Origin: Stomoxys calcitrans
Lineage: Eukaryota > Arthropoda > Insecta > Diptera > Muscidae
Direction: 5' to 3'
Assembly (NCBI RefSeq): GCF_963082655.1
Contig: NC_081552.1
Location: forward strand, 59,376,561 to 59,440,560
DNA length: 64,000 bases
Shown here: positions 1 through 64,000 of the stretch, one piece after another
How the letters are laid out: each line of letters starts with the position of its first letter
How positions within the stretch are numbered: the first letter of the stretch is position 1
The notes under the pieces: generated by a model
What the model saw: only the letters and a program-made list of their open reading frames with translations
Told to the model about the DNA's origin: nothing
Database searches by the model: none
Translations under genes and position numbers: made by a program

Positions 1-240
1 TGGCTGAAATTGTGTGCAAGGCCTTCTCTCATGACCTTCAACATACGTGTCTAGTATGGTCTGAATCGATCAATAGCTTGATACAGCTCTTATATAAACC
101 TATCTCCCGATTTTGCTTCTTGAGCCCCTACAAGGCGCAATTCTTATCCGAATGAACTGAAATATTATACAATGACTTCTACAATGTCAATCAGCATTCA
201 TTTATGGTCCGAATCGGACTATAACTTGTTTTTTAGCTAC
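1..240 (-). mobile_element. HINE-A fragment cut by the window edge
   Basis: Interior of a DINE-1-like element. It repeats the '...cgatacagctcccatataaatc...cttcttgagcccc' interior seen in full copies such as 2570-3512, and reads towards the hairpin end on the right. The hairpin end itself is missing; similarity stops near 235. No coding capacity. Confidence 0.8.
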
Positions 241-419
241 GTTCAACTGAAATAATATGGCATTATTTTTTGACAACTTGTATGCTAAGGCATAAGTACA
301 TATTTTTGAACTATTGGTATGCTTATGCGGAAGGACTTTCCTCCTAGGAGATCGCCATCTAAAAGTAATTAGAAACAATGCCTTAAAATAAGTAGTTATT
401 AGTTTTTGAATGAGCTTAC
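241..419. other. No recognisable feature
   Basis: AT-rich sequence between a HINE fragment and a LINE remnant. I see no ORF, repeat or RNA signal in it. Confidence 0.5.
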
Positions 420-1000
420 CTTTCTGGCTATATCGTAATGAGAGAATTTGCTGGGATTGGCCTCCTTCTTACTTCCTTTCAGTAATAGCCTCGTCTTTTC
501 ACGATCTGGATCCCTATGGCATTTTTGCTGCCTTACCGACCGTTTCGCTGTGCCACAAGGTTGTATGAGCATTCATCGCCCACGCCCTTAACTCGGACTG
601 TGTCCCGAAGGGCTTCGGATTAACCAAGTTTATTGGTCCTTTGACCTTCACCGCAAAATCGTCTGCCCTTTCATTCTCCTTTATGGGCAGGCACCTAATC
701 GATGAGGATTTTGCCATCCTCAGAGAAGCCGTTAATCTCCTTCTTACACTGCAAAACTGTTCGTGACCTTACCGCCATGGTTGTTATTGCCCTTATGACA
801 ATTTTACTGCCCGTAAAGATGTTCGCACTTGACGTCCTCGCGTTAGCAGCACACCACCTGACGTATTCCACCTGCATGACCGTATTATGGTCAGGCAGTC
901 TAAAACAGATCTCAGTCCTTAGGCTCTCAATGTAGACCCCTAGGCCAACACTGTCCTCTTGCTTTGATCCATTCGTGTAAGAATGCTCTATAACTTCTCC
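420..1000 (-). pseudogene. Decayed LINE 3' end with RNase H domain
   Basis: Read on the minus strand, about 990 to 695 encodes YTNGSKQEDSVGLGVYIES (a changed form of the RNase H start FTDGSK) followed by VLQCKKEINGF. After a frame change, NERADDFAVKVKGPINLVN (about 680-600) matches the RNase H end, where the family has N-E-x-A-D. After another frame change, DPDREKTRLLLKGSKKE continues (about 510-430). This order is that of the C-terminus of RNase H-bearing non-LTR retrotransposons (I/R1/LOA-like). It is broken by at least two frameshifts and has no reverse transcriptase attached, so it is a dead 3' fragment. The first catalytic Asp is replaced by Asn (YTNGS), which also argues against activity. 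The 5' half is not in this window. Confidence 0.75.
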
Positions 1001-1148
1001 ACTTTTTCTATTCTAACTTTTAAAGAGGTGGTCCTTGGGTGTACTCTGAAAAACTAGGACTGGTCATATCCAGAAGGATACCCGACCACAATGGTGTGCA
1101 TCAAGCTGTAATTCTTGCAATTAAAGAAGTAGTGGAATAGCAAATATA

Positions 1149-1672
1149 CTGGGTTGTCAAATAAATAACTGCCATTTTGTTCGATAACCTTTTGCCATCT
1201 TCCTGGCAAATTTAGTATTCCACGCTCATAGAACTTCTGGCCTTTATCTGCAAAAAACTGAACCAAGTGCGATTTTATAGCCTCATGATTGCCGAAAGTT
1301 TTACCATTTCAGGAGTTCTGCAAAGATCGAAATAAATGGTAGTGTGATGGTGCAAGGTCAGGGCTATATGGTGGATGCATCAAAAGTTCCCTGCCAAGCT
1401 CACTCAGTTTTTGGCGAGTGATCAAAGATGTGTGCGGTCTAGCGTTGTCCTGGTGGAATACGATTTGACCAATTCTGGTCGATTCTCCTTGATGGCTGTA
1501 TTCAATTTGTCCAACTGTTGACAGTAAACATCCGAATTAATCGTTTGGTTCGTTGGAAGCAGCTCAAAATATACCACACCCTTCCAATCCCACCAAACAG
1601 ACAGCATAACCTTCTTTTGGTGGATATCAGGCTTTCAAGTGGTTTGAGCTGGTTCATGGTGACCATGAACCA
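1149..1672 (-). mobile_element. Truncated mariner (transposase C-terminal part)
   Basis: Minus-strand copy of the mariner seen at 40820-41769. On the left the degenerate terminal repeat CTGGGTTGTCAAAT abuts a TA dinucleotide (1147-1148). Inside, WQKVIEQNGSYLF, FFADKGQKFYERGILNLP and the catalytic-region fragment LLPTNQTINSDVYCQQLD can be read in different frames. The copy stops abruptly near 1658 in the middle of the transposase, so the N-terminal half and the other terminal repeat are missing. Several frameshifts; non-functional. Confidence 0.85.
1650..1672. repeat. Perfect 11-bp inverted repeat at the mariner break
   Basis: Arms TGGTTCATGGT and ACCATGAACCA flank a single G. It sits exactly where the mariner relic ends and an (ATA)n tract leading into the next HINE begins. 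It probably arose by fold-back copying of the mariner sequence at the break point. Confidence 0.7.
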
Positions 1673-1683
1673 TGATAATAATA

Positions 1684-2396
1684 ATAATAATTTCGTCATT
1701 CTGTTAGTAACTACTCGAAATATTCGTCTGTCCATCTGCCCGTCCGTCCGTCCGTCTGTCTGTCGAAAGCACGCTTACTTCCGCAGGAGTAAAGCTAGCC
1801 GCTTGAAATTTTGCACAAATACTTCTTATTAGTGTAGGTCGGTTGGTATTGTAAATGGGCCATATCGGTCCATGTTTTGATATAGCTGCCATATAAACCG
1901 ATCTTGGGTCTTGACTTCTTGAGCCTCTAGAGTGCGCAATTCTTATCCGATTGGAATGAAATTTTGCACTACGTGTTTTATTATGATAACCAACAACTAT
2001 GCCAAGTATAGTTCAAATCGGTCCATAACCTGGTATAGCTGCCATATCAACCGATCTTGGGTCTTGACTTCTTGAGCCTCTAGAGCTCGCAATTATTATC
2101 CGATTTGCCGGAAATTATATACTACGGATCCTCTCATGACCGTAAACATACGTGTTTATTATGATCTTAATCGGTCTATAGCCCGATACAGCTCCCATAT
2201 AAATCGATCTCTCTATTTTACTTCTTGAGCCCCCAAAGGGCGCAATTCTTATTCGAATTGGCTGACATTTTACACAGGTCTCCAATATAATAATTGTAGA
2301 GCAAATCTTTTCTTATAACCTTTTTTGCCTAAGAAAAGATGCCGGGAGAAGAACTCGGCAAATGCGGCCGAACTTAGCACGCTTTTACTTGTTACA
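1684..2396 (-). mobile_element. HINE-A, internally deleted
   Basis: Minus-orientation DINE-1-like element. The left (TATACCC) end is lost into an ATA-rich tract; the element starts within TTTCGTCATTCTG and lacks the AAGTATATATATTC core. The (TCCG)n stretch, the ATAGCTGCCATATAAACCGATC interior units and the terminal GCACGCTTTTACTTGTT are present. Near 2352 a deletion joins 'gaactcggcaaatg' directly to 'cggccgaactt', removing the ATCCATGGTGGAGGGTATATAAG module. Confidence 0.85.
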
Positions 2397-2569
2397 ACTA
2401 CTTCAACTAAAGAATTTGTTAAAAGTCAACAAAATTTTAATAATTTTGTCTGTCAAGTCTCTTGTAGAGACTTACGTACTTCAACAATAGTCTTTGATTC
2501 AATGCTAAAACTCTTTGAGAATTAAAAGTTTTACATACAAATTTGGTAGTTGAGTTTTTCTAAGAGCTA

Positions 2570-3512
2570 TTTTTATACCCTCCACCATAGGATGGGTGTA
2601 TACTAATTTCGTCATTCTGTTTGTAGCTCCTCGAAATACGCGTCTGAGACCCCATAAAGTATATATATTCTTGATCGTCATGACATTTTAAGTCGATCTA
2701 GCCATGTCCATCCGTCTGTCCGTCCGTCCGTCCGAGTAAAGCTAGCCGCTTGAAATTTTACACAAATACTTTTTATAAGTGCAGGTTGGTTGGTATTGTA
2801 AATGGCCAAATCGGTCCATGTTTTGATATAGCTGCCATTAAACCGATCTTGGGTCTTGACTTCTTGAGCCTCTACAGGGCGCAATTCTCGTCCGATTTAA
2901 CTGAACTTCCAACAACTGTGTCATGTACTATTGAAGTCGGTTCATAATCTGGTATAGTTGTCATATAAACCGATCTTAGATATTGACTTCTTTAGCCAAT
3001 AGATTTGGTAATTCTCATCCGATTTGGCTAAAATTTTCCAATATGTGTTTTGTTGTGAGTTTCAATAACTGTGCGAAGTATGGCGTAAATCGATAAATAA
3101 TCTGATATAGCTGCCATATAAACCGATCTGGGATCTTGACTTCTTGAGCCTCTAAAGGGCGCATTTCTCATCCGATTTGGCTGAAATACAACGGCTTCTG
3201 TCATGATCTTAAATACACGTGTATTATATGGTCTGAATCGATCGATAGCTTGATACAGCTCCCATATAAATCTATCTCCCGATTTTGTTTCTTCAGCCCC
3301 TACAAGGCGCAATTCTTATCTGAGTGAACTGAAATATTACACAACGACTTCTTCAATTTTCAGCATTCATATATGGCCCGAATCGGACAGTTCTTATACT
3401 ATATTCTTTGTTTGCCCAAAAAGAGATATCGCGCATAGAACTCGACAAATGCGATCCATGGTGTGGGGTATATAAGATTCGGCCCGGCCGAACTTAGCAC
3501 GCTCTTACTTGT
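2570..3512 (-). mobile_element. HINE-A, both ends present
   Basis: Begins TTTTTATACCCTCCACCAT and ends CGGCCGAACTTAGCACGC then TTACTTGTT. It contains the DINE-1 core (AAGTATATATATTCTTGATC at about 2658) and TCGATCTAGCCATGTCC. The interior carries several copies of the 'gatatagctgccatataaaccgat' unit. No ORF of meaning. Confidence 0.9.
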
Positions 3513-3594
3513 TTCTGTGTATATATTTTTCTTCACAATCCTTTATGATTTCTCTATTAAATGAGAAGCTCTCATCCATTATTCTTTCCTGGGC

Positions 3595-3765
3595 GCCCCG
3601 GTAACGGAGTTGGTAGCGTGCTCGAAGTGCCAGTGCGGAGGTCATGGGTTCGATTCCCACTAGGTGTCTTGGTCTGTCGCAATTGTGGTATCACAATGGA
3701 CTTAAAATTGTCTAAGTGAGTCTATAAAGGACTGGCACTCTTACCTAACATACCTTACCTATTCT
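3595..3765 (+). mobile_element. tRNA-derived SINE (tail CCTAAC-like)
   Basis: The head looks like a tRNA gene: an A-box-like GGTAACGGAGTTGGTAGCG and a good B box GGGTTCGATTCCCAC about 45 bp later. The body 'ggtatcacaatggactt...ctaagtgagtct' and a tail of TTACCTAACATACCTTACCT follow. The same body and tail recur at 13340 and at 19866, so this is a dispersed SINE and not a functional tRNA; the acceptor arms do not pair well. Confidence 0.75.
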
Positions 3766-4508
3766 TTCCCAACGTTTTATTTTAAGTTCTTACGTTTAGG
3801 AAATTTGTTAACTGCTATCATCTACAAATATTCTATTCACTCTGATTTGTCCTATGCACATTAATGATACACTTTATGGTAGCTGTTAACTTTTTAAACG
3901 TTTCTCTCTGGATGCGCAAGTTAAAGCCAAATTACAATAAAAATTTAAATATCCATGGATAATCGCTAATTGTGCTGATACAGAAGATCAACTAGCATAT
4001 ACTGGTACACACATACAAATATGGCTTGTCATAACAACTTCATTTTTATCGTTATACGCAGCATATGCCAAATATAATGCGAATCTTTAAATTGTACGTG
4101 CTCTTTGGGTTGCACAAGATTTTCTTAAGAAGAAAAGGCTGAGAAATTCATTTTCATTTTCTGTGCGTTTGTTGTTTATAAGTGAAAGGTAAACATAACA
4201 TCTTATGTTTCCGTTTTGTGGAGCGATTCAACGTGGAAGCAAAAAATTTTAATGCTGCAAGTTAAACTGAACTTACGCGTATGTCATACTATTCTCCCAA
4301 ACGGATTCATTTAATGGCCAACATAAAAAGTAACATTTCAATTGAGATAATGCAGCGTGATATTTGTATTCTTGAAGCGGTATTAGGGAAATAATATAAA
4401 TTTATAGTATTATGCATTCGAACGTATGCCATGGTGAAATGACTTTACCAATAATATTTTTACATGACTTTCATAAAAATCGTCTACTCGTGAGGGATTT
4501 GGTGTACT
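3766..4508. other. AT-rich stretch, nothing recognised
   Basis: About 740 bp of apparently single-copy, A/T-rich sequence. I see no ORF above background and no repeat found elsewhere in the window. Confidence 0.5.
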
Positions 4509-4608
4509 TTGAGCAATTGGCGACACACAGTGGCGTTAAGTTGCCAACAACTTTGTTGTGAGGAATTTGAAAATATTTGCCATATTCGGTTGACTACTCA
4601 TAGAAAGG

Positions 4609-4745
4609 ACATGGAGGCCACCGTAACTCGGTGGATAGCTTGGGTTCGAATCCTGACGAGAACATCAGAAGCAATTTTTCAGCGGCCCAAGGAGGTGTCG
4701 CACTGTGGCACGCCGTTCGGACTCGGCTATAAAATTTTCTGTGAC
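4609..4745 (+). mobile_element. tRNA-derived SINE, 5' part (second family)
   Basis: Head GGCCACCGTAACTCGGTGG with B box GGGTTCGAATCCTG, then 'cgagaacatcagaagcaatttttcagcgg', 'gaggtgtcgcactgtggcac' and 'cgttcggactcggctataaaa'. The same modules occur at 28995-29130, 61085-61226, 62056-62150 and 62980-63197. This copy is cut after GGCTATAAAA, losing the 3' half. Confidence 0.8.
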
Positions 4746-4984
4746 AAGACCGATGACGTTTATGATGCCGCCAACATGATGAAGTTGTTCTCAAAAACCC
4801 AAATCGTGCAAACCGAAACTTTTTTGGAGGCCATGCTGAGGCTTTTGATGAAAACACATTTTCACAGAATATGATGGGACATACGAAAACACCAGGATTT
4901 ATTGACGGGGGCTCGTCATTATGGACTTTATTTTAAAACAAGCCTTGTAAAACTTTTAGCCGTTAAATTTATATTCTCGCGTTG

Positions 4985-5982
4985 ATTACCCCCAAACTAT
5001 TACAGTTCGGCATTAAATATAAGGTGTCGGACCATCTGGCGCCTCATCACAACGTGCTTGGAATTCCTTTGTATAACGAAGGTCTGTCAGGTCGGGTGTT
5101 AATACCAAAAGTTTACGAGAAATGGATTGAGGACCAACCCAAAGAGATCGAGTTGGTGTTCTTCACTCGGAGATATAAGATGAGGATTTCAGACTCTACT
5201 CCTTGGATGGTACCACTCTGCAGGTGTCAAGGGAGACGAAATTCCTAGATGTAGTCCTCACTGTCCTGGAAAAGGAATACGGAGGAAAGGTGCTTTCTCT
5301 TCCTGCAGACGTATATTCGGTAGGAAGTGGGCAATTAGCCCGATGATGAAATACTGCATGTAGACACCCATTGTAAAACCAGTGCTAACATATGGCATAT
5401 ATAATACCAGTGCTGACTGGTATGGTGGAAAGCTGTGGAGATGAGTACATGGACCAAGATACTTCGAAAAGTACAGAAACTTACCTGGGCCGGGATCACG
5501 GGGGCGTTAAGATTCACACCGCAGGCGGATCCGGAAGCGATGAGTAGTTTACAACCTGGTGAAGTATAAAATCAGGGATATGCCGTTAAGGTTGTGGTTA
5601 GGATGAGGGAACTGGTCATGATCCATTTCGGAACCATGGATGCAGGAGGTAGGCTAAGCAGAGTCCCCGTCTACCTTTCTCCAAGACGTTTCGTTTCGGG
5701 AGTGGTTATTGTGGATTCGCTTTCCCGGAAGCGAAGAGTGTTAGCCGGATGCTGTGTTTGAGTTGGATGAGACCTCAGTCTTCACTGACGGCCCCTGGAT
5801 GGAGTCAGGAACGGGACTGGGGGTTTACTGGCAGGAACTCGAGATCGGTATGTCAGTTAGACTGCTGGACGGGTGCACGATCTTTGAGACACAGGTCTGT
5901 GCGATTATGTTGGCCACAAAGGAAATCCGGAGGATAGACCTGCCACCTTCGAAATTTAGGATATATGGGTGTGTACAGCAGT
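4985..5982 (+). pseudogene. Decayed LINE 3' half (RT thumb and RNase H)
   Basis: Fragments in several frames line up with the C-terminal part of an I/R1/LOA-type ORF2. PKEIELVFFTRRYKM (about 5140-5180) is the post-catalytic segment (family form KTELVLFTRRYK). GTTLQVSRETKFLDVVL (5208-5260, other frame) follows. Later FTDGPWMESGTGLGVYWQE (5772-5830) with FETQVCAIMLATKEI is the start of RNase H, with its first catalytic Asp intact. At least three frameshifts or stops separate the pieces. The RT core with its YADD box is absent. The end near 5982 joins an unrelated repeat. Confidence 0.8.
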
Positions 5983-6055
5983 GACGTACTCAAGAATTTA
6001 TTTTGGGGGCTCACCCCACATATTTAAAAAAAAAAAAATTGGAAACACTCTTCTG
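5983..6055 (+). repeat. Short fragment of repeat X
   Basis: GTGACGTACTCAAGAATTTA...GGGGGCTCACCCCAC, ending in an A-run, resembles the start of the repeat at 60700-60900 (GGACGTAGCCAGGATTTAAT). Only the head of the repeat is here. Confidence 0.45.
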
Positions 6056-6062
6056 TTATGGC

Positions 6063-6781
6063 TGGTAGAATGTCCAATTGTCACAGTTGAAAGCACATAT
6101 CAAATCAGGAGATCGGTTTATATGGGAGTTACATCAGGTTATAGACCGAATAAGACCGTACTTGACACAGTAATTGGAAGTCGTAACAGAACACTACATG
6201 TGAAATTTCAGCGAAAACCGCCAAAAAATTGCTGCTTGTAAGAGCTCAATAATTCAAATCGGGAGATCGGTTTATATCGGACCTATATCATGTTATCGAC
6301 CGATTGGGTGCGTACTTGGCACAGTTGTTGGAAGTCATAATAGAACACGTTCTGCATAGTTCAGTCAAATCGTATACTCAGGAAGCCAAATCGGGAAATC
6401 GGTTTATATGGGAGCTATATTGGATTATGCACCGATTTAAATCGTACTTGGCACAGTTGTTGGAAGCCATAACAGAACACCACGTGCAAAATTTTCGCCA
6501 AATCCGACTAAAATTGCGTCTTGTAAGGGCTCAATAACTGAAGTCAGGAGATCGCTTTATATGAGAGCTATTTCCAAATCTGAACCGATATGGCCCGTTT
6601 GCAAACATTATCGACCTGCATGAATAGTTAATATCTGTGCAAAATTTTAAGCGGCTAGCTCTATGCGTTCGATCGTTATAGTGATTTCGCTATGGTGATT
6701 TCGACAGGCGGATGGATCGACTCGAGGTATTACAAACGGAATGACTAGATTAGTATACCCCCATCCTATGGTGGTTTTATA
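6063..6781 (+). mobile_element. HINE-B, left end missing
   Basis: Plus-orientation interior units (GGAGATCGGTTTATATGGGAG, spaced about 150 bp apart), then the 'tatcgatcgttatagtg' stretch, ACAGGCGGATGGATCGACTC and the right end TATACCCCCATCCTATGGTGG. The hairpin end and the AAGTATATATATTC core are absent; the core was lost by a deletion at about 6725. Confidence 0.8.
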
Positions 6782-7486
6782 CAGACCTTATTTTAAAAGT
6801 TATACAATTTTTTTAACGAAACTTATAGGAGTTATCACATATATATATCTAATTTGGGATAGATATTTATTTATCGAGTAAATATTACCAAACAATGTAT
6901 TTTCTTTAGATGTTCTTGCTGTTGTTTTCTTGTACCTGGTAGCCATTTGTCTGTTTTTCTTGTGGTTTTTATCATTGGGCACATCAGCATTTTTGCACCT
7001 TATGCGAAACTTTTAAAATTAACACTTTGCGAGTTTACCATCCCCGCTTGACCGATCTGCGCAACAAACAATACTAACTGCACTTACCTCAACCAAAAAA
7101 GGGAAAAGTGTGTAGTGTGTGCGAATGATTATTTACTTGTGTGCGAATATTTTTGGACATAACGCATCTAATCGCTAAAATACTCACCCTTTCTCCCTAG
7201 AAGGAGAGGCACAAGAGAATAACTATAAGCCCGGTAAACGAATAATCGCTTGCGGCTATCGAAATACTTTTGCCATTAAAGAGTTTTTGGTTTTACAACA
7301 AAACAAGGGTCCGTTCACCGTTGGCGAAGCTGCTAAAGGGTTCACAATACACAAAGTTAGTTACCTTCAATAGTGCTAAGAGTATGGCTAACGTTCGATG
7401 TGTTGTAACGAAACGTTAGACAATTACAATAAAAGAAAAACTTCGTAATAAAAGTATTTTGTCTGTCGTAAAATGTCCCAAACGTT
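6782..7486. other. Single-copy stretch, no gene recognised
   Basis: About 700 bp without a repeat seen elsewhere in the window. It has ordinary mixed composition and a polypyrimidine-AG (CCCTTTCTCCCTAG, about 7188-7201) that could act as a splice acceptor. I cannot join that to a credible exon. Confidence 0.4.
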
Positions 7487-7605
7487 TTATTCTTATACCC
7501 ACCACCAAAAAATGGGGAAAAATCCCTTATGTCATTTCGTTTGCAACACATCGTATATATATTCTTAATCCTGTTTAAAAGATTTAACCATGTGCGCTAC
7601 ATGGT
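7487..7605 (-). mobile_element. HINE-C-like end relic
   Basis: CTTATACCCACCACCAAAAAATG followed by 'tcatttcgtttgcaacacatcg' and TATATATTCTTAATC is the TATACCC end of a HINE, diverged and cut after about 115 bp by the following HINE-A. Confidence 0.65.
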
Positions 7606-7608
7606 TTA

Positions 7609-8550
7609 ACAAGTAAAAGCGTGCTAAGTTCGGCCGGACCGAATCTTATATACCCTTTACCATGGATCGCTTATGTCGAGTTCTTTTCCCGGCTTCTCTC
7701 CTTAGGCAAAAAAGGATATAAGAAAAGATTTACTCTACTATTAGACCGATATCAAGATATGGTCCAGTTTGGACCACAATTAAGTTATATGTTGGAGACC
7801 TCTGTAAAATTTCAGTCAATTCGAATAAGAATTGCACCCTTTGGGGGCTCATGAAGTAAAATAGAGAGATAAATTTATATGGGAGCTGTATCGGGCTATA
7901 GACCGATTCAGTCCATAATAAACACATATGTTGATGGTCAAGAAGTCAAGTCCCCAGATCTGTTTATATGACAGCTATGTCAGGTTATAAACCGATTTGA
8001 ACCAAACTTAACACAGTTGTTGGATATCATAACAAAATACTTTGTGCAAAATTTCATTTCAATCGGATACGAATTGCGCATTCTAGATGCTCAAGAAGTC
8101 AAGACCCAAGATCGGTTTATATGGCAGCTATATCAGGTTATGGACCGATTTTAATCATACTTGGCACAGTTGTTGGATATTATAACAAAACACGTCGTAC
8201 AAAATTTCATTCCAATTGCGCACTCTAGAGGCTCAAGAAGTTAAGACCCAAGATCGGTTTATATGGCAGCTATATCAAAACATGGACCGATATGGCTCAT
8301 TTACAATACCAACCGACCTACACTAACAAACAGTATTTGTGCAAAATTTCAAGCCACTAGCTTTACTCCTTCGGCAGTTAGCGTGCTTTCGACAGACAGA
8401 CGGACGGACAGACGGATGGACATGGCTAGATCGACATAAAATGCCGCGACGATCAAGAATATATATACTTTATGGGGTTTCAGAGGAATATTTCGAGTAG
8501 TTACAAACAGAATGACGAAATTAGTATACCCCCCATCCTATGGTGGATGG
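7609..8550 (+). mobile_element. HINE-A, full ends
   Basis: Starts AACAAGTAAAAGCGTGC with the hairpin TTCGGCCGGACCGAA and runs to CCCCCCATCCTATGGTGGATGGTATAAAA. The left module TTATATACCCTTTACCATGG is inverted relative to the right end. The core is present at about 8459. It contains two and a half interior units. Confidence 0.9.
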
Positions 8551-8559
8551 TATAAAAAT

Positions 8560-9537
8560 ATCGCACTTACTAATTTGAGCCGACTAAATATCAAGACACG
8601 TCCTTATGTCCAGTAGAGGTCTTAGGCCCATAAATGCCATATTTATTTTTGGGACAGTGAGTTGTGTTGGAACCTTCAAAATACTCCGTACATTTGGCTT
8701 AGATCGGTCCAGATTTGAATATAGCTGCGATATAGACCGATCCTCCGATTTAGTGTCTTAGGCCCATAAAAGTCACATTTATTATCCGATTTTGAAAAAT
8801 TTGGGACAGTGAGTTGTGTAAGGCCCTTCGAATTCCTTCGTTAATTAAGCCCTGATCGGCTCAGATTTGGATAAAGCTGCCATATAGACCGATTTCCCGA
8901 TTTAAGGTTTTGGGCCCATAAAAAGCGCATTTGTTGTCCGATTTCGCCGAAATTTGGGACTGTGAGTTACGTTAAGCCCCTTGACATAATTCTGCAATAT
9001 CGCAAAGATCGGTCCAGATTTGGATATAGCTGCCGTATAGACCGATATATCGGTTTTAGGTTTCGGGTCCATAAAAGGCGCATTTATTGTCCATTGTTGC
9101 TGAAATTTGAGACAGTGAGTTTAGTTGGGCTCCTCGACGTTCTTTTTCAATTTGGCCCAGATCGGTTAATATTTGAGTATAGCTGCCATATGGATTGATC
9201 TCTCGATTGAAGGTTTTGGGCCCAAAAAGGCGCATTTATAATCCAATTTCACTGAAATTTGACACAGTGACTTATGTTAGGATTTTAGACATCCGTGTCG
9301 TATATGGTTCAGATCGTTTTATTTTTATATATAGCTACTAAAAAGATCACTTATTGTTATGTACAATTGAACAATGACCTGTACTTATTAGCATTTGGTC
9401 CAAATCGGAACATATTTCGATATAACTGCTATGGGACATAAGGTATGAAATTTTCACCTAATGATGATGAAAGGTGGTTTACATATATACCCGAGGTGGT
9501 GGGTATCCAAAGTTCGGCTCGGCCGAACTTAACGCTT
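8560..9537 (-). mobile_element. HINE-C
   Basis: Minus copy of the second large HINE subfamily. The interior unit is 'gatttggatatagctgccatatagaccgat...ggcccataaaa.gcgcatttattgtccgat...gggacagtgagtt', repeated about five times. The right end is GGTGGTGGGTATCCAAAGTTCGG, then the hairpin TTCGGCTCGGCCGAA and AACTTAACGC. The left (TATACCC) end is missing. Confidence 0.88.
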
Positions 9538-10900
9538 TTTTATACCCTCCACCATAAGATGGGGGGTATACTAATTTCGTCATTCTGTTTGTAACTACTC
9601 GAAATATTCGTCTGAGACCCCATAAAGTATATATATTCTTGATCGTCGTGAAATTTTATGTCGATCTAGCCATGTCCGTCCGTCCGTCCGTCCGTCCGTC
9701 CGTCCGTCCGTCCGTCCGTCCGTCTGTCTGTCGAAAGCACGCTAACTTCCGAAGGAGTAAAGCTAGCCGCTTGAAATTTTGCATAATACTTCTTATTAGT
9801 GTAGGTCGGTTGGTATTGTAAATGGGCCATATCGGTCAATGTTTTGATATAGCTGCAATATAAACCGATCTTGGGTCTTGACTTCTAGAGCCTCTAGAGT
9901 GCGCAATTCTTATTCGATTGGGATGAAATTTTGCACGACGTGTTTTGTTATGATATCCAACAACTGTGCCAAGTATGGTTCAAGTCGGTCCATAACCTGA
10001 TATAGCTGCCATATAAACCGATCTTGGGTCTTGACTTCTTGAGCCTCTAGAGTGCGCAATTCGTATCCGATTGGAATAAAATTTTGCACGACGTGTTTCG
10101 TTATTATATCCAACAACTGTGCCAAGTATGGTTCAAATCGGTCCATAACCTGATATAGCTGCCATATAAACCGATCTTGGGTCTTGACTTCTTGAGCCTC
10201 TAGAGTGCGCAATTCTTATCCGATTGGAATGAAATTTTGCACGACGTGTTTTGTTACGATATCCAACAACTGTGCCAAGTATGGTTCAAATCGGTTCATA
10301 ACCTTAAGTCAAGACCAAATCGGTCCATAAACCGTTATTGGGTCTTGACTTCTTGAGCCTCTAGAGGGCGCAATTCCTATCCGATTTGAATGAATTTTGG
10401 CACGTAGTATTTTGTTATGATATCCAACAACTGTGCTGAATATGGTTCAAATTCAAACCTTATATAGCTGCCATATAAACCGATCTGGGATCTTGACTTC
10501 TTGAGCCTCTAAAGGTCGCAATTATTATCCGATTTGCCTGAAATTTTGTACGACGGATTCTTTCATGACCATCAACATACGTGTGTATTATGATCTGAAT
10601 CGGTCCATAGCCCGATACAGGTCCCATATAAATCGATCTCTCTATTTTACTTTTTGAGCTCACAAAGAGCGCAATTCTTATTCGAATTGGCTGACATTTT
10701 ACACAGGTCTCCAATATATAATTTAATTGTGGTCCAAACGGGACCATATCTTGATATCGCTCTAATAGCAGCGCAAATCTTTTCTTATATCCTGTTTTGC
10801 CTAAGAAGAGATGCCGGGAAGAAAACTCGACAAATGCGATCCATGGTGGAGGGTATATAAGATTCGGCCCGGCCGAACTTAGCACGCTTTTACTTGTTTC
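9537..10900 (-). mobile_element. HINE-A, full ends, with (TCCG)n expansion
   Basis: TTTTTATACCCTCCACCATA at the left, CGGCCGAACTTAGCACGC and TTACTTGTT at the right. About 13 TCCG units (9675-9725) precede TCTGTCTGTCGAAAGCACGC. Interior units repeat with a 153-bp period (for example TATAGCTGCC at 10001 and 10154). Confidence 0.92.
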
Positions 10901-10903
10901 TTG

Positions 10904-12296
10904 TTTTTATACCCTCCACCATAGGATGGGGGGTATACTAATTTCGTCATTCTGTTTGTAACTACTCGAAATATTCGTCTGAGACCCCATAAATTATATA
11001 TATTCTTGATCGTCGTGATATTTTATGTCGATCTAGCTATGTCCGTCCGTCTGTCCGTCCGTCCGCCCGTCCGTCCGTCTGTCTGTCGAAAGCACGCTAA
11101 CTTCCGAAGGAGTATAGCTAGCCGCTTGAAATTTTGTACAAATACTTCTTATTAGTGTAGGTCGGTTGGCATTGAAAATGGGCCATATCGGTCCATGTTT
11201 TGATATAGCTGCCATATAAACCGATCTTGGGTCTTGACTTCTTGAGCCTCTAGAGGGCGCAATTCTTATCCGATTTGAATGAATTTTGGCACGACATAAT
11301 TTCTTATGATATTCAACAACTGCGCCAAGTATGGTTTAAATCGGTCCTTAACCTGATATAGCTGCCATATAAACCGATCTTGGGTCTTGACTTCTTGAGC
11401 CTCTAGAGTGCGCAATTCTTATCCGATTGGAATGAAATATTGCACGACGTGTTTTGTCATGATATCCAACAAATGTGCCAAGTATGTTTCGAATCGGTTT
11501 ATAACCTGATATAGCTGCCATATAAACCGATCTTGGGTCTTGACTTCTTGAGCCTCTAGAGTGCGCAATTCTTATCCTATTGGAACGAAATTTCGCACGA
11601 CGTGTTTTGTTATGATGTGCAACAACTGTGCTAAGTATGGTTCAAATCGGTTCATAACCTGATATAGCTGCCATATAAACCGATCTTGGGTCTTGACTTC
11701 TTGAGCCTCTAGAGTACGCAATTCTTATACGATTGGAATGAGTTTTTGCACGACGTGTTTTGTTATGATGTCCAACAAATGTGCCAAGTACGGTTCAAAT
11801 CGGTTCATAACCTGATATAGTTGCCATATAAACCGATCTTGGGTCTTGACTTCTTGAGCCTCTAGAAGGCGAAATACTTATCCGATTTGCCTGATTTGTA
11901 GGACGGATTCTCTCATGACCATCAACATACGTGTTTATTATGGTCTGAATCGGTCTATAGCCCTATACAGCTCCCATATAAATCGATCTCTCTATTTTAC
12001 TTCTTGAGCCCTCAAAGGGCACAATTCTTATTCGAATTGGCTGACATTTTACACAGGTCTCCCCCATGTAATTTAATTGTGGTCCAAACCGGACCATGTA
12101 CACAGGTCGCCCACATGTAATTTAATTGTGGTCCAAACCGGACCATATCTTGATATCGCTCGAATAGCAGAGCAAATCTTTTCTTATATCCTTTTTTGCC
12201 TAAGAAGAGATGCCAGGAAAAGAACTCGACAAATGCGATCTATGGTGGAGGGTATATAAGATTCGGCCCGGCCGAACTTAGCACGCTTTTACTTGT
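10904..12296 (-). mobile_element. HINE-A, full ends, with an internal duplication
   Basis: Complete minus copy directly after the previous one. A segment of about 56 bp carrying 'cacaggtc.cc.catgtaatttaattgtgg' is duplicated in tandem at about 12050-12160. This is the junction between the interior unit array and the hairpin-end module. It has about five interior units. Confidence 0.92.
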
Positions 12297-12499
12297 TAAA
12301 TAATATCAAATTGCCATATTAAACGTTTTTCTGTGGTAAAGAACTTATTTGCCAGTCTATATATTTGGTGCGGTGGCGATAGTTCTTACCGTGTAAAACT
12401 CTTGAACAAAAAAGTGTTGCCCAGCAACACGTCGTTTGGTCACGTCTATCGGTGAGTTAAAAATGGTTGCAACCTTGTCGTTAATTTTTGCAACTCCTG

Positions 12500-13065
12500 T
12501 TTTCACGCTGAATTTTATAATTTTGGGGCTATGGCTACCTACACATTAAATAAATCACACAGTGTCGATCGACTGTTTTGTGGTGAGGTGGTCCGTTAGA
12601 TATATGAACAGAATAATGATATCAGATTCGCAGTACACAACCTTATACCTTTAATTTAACCTATTAATTTCGGGACTATGGCGGCCTACACATTAATTAT
12701 ATCACACAGTGTCCCGTAAGGTCATTATAATTGATCGACTGTTTTACGGTGAAGTGGTCCGCTTCGCAGTACACAACCTTATACCTTTAATTTAACCTCA
12801 TATTGGCATGATTGGTGTATACAGCCGTTTGGTGCAGGGCGTCTGTATGGGTGTTGTACGCCACACTGCCACTTGAGCACAAATTTGAAGGACGCACTCA
12901 ACTCAAAAAAATCGATCACTTGATTCCTCATTGTTTTGATAGGTCAAATAACCTATTGAAGGCGATTTTAGGAGGTAAAACACCACCTTGGTCCTTGGAC
13001 ACAAAGTTTAATGTCATATTCGTAATCTGCTCTCAAATGACTATCATTTAAGTTTCATCGAGCTA
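12500..13065 (+). repeat. Diverged CTAGCTGACC-family interior
   Basis: Two related blocks (about 12525-12660 and 12660-12800) repeat CTACACATTAA.TA.ATCACAC and 'cagtacacaaccttatacctttaatttaacc'. They share 'gtggtccg', 'catattggcatgat' and phrase structure with 53990-54190 inside the element at 53707-55423. Ends are not visible. Confidence 0.5.
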
Positions 13066-13078
13066 TGATTGATTAGTA

Positions 13079-13125
13079 TTCTCATGTAGCTCATGGAGCT
13101 TATTCTCATGTAGCTCATGGAACAA
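13079..13125. repeat. Tandem 23-bp duplication
   Basis: ATTCTCATGTAGCTCATGGA occurs twice in a row with a short spacer. Simple tandem duplication. Confidence 0.7.
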
Positions 13126-13317
13126 TTATCTTAACCACTGTTGTATATTAAATATACTTCATGAAAATTGAATTAAGTTTATTGGGATTAAAATGTAATC
13201 ACCTAAAGTAATTATTTTGGAAAGTGTTCCACTTTAGGTTCTCATGCCATTGAGAACTTGTCGGACTTAGCGAATGTGTGCATTTTTGTTGGGTTTTTAA
13301 AGCCATCTGAATAGTTC

Positions 13318-13382
13318 AATGGTAGCATCTCTTGTTCTTGTGGTATCAAAATGGACGAAATCTAAGTGAGCCTGATGTTAAC
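13318..13382 (+). mobile_element. SINE fragment (body)
   Basis: Carries TTGTGGTATCAAAATGGAC and 'tctaagtgagcctgatgtta', the body of the SINE at 3595-3765. 'agttcaatggtagcatct' upstream may be a damaged A box. The B box is missing. Confidence 0.55.
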
Positions 13383-13866
13383 TAATACAAACTCTATCAT
13401 TATTGCATTCTCATCTAAGCCACAACCTTCGTCAAAAACTTTTAACAAAGTAAAAATCATTTTCTATTGACAAAATACTCCAATCGTCAGTAAATTTACA
13501 CCTAGACCGCTGATGCATATGTCGCAATAGGGTCCCCTCAAGTACATGGTCATGATAGGTGATGGAATGATCTCACCCAGAGACGAAGTTCTGCTAGTAA
13601 TCGCTCTTACTGAAAGGCAGCAATATTCCAGCGTAATAGCATTTTCATAATCAACATCCCTTCAACGTCAACAAACGATGTCAATGTCAATTCCTAATAT
13701 CTTAGAGACTTATTCTGACGCTATATATCAGCTGATATCTACGGAACCCTAGCGTAATTTCAAAATTCCGAATATCACCGTTGACCGCCTACACAAAGCA
13801 GAAAGATCGACCACTTGGTGACTGCAATCCATTGCAAATGTTCTAATTTGAACCTCTTACAAGTAC
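13383..13866. other. No recognisable feature
   Basis: About 480 bp with no ORF above background and no match to other repeats in the window. Confidence 0.4.
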
Positions 13867-13867
13867 A

Positions 13868-14480
13868 AACAAGTAAAAAGGCGTTAAGTTCGGCCGGGCC
13901 GAACTTTGAATACCCACCACCTTGGGTATATATAAACCACCTTTCGCCAAAATCCGGTGAATAATGCATATTTTATGCCACCATAGCAGCTATATCGAAA
14001 TGTGTTCCAATTCGGACCGAATACTAATAAGTGCAAGTCATTGTTCAATTGTGTTTAACAAAATATATAACATTTTAGTAACTATATCTAAAAATAAACC
14101 GATCTGAACCATATACGACACGGATGTCGAAAAGCCTAACATAAGTCACTGTGTCAAATTTCAGTGACATCGGATTATAAATGCGCCTTTTATGTGGCCA
14201 AAACTTTAAATCAAGAAATCAGTCTATATGGCAGCTTTATCCAAATCTGGACCGTTTTGTGCCAAGTTGCAGAAAAATGTCGAAGAGCCTAACACAACTC
14301 ACTGTCCCAAATTTCGACGACCTCGGACAATAAATGCTCCTTTTATGGGTAGCTATAGCTAAATCTGGACCGATCTGGGCCAGATTGAGGAAGGATATCG
14401 AAGGGTCTATCACAACTCACTGTTCTAAATTTCAGATAGTCCGATATAGCCCATCTTCGAACTTTACCTATTTATGGACA
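13868..14480 (+). mobile_element. HINE-C, right half lost into poly(A)
   Basis: Starts AACAAGTAAAAAGGCGTTAAG with the hairpin TTCGGCCGGGCCGAA and 'acccaccaccttgggtatat'. About three interior units follow, then it ends in a run of about 22 A (14480-14501) from which the next HINE-C starts. Confidence 0.88.
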
Positions 14481-14499
14481 AAAAAAAAAAAAAAAAAAA

Positions 14500-16107
14500 A
14501 ACAAGTAAAAAGGCGTTAAGTTCGGCCGGGCCGAACTTTGGATACCCACCACCTCGGGAATATACGTAAACCACCTTTCATCAAAATCCGGTGGAAATTT
14601 TATACCTTTTGTCCCACAGCAGTTATATCAAAATATGTTCCGATTTGGACCAAATACTTATAAGTACAAGTCATTGTTCAATTGTGTATAACGAAATATT
14701 GGTCTTTTAAGTAGCTTTATCTAAAAATAAACCGATCTGAGCTACATACGACACGGATTTCGAAAAGCCTAACATAAGTCACTGTGTCAAATTTCAGTGA
14801 AATCGCATTATAAATAAGCGTTTTATGGGGCCAAAACTTTAAATCGAGATATCGGCCTATATGGCAGCTATATCCAAATCTGAACCGATCTGTGCCATAT
14901 TGCAGGATTATGTCGAGGGGCTTAACATAACTCACTGTTCCAAATTTCGGCGACATCGGAAAACAAATGAGCATTTTATGGGCCCAAAACCTGAAATCGA
15001 GTGATCGGTCTATATGGCAGCTATATCCAAAATTGGTCCGATCTGCATCAAATTGATGAGATATATCAAAGGGCCTAACACAATTTACTGTCCCAAATTT
15101 CAGGAAAATCGGAAAATAAATGTGGCTTTTATGGGCCTAAGACCCTTACTCGGAGGATCGGTCTAAATGGCAGCTATATCCAAATCTGAACCGATCAGAG
15201 CCAAATTGACGAAGGGTGTCGAAGGGCCCAACACAACTCACTGTTCGAAATTTCAGCAAAATCGGATAATAAATGTGGCTTTTGTGGGCCTAAGACCCTA
15301 AATCGGAGGATCGGTCTTTATGGCAGCTATATCCAAATCTGAACCGATCGGAACCAAATTGACGAAGGATGTCGAAGGGCCTAACACAATTCACTGTCCC
15401 AAATTTCAGCAAAATCAGATAATAAATGTGGCTTTTATGGGCCTAAGACCCTAACTCGGAGGATCGGTCTATATGGCAGCTATATCTAAATCTGAACCGA
15501 TCTGGGCCAAATTGACGGAGGATGTTGAAGGGCCTAACACAACTCACTGTCCCAAATTTCAGCAAAATCGGATAATAAATGTGGCCTTTATTGGCCTAAG
15601 ACCCTAAATCGGCGGATCGGTCTATATGGGGGCTATATCAAGATATAGTCCGATATAGCCCATCTTCGAACTTAACCTGCTTATGGATAAAAAAAGAACC
15701 TGTGCAAAATTTCAGCTCAATATCTCTATTTTTGAAGGCTGTAGCGTGATTTCAACAGACAGACGGACAGACGGACGGACATGTCTAATATATATACTTT
15801 ATAGGGTCGGAAATGGATATTTCGATGTGTTGCAAACGGAATGACAAAAAAATGAATATACCCCCATCCGTCGGTGGTGGGTATAATAATCTGTGCAAAA
15901 TTTCAGCTCAATATCTCTATTTTTAAAGGCTGTAGCGTGATTTCAACAAACAGACGGACAGACTGATGGACATGGCTAGATCGTCTTAGATTTTTACGCT
16001 GATCAATAATATATATATTTTACAGGGTCGGAAATGGATATTTCGATGCGTTGCAAACGGAATGACAAAATGAATTACTCCCATCCTTCGGTGGTGGGTA
16101 TAAAAAA
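14500..16107 (+). mobile_element. HINE-C with a duplicated right-end module
   Basis: Complete hairpin end (TTCGGCCGGGCCGAA at about 14520), then about seven interior units with an exact 153-bp period (CAGCTATATC at 15171, 15324 and 15477). The right end occurs twice. 'tgtgcaaaatttcagctcaatatctc...gtgatttcaaca.acagacgg' through 'cggtggtgggtataa' is at 15692-15887 and again at 15889-16107. The first copy has lost the CATGGCTAGATCG segment; the second keeps it. Confidence 0.9.
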
Positions 16108-16597
16108 GTCAACGTTCCTGTCAGCCAAACGAAGGCTTTCTTAATGTATGCCGAGAACGGGTACCGCCCCGTAAGACCAACCAGTCATGGTGAACAGTAT
16201 TACTTAAGGTACTCAGGATGGAGAGCAGAAGTCTTTTTAACAAAGCAGGTAGAGAGAGAGAATAGACGGATCCACGAAGGATATGAGGAGAGCGAAGTGG
16301 AGTTTCTAGATGAAATCTGTAGAAAACTGCCTAAGTCTAATGTTATTAACAATCTCAGCTCCCTGGGAAGGGAATTTGAGACTTTCGCCGAGATCAACCA
16401 ATAGATAACATTTCAATACTGATGAAAATGCCTTGATGACAGTCAGGTCAAAGTTCGTTGAGGAATGTTTAGAGTCCCTGAATAAATCCAGATATATCCC
16501 TGACACAAGTTGCCGGTCAAGAACATGCCACGAAGGGCCTATTATCGCTTCATTTATCCAACACCTAGAGGATATCCCCTATAAATGCAGTGCATTG
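16108..16597 (+). other. Unclassified coding-like fragment
   Basis: An island of distinct, GC-richer sequence between the doubled HINE-C end and a HINE-C interior. 16144-16404 is open (86 codons) with charged, globular-looking protein such as HGEQYYLRYSGWRAEVF and SEVEFLDEICRKLPKSNV. A second open stretch (16433-16624) gives MMTVRSKFVEECLESLNKS. I do not recognise the family. It may be a fragment of a transposon gene or a host exon carried by a HINE. The antisense frame is also open, so the coding direction is not certain. Confidence 0.35.
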
Positions 16598-17190
16598 CGA
16601 AATCGGATAATAAATAAAGGATGACGGAATGCTTACAACAACTTACTGTTTAAAATTTCAGCAAAGTCGGGTAATACATGTAGGTTTCATGGGTTTCAGA
16701 CCCTAAATCAGCTGGTGGGTCTATATGGCAGATACATCTAAATATAGTCCGATCTGAACCATTTATGAGTCGAATTGCGGAAGCTCGAAACAATTCACTG
16801 TTTATAAATTAAGCGAAATAGGGTAATAAATGCAGCTTTTATGGGCTTCCGACCCTTACCCGGCAGATCGGTCTATATGGCAGCAATATCTAAATATTGT
16901 CCAATTTTAACCATATTTGGGTCAGATGGCGGAAGGCTTAAAACAAAACACTCTTTCAGCGAAATAAGGTGATAAAAACGATTTTATGAGAAGCGGACCC
17001 TTAATCTGCAGATTGGTTCATTTGACAGCCACATTTAAATATAGTCCAATCTGAACCATATTTGGGTCGAATGTCCGGAGGCTTAAGGCAACTCACTGTT
17101 TCAAATGTCAACGAAATCGGATAATAAATACAGCTTTAATGGGCTTTAGGCCCTCAACCGGCAGATCGGTCTATATGAAAGCTATCTATT
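16598..17190 (+). mobile_element. HINE-C interior fragment
   Basis: Four diverged units of the 'aatcggataataaat...ggcttt.atgggcttt.gaccct...gatcggtctatatggcag' type. Neither end is present; it starts abruptly at the unclassified island and stops at a HINE-B start. Confidence 0.8.
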
Positions 17191-17197
17191 ATATAAG

Positions 17198-17395
17198 AAG
17201 TAAAAGCGTGCTAAGTTCGGCCTGGCCGAATCTTGGGAACCCACCATCATGGATTCTGTTAAAAATTGATATAAAATAAATTTAGTTGAAGGGCATTATC
17301 GTACCGTACCGTACTTGGCACAGTTTTTGGAAGCCATAACAGAACACTACGTGCAAAATTTCGGACTAAAATTGCTGATTGCCAACACAGTATTT
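17198..17395 (+). mobile_element. HINE-B hairpin-end fragment
   Basis: AAGTAAAAGCGTGCTAAG, TTCGGCCTGGCCGAA, 'cccaccatcatggattctgtt' and 'ttggaagccataacagaacac'. Cut after about 200 bp. Confidence 0.8.
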
Positions 17396-17575
17396 TGTAC
17401 TGATTGCTAACACAGTATTTTTAGGCCGCCCCTAACATTTGATAGCCTTCAAAATGTGGTTGTCTTCGCGAATATCTTGATTTTATAGAATGTTTCGCCG
17501 AATCAGCTCATTTTTGCCCTCAAACTAGTTTTATTATTTTGCCAAGTTATTCCTTGTGACGGTCTATTTGTTTTA

Positions 17576-18546
17576 TTGGGTTGTCCAAAAAGTAATTGTC
17601 GGTAATATAGTAGTACTATAGTCGGCGTTGACAAATTTTTTTCAACGGCTTGTGACTCTGTAATTGCATTCTTTCTTCTGTCAGTTATCAGCTGTTACTT
17701 TTAGCTTGCTTTAGAAAAAAAGTGCGCGAAATTTTGTTTACATTTGTTTGTTTGGCGTCAATTTTAATATGGGAACCACATGCATTGAAAGAAATTCATT
17801 TAACAAACCGAATTAACGCTTGTGATATGCACCTTAAACGCAATGAATTCGATCCGTTTTTAAAACGAATCATAACTGGAGATGAAAACTGGATTGTTTA
17901 CAAAAATGGATTGTTTACAACAACTTTAGTCGAAAACGATCATGGTCCAAGCATGGTGAACCAGCTCAAACCATTTGAAAGGCTGATATCCACCAAAAGA
18001 AGGTTATGCTGTCTGTTTGGTGGGATTGGAAGCGTGTGGTATATTTTGAGCTGCTTCCAAGGAACCAAACGATTAATTCGGATGTTTACTGTCAACAATT
18101 GGACAAATTGAATACAGCCATCAAGGAGAAGCGACCAGAATTGATCAATCGACCAGAATTGGTCAATCCACCAGGACAACGCTAGACCGCACACATCTTT
18201 GGTCACTCCCCAAAAACTGAGTGAGCTTGACTGGGAACTTTTGATGCATCCACCATATAGCCCTGACCTTGCACCATCAGACTTCCATTTATTTCGATCT
18301 TTGCAGAACTCCTTAAATGGTAAAACGTTCGGCATTGATGAGGCTATAAAATCGCACTTGGTTCAGTTTTTTGCAGATAAAGGCCAGAAGTTCTATGAGC
18401 GTGGAATACTAAATTTGTCAGGAAGATGGCAAAAGGTTATTGAACAAAATGGCAATTATATATTTGATTAAAGTTCATTATAAGTTTTATTAAAAATGTA
18501 TTTACTTTCTTTTAAAAAATCCGCAATTACTTTTTAGGTAACCCAA
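17576..18546 (+). mobile_element. Mariner (cecropia-like), both ends, defective
   Basis: A 971-bp element flanked by TA on both sides (17574-17575 and 18547-18548). The left terminal repeat is TTGGGTTGTCCAAAAAGTAA and the right one ends TTACTTTTTAGGTAACCCAA. This TIR style and the transposase resemble the cecropia group, to which Hsmar1 belongs. It is too short for an intact mariner of about 1.3 kb because the N-terminal third of the transposase is deleted. The same deletion is found in the copy at 40820-41769. Confidence 0.92.
17722..18471 (+). pseudogene. Mariner transposase pseudogene
   Basis: The catalytic part of a DD34D transposase in pieces. NRINACDMHLKRNEFDPFL and ITGDENWIVY (first catalytic Asp) are in one frame (17722-18111). 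QDNARPHTSLV (second Asp, about 18175-18205) lies in a region of frame change, with a duplicated RPELINRPELVN. Then LSELDWELLMHPPYSPDLAP with the third Asp, and QKFYERGILNLSGRWQKVIE, lie in a third segment (18199-18471). The paired helix-turn-helix DNA-binding domain normally at residues 1-110 is missing. There is a stop codon at about 18109. It cannot make an active enzyme; in cis it is only a substrate for transposase made elsewhere. Confidence 0.85.
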
Positions 18547-18605
18547 TAAATGACTTTTGTTTGCATTAAATTTTACGCAAACAAACTGAAAACACTAAGC
18601 AAATA

Positions 18606-19840
18606 TTTTTATATCCTCCACCATAAGATAGGGGGTATACTAATTTCGTCATTCTGTTTGTAACTACTCGAAATATTCGTCTCAGACCCCATAAAGTATA
18701 TATATTCTTGATCGTCGCGACATTTTATGTCGATCTAGCCATGTCCGTCCGTCTGTCCGTCCGTCCGTCTGTCCGTCCGTCCGTCTGTCCGTCCGTCCGT
18801 CTGTCCGTCCGTCCGTCTGTCCGTCCGTCCGTCTGTCCGTCCGTCCGTCCGTCTGTCTGTCGAAAGCACGCTAACTTCCGAAGGAGTAAAGCTAGCCGCT
18901 TGAAATTTTGCACAAATACATCTTATTAGTGTAGGTCGGTTGGTATTGTAAAAGGGCCATATCGGTCCATGTTTTGATATAGCTGCCATATGAACCGATC
19001 TTGGGTCTTGACTTCTTGAGCCTCTAGAGTGCGCAATTATTATCCGATTGGAATAAAATTTTGCACGACGTGTTTTCTTATGATATTCAACAACTGTGCA
19101 AAGTATGGTTCAAATCGGTTCATAACCTGATATAGCTGCCATATAAACCGATCTTGGGTCTTGACTTCTTGGGTCTTGACATCTTGAGCCTCTAGAGGTC
19201 TTAATTATTATTCGATCAGAATGAAGTTTTGCACGACGTGTTTTGTTATGATATCCAACAACTGTGCCAAGTATGGGTCAAATCGGTCCATAACCTGATG
19301 TAGCTGCCATATAAACCGATCTTGGGTCTTGACTTCTTGGGCCTCTAGAGAGCGCAATTCTTATCCGATTTGCCTGAAATTTTGTACGACGGATTCTCTC
19401 ATGACCATCAACATACGTGTTTATTATGGTCTGAATCGGTCTATAGCCCGATACAGCTCCTATATAAATCGATTTCTCTATTTTACTTTTTGAGCCCCCA
19501 AAGGGCGCAATTCTTATTCGAATTGGCTGACATTTTACACAGGTCTCCAACATATAATTTAATTGTTGTCTAAACCGGATCATATCTTGATATCGCTTTA
19601 ATAGCAGATTTTTCTTTCTTTCTTTTCTTATATAATTTTTTGCCTAAGAAGGATGCCGGGAAAAGAACTGACAAATGCGCTCCATGGTGGAGGGTATATA
19701 AGATTCGGCCCGGCCGAACTTAGCACGCTTTTACTTGTTTGCCTAAGAAGAGATGCCGGAAAAAGAACTCGACGAATGCGATCCATGGTGGAGGGTATAT
19801 AACATTCGGCCCGGCCCAATTTAGCACGCTTTTACTTGTT
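18606..19840 (-). mobile_element. HINE-A with a doubled hairpin end
   Basis: Minus copy starting TTTTTATATCCTCCACCATA with the core at about 18698. The hairpin-end module ('gcctaagaag.gatgccggg' to GCACGCTTTTACTTGTT) occurs twice, at about 19640-19739 and 19740-19840. The right part (from 19282) is also the outer end of the giant inverted repeat. Confidence 0.9.
18740..18863. repeat. 16-bp minisatellite, (TCCG)3TCTG type
   Basis: About seven units of a TCCG/TCTG pattern with period 16 at the conserved TCCG site of the HINE. Other copies have only 2-13 TCCG units here, so this array expanded locally. It creates spurious open frames on both strands. Confidence 0.9.
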
Positions 19841-19855
19841 CCTTTTTCTTCCCTT

Positions 19856-19956
19856 TCTCTCTCTAAGGTATCACAATGGGCCAAACTGGCCTCCGAGTGA
19901 ACTCACTTTTGGTCGGCGACCCATTCAACATAACCTAACCTAGTATTAATTTAGGT
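19856..19956 (+). mobile_element. SINE tail fragment (left arm)
   Basis: GGTATCACAATGGGCCAAAC, 'gagtgaactcac' and the ending AACATAACCTAACCTAG match the body and tail of the SINE at 3595-3765. Its mirror copy is at 28090-28190. Confidence 0.6.
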
Positions 19957-20642
19957 CGTTAAGGATTGCAAATGGGTCAAATCGGTTCAGATTTTAATAT
20001 AGCCCCCATATAAACCGATCCTCCGATTTGACTTCTTGAGATCCTAGAAGCCTCAATTCTCATCCGATTTGGATGAAATTTGAAACAAAGACTTGAGTTA
20101 TGACTTCCAACATCCATGCCAAGTACGATTAGAATCGGTCTATAAACAGGTATAGCCCCATATAAACCGATCCCCGGATCCGAGTCCTTGAGCCTTTAGA
20201 AGCCTCAATTTTCATTCGATTTGCCTAAAATTTAGAACAAAGACTTGTGTTATAACTTCCAACATCAATGCAAAGTACGATCCAAGCCGGCTTATGAACT
20301 GATATAGACCCCATATAAACCGATCCCATGATTTTACTTCTTGAGCCCCTAGAAGCCTAAATTTTTATCTGATTTGGCTGAAATCTTACCCTAAAGTCTA
20401 TCTTATAACTTGCAACATCAGTGCCAAGTTTTATCCGTATCGGTCAATATGGTGATATAGGTCCCCATAAATACCGATATCCCGATATGACTTGAGACCA
20501 TTGAAGTCTCAATCAATTCCTTATATGATTAGTTATGAATAATTCAAATACAAACTCAGTTAATAAGAGTAAATTTTAAGCGGAATTCCTGGTGGTGGAT
20601 GCCCTAGGTTCGGCTCGACCTTAGCACTTTTTTTCTTGTTTG
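19957..20642 (-). mobile_element. HINE-D (left arm)
   Basis: Interior units 'cccatataaaccgatc...cttcttgagcccctagaagcc.caatt' and 'acaaagacttg.gttat.acttccaacatc', then GGTGGTGGATGCCCTAGG and the damaged hairpin TTCGGCTCGACC ending in TTTCTTGTT. A HINE subfamily not seen elsewhere in the window except in the mirror copies. Confidence 0.8.
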
Positions 20643-21125
20643 GCCTGCTCCTGTTGCGTTGTCCTTGGGGATTCTACTGTGCGCCCTAGCCATCTACACT
20701 TTCGTTTGGTTATGCCACCGCTTATTGCTTGTTGGCCAGATATATGTCACAATTGGTCGCTTGATATGGTTCGAGGCAACCATATTTTCAATATTCTTTG
20801 AAGGCATCGGTTTACTAACATCAGAACCATAATCAGTTTATTGGTTATGGTGCTGGTGATAAGCCAATTTTCAGATCCGTATAACAAAATCGATTTGGTA
20901 CAAGAATTAAATATTTTGATCTTTTCTAAGCTCCACAGTTTCTGATACCCATATATTTTCAAAAGATGTAAACGCTCCCCGTGCCTTTCTTAATCGGTTT
21001 TCTACATCTTCTGCCGTACCACCAGTTGTTGCTAGGATGCTGCCGAGCGAAACGAACCACGTTGTCAACCTCATAATTACAGATTTTAAATGGCTGCTCG
21101 TTATTTACGTTGATCCTCATTGTTT
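20635..21125 (-). pseudogene. RTE-like LINE fragment (left arm)
   Basis: Minus-strand remnant of a reverse transcriptase C-terminus. In one frame, LGSILATTGGTAEDVENRLR; in the next, IFNSCTKSILLYGSENWLIT and VNRCLQRILKIWLPRTISSD (20747-20962); then ITKRKCRWLGRTVESP. This order is typical of RTE/CR1-type ORF2 ends. It has frame breaks and no catalytic core. Mirror copies are at 24340-24830 and 26918-27408. Confidence 0.75.
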
Positions 21126-21389
21126 TTGCAGGCCAATAAGTTTCTTCAACTAGGTTTATTTGTGTAAGCTTTTAGCAGAATCCATGTAGGTGGGTTTTCA
21201 GATTCTGCCTGACCGAACTCAGCACGTTCTTATTATTCTTATTTTATTGTTGCTGTAGCAACAAATACATGTAGAGATAGCGATCCTCGTCAAGCTCCTA
21301 TAGTTGAGCAAGCTTGTCCATAGGATAGATCGCAGTGGAAACATGATGGCCATTGGCTTTTTAATAACCAATATTGATTATCATAGACT

Positions 21390-21779
21390 TACCCTATTTT
21401 CAAAAACGCCAGATCTCGGAAATGGGTAGGACGATTTAAGCTAAATTTAGTTTGTTTATAATAACTCAAAAACAGAAATTTGGTATCCTTATTTAGGGTG
21501 AGATGTCTAGGGGACCGCGCCACCTCCAAAGCCCGCCAAATGGAAATATAAACCCATAATGGCAATATGAGATATATCTACCGATCATAGCAACATAAGA
21601 CACAAATCAAAGATAATTGGGCGAAGAGCACCAATATGATATCGACATTGGGGCGAAATATCTGAAAGGCCGTACCGTAACCCCAAACAGGACTTATTTC
21701 CTGACCGTGAAAGTATAGGGCTCAGATAAAATAAGAGAGTGAAAGCAGGCGCAGCGGAGCGGATCAACTCCAGCTAGTA
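21390..21779 (-). repeat. CTAGCTGG repeat, deletion derivative (left arm)
   Basis: Short relative of the 1.7-kb element at 53707-55423. It shares CTAGCTG...CCGCTCCGC at one end and, inside, 'ggataccaaattt', 'cgcttaaatcg.cc.acccat.tccgagatctggcgttt' and GAAAAT. It is internally deleted. Confidence 0.65.
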
Positions 21780-21859
21780 GATAAAAATATGAGATTTTGT
21801 CATTAAAGAAAAATATACTGAATTTCTGCGTTTAGAATAATATAGAATACACCAAGACT

Positions 21860-22262
21860 GTTGTTGTCGTCGTAGCCATATTTTCATGTGGAGGTGGCGA
21901 TCCTTGTCAAGCTCTTGTAGGTGACCAAGGCCGCTCCGGTCTTAAGGGCTGTTCGTCACTGGAACAGTTGCTTATTTAGGGCGCCAATAACCTGCCCTGT
22001 CCTATCGGGCATCATTGGCACTCAGTACATGTGCAAGAGCCGGTGCAGTCTGACTTCTCTTTGAGACTCTCCGCTTGATACCGCTGATTGTCCGCGACTG
22101 CCGTTGCAGCTACTCTGTATGGAGCATACCACTATCCGCAGCCTGGGAAGCGCCCGGTAGCTCACAGCTAAGCTTCTCGTGACAGCAATTAACACCACAC
22201 AGATGTGAACTCAATGTTCCAGCCTGTGTAGTGCTCATAGTTATCCCGTGCCGGGCACATAG
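21860..22262 (+). repeat. TTGTTG-type dispersed repeat (left arm)
   Basis: Starts CTGTTGTTGTCGTCGTAGCC, then 'gtggaggtggcgatccttgtcaagctc' and a GC-rich body ending CCGTGCCGGGCACAT. The start-plus-'gaggtggcgatcct' layout recurs at 21243-21350 and, diverged, at 61311-61440. Class unknown. Confidence 0.6.
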
Positions 22263-22264
22263 AC

Positions 22265-22597
22265 TGTGATATAGGGTATTATAATTTTATGCATTTGAAA
22301 GACAGACCCATTGATAAGTATACCGCTCGGCTTGTAATCGCTTCCTGATTCGATTTAGCCATATCCGTCCGTCTGTCTGTCCATGAATGTTTGTATTCAA
22401 GGTACAGGTCGTATTTATTGTCAGACTGTCGTAAAATTTTGCACAAGTCACCTCTTTGGTCCAAGGACGAATGCTGTTGATTTTGAATAAATCGGTTCAA
22501 ATGTAGATGTATCTCTCATATATATTTTTCTCCGATATGGCCTTTTAAAGCTGTAGAAGCCCGAAATTTGACCCGATGCATGTATACATGCAAATTT
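22265..22597 (-). mobile_element. HINE-F, cut by the gap
   Basis: Minus copy with TTTAGCCATATCCGTCCGTC, 'tgcacaagtcacctctttgg' and 'ccgatatggccttttaaagc'. It runs into the N gap at a GCATGTATACATGC palindrome. Relative to the other two copies it lacks about 13 bp just before the palindrome. Confidence 0.75.
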
Positions 22598-22797
22598 NNN
22601 NNNNNNNNNNNNNNNNNNNNNNNNNNNNNNNNNNNNNNNNNNNNNNNNNNNNNNNNNNNNNNNNNNNNNNNNNNNNNNNNNNNNNNNNNNNNNNNNNNNN
22701 NNNNNNNNNNNNNNNNNNNNNNNNNNNNNNNNNNNNNNNNNNNNNNNNNNNNNNNNNNNNNNNNNNNNNNNNNNNNNNNNNNNNNNNNNNNNNNNNN
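22598..22797. other. Assembly gap of 200 N
   Basis: Exactly 200 unknown bases at the centre of the inverted repeat. The distance from GCACAAGTCACC to the HINE-F 'accgatttattc' across the gap is 524 bp (324 without N). The same pair in the ungapped second copy (25241 to 25543) is 302 bp apart. The N run is therefore probably a placeholder with little or no real missing sequence. Confidence 0.98.
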
Positions 22798-22841
22798 ATC
22801 TTTGCAAAATTTGCATGTATACATGCAAATTTTGCAAAGAT
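22798..22841. repeat. Perfect 44-bp palindrome
   Basis: Centred on GCATGTATACATGC with arms ATCTTTGCAAAATTT. Shortened or rearranged versions occur at about 22859-22890 and twice at 25375-25470. It lies at the centre of the large inverted repeat. Confidence 0.95.
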
Positions 22842-23202
22842 CAAATTTCGGTCAAAATTTGCATGTATACATGCAAATTTTGCAAAGATCGGGTCAAATT
22901 TCGGGCTTCTACAGCTTTAAAAGGCCATATCGGAGAAAAATATATATGAGAGATACATCTACATTTGAACCGATTTATTCAAAATCAACAGCATTCGTCC
23001 TTGGACCAAAGAGGTGACTTGTGCAAAATTTTACGACAGTCTGACAATAAATACGACCTGTACCTTGAATACAAACATTCATGGACAGACAGACGGACGG
23101 ATATGGCTAAATCGAATCAGGAAGCGATTACAAGCCGAGCGGTATACTTATCAATGGGTCTGTCTTTCAAATGCATAAAATTATAATACCCTATATCACA
23201 GT
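22842..23202 (+). mobile_element. HINE-F (inner right arm)
   Basis: 'gaaccgattta', GTGCAAAATTTTACGACAG, ACAGACAGACGGACGGATAT and 'ggctaaatcg' follow the HINE right-end order. It ends in AAATTATAATACCCTAT, closer to the Drosophila DINE-1 end than the A or C subfamilies. Confidence 0.75.
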
Positions 23203-24339
23203 CTATGTGCCCGGCACGGGATAACTATGAGCACTACACAGGCTGGAACATTGAGTTCACATCTGTGTGGTGTTAATTGCTGTCACGAGAAGCTTAGCTG
23301 TGAGCTACCGGGCGCTTCCCAGGCTGCGGATAGTGGTATGCTCCATACAGAGTAGCTGCAACGGCAGTCGCGGACAATCAGCGGTATCAAGCGGAGAGTC
23401 TCAAAGAGAAGTCAGACTGCACCGGCTCTTGCACATGTACTGAGTGCCAATGATGCCCGATAGGACAGGGCAGGTTATTGGCGCCCTAAATAAGCAACTG
23501 TTCCAGTGACGAACGGCCCTTAAGACCGGAGCGGCCTTGGTCACCTACAAGAGCTTGACAAGGATCGCCACCTCCACATGAAAATATGGCTACGACGACA
23601 ACAACAGTCTTGGTGTATTCTATATTATTCTAAACGCAGAAATTCAGTATATTTTTCTTTAATGACAAAATCTCATATTTTTATCTACTAGCTGGAGTTG
23701 ATCCGCTCCGCTGCGCCTGCTTTCACTCTCTTATTTTATCTGAGCCCTATACTTTCACGGTCAGGAAATAAGTCCTGTTTGGGGTTACGGTACGGCCTTT
23801 CAGATATTTCGCCCCAATGTCGATATCATATTGGTGCTCTTCGCCCAATTATCTTTGATTTGTGTCTTATGTTGCTATGATCGGTAGATATATCTCATAT
23901 TGCCATTATGGGTTTATATTTCCATTTGGCGGGCTTTGGAGGTGGCGCGGTCCCCTAGACATCTCACCCTAAATAAGGATACCAAATTTCTGTTTTTGAG
24001 TTATTATAAACAAACTAAATTTAGCTTAAATCGTCCTACCCATTTCCGAGATCTGGCGTTTTTGAAAATAGGGTAAGTCTATGATAATCAATATTGGTTA
24101 TTAAAAAGCCAATGGCCATCATGTTTCCACTGCGATCTATCCTATGGACAAGCTTGCTCAACTATAGGAGCTTGACGAGGATCGCTATCTCTACATGTAT
24201 TTGTTGCTACAGCAACAATAAAATAAGAATAATAAGAACGTGCTGAGTTCGGTCAGGCAGAATCTGAAAACCCACCTACATGGATTCTGCTAAAAGCTTA
24301 CACAAATAAACCTAGTTGAAGAAACTTATTGGCCTGCAA

Positions 24340-24830
24340 AAACAATGAGGATCAACGTAAATAACGAGCAGCCATTTAAAATCTGTAATTATGAGGTTGA
24401 CAACGTGGTTCGTTTCGCTCGGCAGCATCCTAGCAACAACTGGTGGTACGGCAGAAGATGTAGAAAACCGATTAAGAAAGGCACGGGGAGCGTTTACATC
24501 TTTTGAAAATATATGGGTATCAGAAACTGTGGAGCTTAGAAAAGATCAAAATATTTAATTCTTGTACCAAATCGATTTTGTTATACGGATCTGAAAATTG
24601 GCTTATCACCAGCACCATAACCAATAAACTGATTATGGTTCTGATGTTAGTAAACCGATGCCTTCAAAGAATATTGAAAATATGGTTGCCTCGAACCATA
24701 TCAAGCGACCAATTGTGACATATATCTGGCCAACAAGCAATAAGCGGTGGCATAACCAAACGAAAGTGTAGATGGCTAGGGCGCACAGTAGAATCCCCAA
24801 GGACAACGCAACAGGAGCAGGCCAAACAAG
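24340..24830 (+). pseudogene. RTE-like LINE fragment (inner right arm)
   Basis: Same remnant as 20635-21125 on the opposite strand: LGSILATTGGTAEDVENRLR, then IFNSCTKSILLYGSENW (24503-24718) and KRKCRWLGRT. Frame-broken, non-functional. Confidence 0.75.
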
Positions 24831-25230
24831 AAAAAAAGTGCTAAGGTCGAGCCGAACCTTGGGCATCCACCACCAGGAATTCCGCTTAAAATTTACTCTT
24901 ATTAACTGAGTTTGTATTTGAATTATTCATAACTAATCATATAAGGAATTGATTGAGACTTCAATGGTCTCAAGTCATATCGGGATATCGGTATTTATGG
25001 GGACCTATATCACCATATTGACCGATACGGATAAAACTTGGCACTGATGTTGCAAGTTATAAGATAGACTTTAGGGTAAGATTTCAGCCAAATCAGATAA
25101 AAATTTAGGCTTCTAGGGGCTCAAGAAGTAAAATCATGGGATCGGTTTATATGGGGTCTATATCAGTTCATAAGCCGGCTTGGATCGTACTTTGCATTGA
25201 TGTTGGAAGTTATAACACAAGTCTTTGTTC
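24823..25230 (+). mobile_element. HINE-D, truncated (inner right arm)
   Basis: Starts ACAAGAAAAAAAGTGCTAAG with GGTCGAGCCGAACC and is cut at 25230 by the duplication junction. Confidence 0.8.
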
Positions 25231-25436
25231 TTAAAATTTTGCACAAGTCACCTCTTTGGTCCAAGGACGAATGCTGTTGATTTTGAATAAATCGGTTCAA
25301 ATGTAGATGTATCTCTCATATATATTTTTCTCCGATATGGCCTTTTAAAGCTGTAGAAGCCCGAAATTTGACCCGATCTTTGCAAAATTTGCATGTATAC
25401 ATGCAAATTTTGACCGAAATTTGATCTTTGCAAAAT

Positions 25437-25780
25437 TTGCATGTATACATGCAAATTTTGCAAAGATCGGGTCAAATTTCGGGCTTCTACAGCTTTAAAA
25501 GGCCATATCGGAGAAAAATATATATGAGAGATACATCTACATTTGAACCGATTTATTCAAAATCAACAGCATTCGTCCTTGGACCAAAGAGGTGACTTGT
25601 GCAAAATTTTACGACAGTCTGACAATAAATACGACCTGTACCTTGAATACAAACATTCATGGACAGACAGACGGACGGATATGGCTAAATCGAATCAGGA
25701 AGCGATTACAAGCCGAGCGGTATACTTATCAATGGGTCTGTCTTTCAAATGCATAAAATTATAATACCCTATATCACAGT
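25437..25780 (+). mobile_element. HINE-F (outer right arm)
   Basis: Identical by eye to 22859-23202. Confidence 0.75.
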
Positions 25781-26263
25781 CTATGTGCCCGGCACGGGAT
25801 AACTATGAGCACTACACAGGCTGGAACATTGAGTTCACATCTGTGTGGTGTTAATTGCTGTCACGAGAAGCTTAGCTGTGAGCTACCGGGCGCTTCCCAG
25901 GCTGCGGATAGTGGTATGCTCCATACAGAGTAGCTGCAACGGCAGTCGCGGACAATCAGCGGTATCAAGCGGAGAGTCTCAAAGAGAAGTCAGACTGCAC
26001 CGGCTCTTGCACATGTACTGAGTGCCAATGATGCCCGATAGGACAGGGCAGGTTATTGGCGCCCTAAATAAGCAACTGTTCCAGTGACGAACGGCCCTTA
26101 AGACCGGAGCGGCCTTGGTCACCTACAAGAGCTTGACAAGGATCGCCACCTCCACATGAAAATATGGCTACGACGACAACAACAGTCTTGGTGTATTCTA
26201 TATTATTCTAAACGCAGAAATTCAGTATATTTTTCTTTAATGACAAAATCTCATATTTTTATC

Positions 26264-26653
26264 TACTAGCTGGAGTTGATCCGCTCCGCTGCGCCTGCTT
26301 TCACTCTCTTATTTTATCTGAGCCCTATACTTTCACGGTCAGGAAATAAGTCCTGTTTGGGGTTACGGTACGGCCTTTCAGATATTTCGCCCCAATGTCG
26401 ATATCATATTGGTGCTCTTCGCCCAATTATCTTTGATTTGTGTCTTATGTTGCTATGATCGGTAGATATATCTCATATTGCCATTATGGGTTTATATTTC
26501 CATTTGGCGGGCTTTGGAGGTGGCGCGGTCCCCTAGACATCTCACCCTAAATAAGGATACCAAATTTCTGTTTTTGAGTTATTATAAACAAACTAAATTT
26601 AGCTTAAATCGTCCTACCCATTTCCGAGATCTGGCGTTTTTGAAAATAGGGTA
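26264..26653 (+). repeat. CTAGCTGG repeat (outer right arm)
   Basis: Copy of 23686-24075. Internally deleted relative of 53707-55423. Confidence 0.65.
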
Positions 26654-26917
26654 AGTCTATGATAATCAATATTGGTTATTAAAAAGCCAATGGCCATCAT
26701 GTTTCCACTGCGATCTATCCTATGGACAAGCTTGCTCAACTATAGGAGCTTGACGAGGATCGCTATCTCTACATGTATTTGTTGCTACAGCAACAATAAA
26801 ATAAGAATAATAAGAACGTGCTGAGTTCGGTCAGGCAGAATCTGAAAACCCACCTACATGGATTCTGCTAAAAGCTTACACAAATAAACCTAGTTGAAGA
26901 AACTTATTGGCCTGCAA

Positions 26918-27408
26918 AAACAATGAGGATCAACGTAAATAACGAGCAGCCATTTAAAATCTGTAATTATGAGGTTGACAACGTGGTTCGTTTCGCTCGG
27001 CAGCATCCTAGCAACAACTGGTGGTACGGCAGAAGATGTAGAAAACCGATTAAGAAAGGCACGGGGAGCGTTTACATCTTTTGAAAATATATGGGTATCA
27101 GAAACTGTGGAGCTTAGAAAAGATCAAAATATTTAATTCTTGTACCAAATCGATTTTGTTATACGGATCTGAAAATTGGCTTATCACCAGCACCATAACC
27201 AATAAACTGATTATGGTTCTGATGTTAGTAAACCGATGCCTTCAAAGAATATTGAAAATATGGTTGCCTCGAACCATATCAAGCGACCAATTGTGACATA
27301 TATCTGGCCAACAAGCAATAAGCGGTGGCATAACCAAACGAAAGTGTAGATGGCTAGGGCGCACAGTAGAATCCCCAAGGACAACGCAACAGGAGCAGGC
27401 CAAACAAG
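26918..27408 (+). pseudogene. RTE-like LINE fragment (outer right arm)
   Basis: Third copy of the same frame-broken reverse transcriptase C-terminus (ILLYGSENW, RCLQRILKIW at 27081-27296). Confidence 0.75.
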
Positions 27409-28089
27409 AAAAAAAGTGCTAAGGTCGAGCCGAACCTTGGGCATCCACCACCAGGAATTCCGCTTAAAATTTACTCTTATTAACTGAGTTTGTATTTGAA
27501 TTATTCATAACTAATCATATAAGGAATTGATTGAGACTTCAATGGTCTCAAGTCATATCGGGATATCGGTATTTATGGGGACCTATATCACCATATTGAC
27601 CGATACGGATAAAACTTGGCACTGATGTTGCAAGTTATAAGATAGACTTTAGGGTAAGATTTCTGCCAAATCAGATAAAAATTTAGGCTTCTAGGGGCTC
27701 AAGAAGTAAAATCATGGGATCGGTTTATATGGGGTCTATATCAGTTCATAAGCCGGCTTGGATCGTACTTTGCATTGATGTTGGAAGTTATAACACAAGT
27801 CTTTGTTCTAAATTTTAGGCAAATCGAATGAAAATTGAGGCTTCTAAAGGCTCAAGGACTCGGATCCGGGGATCGGTTTATATGGGGCTATACCTGTTTA
27901 TAGACCGATTCTAATCGTACTTGGCATGGATGTTGGAAGTCATAACTCAAGTCTTTGTTTCAAATTTCATCCAAATCGGATGAGAATTGAGCCTTCTAGG
28001 ATCTCAAGAAGTCAAATCGGAGGATCGGTTTATATGGGGGCTATATTAAAAACTGAACCGATTTGACCCATTTGCAATCCTTAACGACC
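27401..28089 (+). mobile_element. HINE-D (outer right arm)
   Basis: Complete mirror of 19957-20642. Carries the private base T at 27664, where both other copies agree on the complement-consistent base. Confidence 0.8.
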
Positions 28090-28190
28090 TAAATTAATAC
28101 TAGGTTAGGTTATGTTGAATGGGTCGCCGACCAAAAGTGAGTTCACTCGGAGGCCAGTTTGGCCCATTGTGATACCTTAGAGAGAGAAAG
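28090..28190 (-). mobile_element. SINE tail fragment (outer right arm)
   Basis: Mirror of 19856-19956: CTAGGTTAGGTTATGTTGAA, then GTTTGGCCCATTGTGATACC. Confidence 0.6.
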
Positions 28191-28202
28191 GGAAGAAAAA
28201 GG

Positions 28203-28947
<745 letters not shown>

Positions 28948-28994
28948 TTTATCAGATATAGGCTAAAAGATATACAATATTTTGGTTCGATTTT

Positions 28995-29130
28995 TACTAA
29001 ATTTTCCACAAAGTGAACTGTTTGACAGTATTGGGAGGGGATAACCGCCGCTGAAATTTTTTTCTGGTATTCTCGCGAGGATTCGATCCCAGGCGTTAAA
29101 CGTGATGGGGTGATATGATTACATCTGTGC
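28995..29130 (-). mobile_element. tRNA-derived SINE, middle part
   Basis: On the minus strand: GGGATCGAATCCTCGCGAG (B box), 'accagaaaaaaatttcagcggcggttatcccctccc' and 'aatactgtcaaacag'. These match the SINE at 4609-4745, with the middle module that copy lacks. Confidence 0.7.
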
Positions 29131-29174
29131 TATAGTCTTAATACGTGTGCAAAATTTCGTCGAAATCCGAAATA

Positions 29175-29265
29175 TTAGGTTGCCCAAAAAGTAATTGCGG
29201 ATTTTTCATATAGTCGGCGTTGACAAATTTTTTCACAGCTTGTGACTCTGTAATTCCATTCTTTC
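29175..29265 (+). mobile_element. Mariner left-end fragment
   Basis: TA, then TTAGGTTGCCCAAAAAGTAA and 'gtcggcgttgacaaattttttcacagcttgtgactctgtaatt'. Cut after 91 bp. Confidence 0.85.
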
Positions 29266-29289
29266 GGGCGCAATAGCGCCTCCCGGACA

Positions 29290-29805
29290 ACGTCTCCGGC
29301 TGCACATAAACATATATCCCGATTTAAAGTCTTGGGCCCACGAAAGTAGCATTTATTATCAGATTCAGAGTGAAATTTGCCACAGTGACTTTTGTTAGGA
29401 TTTTGTCATCCAGGGATATGGTTCTGTTCAGTCTATATTTGCTATAGCTAAAATATACACCGATCTTCCGATTTAAGGTTTTGGTCCCATAAATGGCGCA
29501 TTTATTTTCCGATTTCGCTGAAAGTTGACCAAGTTACCAATGTGAGGCTTTGTGAAACCCGTGTTCATATGGTTTCGATCGATTTAAATTTGGATATAGC
29601 TGCCATAAAAGCAGCGTTTATTACCAGGTTTCACTGAAATTGGTGCAGAGAGCTGTGTTAGGCCATCCGACATCCGTGTTCAATAAGACTCGCCTTGTTT
29701 CATATTCTGATACAGTTAGAAAATATTTTGATATCGCTGTTATGCATGCATATTTCACCGGATTATGACAAAAGGTGGTTACCCAAACTTAATGCCTTTT
29801 TCTCA
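29290..29805 (-). mobile_element. HINE-C fragment
   Basis: Three diverged interior units and 'acaaaaggtggttacccaaacttaatgcctttt', a degraded hairpin end that has lost the TTCGGCC hairpin itself. Confidence 0.75.
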
Positions 29806-29934
29806 TATGATTTCCAAACGGCATAAATATTAACTGAATAATTGGATTTAGACACTATTTTCGGCTAAGATGTTGTACATTTTTTCAGCAATCAAAATGA
29901 AAATTTAACGAAAAAAGCCTTTTGTAAATCGAAT

Positions 29935-30419
29935 ATTTGTAGCACATCGAAGATATTGTTGAAATTTTGCATGCGGTGGTTTGTTTTGACTTTCAACAGT
30001 TGTGCCCAGTATGGTCCAAATTGGTTCATAACCTGATATAGCACCCATTTAAACCGACCTCGGACGTTGATTTATTGATCCGCTAGAGTGCGCAATTCTC
30101 ATCCATTTGGGCTGATATTTTGTACAACGACTTCTTATGACATTCAAAATATAGTTTGAATCGGTCCATAACCTGATATAGCTCCCATATAAGCCAATCT
30201 CCCGAGTTTATTTCTTGACCCACTATAATGCATAATTCTTATCAATTTTTTTTGCACAATGATTTCTAATTTGGTTTCCAACAGCCATATCAAGTATGGG
30301 CTCAATCAGTTTATAATTTGGTATAGCTCCAATAGCATAGCAAGTCTTATTCATTATCTTTCGTTTGTATATATACAGATTATATACGGCCCGGCCGAAC
30401 TTAGCACGCTTTTACTTGT
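29935..30419 (-). mobile_element. HINE-A, hairpin-end half
   Basis: Two or three interior units, then GGCCCGGCCGAACTTAGC and TTTTACTTGTT. The TATACCC end is missing. Confidence 0.82.
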
Positions 30420-31568
30420 TATACTCTCAACCATAGGATGGGGTATACTAATTTCGTCATTCTGTTTGTAACACCTCGAAATATGCGTCTAAGACCCTAT
30501 AAAGTATATATATTCTTGATCGTCATGTCATTATAAGTCGATCTAGCCATGTCCGTCCATCTGTCTGTCGAAAGCACGCTAACTTCCGAAGGAGTAAAGC
30601 TAGCCGCTTGAAATTTTGCACAAATACTTTTTATTAGTGTAGAGCGGTTGGTATTGTAAGTGTAATCAGTTCATGTTTTGATATAGCTGCCATATAAACC
30701 GGTCTTGGGTCTTGACTTCTTGAGCCTCCAGAGAGCGCAATTCTTATCCGATTTTATTAAAATTTTGCACGAAGTGTTTTGGTATCACTTCCAACAACTG
30801 CGTTAAGTATGATTTACATCGGCCCATGTTTTGATATAGCTGGCATGTAAAACGATCTTGGGTTTTGACTTCTTGAGCCTCTAGAGGGCGCAATCTCGTC
30901 CGATTTAACCATAGTGTTTTTCCACATAGTGTTTTGGTAGCACTTCCAACAACTACGCCAAGTATGGTTTTAATCGGTCCATGTTTTGATATATCTGCCA
31001 TATAAACCCATATTGGATCTTGACTTCTTGAGCCAAAAGAGCATGCAATTCTCATCCGATTTGTCTGAAATTTTGCATGAGGTGTTTTGTTATGATTTCC
31101 AATAAATGTGCTAAGTATAGCGTAAATCGGTATAGAGCCTGATATATCTGACATATAAACCGATCTGGGATGTTGACTTCTTGAGCAATTCTCATTCGAT
31201 TTGGCAGAAATTTTGTACAACGGCTCCATGACCTTCAACATACGTGTGTAATATGGTCTGAATCGACCAATTGCTTGATACAGCTGCCATATAAACCTAT
31301 CACCCGATTTTGCTTCTTGAGCCCCTACAAGGCGCAATTCTTATCTGAATGAACTGAAATATTATACAATGACTTCTAAAATTTTCAGCATCCATTTATG
31401 GTAAGAATCGGACTATAACTTGATATATCTTCAATAGCATAACAGTTCTTATTCAATATTATATATTTGTTTAAAAAGAGGTACCGCGAGTAGAACTCGA
31501 CAAATGCGATCAATGGTGGAGGGTATATAAGATTCGGCCCGGCCGATCTTTGCACGCTTTCACTTGTT
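30420..31568 (-). mobile_element. HINE-A, full ends
   Basis: Starts ATACTCTCAACCATAGGATG with the core at about 30506 and a short TCCG tract (GTCCGTCCATCTGTC). It has five diverged interior units and ends CGGCCGATCTTTGCACGC then TTTCACTTGTT. More diverged than neighbours, so older. Confidence 0.9.
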
Positions 31569-31589
31569 TTAATTTCACATTGCTTCTAT

Positions 31590-31830
31590 CGGTCAAAATT
31601 TTCATTTAGGAGTGGGGGATTCCGGGGTAGTTCTTAAATATGTGACCCAACTGTAAGTTTCGTATTGTACTCTCAAGAACATTTTCTTGGAGCATCATTT
31701 GTCCCGATTTATTTTACCTTTTATATAGCCTATTAGCAATGCCGGTCCATTCTACACAATCTGTGAAAAATTCAGAAAAATCGGTTCAGTCGTTTTCGAG
31801 TTCATGTAGAACAATAAATTCGAAAATTAT
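31590..31830 (+). repeat. 3' end of a CTAGCTGACC-type repeat
   Basis: 'ctgtgaaaaattcagaaaaatcggttcagtcgttttcgag' closely resembles the end of the element at 53707-55423 ('ctgtaaattttcaaaaaaatcggttcagctgtttctgag'). Diverged and without the head. Confidence 0.5.
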
Positions 31831-32309
31831 TCAACATTTCCAATAGAAGCACCAAAATTTTGTGCTCTTATAACTTTTCTCTAATAGTTGCCTACACGTA
31901 CACCCATTGGTTGAAATTCAATTATAAGAACAAAAAGATAATAATATAAAAACAATTTCAATTGTTAAATCCACAGTTTGGTTATTTTCTTAGTTCAGTA
32001 GCTATCTTAACCACGATACTGTAAATAATGTTAAAAGAAGATGCTACTTATCGATATATCAGCTCCATCAATCATTTTCATAAAAATTTCAGTTTGCTTC
32101 TGGCAATTGTATCAACAACTTTTTATTTTCTGCAATACCGCCAAAGAGTAAGCACAACACTCGTATGGTAGTTTTGCTTATTACCCTACCGGTAGTTGTG
32201 CTAACAGCCATACCAAAGTTCTAGTAACCCCTTACCGGTAGTTGTGCAAACTATCCTTCCGGCAGTTAGTACTGCATACAAAATCTTCACATACCACTGA
32301 AGAATTCGG
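31831..32309. other. Mostly single-copy; short ACCGGTAGTTGTGC repeats
   Basis: Nothing coding. Within 32155-32270 the motif TACCGGTAGTTGTGC occurs twice (about 32187 and 32232), with degenerate neighbours GTATGGTAGTTTTGC and TTCCGGCAGTTAGT. This is a small irregular tandem array. Confidence 0.5.
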
Positions 32310-33095
32310 AATTCGGACCGATCTGCCGATAAAGGGTCTAATGCCCATAAATGCTTTATTTTTTATCCGATTTCACTGAAATTTAAAACATTGGGTTATT
32401 TTAAGCCCCCCCCCCCCCAGTGGGTTACTTTAAGCCTGCCCGAATCTGACATAAATATCGTTCAGATCGGACCATATTTAGATATAGATGCCATATAGAC
32501 CGATCTCCCGATAAAGGGTCTGAATGCCATAAAAGCTTTATTTTTTTCCCGATTTCGCTGAAATTTGGAACAGTGCGCAGTTTTAAGCCTCCCAGCATAG
32601 GACCCAAACATGGTACAGATCGGACTATTTTTAGATATAGCTGTAATAGAGAGATCTGCCGATAAAGGGTTTAAAGCCCATAAAAGCTTTATTTATTACC
32701 CGATTTCCCGGAAATTTGAAAAAGTGGGTTATTTTAAGCCACTCTACATTTGACCTAAATATGGATTAGACCGGTCTGAATTTAGATATAGCTGCCATAA
32801 AGACCGATCTCCCGATAAAGGGTTTGAAGCCCGTAAAAGCTTTATTTATTACCCAATTTCGCTGAAATTTAAAACACTGAGTTATTTTAAGCCTCCCGAC
32901 AACTGACCTAAATATATTTGAGACCATATATAGACCGATCTGCCTATAAGGGACTGAAGCCCATAAAACCTTTATTTATAACCCGATTTCGAAACAGTTT
33001 TGAAACAGTGAGTTATTTCTATATTCGAACTTAATATGGTTCAGATCGGTTTATATTAGGATATAGCTGCATAGAGGCATTGAACCAAATCAAAA
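32310..33095 (-). mobile_element. HINE-C interior fragment
   Basis: Five units of the type 'ccgatct.ccgataaagggt.t.aagcccataaaagctttatttatt.cccgattt'. A separate, older C-lineage. A run of 13 C lies at 32407-32419. Ends are missing. Confidence 0.8.
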
Positions 33096-33147
33096 AAATC
33101 TCCTGCAAAAGATTGAAGCCAAGCTTAACAAAAAAATTGAGTTGAAA

Positions 33148-34664
33148 AACAAATAAAAGCGTGCTAAGTTCGGCCGGGCCGAATCTTATATACCCTCCAC
33201 CATGGATCGCATTTGTCGAGTTATTTTCCCGGCATCTCTTCTTAGGCAAAAAAGGATATAAGAAAAGAGTTGCTCTGCTAATAAAACGATATCAAGATAT
33301 GGTCCGGTTCGGACCACAATTAAATTATATGTTGGAGACCTGGGTAAAATTTCAGCCAATTCGTATAAGAATTGCGCCCATTGGGGCTCACGAAGTAAAA
33401 TAGAGAGAACGATTTATATGGGATTTGTATCGGGCTATAGACCGATTCAGACCATAATAAACAAGTTTTTTGATGGTCATGAGAGGATCCGTCGTACAAA
33501 ATTTCAGGCATATCGGATAATAATTGCGACCTCTAGGGGTCAAGAAGTCAAGATCCCAGATCGGTTTATATGGCAGCTATATCAGGTTATGAACCAAATT
33601 GAACCTTATTTGACACAGTTGTTGAAAGTAAAAATAAAATACGTCATGCAAAATTTCAGCCAAATCGGATAGGAATTACGCCCTCTAGAAGCTCAAGAAA
33701 TCAAATCCCCAGATCTGTTTATATGACAGCTTTATCAGGTTATGGACCGATTTCAACCATACTTGGCACAGTTGTTTGATATAATAACAAAATACTACGT
33801 GCCAAAATTCATTCAAATCGGATAAGAATTGTGCCCTCTAGAGGCTCAAGAAGTCAAGACCCAAGATCGGTTTATATGGGAGCTATATCAGGTTATGGAC
33901 CGATTTGAACCAAACTCTTCACAGTTGTTGGATATCATATCAAAACACGTCGTGCAAAATTCCATTCTATTCGGATAAGAATTGCGCCCTCTAGAGGCTC
34001 AAGAAGTCAAGACCCAAGATCGGTTTATATGGCAGCTATATCAGGTTATAGACCGATTTGAACCATACTTGGCACAGTTGTTGGATATAAAAACAAAACA
34101 CGTCGCGCAAAATTTCATTCCAATCGGATAAGAATTGCGCACTCTAGAGGCTCAAGTAGTCAAGACTCAAGATCGGTTTATATGGCAGGTATATCAGGTT
34201 ATGGACCGATTTGAACCATACTTGGCACAGTTGTTGAATATCATAACAAAACACGTCGTGCCAAAATTCATTCAAATCGGATAAGAATTGCGCCCTCTAG
34301 AGGCTGAAGAAGTCAAGACCCAAGATCGGTTTATATGGCAGCTATATCAGGTTATGGACCGATTTGAACTATACTTGGCACAGTTGTTGGATATCGTAGC
34401 AAAACACGTCGTGCAAAATTTCATTCCAATCGGATAAGGATTGCACACTCTAGAGGCTCAAGAATTCAAGACCCAAGATCGGTTTATATGGCAGCTATAT
34501 CAAAACATGGACCGATATGGCCCATTTACAATACCAACCGACCTACACTAATAAGAAGTATTTGTGCAAAATTTCAAGCGGCTAGCTTTACTCCTTCGGA
34601 AGTTAGAGTGCTTTCGACAGACAGACGGACGGACGGACGGACAGACGAACGGACATGGCTAGAT
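33148..34664 (+). mobile_element. HINE-A, fused at its right end to another copy
   Basis: Hairpin end (TTCGGCCGGGCCGAA at 33169) through seven interior units with exact 153-bp spacing (34031, 34184, 34337, 34490) to the GGACATGGCTAGATCG motif. It then joins directly to 'ccctctagaggctcaag', an interior unit of a second copy, without the core or the TATACCC end. Confidence 0.9.
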
Positions 34665-35798
34665 CGCCCTCTAGAGGCTCAAGAAGTCAAGACCCAAGAT
34701 CGGTTTATATGACAGCTATATAAGGTTATGGACCGATTTGAACTATACTTGGCGCAGTTGTTGGATATCATAACAAAACACGTCGTGCAAAATTTCATTC
34801 CAATCGGATAAGAATTGCGCACTCTAGAGGCTCAAGAAGTCAAGACCCAAGATCGGTTTATATGGCAGCTATATCAGGTTATAAACCGATTTGAACCATA
34901 CTTGGCACAGTTGTTGGATATAATAACAAAATACGTCGTGCAAAATTTCATCCCAATCGGATAAGAATTGCGCACTCTAGAGGCTCAAGAAGTCAAGACC
35001 CAAGATCGGTTTATATGGCAGCTATATCAGGTTTTGAACCGATTTGAACCATACTTGGCACAGTTGTTGGATATCATAACAAAACACGTCGTGCAAAATT
35101 TCATTCTAATCGGATAAGAATTGCACACTCTAGAGGCTCAAGAAGTCAAGACCCAAGATCGGTTTATATGGCAGCTATATCAGGTTATAAACCGATTTGA
35201 ACCATACTTGGCACAGTTATTGGATATCATAACAAAACACGTCGTGCAAAATTTCATTCCAATCGGATAAGAATTGCGCACTCTAGAGGCTCAAGAAGTC
35301 AAGAAGTCAAGACCCAAGATCGGTTTATATGGCAGCTATATCAGGTTTTGAACCGATTTGAACCATACTTGGCACAGTTGTTGGATATCATAACAAAACA
35401 CGTCGTGCAAAATTTCATTCTAATCGGATAAGAATTGCGCACTCTAGAGGCTCAAGAAGTCAAGACCCAAGATCGGTTTATGTGGCAGCTATATCAAAAC
35501 ATGGACCGATATGGCCCATTTACAATACCAACCGACCTACACTAATAAGAAGTATTTGTGCAAAATTTCAAGCGGCTAGCTTTACTCCTTCGGAAGTTAG
35601 CGTGCTTTCGACAGACAGACGGACGGACGGACGGACGGACGGACGGACGGACAGACGGACGGACATGGCTAGATCGACATAAAATGTCGCGACGATCAAG
35701 AATATATATACTTTATGGGGTCTCAGACGAATATTTCTAGTAGTTACAATCGGAATGACGAAATTAGTATACCCCCCCTCTTATGGTGGAAGGTATAA
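34665..35798 (+). mobile_element. HINE-A, right part of a fused pair
   Basis: Five interior units (153-bp period; one carries an 8-bp tandem duplication of AAGAAGTC at about 35297), then (GGAC)n, ACATGGCTAGATCGAC, the core and CCCCCCCTCTTATGGTGG AAGGTATAATA. No hairpin end of its own. Confidence 0.9.
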
Positions 35799-35936
35799 TA
35801 CCCTCATTAAAATGATGTCAAGGATCACGAATAAATTATGCTAAATTTAATCATATCCATATGAAATGCCAACGGCGTTACCAACCATTTTTACGAAATC
35901 GAAGTATTTATAAAACTAAACCATGTATAAATGTAT
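35799..35936. other. No recognisable feature
   Basis: Short spacer between inversely oriented HINE-A copies. Confidence 0.4.
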
Positions 35937-37720
35937 ACCATGTATACTAATTTCGTCATTCTGATTGTAACTACTCGAAATATTCGTCTGAGACCCCATA
36001 AAGTATATATATTCTTGATCGTCGTGAAATTTTATGTCGATCTAGCCATGTCCGTCCGTCCGTCTGTCCGTCCGTCTGTCTGTCGAAAGCACGCTAACTT
36101 CCGAAGGAGTAAAGCTAACCGCTTGAAATTTTGCACAAATACTTCTTATTAGTGTAGGTCTGTTGGTATTGTAAATGGGCCATATCGGTCCATGTTTTGA
36201 TATAGCTGCCATATAAACCGATCTTGGGTCTTGACTTCTTGAGCCTCTAGAGTGCGCAATTCTTATCCGATTGGGATGAAATTTTGCACGATAAGTTTTG
36301 TTATGATATCCAACAACTGTGCTAAGTATGGTTTAAATCGGTTCATAACCTGATATAGCTGCCATATAAACCGATCTTGGGTCTTGACTTCTTGACTTCT
36401 TGAGCCTCTAGAGTGCGCAATTCTTATCCGATTGGAATGAAATTTTGCACGACGTGTTTTGTTATGATATCCAATAACTGTGTCAAGCATGGTTCAAATC
36501 GGTTCATAACCTTATATAGCTGTCATATAAAACAATCTTGGGCCTTGATTTCTTGAGCCTCTAGAGTGCGCAATTCTTACCCAATTGGGATGAAATTTTG
36601 CACGAAGTGTTTTGTTATGATATCCAACAACTGTGCCAAGAATTGTTCACATCGGTCCATAACCTGATATACCTGCCATATAAACCGATCTTGAGTCTTG
36701 ACTTCTTCAGCCTCTAGAGTGCGCAATTCTTCTCCGATTTGAATGAAATTTTGCACGACGTGTTTTGCTACGATATCCAATAACTGTACCAAGTATGGTT
36801 CACATCGGTCCATAACCTGATACAGCTGCCATATAAACCGATCTGGGGTCTTGACTTCTTGAGCCTCTAGAGTGCGCAATTCTTATCCGACTGGAATGAA
36901 ATTTTGCACTACGTGTTTTGTTATGATATCCAATAACTGTGCCAAGTGTGGTTCAGATCGGTCTATAACCTGATATAGCTGCCATATAAACCGATATTGG
37001 GTCTTGATTTCTTGAGCCTCTAGAGGGCGCAATTCTCATCCGACTAGACTGAAATTTTGCACGACGTGTTTTAGTATCACTTCTAACAACTGTGCTAAGT
37101 ATGGTTCAATTCGGGCCATTACCTGGTATACCTGTCATATAAACCGATCTTGGGTCTTGACTTCTTGAGGCTCTAGAGTGCGCAATTCTTATCCGATTAG
37201 AATGAAATTTTGCACCACATGTTTTGTTATGATATCCAACAACTGTGCCAAGTATGGGACAAATCGGTCCATAACATGATGTAGCTGCCATATAAACCTA
37301 TCTTGGGTCTTGACTTCTTGGGCCTCTAGAGAGCGCAATTCTTATCCGATTTGCCTGAAATTTTGTACGACGGATTCTCTCATGACCATCAACATACGTG
37401 TTTATTATGGTCTGAATCGGTCTATAGCCCGATACAGCTCCTATATAAATCGATTTGTCTATTTTACTTTTTGAGCCCCCAAAGAGCGCAATTCTTATTC
37501 GAATTGGCTGACATTTTACACAGGTCTCCAACATATAATTTAATTGTTGTCTAAACCGGATCATATCTTGATATCGCTTTAATAGCAGATTTTTCTTTCT
37601 TTCTTTTCTTATATAATTTTTTGCCTAAGAAGGATGCCGGGAAAAGAACTGACAAATGCGCTCCATGGTGGAGGGTATATAAGATTCGGCCCGGCCGAAC
37701 TTAGCACGCTTTTACTTGTT
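35937..37720 (-). mobile_element. HINE-A, long copy
   Basis: Starts GTATACTAATTTCGTCATTC (TATACCC end lost), core at about 36003, about eight interior units, one with a duplicated GACTTCTT at about 36385. The hairpin end CGGCCGAACTTAGCACGC is at about 37692. The final about 450 bp closely match the palindrome outer end (19270-19739). Confidence 0.92.
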
Positions 37721-37722
37721 AA

Positions 37723-37889
37723 AGACTGTAGCGTGATTTTAACAGACAGATGGACGGACGGACATGTCTAGATCGTCTTAGATTTTTACGCTGATCAAGA
37801 ATATGTATACTTTATAGGGTCGGAAATGGATATTTGCAAACGGAATGACAAAATGAATATACCCCCATCCTTCGTTGGTGGGTATAAAA
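37723..37889 (+). mobile_element. HINE-C right-end module alone
   Basis: 'aaagactgtagcgtgattttaacagacag...gatcgtcttagatttttacgctgatcaagaatatgtat' to TTCGTTGGTGGGTATAAAAA. This is the same about 200-bp module that is doubled at 15692-16107, here without any interior. Confidence 0.85.
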
Positions 37890-37910
37890 ATATGTATTTA
37901 TTTTTTTAAC

Positions 37911-39231
37911 ATTTTTATACCCTCCACCATAAGATGGGGGTTATACTTATTTCGTCATTCTGTTTGTAACTACTCGAAATATTCGTGTGAGACCCCATAA
38001 AGTATATATATTCTTTATCGTCGAGACATTTTATGTCGATCTAACCATGTCCGTCCGTCCGTCTGTCTGTCGAAAGCACGCTAACTTCCGAAGAAGTAAA
38101 GCTAGCCGCTTGAAATTTTGCACAAATACATCTTAATAGTGTAGGTCGATTGGTGTTGTAAATGGGCCATATCGGTCCATGTTTTGATATAGCTGCCATA
38201 TAAACCGATCTTGGGTCTTGATTTGTTGAGCCTCTAGTGTGCGCAATTCTTATCCGATTGGAATGAAATTTTGCACGACGTGTTTTCTTATGATACCCAA
38301 GAACTGTGCAAAGTATGGTTCAAATCGGTTCATAACCTGATATAGCTGCCATATAAACCGATCATGGATCTAGACTTCTTGAGCCTATAGCGTGCGCAAT
38401 TCTTATCCGATCAGAATGAAGTTTTGCACGACGTGTTTTGTTATGATATCCAATAACTGTGCCAAGTATGGTTCAAATCGGTCCATAACCTGGTATAGCT
38501 GCCATATAAACCGATCTTGGGTCTTGACTTCTTGAGCCTCTAGAGTGCGCAATTCTTATCCGATTGAAATGAAATTTTGCACGACGTGTTTTGTTATTAT
38601 ATTCAAGAACTGTGCCAAGTATGGTTTAAATCGGTCCATAACCTGATATATCTGTCATATAAACAGATCTGGGGATTTGACTTCTTGAGCTTCTAGAGGG
38701 CGCAATTCCTATCCGATTTGGCTGAAATTTTGCATGACGTATTTTATTTTTACTTTCAACAACTGTGTCAAATATGGTGCAAATCGGTTCATAACCTGAT
38801 ATAGCTGCCATATAAACCGATCTGGGATCTTGACTTCTTGACCCCTAGAGGTCGCAATTATTATCCGATATGCCTGAAATTTTGTACGATGGATCCTCTC
38901 ATGACCATCAGCAAACGTGTTTATTAAGTTCTGAATCGGTCTATAGCCCGATACATATCCCATATAAATCGTTCTCTCTATTTTACTTCGTGAGCCCCAA
39001 TGGGCGCAATTCTTATACGAATTGGCTGAAATTTTACACAGGTCTCCAACATATAATTTAATTGTGGTCCGAACCGGACCATATCTTGATATCGTTTTAA
39101 TAGCAGAGCAACTCTTTTCTTATATCCTTTTTAGCCTAAGAAGAGATGCCGGGAAAACAACTCGACAAATGCGATCCATGGTGGAGGGTACATAAGATTC
39201 GGCCCGGCTGAACTTAGCACGCTTTTACTTG
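37911..39231 (-). mobile_element. HINE-A, full ends
   Basis: TTTTTATACCCTCCACCATA at the left, CGGCCCGGCTGAACTTAGC and TTACTTGTT at the right. Core variant TATATATTCTTTATCGTC, six interior units. Confidence 0.92.
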
Positions 39232-39253
39232 TTCTAAATAAATGATTTATACA

Positions 39254-40658
39254 CTTTTTATACCCATTACCGAAGGTTGGGGGTATATTCATTTTGTCAT
39301 TCCGTTTGCAACATACGAAATATCCATTTCCGACCATACATAGTATATATATTTTTGATCGGCGTAAAAATCCAGAACGATCTGGCCATATCCAACCGTC
39401 TGTTTATTGAAATCACGCTACAGCCTTAAAAAATAGAGATATTGAACTGAAATTTTGCACAGATTCCACAGTCCTTAAGCAGGTTAAATTAGAAGATGGT
39501 CTATATCGGACTATATCTTCATATAGCCCTTATATAGACCGATCTGCTGATTTGAGGTCTTAGGCCCATAAAAGCCACATTTATTATCCGATTTTGCTGA
39601 AATTTGGGAAAGTGAATTGTGTTAGGCCCTTCGATATCCTTCCTCAATTTGGTTCAGATTGGTCCAGATTTGGATATAGCTGCCATATAGACCGATCTTA
39701 ATGTAAGGCTTTGGGCCCATAAAAGGCGCATTTATTGTTCGACGTCGTCGAAATTTGGGACAGTGAAATAAGTAAAGCCCCTCGAAATACTTCTGTAATA
39801 TGGTACAGATCGGTTGAGATTTGGATATAGGTGCCATATAGACCGATCTCTCTATTAAAGGTTTTGAGCCAATAAAAGGCGCATTTGTTGTCTGATTTTG
39901 CCAACATTTGAGACAGTGGGTTGTGTTAAGCCCTTCGACATCCCTCTTCTATTTGGCCTAGATCGTTTAAGATTTGGATATAGCTGCCATATAGACCGAT
40001 CTCACGATTTAAGGTTTTGAGCTCATAAAAAGGGCATTTATCGTCCGATGTTGCCGAAATTTGGGACAGTGAATTGTGTTAGGCCCTTTCATATTCTTCT
40101 TTAAATGAGCTCATAGCGGTCGAGATTTGGACAAAGCTGCCTCATAGACCGATCACTCGATTTAAGGTTTTGGTCCCATAAAAAGCACATTTATTGTTCG
40201 ATGCCGCCGAAATTTGGGACAGTGAGTTGTGCTAGTCTCTTCAACAAATTTTTTGCAACTTCGCACAAAACGGTCCGGATTTGGATATAGCTGCCATATA
40301 CACCGATATCGTGATTTAAAGTCTTGGCCATATAAAAGGCGCATTTATAATCCGATTTCACTGAAATTTGCCACAGTGACTTATGTAAGGCTTTTCGACA
40401 TCCATATCGTATATGGTTCAGATCGATTTATTTTTAGATATAGCTACAAAAAAGATCAATATTTTGTTTAACACAATTGAACAATGACTTGTACTTATAG
40501 TATTTGGTCCAAATTGGAACACATTTCGATATAGCTGCTATGGGGGCATAAAATATGCATTTTTCACCGGATTTTGACGAAAGGTGGCTTACATATATAC
40601 CCGAGGTGGTGGGTATCCAAAGTTCGGCCCGGTCGAACTTAACGCCGTTTTACTTGTT
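39254..40658 (-). mobile_element. HINE-C, full ends
   Basis: The best complete C copy. TTTTTATACCCATTACCGAAGG, 'tcattttgtcattccgtttgcaac', TATATATTTTTGATCGGCG, six or so 'ggcccataaaa.gc.catttattgtccgat' units, then CCCGAGGTGGTGGGTATCC, the hairpin TTCGGCCCGGTCGAA and TTTTACTTGTT. Confidence 0.92.
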
Positions 40659-40817
40659 TTAATTTTAGTTTAATTGAGATACTTATTATTGTACAGTGAT
40701 GATTATTGCCCTGTATCATAATTAACAAAATGATGTCTGTAGGCTAGAGGATGCGTGAAAGAATACCATACATGACATCATGTGTTCTAATCTTCCCTCG
40801 ACCACCGATAAAACTTA
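40659..40817. other. No recognisable feature
   Basis: Short single-copy spacer before the mariner. Confidence 0.4.
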
Positions 40818-40819
40818 TA

Positions 40820-41769
40820 TTGGGTTGCTTAAAAAGTAATTTCGGATTTTTTAAAAGAAAGTAAATGCATTTTTAATAAATCTTAGAATGAACTTTAATC
40901 AAATATATAATTGCCATTTTGTTCGATAACCTTTTGCCATCTTCCTGACAAATTTAGTATTCCACGCTCATAGAACTTCTGGCCTTTATCTGCAAAAAAC
41001 TGAACAAAGTGCGATTTTATAGCCTCATCATTGCCGAAAGTTCTACCATTTCAGGAGTTCGCAAAGATCGAAATAAATGGTAGTCTGATGGTGCAAGATC
41101 AGGGCTATATGGTAGATGCATCAAAAGTTCCCAGCCAAGCTCACTCAGTTTTTGGCGAGTGACCAAAGATGTGTGCGGCCTAGCGTTGTCCTGGTGGAAT
41201 ATGACACCTTTACGATTGACCAATTCTGGTCGCTTCTCCTTGATGGCTGTATTCAATTTGTCCAATTGTTGACAGTAAACATCCGAATTAATTGTATGGT
41301 TCCTTGGAAGCAGCTCAAAATATACCACACCCTTCCAATCCCACCAAACAGACAGCAAAACCTTCTTTTGGTGGATATCAGCCTTTCAAGTGGTTTGAGC
41401 TGGTTCACCATGCTTGGACCATGATCGTTTCGACTAACGTTGTTGTAAACAATCCATTTTTCATCTCCAGTTATGATTCGTTTTAAAAACGGATCGAATT
41501 CATTGCGTTTAAGGTACATATCGCAAGCGTTGATTCGGTTTGTTAAATGAATTTCTTTCAATACATGTGGTACCCATATTAAAATTGACGCCAAACAAAC
41601 AAATGTAAACAAAATTTCGCGCACTTTTTTTCTAAAGCAAGCTGAAAGTAACAGCTGATAACTGGCAGAAGAAAGAATGCAATTACAGAGTCACAAGCCG
41701 TTGAAACAATTTGTCAACGCCGACTATATTACTACTATGTTACCAACAATTACTTTTTGGGCAACCCAA
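40820..41769 (-). mobile_element. Mariner (cecropia-like), both ends, defective
   Basis: A 950-bp element between TA dinucleotides (40818-40819 and 41770-41771). Terminal repeats TTGGGTTGCTTAAAAAGTAA and TTACTTTTTGGGCAACCCAA. It has the same N-terminal transposase deletion as the copy at 17576-18546, with the same junction sequence (AAAAAAAGTGCGCGAAATTT), so both come from one deleted master copy. Confidence 0.93.
41017..41624 (-). pseudogene. Mariner transposase pseudogene
   Basis: Minus strand, in two frames. 41624-41253: NRINACDMYLKRNEFDPFL and ITGDEKWIVY with the first catalytic Asp. 41358-41017: VWWDWKGVVYFELLPRNHTI, the HQDNARPHTSLV box with the second Asp, and YSPDLAPSDYHLFRSL with the third Asp at the DD34D spacing. 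All three catalytic residues are readable, but a frameshift (about 41360), loss of a few codons after FRSL (about 41060) and absence of the N-terminal DNA-binding domain make it inactive. Confidence 0.88.
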
Positions 41770-41771
41770 TA

Positions 41772-42160
41772 GTATACAATTTAAAGCGTAAGTATCCGTG
41801 AGAGAAAAAGCCGAGGGAGAGCAGCAGCAAGCGGAAAAGAACAAATAAGCGCAGCGATCCCGAACGACGACGCACGCTTAAAGCAATTTATATTTTTGGT
41901 AGCATAACATAAACTAGACTCTAACCTCAACACCACGTTGGTTGTCACAACAGTAAAGTTGCAGTTGGCAAAAGAATTGGTAAAGACAAAAAATCGGTTT
42001 TCTGGGTGTAGTAAGGGAGTTGGATGTTCGCGTCACCTGCTAGATTTTCGTTGTGTTTTGCCGTTCACCATATTAAATGTATGGCTGAGTTGGCAAAGCA
42101 GCCGATTCTCATTGGAAGGGCCTGACTTCAAATACCGCTGACGGCAAATTGTGTACTTCA
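41772..42160. other. Single-copy stretch, possible exon or leader
   Basis: About 390 bp, GC-richer than its surroundings, with 'gagggagagcagcagcaagcgg' and 'cgatcccgaacgacgacgcacgc', a style seen in fly 5' leaders, and a 67-codon open frame at 41938-42141. It matches no repeat in the window. I cannot assign a gene. Confidence 0.3.
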
Positions 42161-42161
42161 G

Positions 42162-42349
42162 CAAGTAAAAGCGTGTTAAGTTATGCCGAGTCGAATCTTC
42201 GAAATCCACCACCATGGATTCTACTAAAAATGTATATAAAATAAATTTAGTTTATGGCCATAATTTTGTTCTACATTCCAAACTTCTGTCAAACCAGCAA
42301 AAATTAAATCTTCTAGAAACCGAACAAGTATAATCGAGAGACCGTTTTA
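42162..42349 (+). mobile_element. HINE-B, left part (target of the LINE)
   Basis: GCAAGTAAAAGCGTGTTAAG, a damaged hairpin, CCACCACCATGGATTCTACT, then diverged B interior up to GAGAGACCGTTTTA. It continues after the LINE at 46515 with the same 14 bases and 'tatggaagctgtatcagg'. Confidence 0.82.
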
Positions 42350-42363
42350 CAGCCAAACCAAAT

Positions 42364-43104
42364 ATGGAGTCAAGTGAATTAATTGATCTGATCAAAGATA
42401 CTATTAATAATAATTTAGATGACAAGCTTAAAATGCTCCCAACAAAATCTGATTTGGAAGATATAAAACAAGAAATCACTTCTATAGGATCAGAAATAAA
42501 TTCATTAAAAGCGGAGAATCAAAACCTGCGGGAGGAGCTTAATAAGGTAAAAAAGGAAAATGCAGAACAAAAAAAAGACATCACATGGTTACAAAATCAA
42601 ATAAGGTCCAATAAAATATTTATAAAAGGATTAATTTCTGCTACCAAACCTATGGATGAAGTTAGAAAACTTTTCAGGGAAACATTAAAGATAACAGCGG
42701 ATATATCAAATGTGCGTAAAGTTTTTGAACGTAATGGAAAAATGGCAGTGCTAGTGGAACTAGGTACCCCACAAGCTATAGATGAAGTTTTTCGCAACAC
42801 TAAAAATTTGGCTGGCACAAACATATCAGTTGAACGAGACTTGATACCAAAAAGACAGCAACAAAAGAAAGCATTCCTGGGACTAAGGAAACAAATATTA
42901 GCAGTTAGCAAGCAATATAAGATTTTAGTAAGAGATGATAAACTCAAAATAAATAATATTTGGTTCAAATGGAATAACGAAAATAAGCTTATATGTGGTA
43001 ATTCAAATGGAGAAGAGGAGCTAGTTAAACTATATGGAGAAAATATCAAATCAATTAACATCAACTTTAATCAACTAAGTCAAAATTTATTTTCAAAAAA
43101 CTAA
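42364..43104 (+). CDS. LINE ORF1 protein (coiled coil, nucleic-acid binding)
   Basis: 246 residues starting at ATG 42364, the first ATG of the element. Residues about 10-75 are strongly heptad-like and charged (IKDTINNNLDDKLKMLPTKS, then EINSLKAENQNLREELNKVK and KENAEQKKDITWLQNQIR), which predicts a trimerising or dimerising coiled coil. After it, SNKIFIKGLI...MAVLVELGTPQAIDEVFRN looks like the compact RRM-type fold that follows the coiled coil in L1-style ORF1 proteins, and a basic segment (RDLIPKRQQQKKAFLGLRKQ) precedes a C-terminal domain. No CCHC zinc knuckle is visible. Its likely role is an RNA-binding chaperone forming the retrotransposition particle. It ends FSKN-stop with the slippery site A AAA AAC over the last two codons. 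The coiled coil is confident; the RRM-like fold is inference. Confidence 0.88.
   Translation: MESSELIDLIKDTINNNLDDKLKMLPTKSDLEDIKQEITSIGSEINSLKAENQNLREELNKVKKENAEQKKDITWLQNQIRSNKIFIKGLISATKPMDEVRKLFRETLKITADISNVRKVFERNGKMAVLVELGTPQAIDEVFRNTKNLAGTNISVERDLIPKRQQQKKAFLGLRKQILAVSKQYKILVRDDKLKINNIWFKWNNENKLICGNSNGEEELVKLYGENIKSININFNQLSQNLFSKN
43095..43101 (+). promoter_or_regulatory. Predicted -1 ribosomal frameshift site (A AAA AAC)
   Basis: In the ORF1 frame the codons read TCA AAA AAC TAA, so the heptamer A AAA AAC has exactly the X XXY YYZ phasing of a -1 slippery site, directly before the stop. A -1 slip makes the next codon CTA (43101-43103), which is in the ORF2 frame and stays open into the endonuclease. 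I see no strong stem-loop downstream by eye, only a weak CCAC (43111-43114) with GTGG (43146-43149). The stop codon next to the site could itself favour slipping. Confidence 0.65.
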
Positions 43105-46100
43105 AAGTACCCACTACGGAAGAAAATTCTAAAACCTTATCAATTGTGGCATATAATATAAATGGGATTGAAAATAAATATTTATTCCCTACATTTTTCC
43201 AATACATTAAGCAGTTCGAAATATTTTTATTACAAGAAACTCATCTAGAAAAAGAAAAAACAGAAAGGGCAAGGTCTTACTTCAATGGATTTCATTTGTT
43301 TTTCAAACCTGCTATACGAATACACAGATTTGGTAGAGCTATTGGAGGAAGCATACTTGGTATAAGTAAAAATCTAAAAGATTTTGGAATATCGCATGAA
43401 GTCAATGAGAACGAAGATCTCACTATTAAATTGTTCAACAAGCACAATACCATTACTATAATTCCCCAATATTTAAGACCGGTTAGCTGGGATATTGATT
43501 TTAGGCGGTTAAAACAGATATTTCAAGATGTTGAAGTACCAAATGCTGTAATAATGGGAGATCTAAATGTTAGAATTGGAGAGCTGCGGCAGGATATAGG
43601 AGAATTTTACACTGAAAACTTTTATGCCGGTTATGAAGTCAGAAAATCGAAAGATAAGATTATAAATCAAAAAGGTAAACAATTTATACAATTCTGCAAC
43701 GATTACAATATATTCGTATTAAATGGTGTAACCAAAGGCGACGAGGACGGAAAATGCACATATGTTAGCACAATGGGGGAATCGGTAAACGATATATGTG
43801 CTGTATCTAAAGAAACGTTGGATATTGTTAATGAATTTGTTGTCGATGATAAGGTGTGGTCCGATCATTTTCCTATAAACCTAAAACTGAATATGCAAAT
43901 GGAAAAGGCAAAAAAGATGAACTTGCTACCAAAACTAATTTGGAAAGATAGTAGAAAAATTCAATACCAAAGTTCTCTAAATGAAAATTTTGATTGTAGC
44001 TTATCCACAAACGAAGAAATAGGTCTAACCGATGTCTGTAAATTAATCCAACTATCTTCTGTGCCATCGACTGAATTATACTCATTTGAGCCGAAATGTA
44101 AGTGGTATAATAACAATTGCAACAAGGCAAGAATAAAAAGCTTTCAATTATTAAACGTGTACAGAAAAACAAAAGATTCAGAAGACCGAAAAAGATATCT
44201 GTCAGCGCAAAATCATTACAAGATAGTATGCAATAACAGTAGAGCCGATTATTATAATGAAATGGCAAGTAGATTAAATTATGTTACAAACTCAAAAGAT
44301 TGGTGGAAAGTCGCCAGGGAAATACGTTGCCACTATAATCAAGCAGGATCTGCCCTTACATCAAATATTTTCAAACGCTATTTTGAAAATTTATTAAATT
44401 CAGTACAAAAAAATGCCGTTATATATTACGCACCAACATTTACGGAAGACTTGGATTTAGATGGACCAATAATGATGTCAGAGTTGAAAAAGATACTACA
44501 AAATGTGAAGATTAATAAGGCTCCTGGCGAAGACAGAGTGCCGTATGAATTCTTCGTTAATGGTACGGAACAGCTGCACAAACAACTGCTTAGAATATAT
44601 AATAAAATATACACAGAAGGAACAGCTGATCCAACATTTACAAAAACGATCATTTATCCAATATATAAAAAAGGAGATAGCAATGATCCGTCAAATTATA
44701 GAGGCATATCCTTTATGAACTGTGTAGCCAAAATATTTATGGGAGTTCTGAACGAACGCTTGTATAATTGGGTTGAAAAATATGGGATTCTGACTGAGTT
44801 TCAAGCAGGATTCCGTAAGAAATATTCAACGGTTGACAACATATATAACCTTTCAACTGTCATTAGTCTAAAGCTGGGGGAAAAAAGAAAAGTTTATGCC
44901 TTCTTCGTAGATTTTAAAGCGGCGTTTGACAATATATCCAGGCAAGCACTAATCTACAAACTCTTTCAGTTGGGTGTGTCCCACAAAATGGTATCTATGA
45001 TAGAATCAATCTATAATAAAACGCAATCGGCAGCTTGGGACGGTTATGAATTATCTGAATACTTTGATACTACTAAAGGAGTGAAACAAGGATGCTTACT
45101 GTCACCATTACTATTCTCTCTTTATATCAATGACCTGTATGAATACCTTGAAGGCGGAATTTTTGTCGAAAATTTGAACCTACGGCTCCTACTATACGCT
45201 GATGACATTGTGTTGCTAGCAGACGACGTCCATGTATTACAGAATATGATACACAACCTAGAAATATACTGTAATACCTGGAACCTGGAAGTGAACCTAT
45301 CAAAATCGGAAATTATGGTTTTCAGGAATGGAGGCAGACTAGCCAAACACGAAAAATGGAAATTTAATGGAAACGTAATTAAAATTACAAATGAATATAA
45401 ATATTTAGGGGTAATATTCACACCAAAGATGACATTTACTAAACATATCCAAAATCGGAACAACCAAGCAAAAATTGCAATAAACGCAACATGGAAAAAC
45501 TTTGTAGGCAGAACAGACATAAATATGAACGCAAAATGGAAATTGTTTTTAGCGGTTTGCAGATCCATTCAAACCTACGCTGCCCAAGTTTGGGGGTTCT
45601 GTCATTTCGAAGAAGTTGACTCCTTGCAACGTTATTTCTTAAAAAGGATTTTAAAACTACCAGTTTGTACTCCAAACTACGTACTCATGCTAGAAACGGA
45701 GGTAGAGGATACACATATATATACCCTGGGACTGCACTTAAAATATATAGGAAAAACTCTGTTTCAGCATTCGGGCGCTAGATTGCCAAACCAGCTATCC
45801 AATATTGCATTACCCAGAAATGTCTTCTGGGTAAAAGAACTGAAATCCTTAGCTGCAAGTATGGATATTCAATGGCCTGAAGCATTTCCTTCATCAAGCC
45901 TATGGTATGACTTTACCAAGAAACTTATAAACAGCTTAAAACTGAACCTCTATCAAAATAGGATTCACAGAAAAACGGAAAGCCAACAAAGAATATATAA
46001 ATACCTGGACCCGAACAAAGCCTATCTCTATCTTAATGAGCGATACACATCAGAAAATATTACTTGGATATTTAAAGCTCGCAGTGGAATGATATCCCTG

Positions 46101-46364
46101 GGTTACAATAACTTTGAAGAGAATGAGTCGGAAAAAATGTGTAAGCTTTGCAACCTAAGAGAAACAGAAACTTTGGACCATTTCCTTGGAATTTGTCCGG
46201 TTCTAAGAGAATTTAGATTGGCCGCCTTTAGTAAAGCATCATTGAGCTTCGTAGAAGTACTCCATATACTAGACGGAATTGAAGTGGGAAATTGGGATAA
46301 GCTAACAACTTATTTACGAATGGCTTATAATTATCGGCAACTTTTATTAAATGAATATCATTAA
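43101..46364 (+). CDS. LINE ORF2: endonuclease and reverse transcriptase
   Basis: Open from the frameshift site to the stop at 46364 (about 1087 residues). Numbering from the GTG at 43146: residues 1-245 are an apurinic-type endonuclease with AYNINGIEN, LQETHLEKE (catalytic Glu31), MGDLNVRIG (Asp139/Asn141) and SDHFPI (Asp240/His241). Residues about 455-760 are the reverse transcriptase, with IIYPIYKKGDSNDPSNYRGI, FFVDFKAAFDN (Asp589), GVKQGCLLSPLLFSLYINDL and LLLYADDIVLL (Asp686/Asp687), all catalytic residues intact. Near the end CKLCNLRETETLDHFLGIC (999-1017) is a Cys-Cys-His-Cys cluster like those that bind target or RNA in LINEs. No RNase H domain. No ATG lies before the endonuclease; the first internal Met is 137, in its middle. 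Translation must therefore come from frameshifting, reinitiation at a non-ATG codon, or an equivalent event. It would nick target DNA and reverse-transcribe the element RNA in the nucleus. Confidence 0.95.
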   Translation, partial: LKVPTTEENSKTLSIVAYNINGIENKYLFPTFFQYIKQFEIFLLQETHLEKEKTERARSYFNGFHLFFKPAIRIHRFGRAIGGSILGISKNLKDFGISHEVNENEDLTIKLFNKHNTITIIPQYLRPVSWDIDFRRLKQIFQDVEVPNAVIMGDLNVRIGELRQDIGEFYTENFYAGYEVRKSKDKIINQKGKQFIQFCNDYNIFVLNGVTKGDEDGKCTYVSTMGESVNDICAVSKETLDIVNEFVVDDKVWSDHFPINLKLNMQMEKAKKMNLLPKLIWKDSRKIQYQSSLNENFDCSLSTNEEIGLTDVCKLIQLSSVPSTELYSFEPKCKWYNNNCNKARIKSFQLLNVYRKTKDSEDRKRYLSAQNHYKIVCNNSRADYYNEMASRLNYVTNSKDWWKVAREIRCHYNQAGSALTSNIFKRYFENLLNSVQKNAVIYYAPTFTEDLDLDGPIMMSELKKILQNVKINKAPGEDRVPYEFFVNGTEQLHKQLLRIYNKIYTEGTADPTFTKTIIYPIYKKGDSNDPSNYRGISFMNCVAKIFMGVLNERLYNWVEKYGILTEFQAGFRKKYSTVDNIYNLSTVISLKLGEKRKVYAFFVDFKAAFDNISRQALIYKLFQLGVSHKMVSMIESIYNKTQSAAWDGYELSEYFDTTKGVKQGCLLSPLLFSLYINDLYEYLEGGIFVENLNLRLLLYADDIVLLADDVHVLQNMIHNLEIYCNTWNLEVNLSKSEIMVFRNGGRLAKHEKWKFNGNVIKITNEYKYLGVIFTPKMTFTKHIQNRNNQAKIAINATWKNFVGRTDINMNAKWKLFLAVCRSIQTYAAQVWGFCHFEEVDSLQRYFLKRILKLPVCTPNYVLMLETEVEDTHIYTLGLHLKYIGKTLFQHSGARLPNQLSNIALPRNVFWVKELKSLAASMDIQWPEAFPSSSLWYDFTKKLINSLKLNLYQNRIHRKTESQQRIYKYLDPNKAYLYLNERYTSENITWIFKARSGMISLGYNNFEENESEKMCKLCNLRETETLDHFLGICPVLREFRLAAFSKASLSFVEVLHILDGIEVGNWDKLTTYLRMAYNYRQLLLNEYH

Positions 46365-46514
46365 TTAAAATTTAAAGTTTATGCGACAGACGTTATACAC
46401 ATAGTCGCTAATAAATATTACTTCTTTCTAAGAATAAATGTACATATTTAGAAAATTAATTTTAAGTAACATATCTGCTATGAATCAAAGATTTTATTCG
46501 AATAAAAAGAAGAA
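46365..46514 (+). other. LINE 3' UTR
   Basis: 150 bp, AT-rich, ending AATAAAAAGAAGAA at the target-site duplication. AATAAA near the end may serve as the polyadenylation signal. Confidence 0.7.
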
Positions 46515-46745
46515 GAGAGACCGTTTTATATGGAAGCTGTATCAGGTTATAGACAAGTTTGGACCGTACTTTGCACAGTTGGAAGTCGTAGCAGAAGACC
46601 ACACGCAGAATTTCAGCCAAATCGCATAAGAATTGTGCAATAAAGAGGCTCAAGAATTCAAGATCAAAGATCGGTTTATACGGAAACTATATCAAAACCA
46701 TGGATCGATATATCCTATTTACAATCCCAACCGAACTACACGTTT
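46515..46745 (+). mobile_element. HINE-B, right part after the LINE
   Basis: Continues the HINE interrupted at 42349. One and a half interior units (AGGTTATAGACAAGTTTGGA, 'gaagtcgtagcagaagacc') and 'ctatatcaaaaccatggatcgatat'. The TATACCC end is lost. Confidence 0.75.
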
Positions 46746-46916
46746 TCGCGGTATAAGTACGACCTTGAAGCCTCCACACCTGATATGGCCGATGAGTTAT
46801 TCTAACCAAATTACAAATATGTCCCATAGCGGTTGGTGTGCGTTGTGATTTCTGGCTTTCCTTTTCCATTGCAAAAATCTGCAATCAATGAGCACGTCTC
46901 GAAAGATAAACAAAAC

Positions 46917-47597
46917 GAACAAGTAAAACCGTGCTAAGTTCGGCCGGGCCGAATCTTATATACCTTCCACCATGGATCGCATTTGTCGAGTTGTTTTCCC
47001 GGCATCTCTTCTTAGGCAAAAAAGGATATAAGAAAAGAGTTGCTCTTCTATTAAAACGATATCAAGATTTGGTCCGGTTCGGACCACAATTAAATTATAT
47101 GTTGGAGACCTGTGTAAAATCTCAGCCAATTCGTATAAGAATTGCGCCCATTGGGGCTCACGAAGTAAAATAGAGAGAACGATTTATATGGGATCTGTAT
47201 CGGGCTATAGACCGATTCAGACCATAATAAACACGTTTGTTGATGGTCATGAGAGGATCCGTCGTACAAAATTTCAGGCATATCGGATAATAAATGCTAC
47301 CTCTAGTGGTCAAGAAGTCAAGATCCAAGATCGGTTTATATGGCAGCTATATCAGGTTATGGACCGATTGGAACCATACTTGGCACAATTGTTGGATATA
47401 ATAAAGAAGAAGAAGTAAGGACGGACGGACGGACGGACGGACGGACAGACGGACGGACATGGCTAGATCGACATAAAATGTCACGACGATCAAGAATATA
47501 CATATATACTTTATGGGGTCTCAGACGAATATTTCGAGTAGTTACAAACAGAATGACGAAATTAGTATACCCCCCATCTTATGGTGGAGGGTATAAA
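46917..47597 (+). mobile_element. HINE-A, short copy with (GGAC)n
   Basis: Full hairpin end (TTCGGCCGGGCCGAA) and right end (CCCCCCATCTTATGGTGG). Only two interior units, the second breaking into GAAGAAGAAG before (GGAC)n at 47419-47458. Confidence 0.92.
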
Positions 47598-47780
47598 AGT
47601 TACTAATTATTCTTTGGAAAAGTTTTTTTATTCATGTCATTTTTAAAATAATATTTCTTTTTAGATGACATTTCAATTAAAATAAAATAAAAAAACGAGA
47701 ATTAAGAGAAAATTCGTATAGAATTATGTCTCAGAAAAATTTTTGTTAAATGTTTGTCTTTCAGAACAATTTTTACAAAA
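47598..47780. other. AT-rich spacer, nothing recognised
   Basis: Short A/T-rich stretch between two HINE-A copies. Confidence 0.4.
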
Positions 47781-48977
47781 AACAAGTAAAAGTGTGTTAA
47801 GTTCGGCCGGACCGAATCTTATATACCCAACACCAAAGACCGCATTTGTCGCGTTCTCTTCCCGATATCTCTTTTTGGGGAAACAAGGGATACAAAAATA
47901 ATTGATTTAATATAGCAGCTATATCAAGTTTTGGTCCGATTCTAACCATAATTGAACTGAATGTTGGAGAATATAGTAGAACTCATTATGCTAAATTGCA
48001 GCCTTTTCGAGTAAGAATTGCGCCCTTCAGGGACTGAAGAAGTGAAATACGGAGATCGGATTATATGGGAGCTGTTTCAGGCTACAGGCCGATTCGGACC
48101 ATATTTGACACGAATGTTGAAAGTCATGGGAGAAGCCGCTGTATATCAGCCAAACTAGATAATAATTATGGAGGCTCAAGAAGTCAAGATTCAAGATCGG
48201 TTTATATGGCAGCTATATAAGGGTATGGACCGATTTAAAGCAAACTTAGCACAGTTGTTGGAAGTCATAACTTAACAAGTCGTGCAAAATTTCAGAAACG
48301 GATTGTAATTGTGTCCTCTAGACACTCAAGGAGTCAAGACTCCAGATAGGTTTATTTGACAGCTATATCAGGTTATGTACCGATTTAACCATACTCAGCA
48401 CATTTGTTTGCAAAATTTCAGTAACATCGCAAAAGAATTGTGCCCTCTAGCGGCTCAAAAAGTCAAGACCTCAGATCGGTTTATATGACAGCTATATCAA
48501 AACATGGACCGATATAGCCCATTTACAATCCCAACCGACCTACACTAATAAGAAGTATTTGCGCAAAATTTCAAGATGCTAGCTTTACTCCTTCGAAAGT
48601 CGACGGACATAGTCAGATCAATTAAAATATCATGACGTTTAAGAATATATTGGATCGTCCAAAAAGTATTTGCGGATTTTTTAAAAGAAAGTAAATGCAT
48701 TTTAATAAAACTTAGAATGAACTTTAATCAAATATACTTTTTACACTTTTTTTCTAAAGCAAGCTAAAAGTAACAGCTGATAACTGACAGAAGAAAGAAT
48801 GCAATTACCGAGTTACAAGCTGTGAAAAAATTTGTCAACGCCGACTATATGAAAAATCCACAATTACTTTTTGGGCAACCTAATTTATATTTTTTGTGGT
48901 CTTAGACAAATATTTCGCGGAGTTACAAACAGAATGACGAATTAGTATACACCCATCATATGGTGGAGGGTATACAA
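47781..48977 (+). mobile_element. HINE-A, old copy interrupted by a mariner MITE
   Basis: AACAAGTAAAAGTGTGTTAAG with TTCGGCCGGACCGAA at the left and CATATGGTGGAGGGTATAC at the right. The core is split: 'gtttaagaata' (48649) resumes after the MITE as 'tttatattttttgtggtctt' (48883). Diverged interior units. Confidence 0.88.
48650..48882 (-). mobile_element. Mariner-derived MITE
   Basis: About 233 bp. Terminal repeats TTGGATCGTCCAAAAAGTAT and TTACTTTTTGGGCAACC, next to TA on both sides. Only the two ends of the mariner remain, joined at 'aatatactttttacac'. The same internal junction occurs at 54242-54471, so this is a MITE family with one founder deletion. Confidence 0.9.
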
Positions 48978-49089
48978 ATTTTACGAAGGTTTTGCCTTGA
49001 AAAAAATTGCATAACTTTTCGTTTAAAACAATCACAAGATTATTGTCTTTTGAAAAATTTACATTGCGATTCTGCCTTATGTTGCATTT
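48978..49089. other. No recognisable feature
   Basis: AT-rich spacer. Confidence 0.35.
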
Positions 49090-49790
49090 GACGGCCGAGC
49101 CGAATCTTATATACCCTCCACCATGAATCGCATTTGTCGAGTTCTTTCCCGGCATTTCTTTTTAGATAAATAAAGGATAAAAGAAAAGAATTGCTTTGCT
49201 AATTGAATTTTCGAGACCACAGTAGAAGTAAATGTGTAAAATTTCAGCCAAATCGAATAAGAATTGGGCTTTTTGGGGCTCAAGAAGTAAAATAGGGAGA
49301 TCGGTTTATAGGGGAGCTGTATCAGGCTAAAGACCGATTCAGACCATAATAAACACGTATATTGGAGGTCATGGAAGAAGCCGTTGCACAAAATTTCAGC
49401 CAAATCGGATAATATTTAGGACCTCTTGAGGCTCAAGAAGTCAAGATCCCAGATTGATTTATATGGCATCTATATCAGGTTATAGACCGATTTGAACCAT
49501 ATTTGCCACAGTTGTTGGAAGTTATAACAAAACACCTCTTGCAAATTTACGGATGAGAATTGCTTCCTCTAGTGGCTTAAGAAATCAAGATCCCAGATCG
49601 GTTTATATGGCAGCTATTTCAAAATATGTGCCGATATGGCCCATTTGCAATCGCATCCGACCTATACCAATAAGAAGTATTTGTTGAATAGCTTTACTCC
49701 TTCGAAAGATAGCGTGCATTCGATAGACGGACGAAAACGATCAAGAATATATATAGTTTAGGGGGTCTTAAAAAAATATTTCGAGGAGTA
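49090..49790 (+). mobile_element. HINE-A, both ends trimmed
   Basis: Starts inside the hairpin (CGGCCGAGCCGAATC), three interior units, 'cgatagacggacgaaaacgatcaagaatatatat' with the CATGGCTAGATCG motif deleted, and stops at 'tttcgaggagtaaaac' where the next HINE begins. Confidence 0.85.
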
Positions 49791-50826
49791 AAACAAGTAA
49801 AAGCGTGCTAAGTTCGGCCGGGCCGAATCTTATATACCCTCCACTATGGATCGCATTTGTCGAGTTCTTTTCCCGGCATCTCTTCTTAGGCAAAAAAGGA
49901 TATAAGAAAAGAGTTGCTCTGCTATTAAACGATATCAAGATATGGTCCGGTTTGGACCACAATTAAATTATATGTTGGAGACCTGTGTGAAATTTCAGCC
50001 AATTAGTATAAGAATTGCGCCCATTGGGGCTCACGAAGTAAAATAGAGAGAACGATTTATATGGGATCTGTATCGGGCTATAGACCGATTCAGACCATAA
50101 TAAACACGTTTGTTGAAGGTCATGAGAGGATCCGTTGTACAAAATTTCAGGCATATCGGATAATAATTGCGACCTCTAGGGGTCAAGAAGTCAAGATCCC
50201 AGATCGGTTTATATGGCAGCTATATCAGGTTATGAACCGATTTTAACCTTATTTGACACAGTTGTTGAAAGTAAAAATAAAATACGTCATGCAAAATTTC
50301 AGCCAAATCGGATAGGAATTGCGCCCTCTAGAAGCTCAAGAAGTCAAATCCCCAGATCTGTTTATATGACAGCTATATCAGGTTATGGACCGATTTGAAC
50401 CATACTTGGCACAGTTGTTGCATATCATAACAAAACACGTCGTGCAAAATTTCATTTCAATCGGATAAGAATTGCGCACGCTAGAGGCTCAAGAAGTCAA
50501 GACCCAAGATCGGTTTATATGGCAGCTATATCAAAACAGTGACCGATATGGCCCATTTACAATGCCAACCGACCTACACTAATAAGAAGTATTTGGGCAA
50601 AATTTCAAGCGGCTATCTTTACTCCTTCGGAAGTTAGCGTGCTTTCGACAGACAGAAGGACAGACAGACGGACGGACGGACAGACGGACGGACATGGCTA
50701 GATCGACATAAAATTTCACGACGATCAAGAATATATATACTTTATGGGGTCTCAGACGAATATTTCGAGTAGTTACAATCAGAATGACGAAATTAGTATA
50801 CCCCCATCTTATGGTGGAGGGTATAA
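49791..50826 (+). mobile_element. HINE-A, full ends
   Basis: AACAAGTAAAAGCGTGC, TTCGGCCGGGCCGAA, four interior units, the core at about 50727 and CCCCCATCTTATGGTGG then AGGGTATAAAAA. Its hairpin end touches the truncated previous HINE. Confidence 0.93.
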
Positions 50827-51053
50827 AAACAGTGTAAAAGTACTTTAAACAGTGACATGACGCGTTCTTCAAACCTACTTGATGCTTATGACTCATGTGT
50901 GCTGTGTGTTGTAAACAATAACGATGACCCTTTTTCCTGTCGTAAACGCATGTACCCTGTCTGTGCTCCAAATTCTTTTACAAACAGCATGTGCAATATA
51001 CAACAACAAAATGTTATCTTATCGTGTGCAGAGTAGGTGTGTGAACCGCACCA
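50827..51053. other. No recognisable feature
   Basis: About 230 bp single-copy spacer. Confidence 0.4.
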
Positions 51054-51740
51054 TTTTTATAACCTCCACCATAAGATGGGGGGTATACTAATTTCGTCAT
51101 TCTGTTTGTAACTACTCGAAATATTCGTCTGAGACCCCATAAAGTATATATATTCTTGATCGTCGTGACTTTTTATGTCGATCTAGCCATGTCCGTCCGT
51201 CCGTCCGTCTGTCTGTCGAAAGCACGCTAACTTCCGAAGGAGTAAAGCTAGCCGCTTGAAATTTTGTACAAATACTTCTTATTAGTGTAGGTCGGTTGGT
51301 ATTGTAAATGGGTCATATCGGTCCATGTTTTGATATAGCTGCCATATAAACCGATCTTGGGTCTTGACTTCTTGAGCCTCTAGAAGGCGCAATTCTTATC
51401 CGATTGGAATGAAATTTTGCACGACGTGTTTTGTTATAATATCCAACAACTGTGCCAAGTATGGTTGAAATCGGTTCATAACCAGATATAGCTGCCATAT
51501 AAACCGATCTTGGGTCTTGATTTCTTGAGCCTCTAGAGTGCGCAATTCTTATCCGATTGAAATGAAATTTTGCACGACGTGTTTTGTTATTATATCCAAT
51601 AACTGTGCCAAGTATGGTTGAAATCGGTCCATAACCTGATATAGCTGTCATATAAACAGATCTGGGGATTTGACTTCTTGAGCTTTTAGAGGGCGCAATT
51701 CCTATCCGATTTGGCTGAAATTTTGCATGACGTATTTTAT
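51054..51740 (-). mobile_element. HINE-A, cut by the next copy
   Basis: TTTTTATAACCTCCACCATA, core at about 51138 and three interior units, ending at 'gcatgacgtattttat'. There the TATACCC end of another HINE-A is joined head to tail. The hairpin end is missing. Confidence 0.88.
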
Positions 51741-52898
51741 TATACCCTCCACCATAAGATGGGGGGTATACTAATTTTCTGTTTGTAACTACTCGAAATT
51801 TTCGTCTGAGACCCCATAAAGTATATATATTCTTGATCGTCGTGACATTTTATGTCGATCTAGCCATGTCCGTCCGCCCGTCTGTCTGTCGAAAGCACGC
51901 TAACTTCCGAAGGAGTAAAGCTAGCCGCTTGAAATTTTGCACAAATACTTCTTATTAGTGTAGGTCGGTTGGTATTGTAAATGGGCCATATCGGTCACTG
52001 TTTTGATATAGCTGCCATATAAACCGATCTTGGGTCTTGACTTCTTGAGCCTCTAGAGTGCGCAACTCTTATCCGATTGGAATGAATTTTGGCAGGACGT
52101 GTTTTGTTGTAATATCCAACAACTGTGCCAAGTATGGTTCAAATCGGTCTATAACCTGATATAGCTGCCATATAAACCGATCTTGGGTCTTGACTTCTTG
52201 AGCCTCTAGAGGGCACAATTCTTATTCGATTTGAATGAATTTTTGCACGAAGTATTTCGTTATGATATCCAACAACTGTGCCAAGTATGGTTGAAATCGG
52301 TCCATAACCTGATATAGCTGTCATATAAACAGATCTGGGGATTTGACTTCTTGAGCTTCTAGAGGGCGCAATTCCTATCCGATTTGGCTGAAATTTTGCA
52401 TGACGTATTTTATTTTTACTTTCAACAACTGTGTCAAATAAGGTTCAAATCGGTTCATAACCTGATATAGCTGTCATATAAACCGATCTGGGATCTTGAC
52501 TTCTTGACCACTAGAGGTCGCAATTATTATCCGATATGCCTGAAATTTTGTACGACGGATCCTCTCATGACCATCAACAAACGTGTTTATTATGGTCTGG
52601 TCGGTCTTAAGCCCGATACAGATCCCATATAAATCGTTCTCTCTATTTTACTTCTTGAGCCCCAATGGGCGCATTTCTTATACGAATTGGCTGAAATTTT
52701 ACACAGGTCTCCAACATATAATTTAATTGTGGTCCGAACCGGACCATATCTTGATATCGTTTTAATAGCAGAGTAACTCTTTTCTTATATCCTTTTTTGC
52801 CTAAGAAGAGATGCCGGGAAAAGAACTCGACAAATGCGATCCATGGTGGAGGGTATATAAGATTCGGCCCGGCCGAACTTAGCACGCTTTTACTTGTT
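51741..52898 (-). mobile_element. HINE-A, full ends
   Basis: TATACCCTCCACCATAAG at the left, CGGCCGAACTTAGCACGC and TTACTTGTT at the right. Four interior units, including the same 'gcatgacgtattttatttttac' sequence at which the previous copy was broken. Confidence 0.92.
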
Positions 52899-52902
52899 CC
52901 TC

Positions 52903-53706
52903 ATTATACCCTCCACCATAGGATGGGGGTATATTAATTTCGTCATTCTGTTTGTAACTACTTGAAATATTCGTCTAAGAGCCCATAAAGTATATATATA
53001 TATTCTTGATGGTCTCGACGTTCTGAGTCGATCTAGCCATGTCCGTCCGTCGTTGGGGATTGCAAATGGGCCATATCGGTTCCGATTTAGATATAGCTTC
53101 CATACAAACCGATCTCCCGATTTGACTTCTTGAGCCCCTGGAAGCCACAATTTTTTTCCGATGTATCTGAAATTTTGCGTGTAGTGTTATGTTATGATTT
53201 CCAATGACTGTGCTAAGTATGGTCCAAATCAGATTATAACCTGATATAGCACTATATAAACCGATCTCCCGATTTGACTTCTTGATCCACTAGAGGGCCC
53301 AATTCCTATCGAATTTGGCTGATTTTGCATTAGGTGTTCTATAAAGACTATCAGCAACTGTGGCAAATATGGTTCAAATCGGTCCATTACCTGATGTAGC
53401 TGCCATATAAACCGATCTGGGATATTGATTTCTTGAGCCTCTAGAGGGTGCAATTTTTATCAGATTTGGCTGAAATTATGTACAGCGGCTTCTCCTATGA
53501 CCTTCAACGTGTTATATATGGTCTGAAGTGGTCTATATCCTGATAAAACTCTCATATAAACCGAACTTCCTATTTTACTTCTCGAGCCCCCAAAGGGCGC
53601 AATTCTGATTCGAAATGGCTAAAATTGTACACAATGACTTCTATTATGGTCTTCAACATTCAATTCAAAATATCTCCAGAAGCATAGCAATTCTTTATTT
53701 TATCTT
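52903..53706 (-). mobile_element. HINE-A, left part (interrupted)
   Basis: ATTATACCCTCCACCATAGG, core with an extra TA (TATATATATATTCTTGATGG), short TCCG tract and four interior units to 'attctttattttatctttta'. It resumes at 55424 after the CTAGCTGACC element. Confidence 0.88.
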
Positions 53707-55423
53707 TTACTAGCTGACCCGGAACCGCTCCGCCGCGATCTTCTTTTACTTTATATGGAACAAAAGTTTCCTTGGAATATTTATTTTCGAAAATTAAAGA
53801 TCTTTTAGTGAAATACCATGCGAATTTGACTTTTAACAATATAAGTGCCTCTATCTGAATCCCATGTGATCTTTATTGGGCTTCGAATTTAAGTTTGGAT
53901 GTAAGGTGTACTCCATTCTTAAAATACTTCATTTCAGCCCGATATTCTCATGATTTCTGATTTAGTGGTGTTTTCGGGGGAGAGGTGGTCCAACAGATAC
54001 TTGGCCCTGAAAAAATATCAGCATCGTGCTCTTCTTTCAAATACCATTTATTTAAACCCCATATTGGCATTGGCTTAAGAGGAGTTTACAGGATGAGGCG
54101 TCCCCCAAACACATGGCCCAAAAATAGGTTATCAAATTAGTTTTCTAATCTCAAATAGCCTTCATTTGAACCACATATTGGCATGATCAAAACATTTCTT
54201 CCCTTTGGGGGTGTTTTGGGAAAGGGGTGATGCCCTAAATATTGGGTTGCCCAAAAAGTAATTGCGGATTTTTCATATAGTCGGCGTTGACAAATTTTTT
54301 CACAGCTTGTGACTCTGTAATTGCATTCTTTCTTCTGTCAGTAATCAGCTGTTACTTTTAGCTTGCTTTAGAAAAAAAAGTGTAAAAAGAGTATATTTGA
54401 TTAAAGTTCATTCTAAGTTTTATTAAAAATGCATTCACTTTCTTTTAAAAAATCCGTTTTTTGGGCAACCATACATGGTCCTACATTTGGATAATAAATT
54501 CGTATTCTACTCCCAAATACCTTATTTGAGCCCCATATTGCGTATTGCAAAAGTCTGCAAATATGTCCGGTTTGTTGTATTGGCCCTAAAAACTATGAAT
54601 ATTTAGCTCCACTCTCTTTAGGACCGAAATTGTCTTGGTGAGCAAATACGTCCTATATGGGGGTTGTTATGGTGGTGGGACGTCCGCTAGACAGTTGGCC
54701 CCTAATGTTGATATCAGATACATGGTCTACTCCCAAATACCTTTAATTTGAGCTCCGTATTTCCATAGTCGGCAAAAATGACAGGCTTTTGAGGTGTTTT
54801 GGGGGATGTTGAGTGAGTTGGCCTTGAAAATATATATCGCATTCGTGTTCCACTTTAAAAACCCTCTTATTTGAGACTCGTAGTGCAATAGTCAGAAAAT
54901 ACTTACTATTTGGGTGGTGTTGTGGGGGTGGCGTGGCCCCATAGACACTTTTCCCGAATATTGGTATCAAAATCGTGCTTTACTCCCAAAGACCTTTTAT
55001 TTGGATATCAGGTACGTTTTCTTATCCTAAATACCTTTCATTTGAGTCCCATATTGTCGTGATTGCCGTAAATATATGTTTGGTAAGTTTTAGGGTGGGG
55101 CAGCCCCCCTAGGTACCCTATCCAAAATTTGGATACCAAATTTTTATTTTTAGGGTACTATATGAGAGTACACAAAATTTCGCTTAAATCGCACCACCCA
55201 TCTCCGAGATCTGGCGTTTCTGAAAATTAGCGCAAGGGGGAGGATCCGCCCCCCCCTTCAGATATCAAAAAATGTGGTACCCTATTTTAACCACGGGGTC
55301 ATACACCATCTGTAAATTTTCAAAAAAATCGGTTCAGCTGTTTCTGAGTCTATAAGGAACACACAAACATACAAACAAACCTACAAACAAACACAAATTG
55401 ATTTTTATATATTTTAAAAGATA
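53707..55423 (+). repeat. CTAGCTGACC-family element, 1.7 kb
   Basis: Begins CTAGCTGACCCGGAACCGCTCC and ends 'aaatcggttcagctgtttctgagtctataaggaacacacaaacatac', (AAAC)-rich, TTGATTTTTATATATTTT. The interior is a series of loosely repeated 'caaata.ctt.atttgagccccatattg' phrases, each followed by 'gggtgg.gt.gtcc..tagacact...gccc', with no ORF. The same layout (start, 'aaatcggt.cag.cgttt.tgag', AAAC-rich tail) is known from dispersed insect repeats; I cannot name the class from sequence alone. It sits inside a HINE-A and contains a mariner MITE. Confidence 0.75.
54242..54471 (+). mobile_element. Mariner-derived MITE
   Basis: About 230 bp between TA dinucleotides, TTGGGTTGCCCAAAAAGTAA at the left and TTTTTTGGGCAACC at the right. 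Same internal deletion as 48650-48882 (joined at 'agtgtaaaaagagtatatttg'), opposite orientation. The left TIR is perfect, so it is younger than that copy; the right TIR has lost the 'gcaattac' segment. Confidence 0.92.
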
Positions 55424-55515
55424 TACCGAGAAAAGAACTCAACAAATGCGATCAATGATCGAGTGTATATAAGATTCGGCCCGACCGAACTTAGCACGTT
55501 TTTACTTGTTTTCTT
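55424..55515 (-). mobile_element. HINE-A, right part after the insertion
   Basis: 'agatataccgagaaaagaactcaacaaatgcgatc' to CGACCGAACTTAGCACG and TTACTTGTT: the hairpin-end module that belongs to 52903-53706. Confidence 0.85.
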
Positions 55516-55518
55516 TCT

Positions 55519-56791
55519 TTTTATACCCTCCACCATAAGATGGGGGGTATACTAATTTCGTTATTCTGTTTGTAACTTCTCGTCCGTCCGTCCGTCTGTC
55601 CGTCCGTCCGTCCGTCTGTCTGTCGAAAGCACGCTAACTTCCGAAGGAGTAAAGCTAGCCGCTTGAAATTTTGCACAAATACTTCTTATTAGTGTAGGTT
55701 GGTATTGTAAATGGGCCATATCGGTCCATGTTTTGATATAGCTGCCATATAAACCGATCTTGGGTGTTGACTTCTTGAGCCTCTAGAGTGAGCAATTCAT
55801 ATCCGATTGGAATGAAATTTTGCACGACGTGTTTCGTTATTATATCCAACAATTGTGCTAAGTATGGTTCAAATCGGTCCGTAACCTTATATAGCTGCCA
55901 TATAAACCGATCTGGGGTCTTGACTTCTTGAGCCTCTAAAGTGCGCAATTCCTATCCGATTGAAATGAAATTTTGCACGACGTTTTTTGTTATGATATCC
56001 AACAACTGTGCCAAGTATGGTTCAAATCGGTCCATAACCTTATATAGCTGTCATATAAACCGATCTTGGGTCTTGACTTCTTGAGCCTCTAGAGTGCGCA
56101 ATTCTTATCCAATTGGGATGAAATTTTGCACAAAGTGTTTTGTTATGATATCCAACAACTGTGCCAAGTATTGTTCACATCGGTCCGTAACCTTATATAG
56201 CTGCCATATAAACCGATCTGGGGTCTTGACTTCTTGAGCATCTAGAGTGCGCAATTCCTATCCGATTGAAATGAAATTTTGCACGACGTTTTTTGTTATG
56301 ATATCCAACAACTGTGCCAAGTATGGGTCAAATCGGTCCATAACCTGATGTAGCTGCCATATAAACCGATCTTGGGTCTTGACTTCATGGGCCTCTAGAG
56401 AGCGCAATTCTTATCCGATATGCCTGAAATTTTGTACGACGGATCCTCTCATGACCATCAACATACGTGTTTATTATGGTCTGAATCGGTCTATAGCCCG
56501 ATACAGATCCCATATAAATCGATCTCTCTATTTTACTTTTTGAGCCCCCAAAGGGCGCAATTCTTATTCGAATTGGCTGACATTTTACACAGGTCTCCAG
56601 CATATAATTTAATTGTTGTCTAAGCCGGATCATATCTTGATATCGCTCTAATAGCAGAATTTTCTTTCTTTCTTTTCTTATATCATTTTTTGCCTAAGAA
56701 GAGATGCCGGGAAAAGAACTGACAAATGCGCTCCATGGTGGAGGGTATATAAGATTCGGCCCGGTCGAACTTAGCACCCTTTTACTTGTTA
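55519..56791 (-). mobile_element. HINE-A with core deleted
   Basis: TTTTTATACCCTCCACCATA, then 'tgtaacttctcgtccgtccg': the segment containing the AAGTATATATATTC core and CTAGCCATG has been deleted. Five interior units and the hairpin end (one mismatch, CGGTCGAA). Its last about 430 bp closely resemble 37290-37720 and the palindrome outer end. Confidence 0.92.
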
Positions 56792-57002
56792 AAAATCTTC
56801 TCTTACATTTCATTTCTTGTAACAAACTCATCGTAAATTATGGAGTAAGTCTGCTGTTCTGAAATGACAGAACTGCTGCCGTAATAACAGAACTACTATT
56901 GCAATAGCAGTAACATTAACTAAATACTAACAATCAGCTGACAGTGTTTGCTATTTTCAGCAGACTTACAGATTTTTGGCGAAATTTTACATTTCATAGC
57001 TA
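56792..57002. other. Single-copy spacer with AACAGAACT motifs
   Basis: Contains 'gacagaactgctgc', 'aacagaactactat' and related short repeats at 56860-56920. Nothing else seen. Confidence 0.4.
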
Positions 57003-57752
57003 GGCATGAAAGCAGGGCCGAATCTTAGGGACCCACCACCATGGATTCTGCTAAAATGTGGGAGCTATTGTATATCTAGTTATAGACTATATGCAAAATG
57101 TCAGCCAAATAGGATAAAAATTGCGGTTTGTAAGGGATCAAGAAGTCAAATCGGGAGATCGGTTTATATGGGAGCTTATCCTTTTCTTGACCGATTTGAA
57201 CCGCACTTAGCCCAATTGTTGGGAGTCATAACAGAACACAATGTACAGCAAAATCGGACAAAAATTGCGCCTTCCAGGGGCCCAGGAAGTCAAATCGGGA
57301 GATCGGCTTATGTGGGAGCTATATCAGGTTCTTGCCGTATTTGAACCGTACTTAGCACAGTTGTTGAAAGCCATAACAGAACATCGTTTGCAAAATTTCA
57401 GCCAAATCGGATAAAAATTGCGGCATCCAGGGACTCAAGAAGTCAAATCGGAAGATCGGTTTATATGGGAGCTAAATATAAATCTGAACCTATATAGACC
57501 ATTTGCAATCCCCAACGACCTATATTAAGTATCTGTGCAAAATTTTAAGCGGTTAGCTTTACGCGTTCGACCGCTATCGTTAATTCGACAGGCGGATGGT
57601 CGGACGGACGGACAGACATTGCTAGATCGACTCAGAACGTCGAGACGATCGAGAATATATATACTTTGAGGCGTTTTGGACGACTATTTCGAGGTATTAC
57701 AAACGGAATGACTAGATTAGTATACCTCCATCCTATGGTGGTGGGTTTAAAA
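57003..57752 (+). mobile_element. HINE-B, nearly complete
   Basis: 'gaaagcagggccgaatcttagg' (hairpin half lost), CCACCACCATGGATTCTGCT, three interior units ('gtcaaatcgggagatcggtttatatggga'), ACAGGCGGATGG, GCTAGATCGACTC, TATATATACTTTGAGGCG and CATCCTATGGTGGTGG. Best reference for the B subfamily right end. Confidence 0.88.
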
Positions 57753-58370
57753 GCAAACAAAACAATTTTAATAACTGTAAAAGCAGACAAATAAACTATT
57801 TAGAAACTTAAAAATATCTGAATACCAATCTCAACAACCTTTTTTACCAAACTGAAAGCTTGTTTCAATTCCTATTCTCTATGCAATGCGCATATCTGCC
57901 CAAAATTAGTATTTGCTTGTTTAACTAATTTTCCATGAAAATCTTTCTTAATTTGCTTTCGTAGCCTTTACGCTTGTCACACGTGTAAATGTTGTTTGTT
58001 TGCTACCAAAACCACACATTCTATTATACGTGCATTGCGAAGGATGAAGGTAAATGTACTCGTATATGCTTATCATAATGGCAAAGGACGTGAGGTGAGC
58101 ATTGCTATTTACAATGTGTGCATAAAGGTGAGTGGAAATTATTATTGTCATCAGCATTTTATGCATGATTTATTCGCATTATTTTGCTGACACGTCCCTA
58201 TTTTAAGTCGTATTGCGCTCACTTGCTGCCCACACTTTAGAATGTGTTGGAATAATCAACTATACAGAGGCAGAGTTTAAGAGCGTTTGACTATAGGGCC
58301 TTGTAAAAGCCCAGAAACAATCACCAAGCTGCTCTCAAAATTTAACTCTTTGGCAAATTCTAAAAACATT
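57753..58370. other. Single-copy stretch, no gene recognised
   Basis: About 620 bp. The overlapping short open frames on both strands near 57950-58190 mirror each other and show no known motif. Confidence 0.4.
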
Positions 58371-58953
58371 TGTATACCCACAGGTAATAATTGCGTCTGT
58401 TATAGTCATAAGATCCTAAATAGGCAAATCGATCTAAATGGCAGCTATTTGTAAATATGACCCGATATGAACCATATTCGGGTGGGATATCGATGGGCCT
58501 AATAAAAATCACTGTCAGTGAGTGCGCCTGCTATGCATACCGGTCTATATGGCAGATTTATGTAAATATGGCTTGATATTCGCCAAATTGAATATCGGGG
58601 CCTCAAGTGCAGCTCACTGTGCCAAATTTCAGCGAAATCAGACAATAAATGCGCCGGTTATAGGCTTAAAACCATTTGGCCCATTCACAATCTTAGCTTG
58701 CGTATGAAAGAAATACGACTCTGTGCCAAATTTCATCTCAATATGTCAATTTTGAAGAATTTGTAGTGTGACGGACAACTGAAGGACACACAAACGGACC
58801 GAAACGCGGACATCGTTAAATCGTCTTAGAATTTTACGACGATCCGAAATATATAATATATACTTTGTGAGGTCGGAAATGGATATTTCGATGTGTTGCA
58901 AACATAATGACAAAATGAATGTACGCCCTATGGTATGGTGTTGAGTATAAAAA
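58371..58953 (+). mobile_element. HINE-C, short copy
   Basis: 'tttgtatacccacaggtaata' (end remnant), two interior units, then 'aatttcatctcaatatgtcaattttgaag', 'gacggacaactg', ATCGTCTTAGAATTTTACG, ATATATACTTTGTGAGGTCG and GGTGTTGAGTATAAAAA. The hairpin is missing. Confidence 0.82.
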
Positions 58954-58964
58954 TGAAAGTGTTG

Positions 58965-59433
58965 CGCTTTCTTTGTACCTCCACCATGGGATGGTGGTGT
59001 ATTAATTTCGTCATTCCGTTTTTAATATCTCGAAATATGCGTTTAAGAGCCCATAAAGTATTAATATTGTCGATCCTCATGACATTTAATGTCGATTTAG
59101 CCATGTCCGTCCGTCCGTCGAAAGCACGCTAATTTTCGAAAGAGTACTTCTAGGATCCTGAAATTTTCCACAAATACTTCCTATTGGTGTAGATTGGTTG
59201 GGATTGTAACTGAGCCAAATCGGTCCATGATTTGATATAGCTGCCATATAAACCGATCATGGGCCTTGATTTCTTTAGCTTCTAGAGGGCGCAAATATTA
59301 TCAAATTTGTCTGAAATTCCACCTAGTGTTTTGGTACCACTTCCAACAACTGCGCTAAGTAAAGTCCAAAACGGTTTGTAAGGGCTCAAGAAGTCAAATC
59401 GGTAGATCGGTTTATATGGGAGCTATATCAGGT
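58965..59433 (-). mobile_element. HINE-A/B chimera
   Basis: TTTGTACCTCCACCATGGGA, a diverged core (ATAAAGTATTAATATTGTCG), TTTAGCCATGTCCGTCCG and two A-type interior units in minus orientation up to about 59373. It then joins a plus-oriented B-type unit ('tgtaagggctcaagaagtcaaatcggtagatcgg') up to the next HINE. Confidence 0.75.
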
Positions 59434-60404
59434 TAAACAAGTAAGAGAGTGCTAAGTTCGGCCGGGCCAAATCTTATATACCCTCCACCATGGATCGCAT
59501 TTGTCGAGTTCTTTGCGCGGTATCTCTTTTAAGGCAAACAAAGAATATAGAATAAGAATTGTTATGTTATTGAAGCTATAGCAAACTATAATCCGATTCG
59601 GAGCATAAATGAATGCTGAACATTGTAGAAGTCGTTGTGTAATATTTCAGTTCATTCAGATAAGCGCCTTTGTAGGGGCTCAAGAAGCAAAATCGGGAGA
59701 TAGATTTATATGGGAGCTGTATCAAGCTATCGATCGATTCAGACCATATTAGACACGTGTGTTGAAGATCATGAGAGAAGCAGTTGTACAAAATTTCAGC
59801 CAAATCGGATGAGAATTGCGCTCTTTAGAGGCTCAAGATCCCAGATCGGTTTATATGGCAGCTATATCAGGTTATTTATCGATTTACGCCATACTTCGCA
59901 CAGTTATTGAAAGTCATAACATAACACCTCGTGCAAAATTTTAGCCAAATCGGATGAGAATTGCGCGCTCTATTGGCTCAAGAAGTCTAGATCTAAGATC
60001 GGTTTGTATGACAGCTATACCAGATTATGAACCGATTTGAATCGTACATGGCGCAATTGTTGGAAGTGATACCAAAACACCATGCGTAGAGGCTCAAGAG
60101 TTCAAGACCGAAGATCGGTTTATATTGCAGCTATATTAAAACATAGGCCGATTTGTCCCATTTGCAATATCAACTGACCTACACTTACAAAAAGTGTTTG
60201 TGCAAAATTTCAAGCGGCTAGCTTTACTCTTTCGAAAGTTAGCACGCTTTCGACAGACAGACGGACGGACATGGCTAGATCGACTTAAAATGACATGACG
60301 ATCAAGAATATATATACTTAATGGGGTCTCAAACGCATATTTCGAGGTGTTACAAACATAATGACGAAATTATTATACCCCCATCCTATGGTGAAGGCTA
60401 TAAA
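59434..60404 (+). mobile_element. HINE-A, full ends
   Basis: AACAAGTAAGAGAGTGC, TTCGGCCGGGCCAAA, five diverged interior units, GGACATGGCTAGATCGAC, core at about 60301 and CCCATCCTATGGTGAAGGC. Confidence 0.9.
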
Positions 60405-60697
60405 AACGAGTTCAACCGTACTTGGTTCAGTTCTTGGAAGTCATTACAGAACGCAGCATGAAAAATCTCAGCCAAATCGGACAAAATTTGTGGCTGGTAA
60501 AGACTCAAGAAGTCAAATCGGCAGATCGATTTATATGGGAGCTATATCAGTTTATAGACCGATTTAGACCACACGTAGCACAGTTGTTAAAAGTCGTAAC
60601 GGAACACCACATGCAAAATTTTAACCAAATCGGATAAAAATTGCGGCTTCCTCGGGCTCAAGAAGTCAAATCAGGAGATCGGTTGATTTGGGAGTCC
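60405..60697 (+). mobile_element. HINE-B interior fragment
   Basis: Two B-type units ('ggttcagttcttggaagtcattacagaacgc', 'agacccgatttagacc' style) with no ends, directly after the HINE-A right end. Confidence 0.75.
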
Positions 60698-60699
60698 GG

Positions 60700-60900
60700 G
60701 ACGTAGCCAGGATTTAATTTTGAGGAGGGCTCAACCCACAGTTTTTCTCAAACTAGTTTTATGATTTAAACGGTTTATTGTTTGTGTCGGTCAATTGGTT
60801 TTAAATGACTTTTGGTTCCATTGAATTTTACGCCAACTAACTGAAATTATTAAACCACTATATTTGTAAATGTTTCAAAAAAATAAACGTTATGATTAAA
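60700..60900 (+). repeat. Repeat X, uninterrupted copy
   Basis: GGACGTAGCCAGGATTTAAT, 'gagggctcaaccc', CAAACTAGTTTTATGATT, 'tgtcggtcaattggttttaaatgacttttgg' and 'actgaaattattaaacc'. It gives the empty-site sequence for the mariner at 17576. Family unknown. Confidence 0.55.
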
Positions 60901-61084
60901 TGATACCGCTAATTTCACCTCCGAACTTTATTAAAATCGATCGTAAACCCGTTTTGATGAAAAAGGTCTATAGCTATAATTTGATTAAATGTCTTTATAA
61001 GTCCTAAAGTTTCCCTATAGAGGCTCAAAAAGTCAATAGTGACTCTCAATTGAAGTGATCGAAATTGTGAATACATGAAATTCA
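60901..61084. other. No recognisable feature
   Basis: Spacer, no ORF or repeat recognised except a short HINE-like 'agaggctcaaaaagtcaa' at 61019. Confidence 0.4.
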
Positions 61085-61226
61085 AAGTTTCTCACTATCA
61101 TTCCATTAAGGAACAGGGGCAAATTTTTCACATATCAATGAGTGATGTCCGATTCAAGTCTAAGCTCTATGATAAGTGGCCTCCTTTTTATAGCCGAGTC
61201 CGAACGGCGTGCTGCCATACCATTTT
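61085..61226 (-). mobile_element. tRNA-derived SINE, 3' half
   Basis: Minus strand: GGCAGCACGCCGTTCGGACT, CGGCTATAAAAAGGAGGCC, 'cttatcatagagcttagacttgaatc', 'actcattgatatgtg' and 'gttccttaatggaatgatagtg'. Same family as 4609-4745 and 62980-63197. Confidence 0.82.
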
Positions 61227-61310
61227 TATACCCGCCACAATAGGATGGATGGTAATCGAAATATTGATCTAAGACCCCATAAAGTATATATATTCTTGAA
61301 CGTCCTGACG
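61226..61310 (-). mobile_element. HINE-A TATACCC-end fragment
   Basis: TTTTTATACCCGCCACAATAGG to the core TATATATTCTTGAACGTCC, cut after 85 bp by the next repeat. About 20 bases are missing before the core. Confidence 0.8.
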
Positions 61311-61440
61311 CCCTTTGCCATACCTTGGTAGACATCAATTCCATGGCAGCCGATTGTACATATAGGGTTGACCCAATGGACTCCTTCATCGGCAAGGGCT
61401 GGCGCCTCAGTGTACAACACACTGTTAAAACAACAAACAA
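61311..61440 (-). repeat. TTGTTG-type dispersed repeat
   Basis: Minus strand: GTTGTTTTAACAGTGTGTTG, 'gaggcgccagcccttgccgatgaagg', 'gggttgaccc', 'gtacaatcggctgccatgg'. Same opening layout as 21860-22262. Confidence 0.5.
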
Positions 61441-61476
61441 AAACCTTTGTAGACATTGCTTTACACTGTTTTTTTA

Positions 61477-61738
61477 AGGGTGATTTGTTAGCTATTATCT
61501 TTTTGGCAAGACTGATTTAATCAGTTCACGCACATTTCGTGTTTTGTTTCACTGTCAAACATCTTCATTTTGGCCTATAATTTAACCATGAATCGTCTTA
61601 AAAGCGAACAATTATAAATTTCAATTATTGAATTTTATTATAAAAATACAAACTCTGTTAGGAAAGTTCATAGCTCGCTTCTTCTTCTTCAGCGAAGAAG
61701 CTCGTTTTTGGCTCAATGGGTACGTAAATCAGGGGTCT
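61477..61738 (+). pseudogene. Tc1/mariner-type transposon remnant
   Basis: Left end AGGGTGATTTGTTAGCTATT next to TA (61475-61476), a leader with 'ttcactgtcaaacatcttcattttgg', then ATG at 61588: MNRLKSEQL-stop, followed by ISIIEFYYKNTNSVRKVH, the opening of a helix-turn-helix transposase. It jumps at once to FSEEARFWLNGYVNQG, the region of the first catalytic Asp (FSDEAHFWLNGYVN in the family). So the middle of the DNA-binding domain is deleted, a stop lies at codon 10, and the catalytic Asp is Glu here. The rest is replaced by a HINE from about 61740. Confidence 0.75.
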
Positions 61739-61739
61739 T

Positions 61740-62055
61740 TGAGTAGGTCGGTTGGGATTGTAAATGGGCCACATCGGTCCATGTTTGGATATAGCTGCCA
61801 TATGAACCGATATCTCGATTTGACTTCTTGAGTCACTAGAGAGCGCAGTTACTATCCGATTTGAATGAAATTATAAACGTGGTATTATTGAATAACTTGT
61901 AGCAGCCATGACAACAAAGGTTCATATCTGTCGATAACTAGGTATAGCTCCTGTTTATTTGAAATGCCATTCAAAGAACTATTCACTTGCGTTCCATGCT
62001 GGAGGGTATATTAAACTTTTAGGCCAGACCCAACATAATGCGCTTTTACTTGTTA
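61740..62055 (-). mobile_element. HINE-A, truncated and degraded
   Basis: 'taggtcggttgggattgtaaatgggcc', two interior units, then 'ctggagggtatattaaac' and the degenerate end CAGACCCAACATAATGCGC with TTTTACTTGTT. The TATACCC end is missing. Confidence 0.82.
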
Positions 62056-62150
62056 TTGATCTTAAACTTGAATTGGACAGAACTCATTGATACGTGAGAA
62101 GTTTTATGAAATATTCATTGGGAAATTTTGTCCGTATCTACTTCTTATTT
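62056..62150 (+). mobile_element. SINE 3' fragment
   Basis: 'gatcttaaacttgaattggacagaactcattgatacgtgagaagtt' and 'attcattgggaaattttg' match the 3' half of the SINE at 62980-63197. Confidence 0.7.
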
Positions 62151-62979
62151 AGGTAACTCCCCCACTTCACCATGCCTGAAATCTTAAACAATGGAAAACA
62201 AACAAGTTGACAATAAATAACTTTTGAAAAAGGCTACGCATTTTCAAAGGGTTGGGCCCAATAAATCCCACTCTTCTTCTCTGTTTATATATACAAAGTT
62301 CTCATGCATATTGCAGGCAAGCGAATCCCTCGTTGAAATAATGTGTTGTAAAAATCCTCGATGCCTTGCAAGACACAAACGGATGTTGAACCCTTTTTTC
62401 CTCTTTACACCATTGTTGGCAATCATTTTGCTAGGGTATGTGTTGATGTGTTGATATAGCTCTATGCTACCCTTATTACACATAACCCCATATGTATTTA
62501 CTCATGTATAGAACGTTACAATTTTGTTTAAAGTTTATTCAACTTCTCATAGGATGGAAATAAATCATAGTCATGAGGCGGATGTTAAAAAATAAACGGG
62601 ATGGAAGTCTGCTAAATTTGCTTCAATAATACGGATGTCATATATCACAAAGAATTTCTGCACTTTTTTTCTTGGCATTTGCAAATTGTCTGCCTTTCCT
62701 AAAGTAAGCCATTTTATGGGTCAGCCTAAGTTTTAGGGTGACTTGAGTTGAATTAAGAAAATTAAATTTTCTTGCAAGGCAAAGAAGAAGTTTTAAACTT
62801 TGAAGTAGTTTTTTGAAAACATACAAATTAAAATTTCTTAGACCATGAGAGCGTATGATATATTTGTCTTCATCTTGATGTTAGTTATGAGCAACATGGT
62901 ACACCATAAGCAAATATTTATTTCTCCTTAGCTTGCAACAAATTGTCAAATTATTAGTTTGGGAAATCCCTGAGTAGTT
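62151..62979. other. Single-copy stretch, no gene recognised
   Basis: About 830 bp not matching any repeat here. A 76-codon open frame at 62224-62454 ends in a hydrophobic run (FFLFTPLLAIILLGYVLMC), but both strands are open and it has no other support, so I do not call it a gene. Confidence 0.4.
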
Positions 62980-63197
62980 TCCTGGAGACCACCGTGGAGC
63001 AGAGGTAAGGATGTCCGCAATGCTTCGATTCCTGGCGACAACATCAGAAAATTTTTCTTTCTCCCTAAAGAGATGCGCCATTAGCACTCGGCTATGAAAG
63101 GAGGTCCCTTATCACTGAGCTTAAACTTGAATCGAAAAGCACTCAATAACATGTGAAAAAGTTGTTCCTATTCAATAATGGAATAGTCATGGGCAAA
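62980..63197 (+). mobile_element. tRNA-derived SINE, nearly complete
   Basis: GGAGACCACCGTGGAGCAGAG (A-box region), damaged B box GCTTCGATTCCTGG, 'gacaacatcagaaaatttttc', 'aaagagatgcgcca', CGGCTATGAAAGGAGGTCC, 'cttatcactgagcttaaacttgaatcg', 'actcaataacatgtg' and 'taatggaatagtcatgggcaaat'. The fullest copy of this family in the window. Confidence 0.85.
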
Positions 63198-64000
63198 TTT
63201 CCATAAATCGGTCCAGATTTGGATAAAGCTGCCATATAGACCGATCATCCGATTTAGGGTCCTAGGCCCATAAAAGCCACATTTATTATCCGATTTTGCT
63301 GATGTTTGGGACAGTGAGTACCTATAAGCCCCTCGACATCCTTCGTCAATTTGGCCCAGATCAGTCCGGATTTGGATATAGCTCTATATAGACCGATCCC
63401 CTGATTTAGGATTTTAGGCCCATAAAAGCCACATTTATTATCCGATTTTGTTGAAATTTGGGACAGTGAATAGAGTTAGGCCCTTTGACATTCCTTGTCA
63501 ATTTGGCTCAGATCGGTTCAGATTTGGATATAGCTGCCATTTAGACCGATCTCTCGATTGAAGGTTTTGGGCCCATAAAAGGCGCATTTATTGTCCGATG
63601 TGGCCGAAATTGGGGACAGTGGGTTAAATTAAGCCCCTCGACATATTTCTGCAATATGGCTCAGATCGGTTCAGATTTGGATATAGCTGCCATATAGCCC
63701 GATCTCTCGATCTAAGGTTTTGGGGTCATAAAAGGCGCGTTTATTGTCTGATGACGCCGAAATTTCGGACGGTGAGTTGTGTTAGGCCCTTCGATATCCT
63801 TTTTAAATTCGATCCAGATCTGCCATATAGACCGATATCCCGATTTATAGTCTTGGTCCCATAAAGTCGCATTTATAATCCGATTTCACTTAAATTTTAC
63901 ACAGTGACTTATGCTAAGCATTTCGACATCCGTTTAGTACATGGTTCAAATCGGTTTCATCGGTTTCACATGGTGTTTTGGTATCACTTCTAACAACTGT
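63198..64000 (-). mobile_element. HINE-C, running off the window
   Basis: Five interior units ('gatttggatatagctgccatatagaccgat', 'ggcccataaaagccacatttattatccgat'). The last 60 bp (from about 63950) switch to an A-type unit ('atggtgttttggtatcacttctaacaactgt'), so a junction lies there. The hairpin end is outside or deleted. Confidence 0.85.

Follow-up and report, generated by a model that had tools for sequence, protein, structure and literature searches.

It has long been an open question how LINEs with two ORFs come to produce the second protein, and the accounts used here offer several answers: reinitiation, AUG-independent initiation, a self-cleaving 2A sequence and, in Dictyostelium, a -1 frameshift. 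The Dictyostelium elements TRE5-A and TRE3-A are APE-type LINEs with two ORFs, like the element described here, and a review figure legend states that they require a -1 frameshift for ORF2 (PMC5911963). However, they are amoeba elements, and the account used gives no shift site, comparative test or assay. Recoding is also in play in fly non-LTR elements. In the relevant part of PMC5009743, expression of the gag of Drosophila HeT-A is said to depend on a frameshift, and the way in which TART makes its reverse transcriptase polyprotein is said to be unknown. Both differ from the present case in that account: HeT-A is without a reverse transcriptase of its own and its shift serves gag, and no conserved ORF1-ORF2 shift site is given for TART. 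Judging from these portions of PMC5911963 (TRE5-A and TRE3-A) and PMC5009743 (HeT-A), the principle is therefore not new for non-LTR elements.

Other described LINEs restart translation. Bombyx SART1, likewise a two-ORF insect LINE whose ORF2 depends on ORF1 translation, is described in the sections used of PMC2881922 and PMC5972666 as relying on UAAUG translational coupling, with an AUG restart and a downstream structure. Human L1 ORF2 follows a 63-nt spacer and is believed to arise by unconventional termination-reinitiation, according to the same part of PMC5972666. The -1 frameshifting that yields Gag-Pol in retroviruses and LTR retrotransposons, an unrelated element class, can involve the heptamer type that concerns us here. 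The sections used of PMC5009743 count A_AAA_AAC with the heptamers at which mammalian ribosomes shift most readily and report that, in the animal LTR elements surveyed, pol lies in the -1 frame in 28 of 51, many with such sites, most in D. melanogaster. Among the titles and abstract beginnings listed by searches of one open-access library, no ORF1-ORF2 -1 shift in an animal LINE was found. What seems new here is how dense the comparative case in animals is, a single invariant heptamer going together with an abutting stop and without predicted structure.

The window, that is, the whole stretch of 64,000 nucleotides of Stomoxys calcitrans DNA that was analyzed, carries on its + strand (42349..46509) an element that is, by its domain content, a bicistronic APE-type LINE, a class of non-LTR retrotransposon; its extent was taken from copy alignments and its ends are good to a few bases. 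Downstream of ORF1, a single ORF2 holds the Pfam domains Exo_endo_phos_2 and RVT_1, the latter, a reverse transcriptase domain with YADD, at 44667..45416 (+ strand; ORF2 residues 523-772), and the GDxN, SDH and YADD columns are invariant in the ten proteins compared. The copy is flanked by a 14-bp target-site duplication, GAGAGACCGTTTTA, which is the longest direct repeat and was located by direct-repeat search at 42336..42349 on the 5' side and again at 46515..46528 on the 3' side (neither with a strand assigned); the last base of the 5' duplication is possibly part of the LINE. The copy is 5'-truncated and starts inside ORF1. ORF1 codons continue upstream of 42349 in all 15 copies whose upstream DNA was read, a set without L004 and L025, both of which have a shortened ORF1, and the homologue P0094 has 37 more residues than the ORF1 of the window. 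The Met at 42364 is therefore an internal Met of a longer ORF1, and its candidacy as the true ORF1 start is ruled out by the upstream codons of the longer copies. The truncation leaves the ORF1-ORF2 junction, at the 3' end of ORF1, unaffected. Some copies have both ORFs open throughout the compared stretch.

The remaining part of ORF1 occupies 42364..43104 (+ strand) and reads ...TTT TCA AAA AAC TAA at its 3' end, so that the protein ends in KN*. The slippery heptamer A AAA AAC (43095..43101, + strand) lies in the X XXY YYZ phase of ORF1 and directly abuts the TAA stop at 43102..43104 (+ strand). Reading of the frames revealed that the -1 frame is open already from 43071, overlapping the ORF1 frame over 43071..43104 (+ strand), and that from CTA at 43101 it continues as ORF2 (43101..46364, + strand), with AP endonuclease and reverse transcriptase, for 1087 aa to a stop ending at 46364. 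ORF2 is free of ATG codons before 43554. The first one in its frame (43554..43556, + strand) lies inside the endonuclease, in VIMGDLN, and the NCBI model P0001 starts there. An earlier note on this DNA had described the same ORF1 end with its heptamer in phase, an ORF2 that is the -1 frame from CTA, and an endonuclease with no ATG ahead of it, the first falling in its middle; all three descriptions were borne out.

Junctions of the window family were collected from the whole genome (1.07 Gb) with a pattern that left the run length open, at 3 to 10 bases between two fixed flanks. All 18, the window copy included, read exactly A6C. The other 17 copies are 99.5-99.96% identical to the window copy over the aligned pieces, and therefore the arrangement belongs to an element that moved recently and did not come about by decay; the family is young. 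Near-identical copies within one family do not constitute independent evidence.

When the endonuclease portion of ORF2 served as the query of a protein search, 144 of 1043 candidates were scored matches, and 136 of these 144 were read; the remaining 8 all start at query residue 25 or later. Our own grouping by identity yielded nine families, represented by the window, L009, L048, L050, L059, L061, L063, L066 and L167, and the endonucleases of the other families share about 39-62% identity with that of the window (46% for L167). In each of the nine, A AAA AAC is in phase with the ORF1 stop and ORF2 is in the -1 frame. Excluding four loci with no ORF1 beside ORF2 (L047, L065, L069 and L070), 132 junctions with ORF1 attached were read, and in 131 of them the heptamer is followed by a stop, directly or after one codon: in all 18 of the window family, in all 86 short pieces and in 27 of the 28 other loci. 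The -1 frame was read out for family representatives, and the short pieces were matched by pattern to heptamer plus stop, 85 of them by a script allowing runs of 4 to 9 and L167 by eye. The sole exception is L051, which has lost the site through a 35-nt deletion that puts ORF1 and ORF2 into a single frame. The stop directly follows the heptamer in seven of the nine families, and one codon stands between them in L050 (CAA) and L167 (TTT). Although the encoded residue varies, the codon preceding AAA AAC ends in A in all nine. The earlier note had proposed searching other genomic copies and related fly LINEs for both the heptamer and the frame relation: the former is present at every window-family junction, and the latter is -1 in the families whose frames were read. 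The families share ancestry, and counts of families are accordingly not independent of one another.

Constraint at the nucleotide level was assessed in a codon alignment of eight families, with 107 ungapped codons in the ORF1 tail and with Met and Trp columns left out. Seventeen columns of the tail hold a single amino acid, and only two of these hold a single codon, namely the AAA (Lys) and AAC (Asn) of the heptamer; the other 15 all vary in codon. None of the 24 single-amino-acid columns in the ORF2 head keeps one codon across the eight families. The longest invariant run in the ORF1 tail is CAAAAAAC, at 8 nt, followed by one of 5 nt, and in the ORF2 head no invariant run exceeds 3 nt. A codon count over ORF1 stretches from eight families, not all of them complete, gave 96 AAT and 51 AAC for Asn (n=147), and AAA in 143 of 204 Lys codons; in the heptamer, the Asn codon is AAC in nine of nine families. 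Within-ORF1 codon shuffles produced A AAA AAC as the last ORF1 heptamer in 0.1-0.2% of cases per family (five families). Codon invariance and shuffle rarity therefore place the constraint on the seven bases and not on the peptide alone, and the heptamer is under selection beyond its amino acids.

The ORF1 product was modeled as a coiled coil, an RRM and a small C-terminal domain, the arrangement of LINE-1 ORF1p, with a mean pLDDT of 85 and low confidence for the last three residues. The top five PDB matches of the model are all human LINE-1 ORF1p (E 1.1e-5 to 2.1e-4), the best being 2yko, with TM values of only 0.29-0.38 over the whole length, and by sequence ORF1 has only coiled-coil-like matches among the Pfam and PDB matches listed. 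Human LINE-1 has an ORF1p of the same type, and the reverse transcriptase has a sequence match to L1 ORF2p. Under the scheme in the part used of PMC4120745, which reports type II ORF1 for the L1, CR1, L2 and R1 clades, the modeled protein would be of type II (LINE-1 type).

Two protein searches with ORF1 identified 51 homologues, 49 of them with a C-terminus (the fragments P0142 and P0143 were left out). Haematobia irritans (P0100) and Anastrepha obliqua (P0134, ...SKN*) are the named sources. Of the 49, 32 end in KN, 7 more have it within their last 7 residues and 10 lack it. The tail ahead of KN is otherwise variable. In all 32 proteins with a terminal KN, the residue in front of it (S, P, K, T, Q, A, V or L) has an A-ending codon among its possible codons; residues of this kind account for 75% of these proteins. 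P0130, which is among the seven with KN near the end, has N at this place, an amino acid with no A-ending codon. On an ORF1 tree built without the last nine residues, the KN label requires 6 changes, of which well-supported branches force 3, and 8 of the 10 homologues without KN fall in one supported group of 16; KN is thus not universal. This comparison concerns protein only, and P0094 and P0116 belong to the same families as found in the Stomoxys genome and are not independent. KN is missing from, among others, P0109, P0128, P0138 and P0140; P0109 is a distant homologue ending in NLK*.

ORF2 is very probably expressed by -1 programmed ribosomal frameshifting, which would yield an ORF1-ORF2 fusion; the earlier note had proposed such a fusion, and conservation of the site and of the frame relation across copies and families supports it. 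Ribosomes translating ORF1 would arrive at A_AAA_AAC, where the majority would read the abutting stop and release ORF1p with its coiled coil, RRM and C-terminal domain. In a minority, both tRNAs would slip back one base and translation would go on from CTA into ORF2, the product being an ORF1p-endonuclease-RT fusion with the junction ...FSKN-LKVP.... That ribosomes slip here, and how often they would do so, we infer from the observed site, its phase, the frames, the missing start and the conservation. Frameshifting would also set the ORF1:ORF2 ratio. Human ORF1p of the LINE-1 type forms trimers (2yko). Because this protein of the same type trimerizes, the fusion could be built into ORF1p trimers, joining them much as Gag-Pol joins Gag, and it would presumably be the working enzyme. 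No protease domain was found among the Pfam matches listed for either ORF, so the fusion would probably stay fused. This prediction of a fusion differs from the spacer and reinitiation described for human LINE-1 in the part of the literature used.

The main rival to ribosomal frameshifting is slippage by RNA polymerase, in which an extra A inserted at the A6 run would give A7 in a minority of the transcripts, and these would encode the fusion without any slip by the ribosome. One extra A does put ORF1 and ORF2 in one frame, and the invariant A6 run fits this explanation. However, polymerase slippage needs no C, yet AAC is kept in nine of nine families despite the commoner AAT, and codon phase would be irrelevant to it. 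Cis preference is known for LINE-1, and if slipped RNAs made the enzyme, such preference should have led A7 copies to accumulate; in fact, none of the junctions read is A7 or A5, with A6 in 18 of 18 junctions of the window family and in 86 of 86 further ones. We consider polymerase slippage improbable. It is extremely improbable that the heptamer plays no part in the translation of ORF2 and is retained for the ORF1 protein, to encode a functional Ser/Pro-Lys-Asn tail at its C-terminus. KN is the commonest ORF1 C-terminus, and the poorly modeled last three residues could be a flexible binding tail, but a protein constraint would leave codons free, and Lys AAG and Asn AAT go unused in nine families while the 15 other columns vary. 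Moreover, the codon ahead of KN ends in A in all nine families even though its residue changes, and a conserved tail would leave ORF2 without a start.

It is also quite improbable that the ribosome ends ORF1 and reinitiates at or near the stop, as at the UAAUG of SART1 but here mostly at non-AUG codons. The stop adjoins ORF2 in nine families, and L061 reads TAATG, its ATG overlapping the stop and lying in the ORF2 frame, in 17 of the 17 copies read. This UAAUG coupling feature, which L061 shares with SART1, is absent from the window family and occurs only in L061 among the nine. In L167, an ATG occurs where the first strand of the endonuclease is encoded. The earlier note had taken an in-frame ATG before the endonuclease as a sign against frameshifting; seven of the nine families have no ORF2-frame ATG ahead of the endonuclease YNxNG motif, and for L061 and L167 the expected absence did not hold. 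In the seven families without such an ATG, the codon after the shift codon (AAA, GGA, ATA, ATA, AAG, ACT or ATT, AAA) is no conserved near-cognate start, and in L009 it is the ORF1 frame that contains the nearest ATGs downstream. Restarting would furthermore leave unexplained the seven invariant bases before the stop and the two families with one codon between. In contrast to SART1, most families here combine an AUG-free stretch before the endonuclease with an invariant slippery heptamer and no predicted structure.

Ribosomal frameshifting at this junction would depart from the textbook arrangement in two respects: a search of eight families found no downstream structure, and the stop follows the site directly or, in two of nine families, lies one codon off. 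The earlier note had suggested a stimulatory structure in 43102-43200, and none is predicted there: no stable fold was found in this part of the window (z 0.15), nor any significant downstream fold in eight families over two windows (z -1.07 to 1.82), pseudoknots lying outside the model in both cases. A simple stem-loop stimulator is, by these folding models, unlikely; a pseudoknot may still act there. Upstream folds in the eight families gave z values of -1.82 to 1.38; two upstream 70-nt windows, in L061 and L066, are near -1.8, and the others are without such a signal. The one further regularity seen at the junction is the conserved proximity of the stop. Counting against frameshifting are the lack of predicted downstream structure, the 10 of 49 homologues without KN, the N before KN in P0130 and the L061 stop-start, which possibly serves reinitiation. 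Compared with the Gag-Pol sites of retroviruses and LTR elements, the present site has no predicted stimulator structure, its stop abuts it and no protease match is listed. Tentatively, a fly LINE lineage may have moved to a Gag-Pol-like fusion by way of a minimal, structure-free slippery site at which the abutting ORF1 stop is itself the stimulator, a reading to which we give somewhat less than even credence. If it is true, the dose of the enzyme would be fixed by a lineage-wide shift at an abutting stop, and the reverse transcriptase would be joined to ORF1p trimers on its own RNA.

In this animal lineage, rich in near-identical copies, the comparative signal of frameshifting is strong and cheap to test, and natural controls are at hand in the fused copy, the UAAUG family and the clade without KN. 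Should the frameshifting reading be true, the same dosing device would have evolved convergently in LINEs and in retroviruses, and cis preference could have its physical basis in an ORF1p-RT fusion. Beyond the Stomoxys genome, the viral contigs scanned gave no relative, and eight plasmid records gave weak matches, none covering 80% of the query. One scan of bacterial and archaeal genomes returned nine loci; in the four of these with ORFs listed, no A AAA AAC stands at an ORF end. With identities of 24-33%, the nine loci are probably eukaryotic contaminants.

The junction between the two reading frames of the LINE, where the A AAA AAC heptamer abuts the ORF1 stop codon, was altered in one related copy by a 35-nt deletion. 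In this copy of the L048 family (L051; G000:C2:134116983-134117747, minus strand), both the heptamer and the stop codon have been removed from the junction DNA, and ORF1 and ORF2 are read through the deletion as a single open frame of 1377 codons. Judged by its sequence, L051 is a fusion of ORF1 and ORF2 that arose naturally. Two NCBI proteins of this LINE lineage, P0014 (Stomoxys LOC131997617) and P0063, also join ORF1 to part of ORF2 while skipping the junction; these are probably gene models in which an artificial intron was placed at the frame change.

Four ORF1 homologues (P0109, P0128, P0138, and P0140) have the C-termini NLK*, NSK*, or NNK* rather than KN*. The NLK* ending, known from the protein alone, could be encoded by U_UUA_AAA, which is also a canonical heptamer. 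Within the window, a second canonical heptamer, A AAT TTA (43083-43089), sits in phase within the already open -1 frame, four codons 5' of the main site; a heptamer scan of four other families revealed no counterpart at the same place. In the L061 family (L061, L062, and 15 further copies, L113-L127), the slippery heptamer is accompanied by a TAATG stop-start whose ATG lies in the ORF2 frame. This arrangement may reflect two coexisting mechanisms or a switch under way.

Microsatellite tails resembling GAAGTC(CTA)n terminate 10 of the 11 LINE copies with printed 3' ends (for example, L017, L019, and L026), the sole exception being L021. The end of the window copy falls a few bases earlier. Repeats spaced at approximately 150 bp occur at many places in the window, including 33490-38889, 50049-52557, and 55711-56590. 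The same repeats flank another LINE copy, L008, and the window copy was probably inserted into similar sequence. Overlapping minus-strand ORFs at 41017-41690 resemble a broken mariner-type transposase and contain a motif such as HQDNARPH...YSPDLAPSDYHLF, which we take to be a mark of such transposases.
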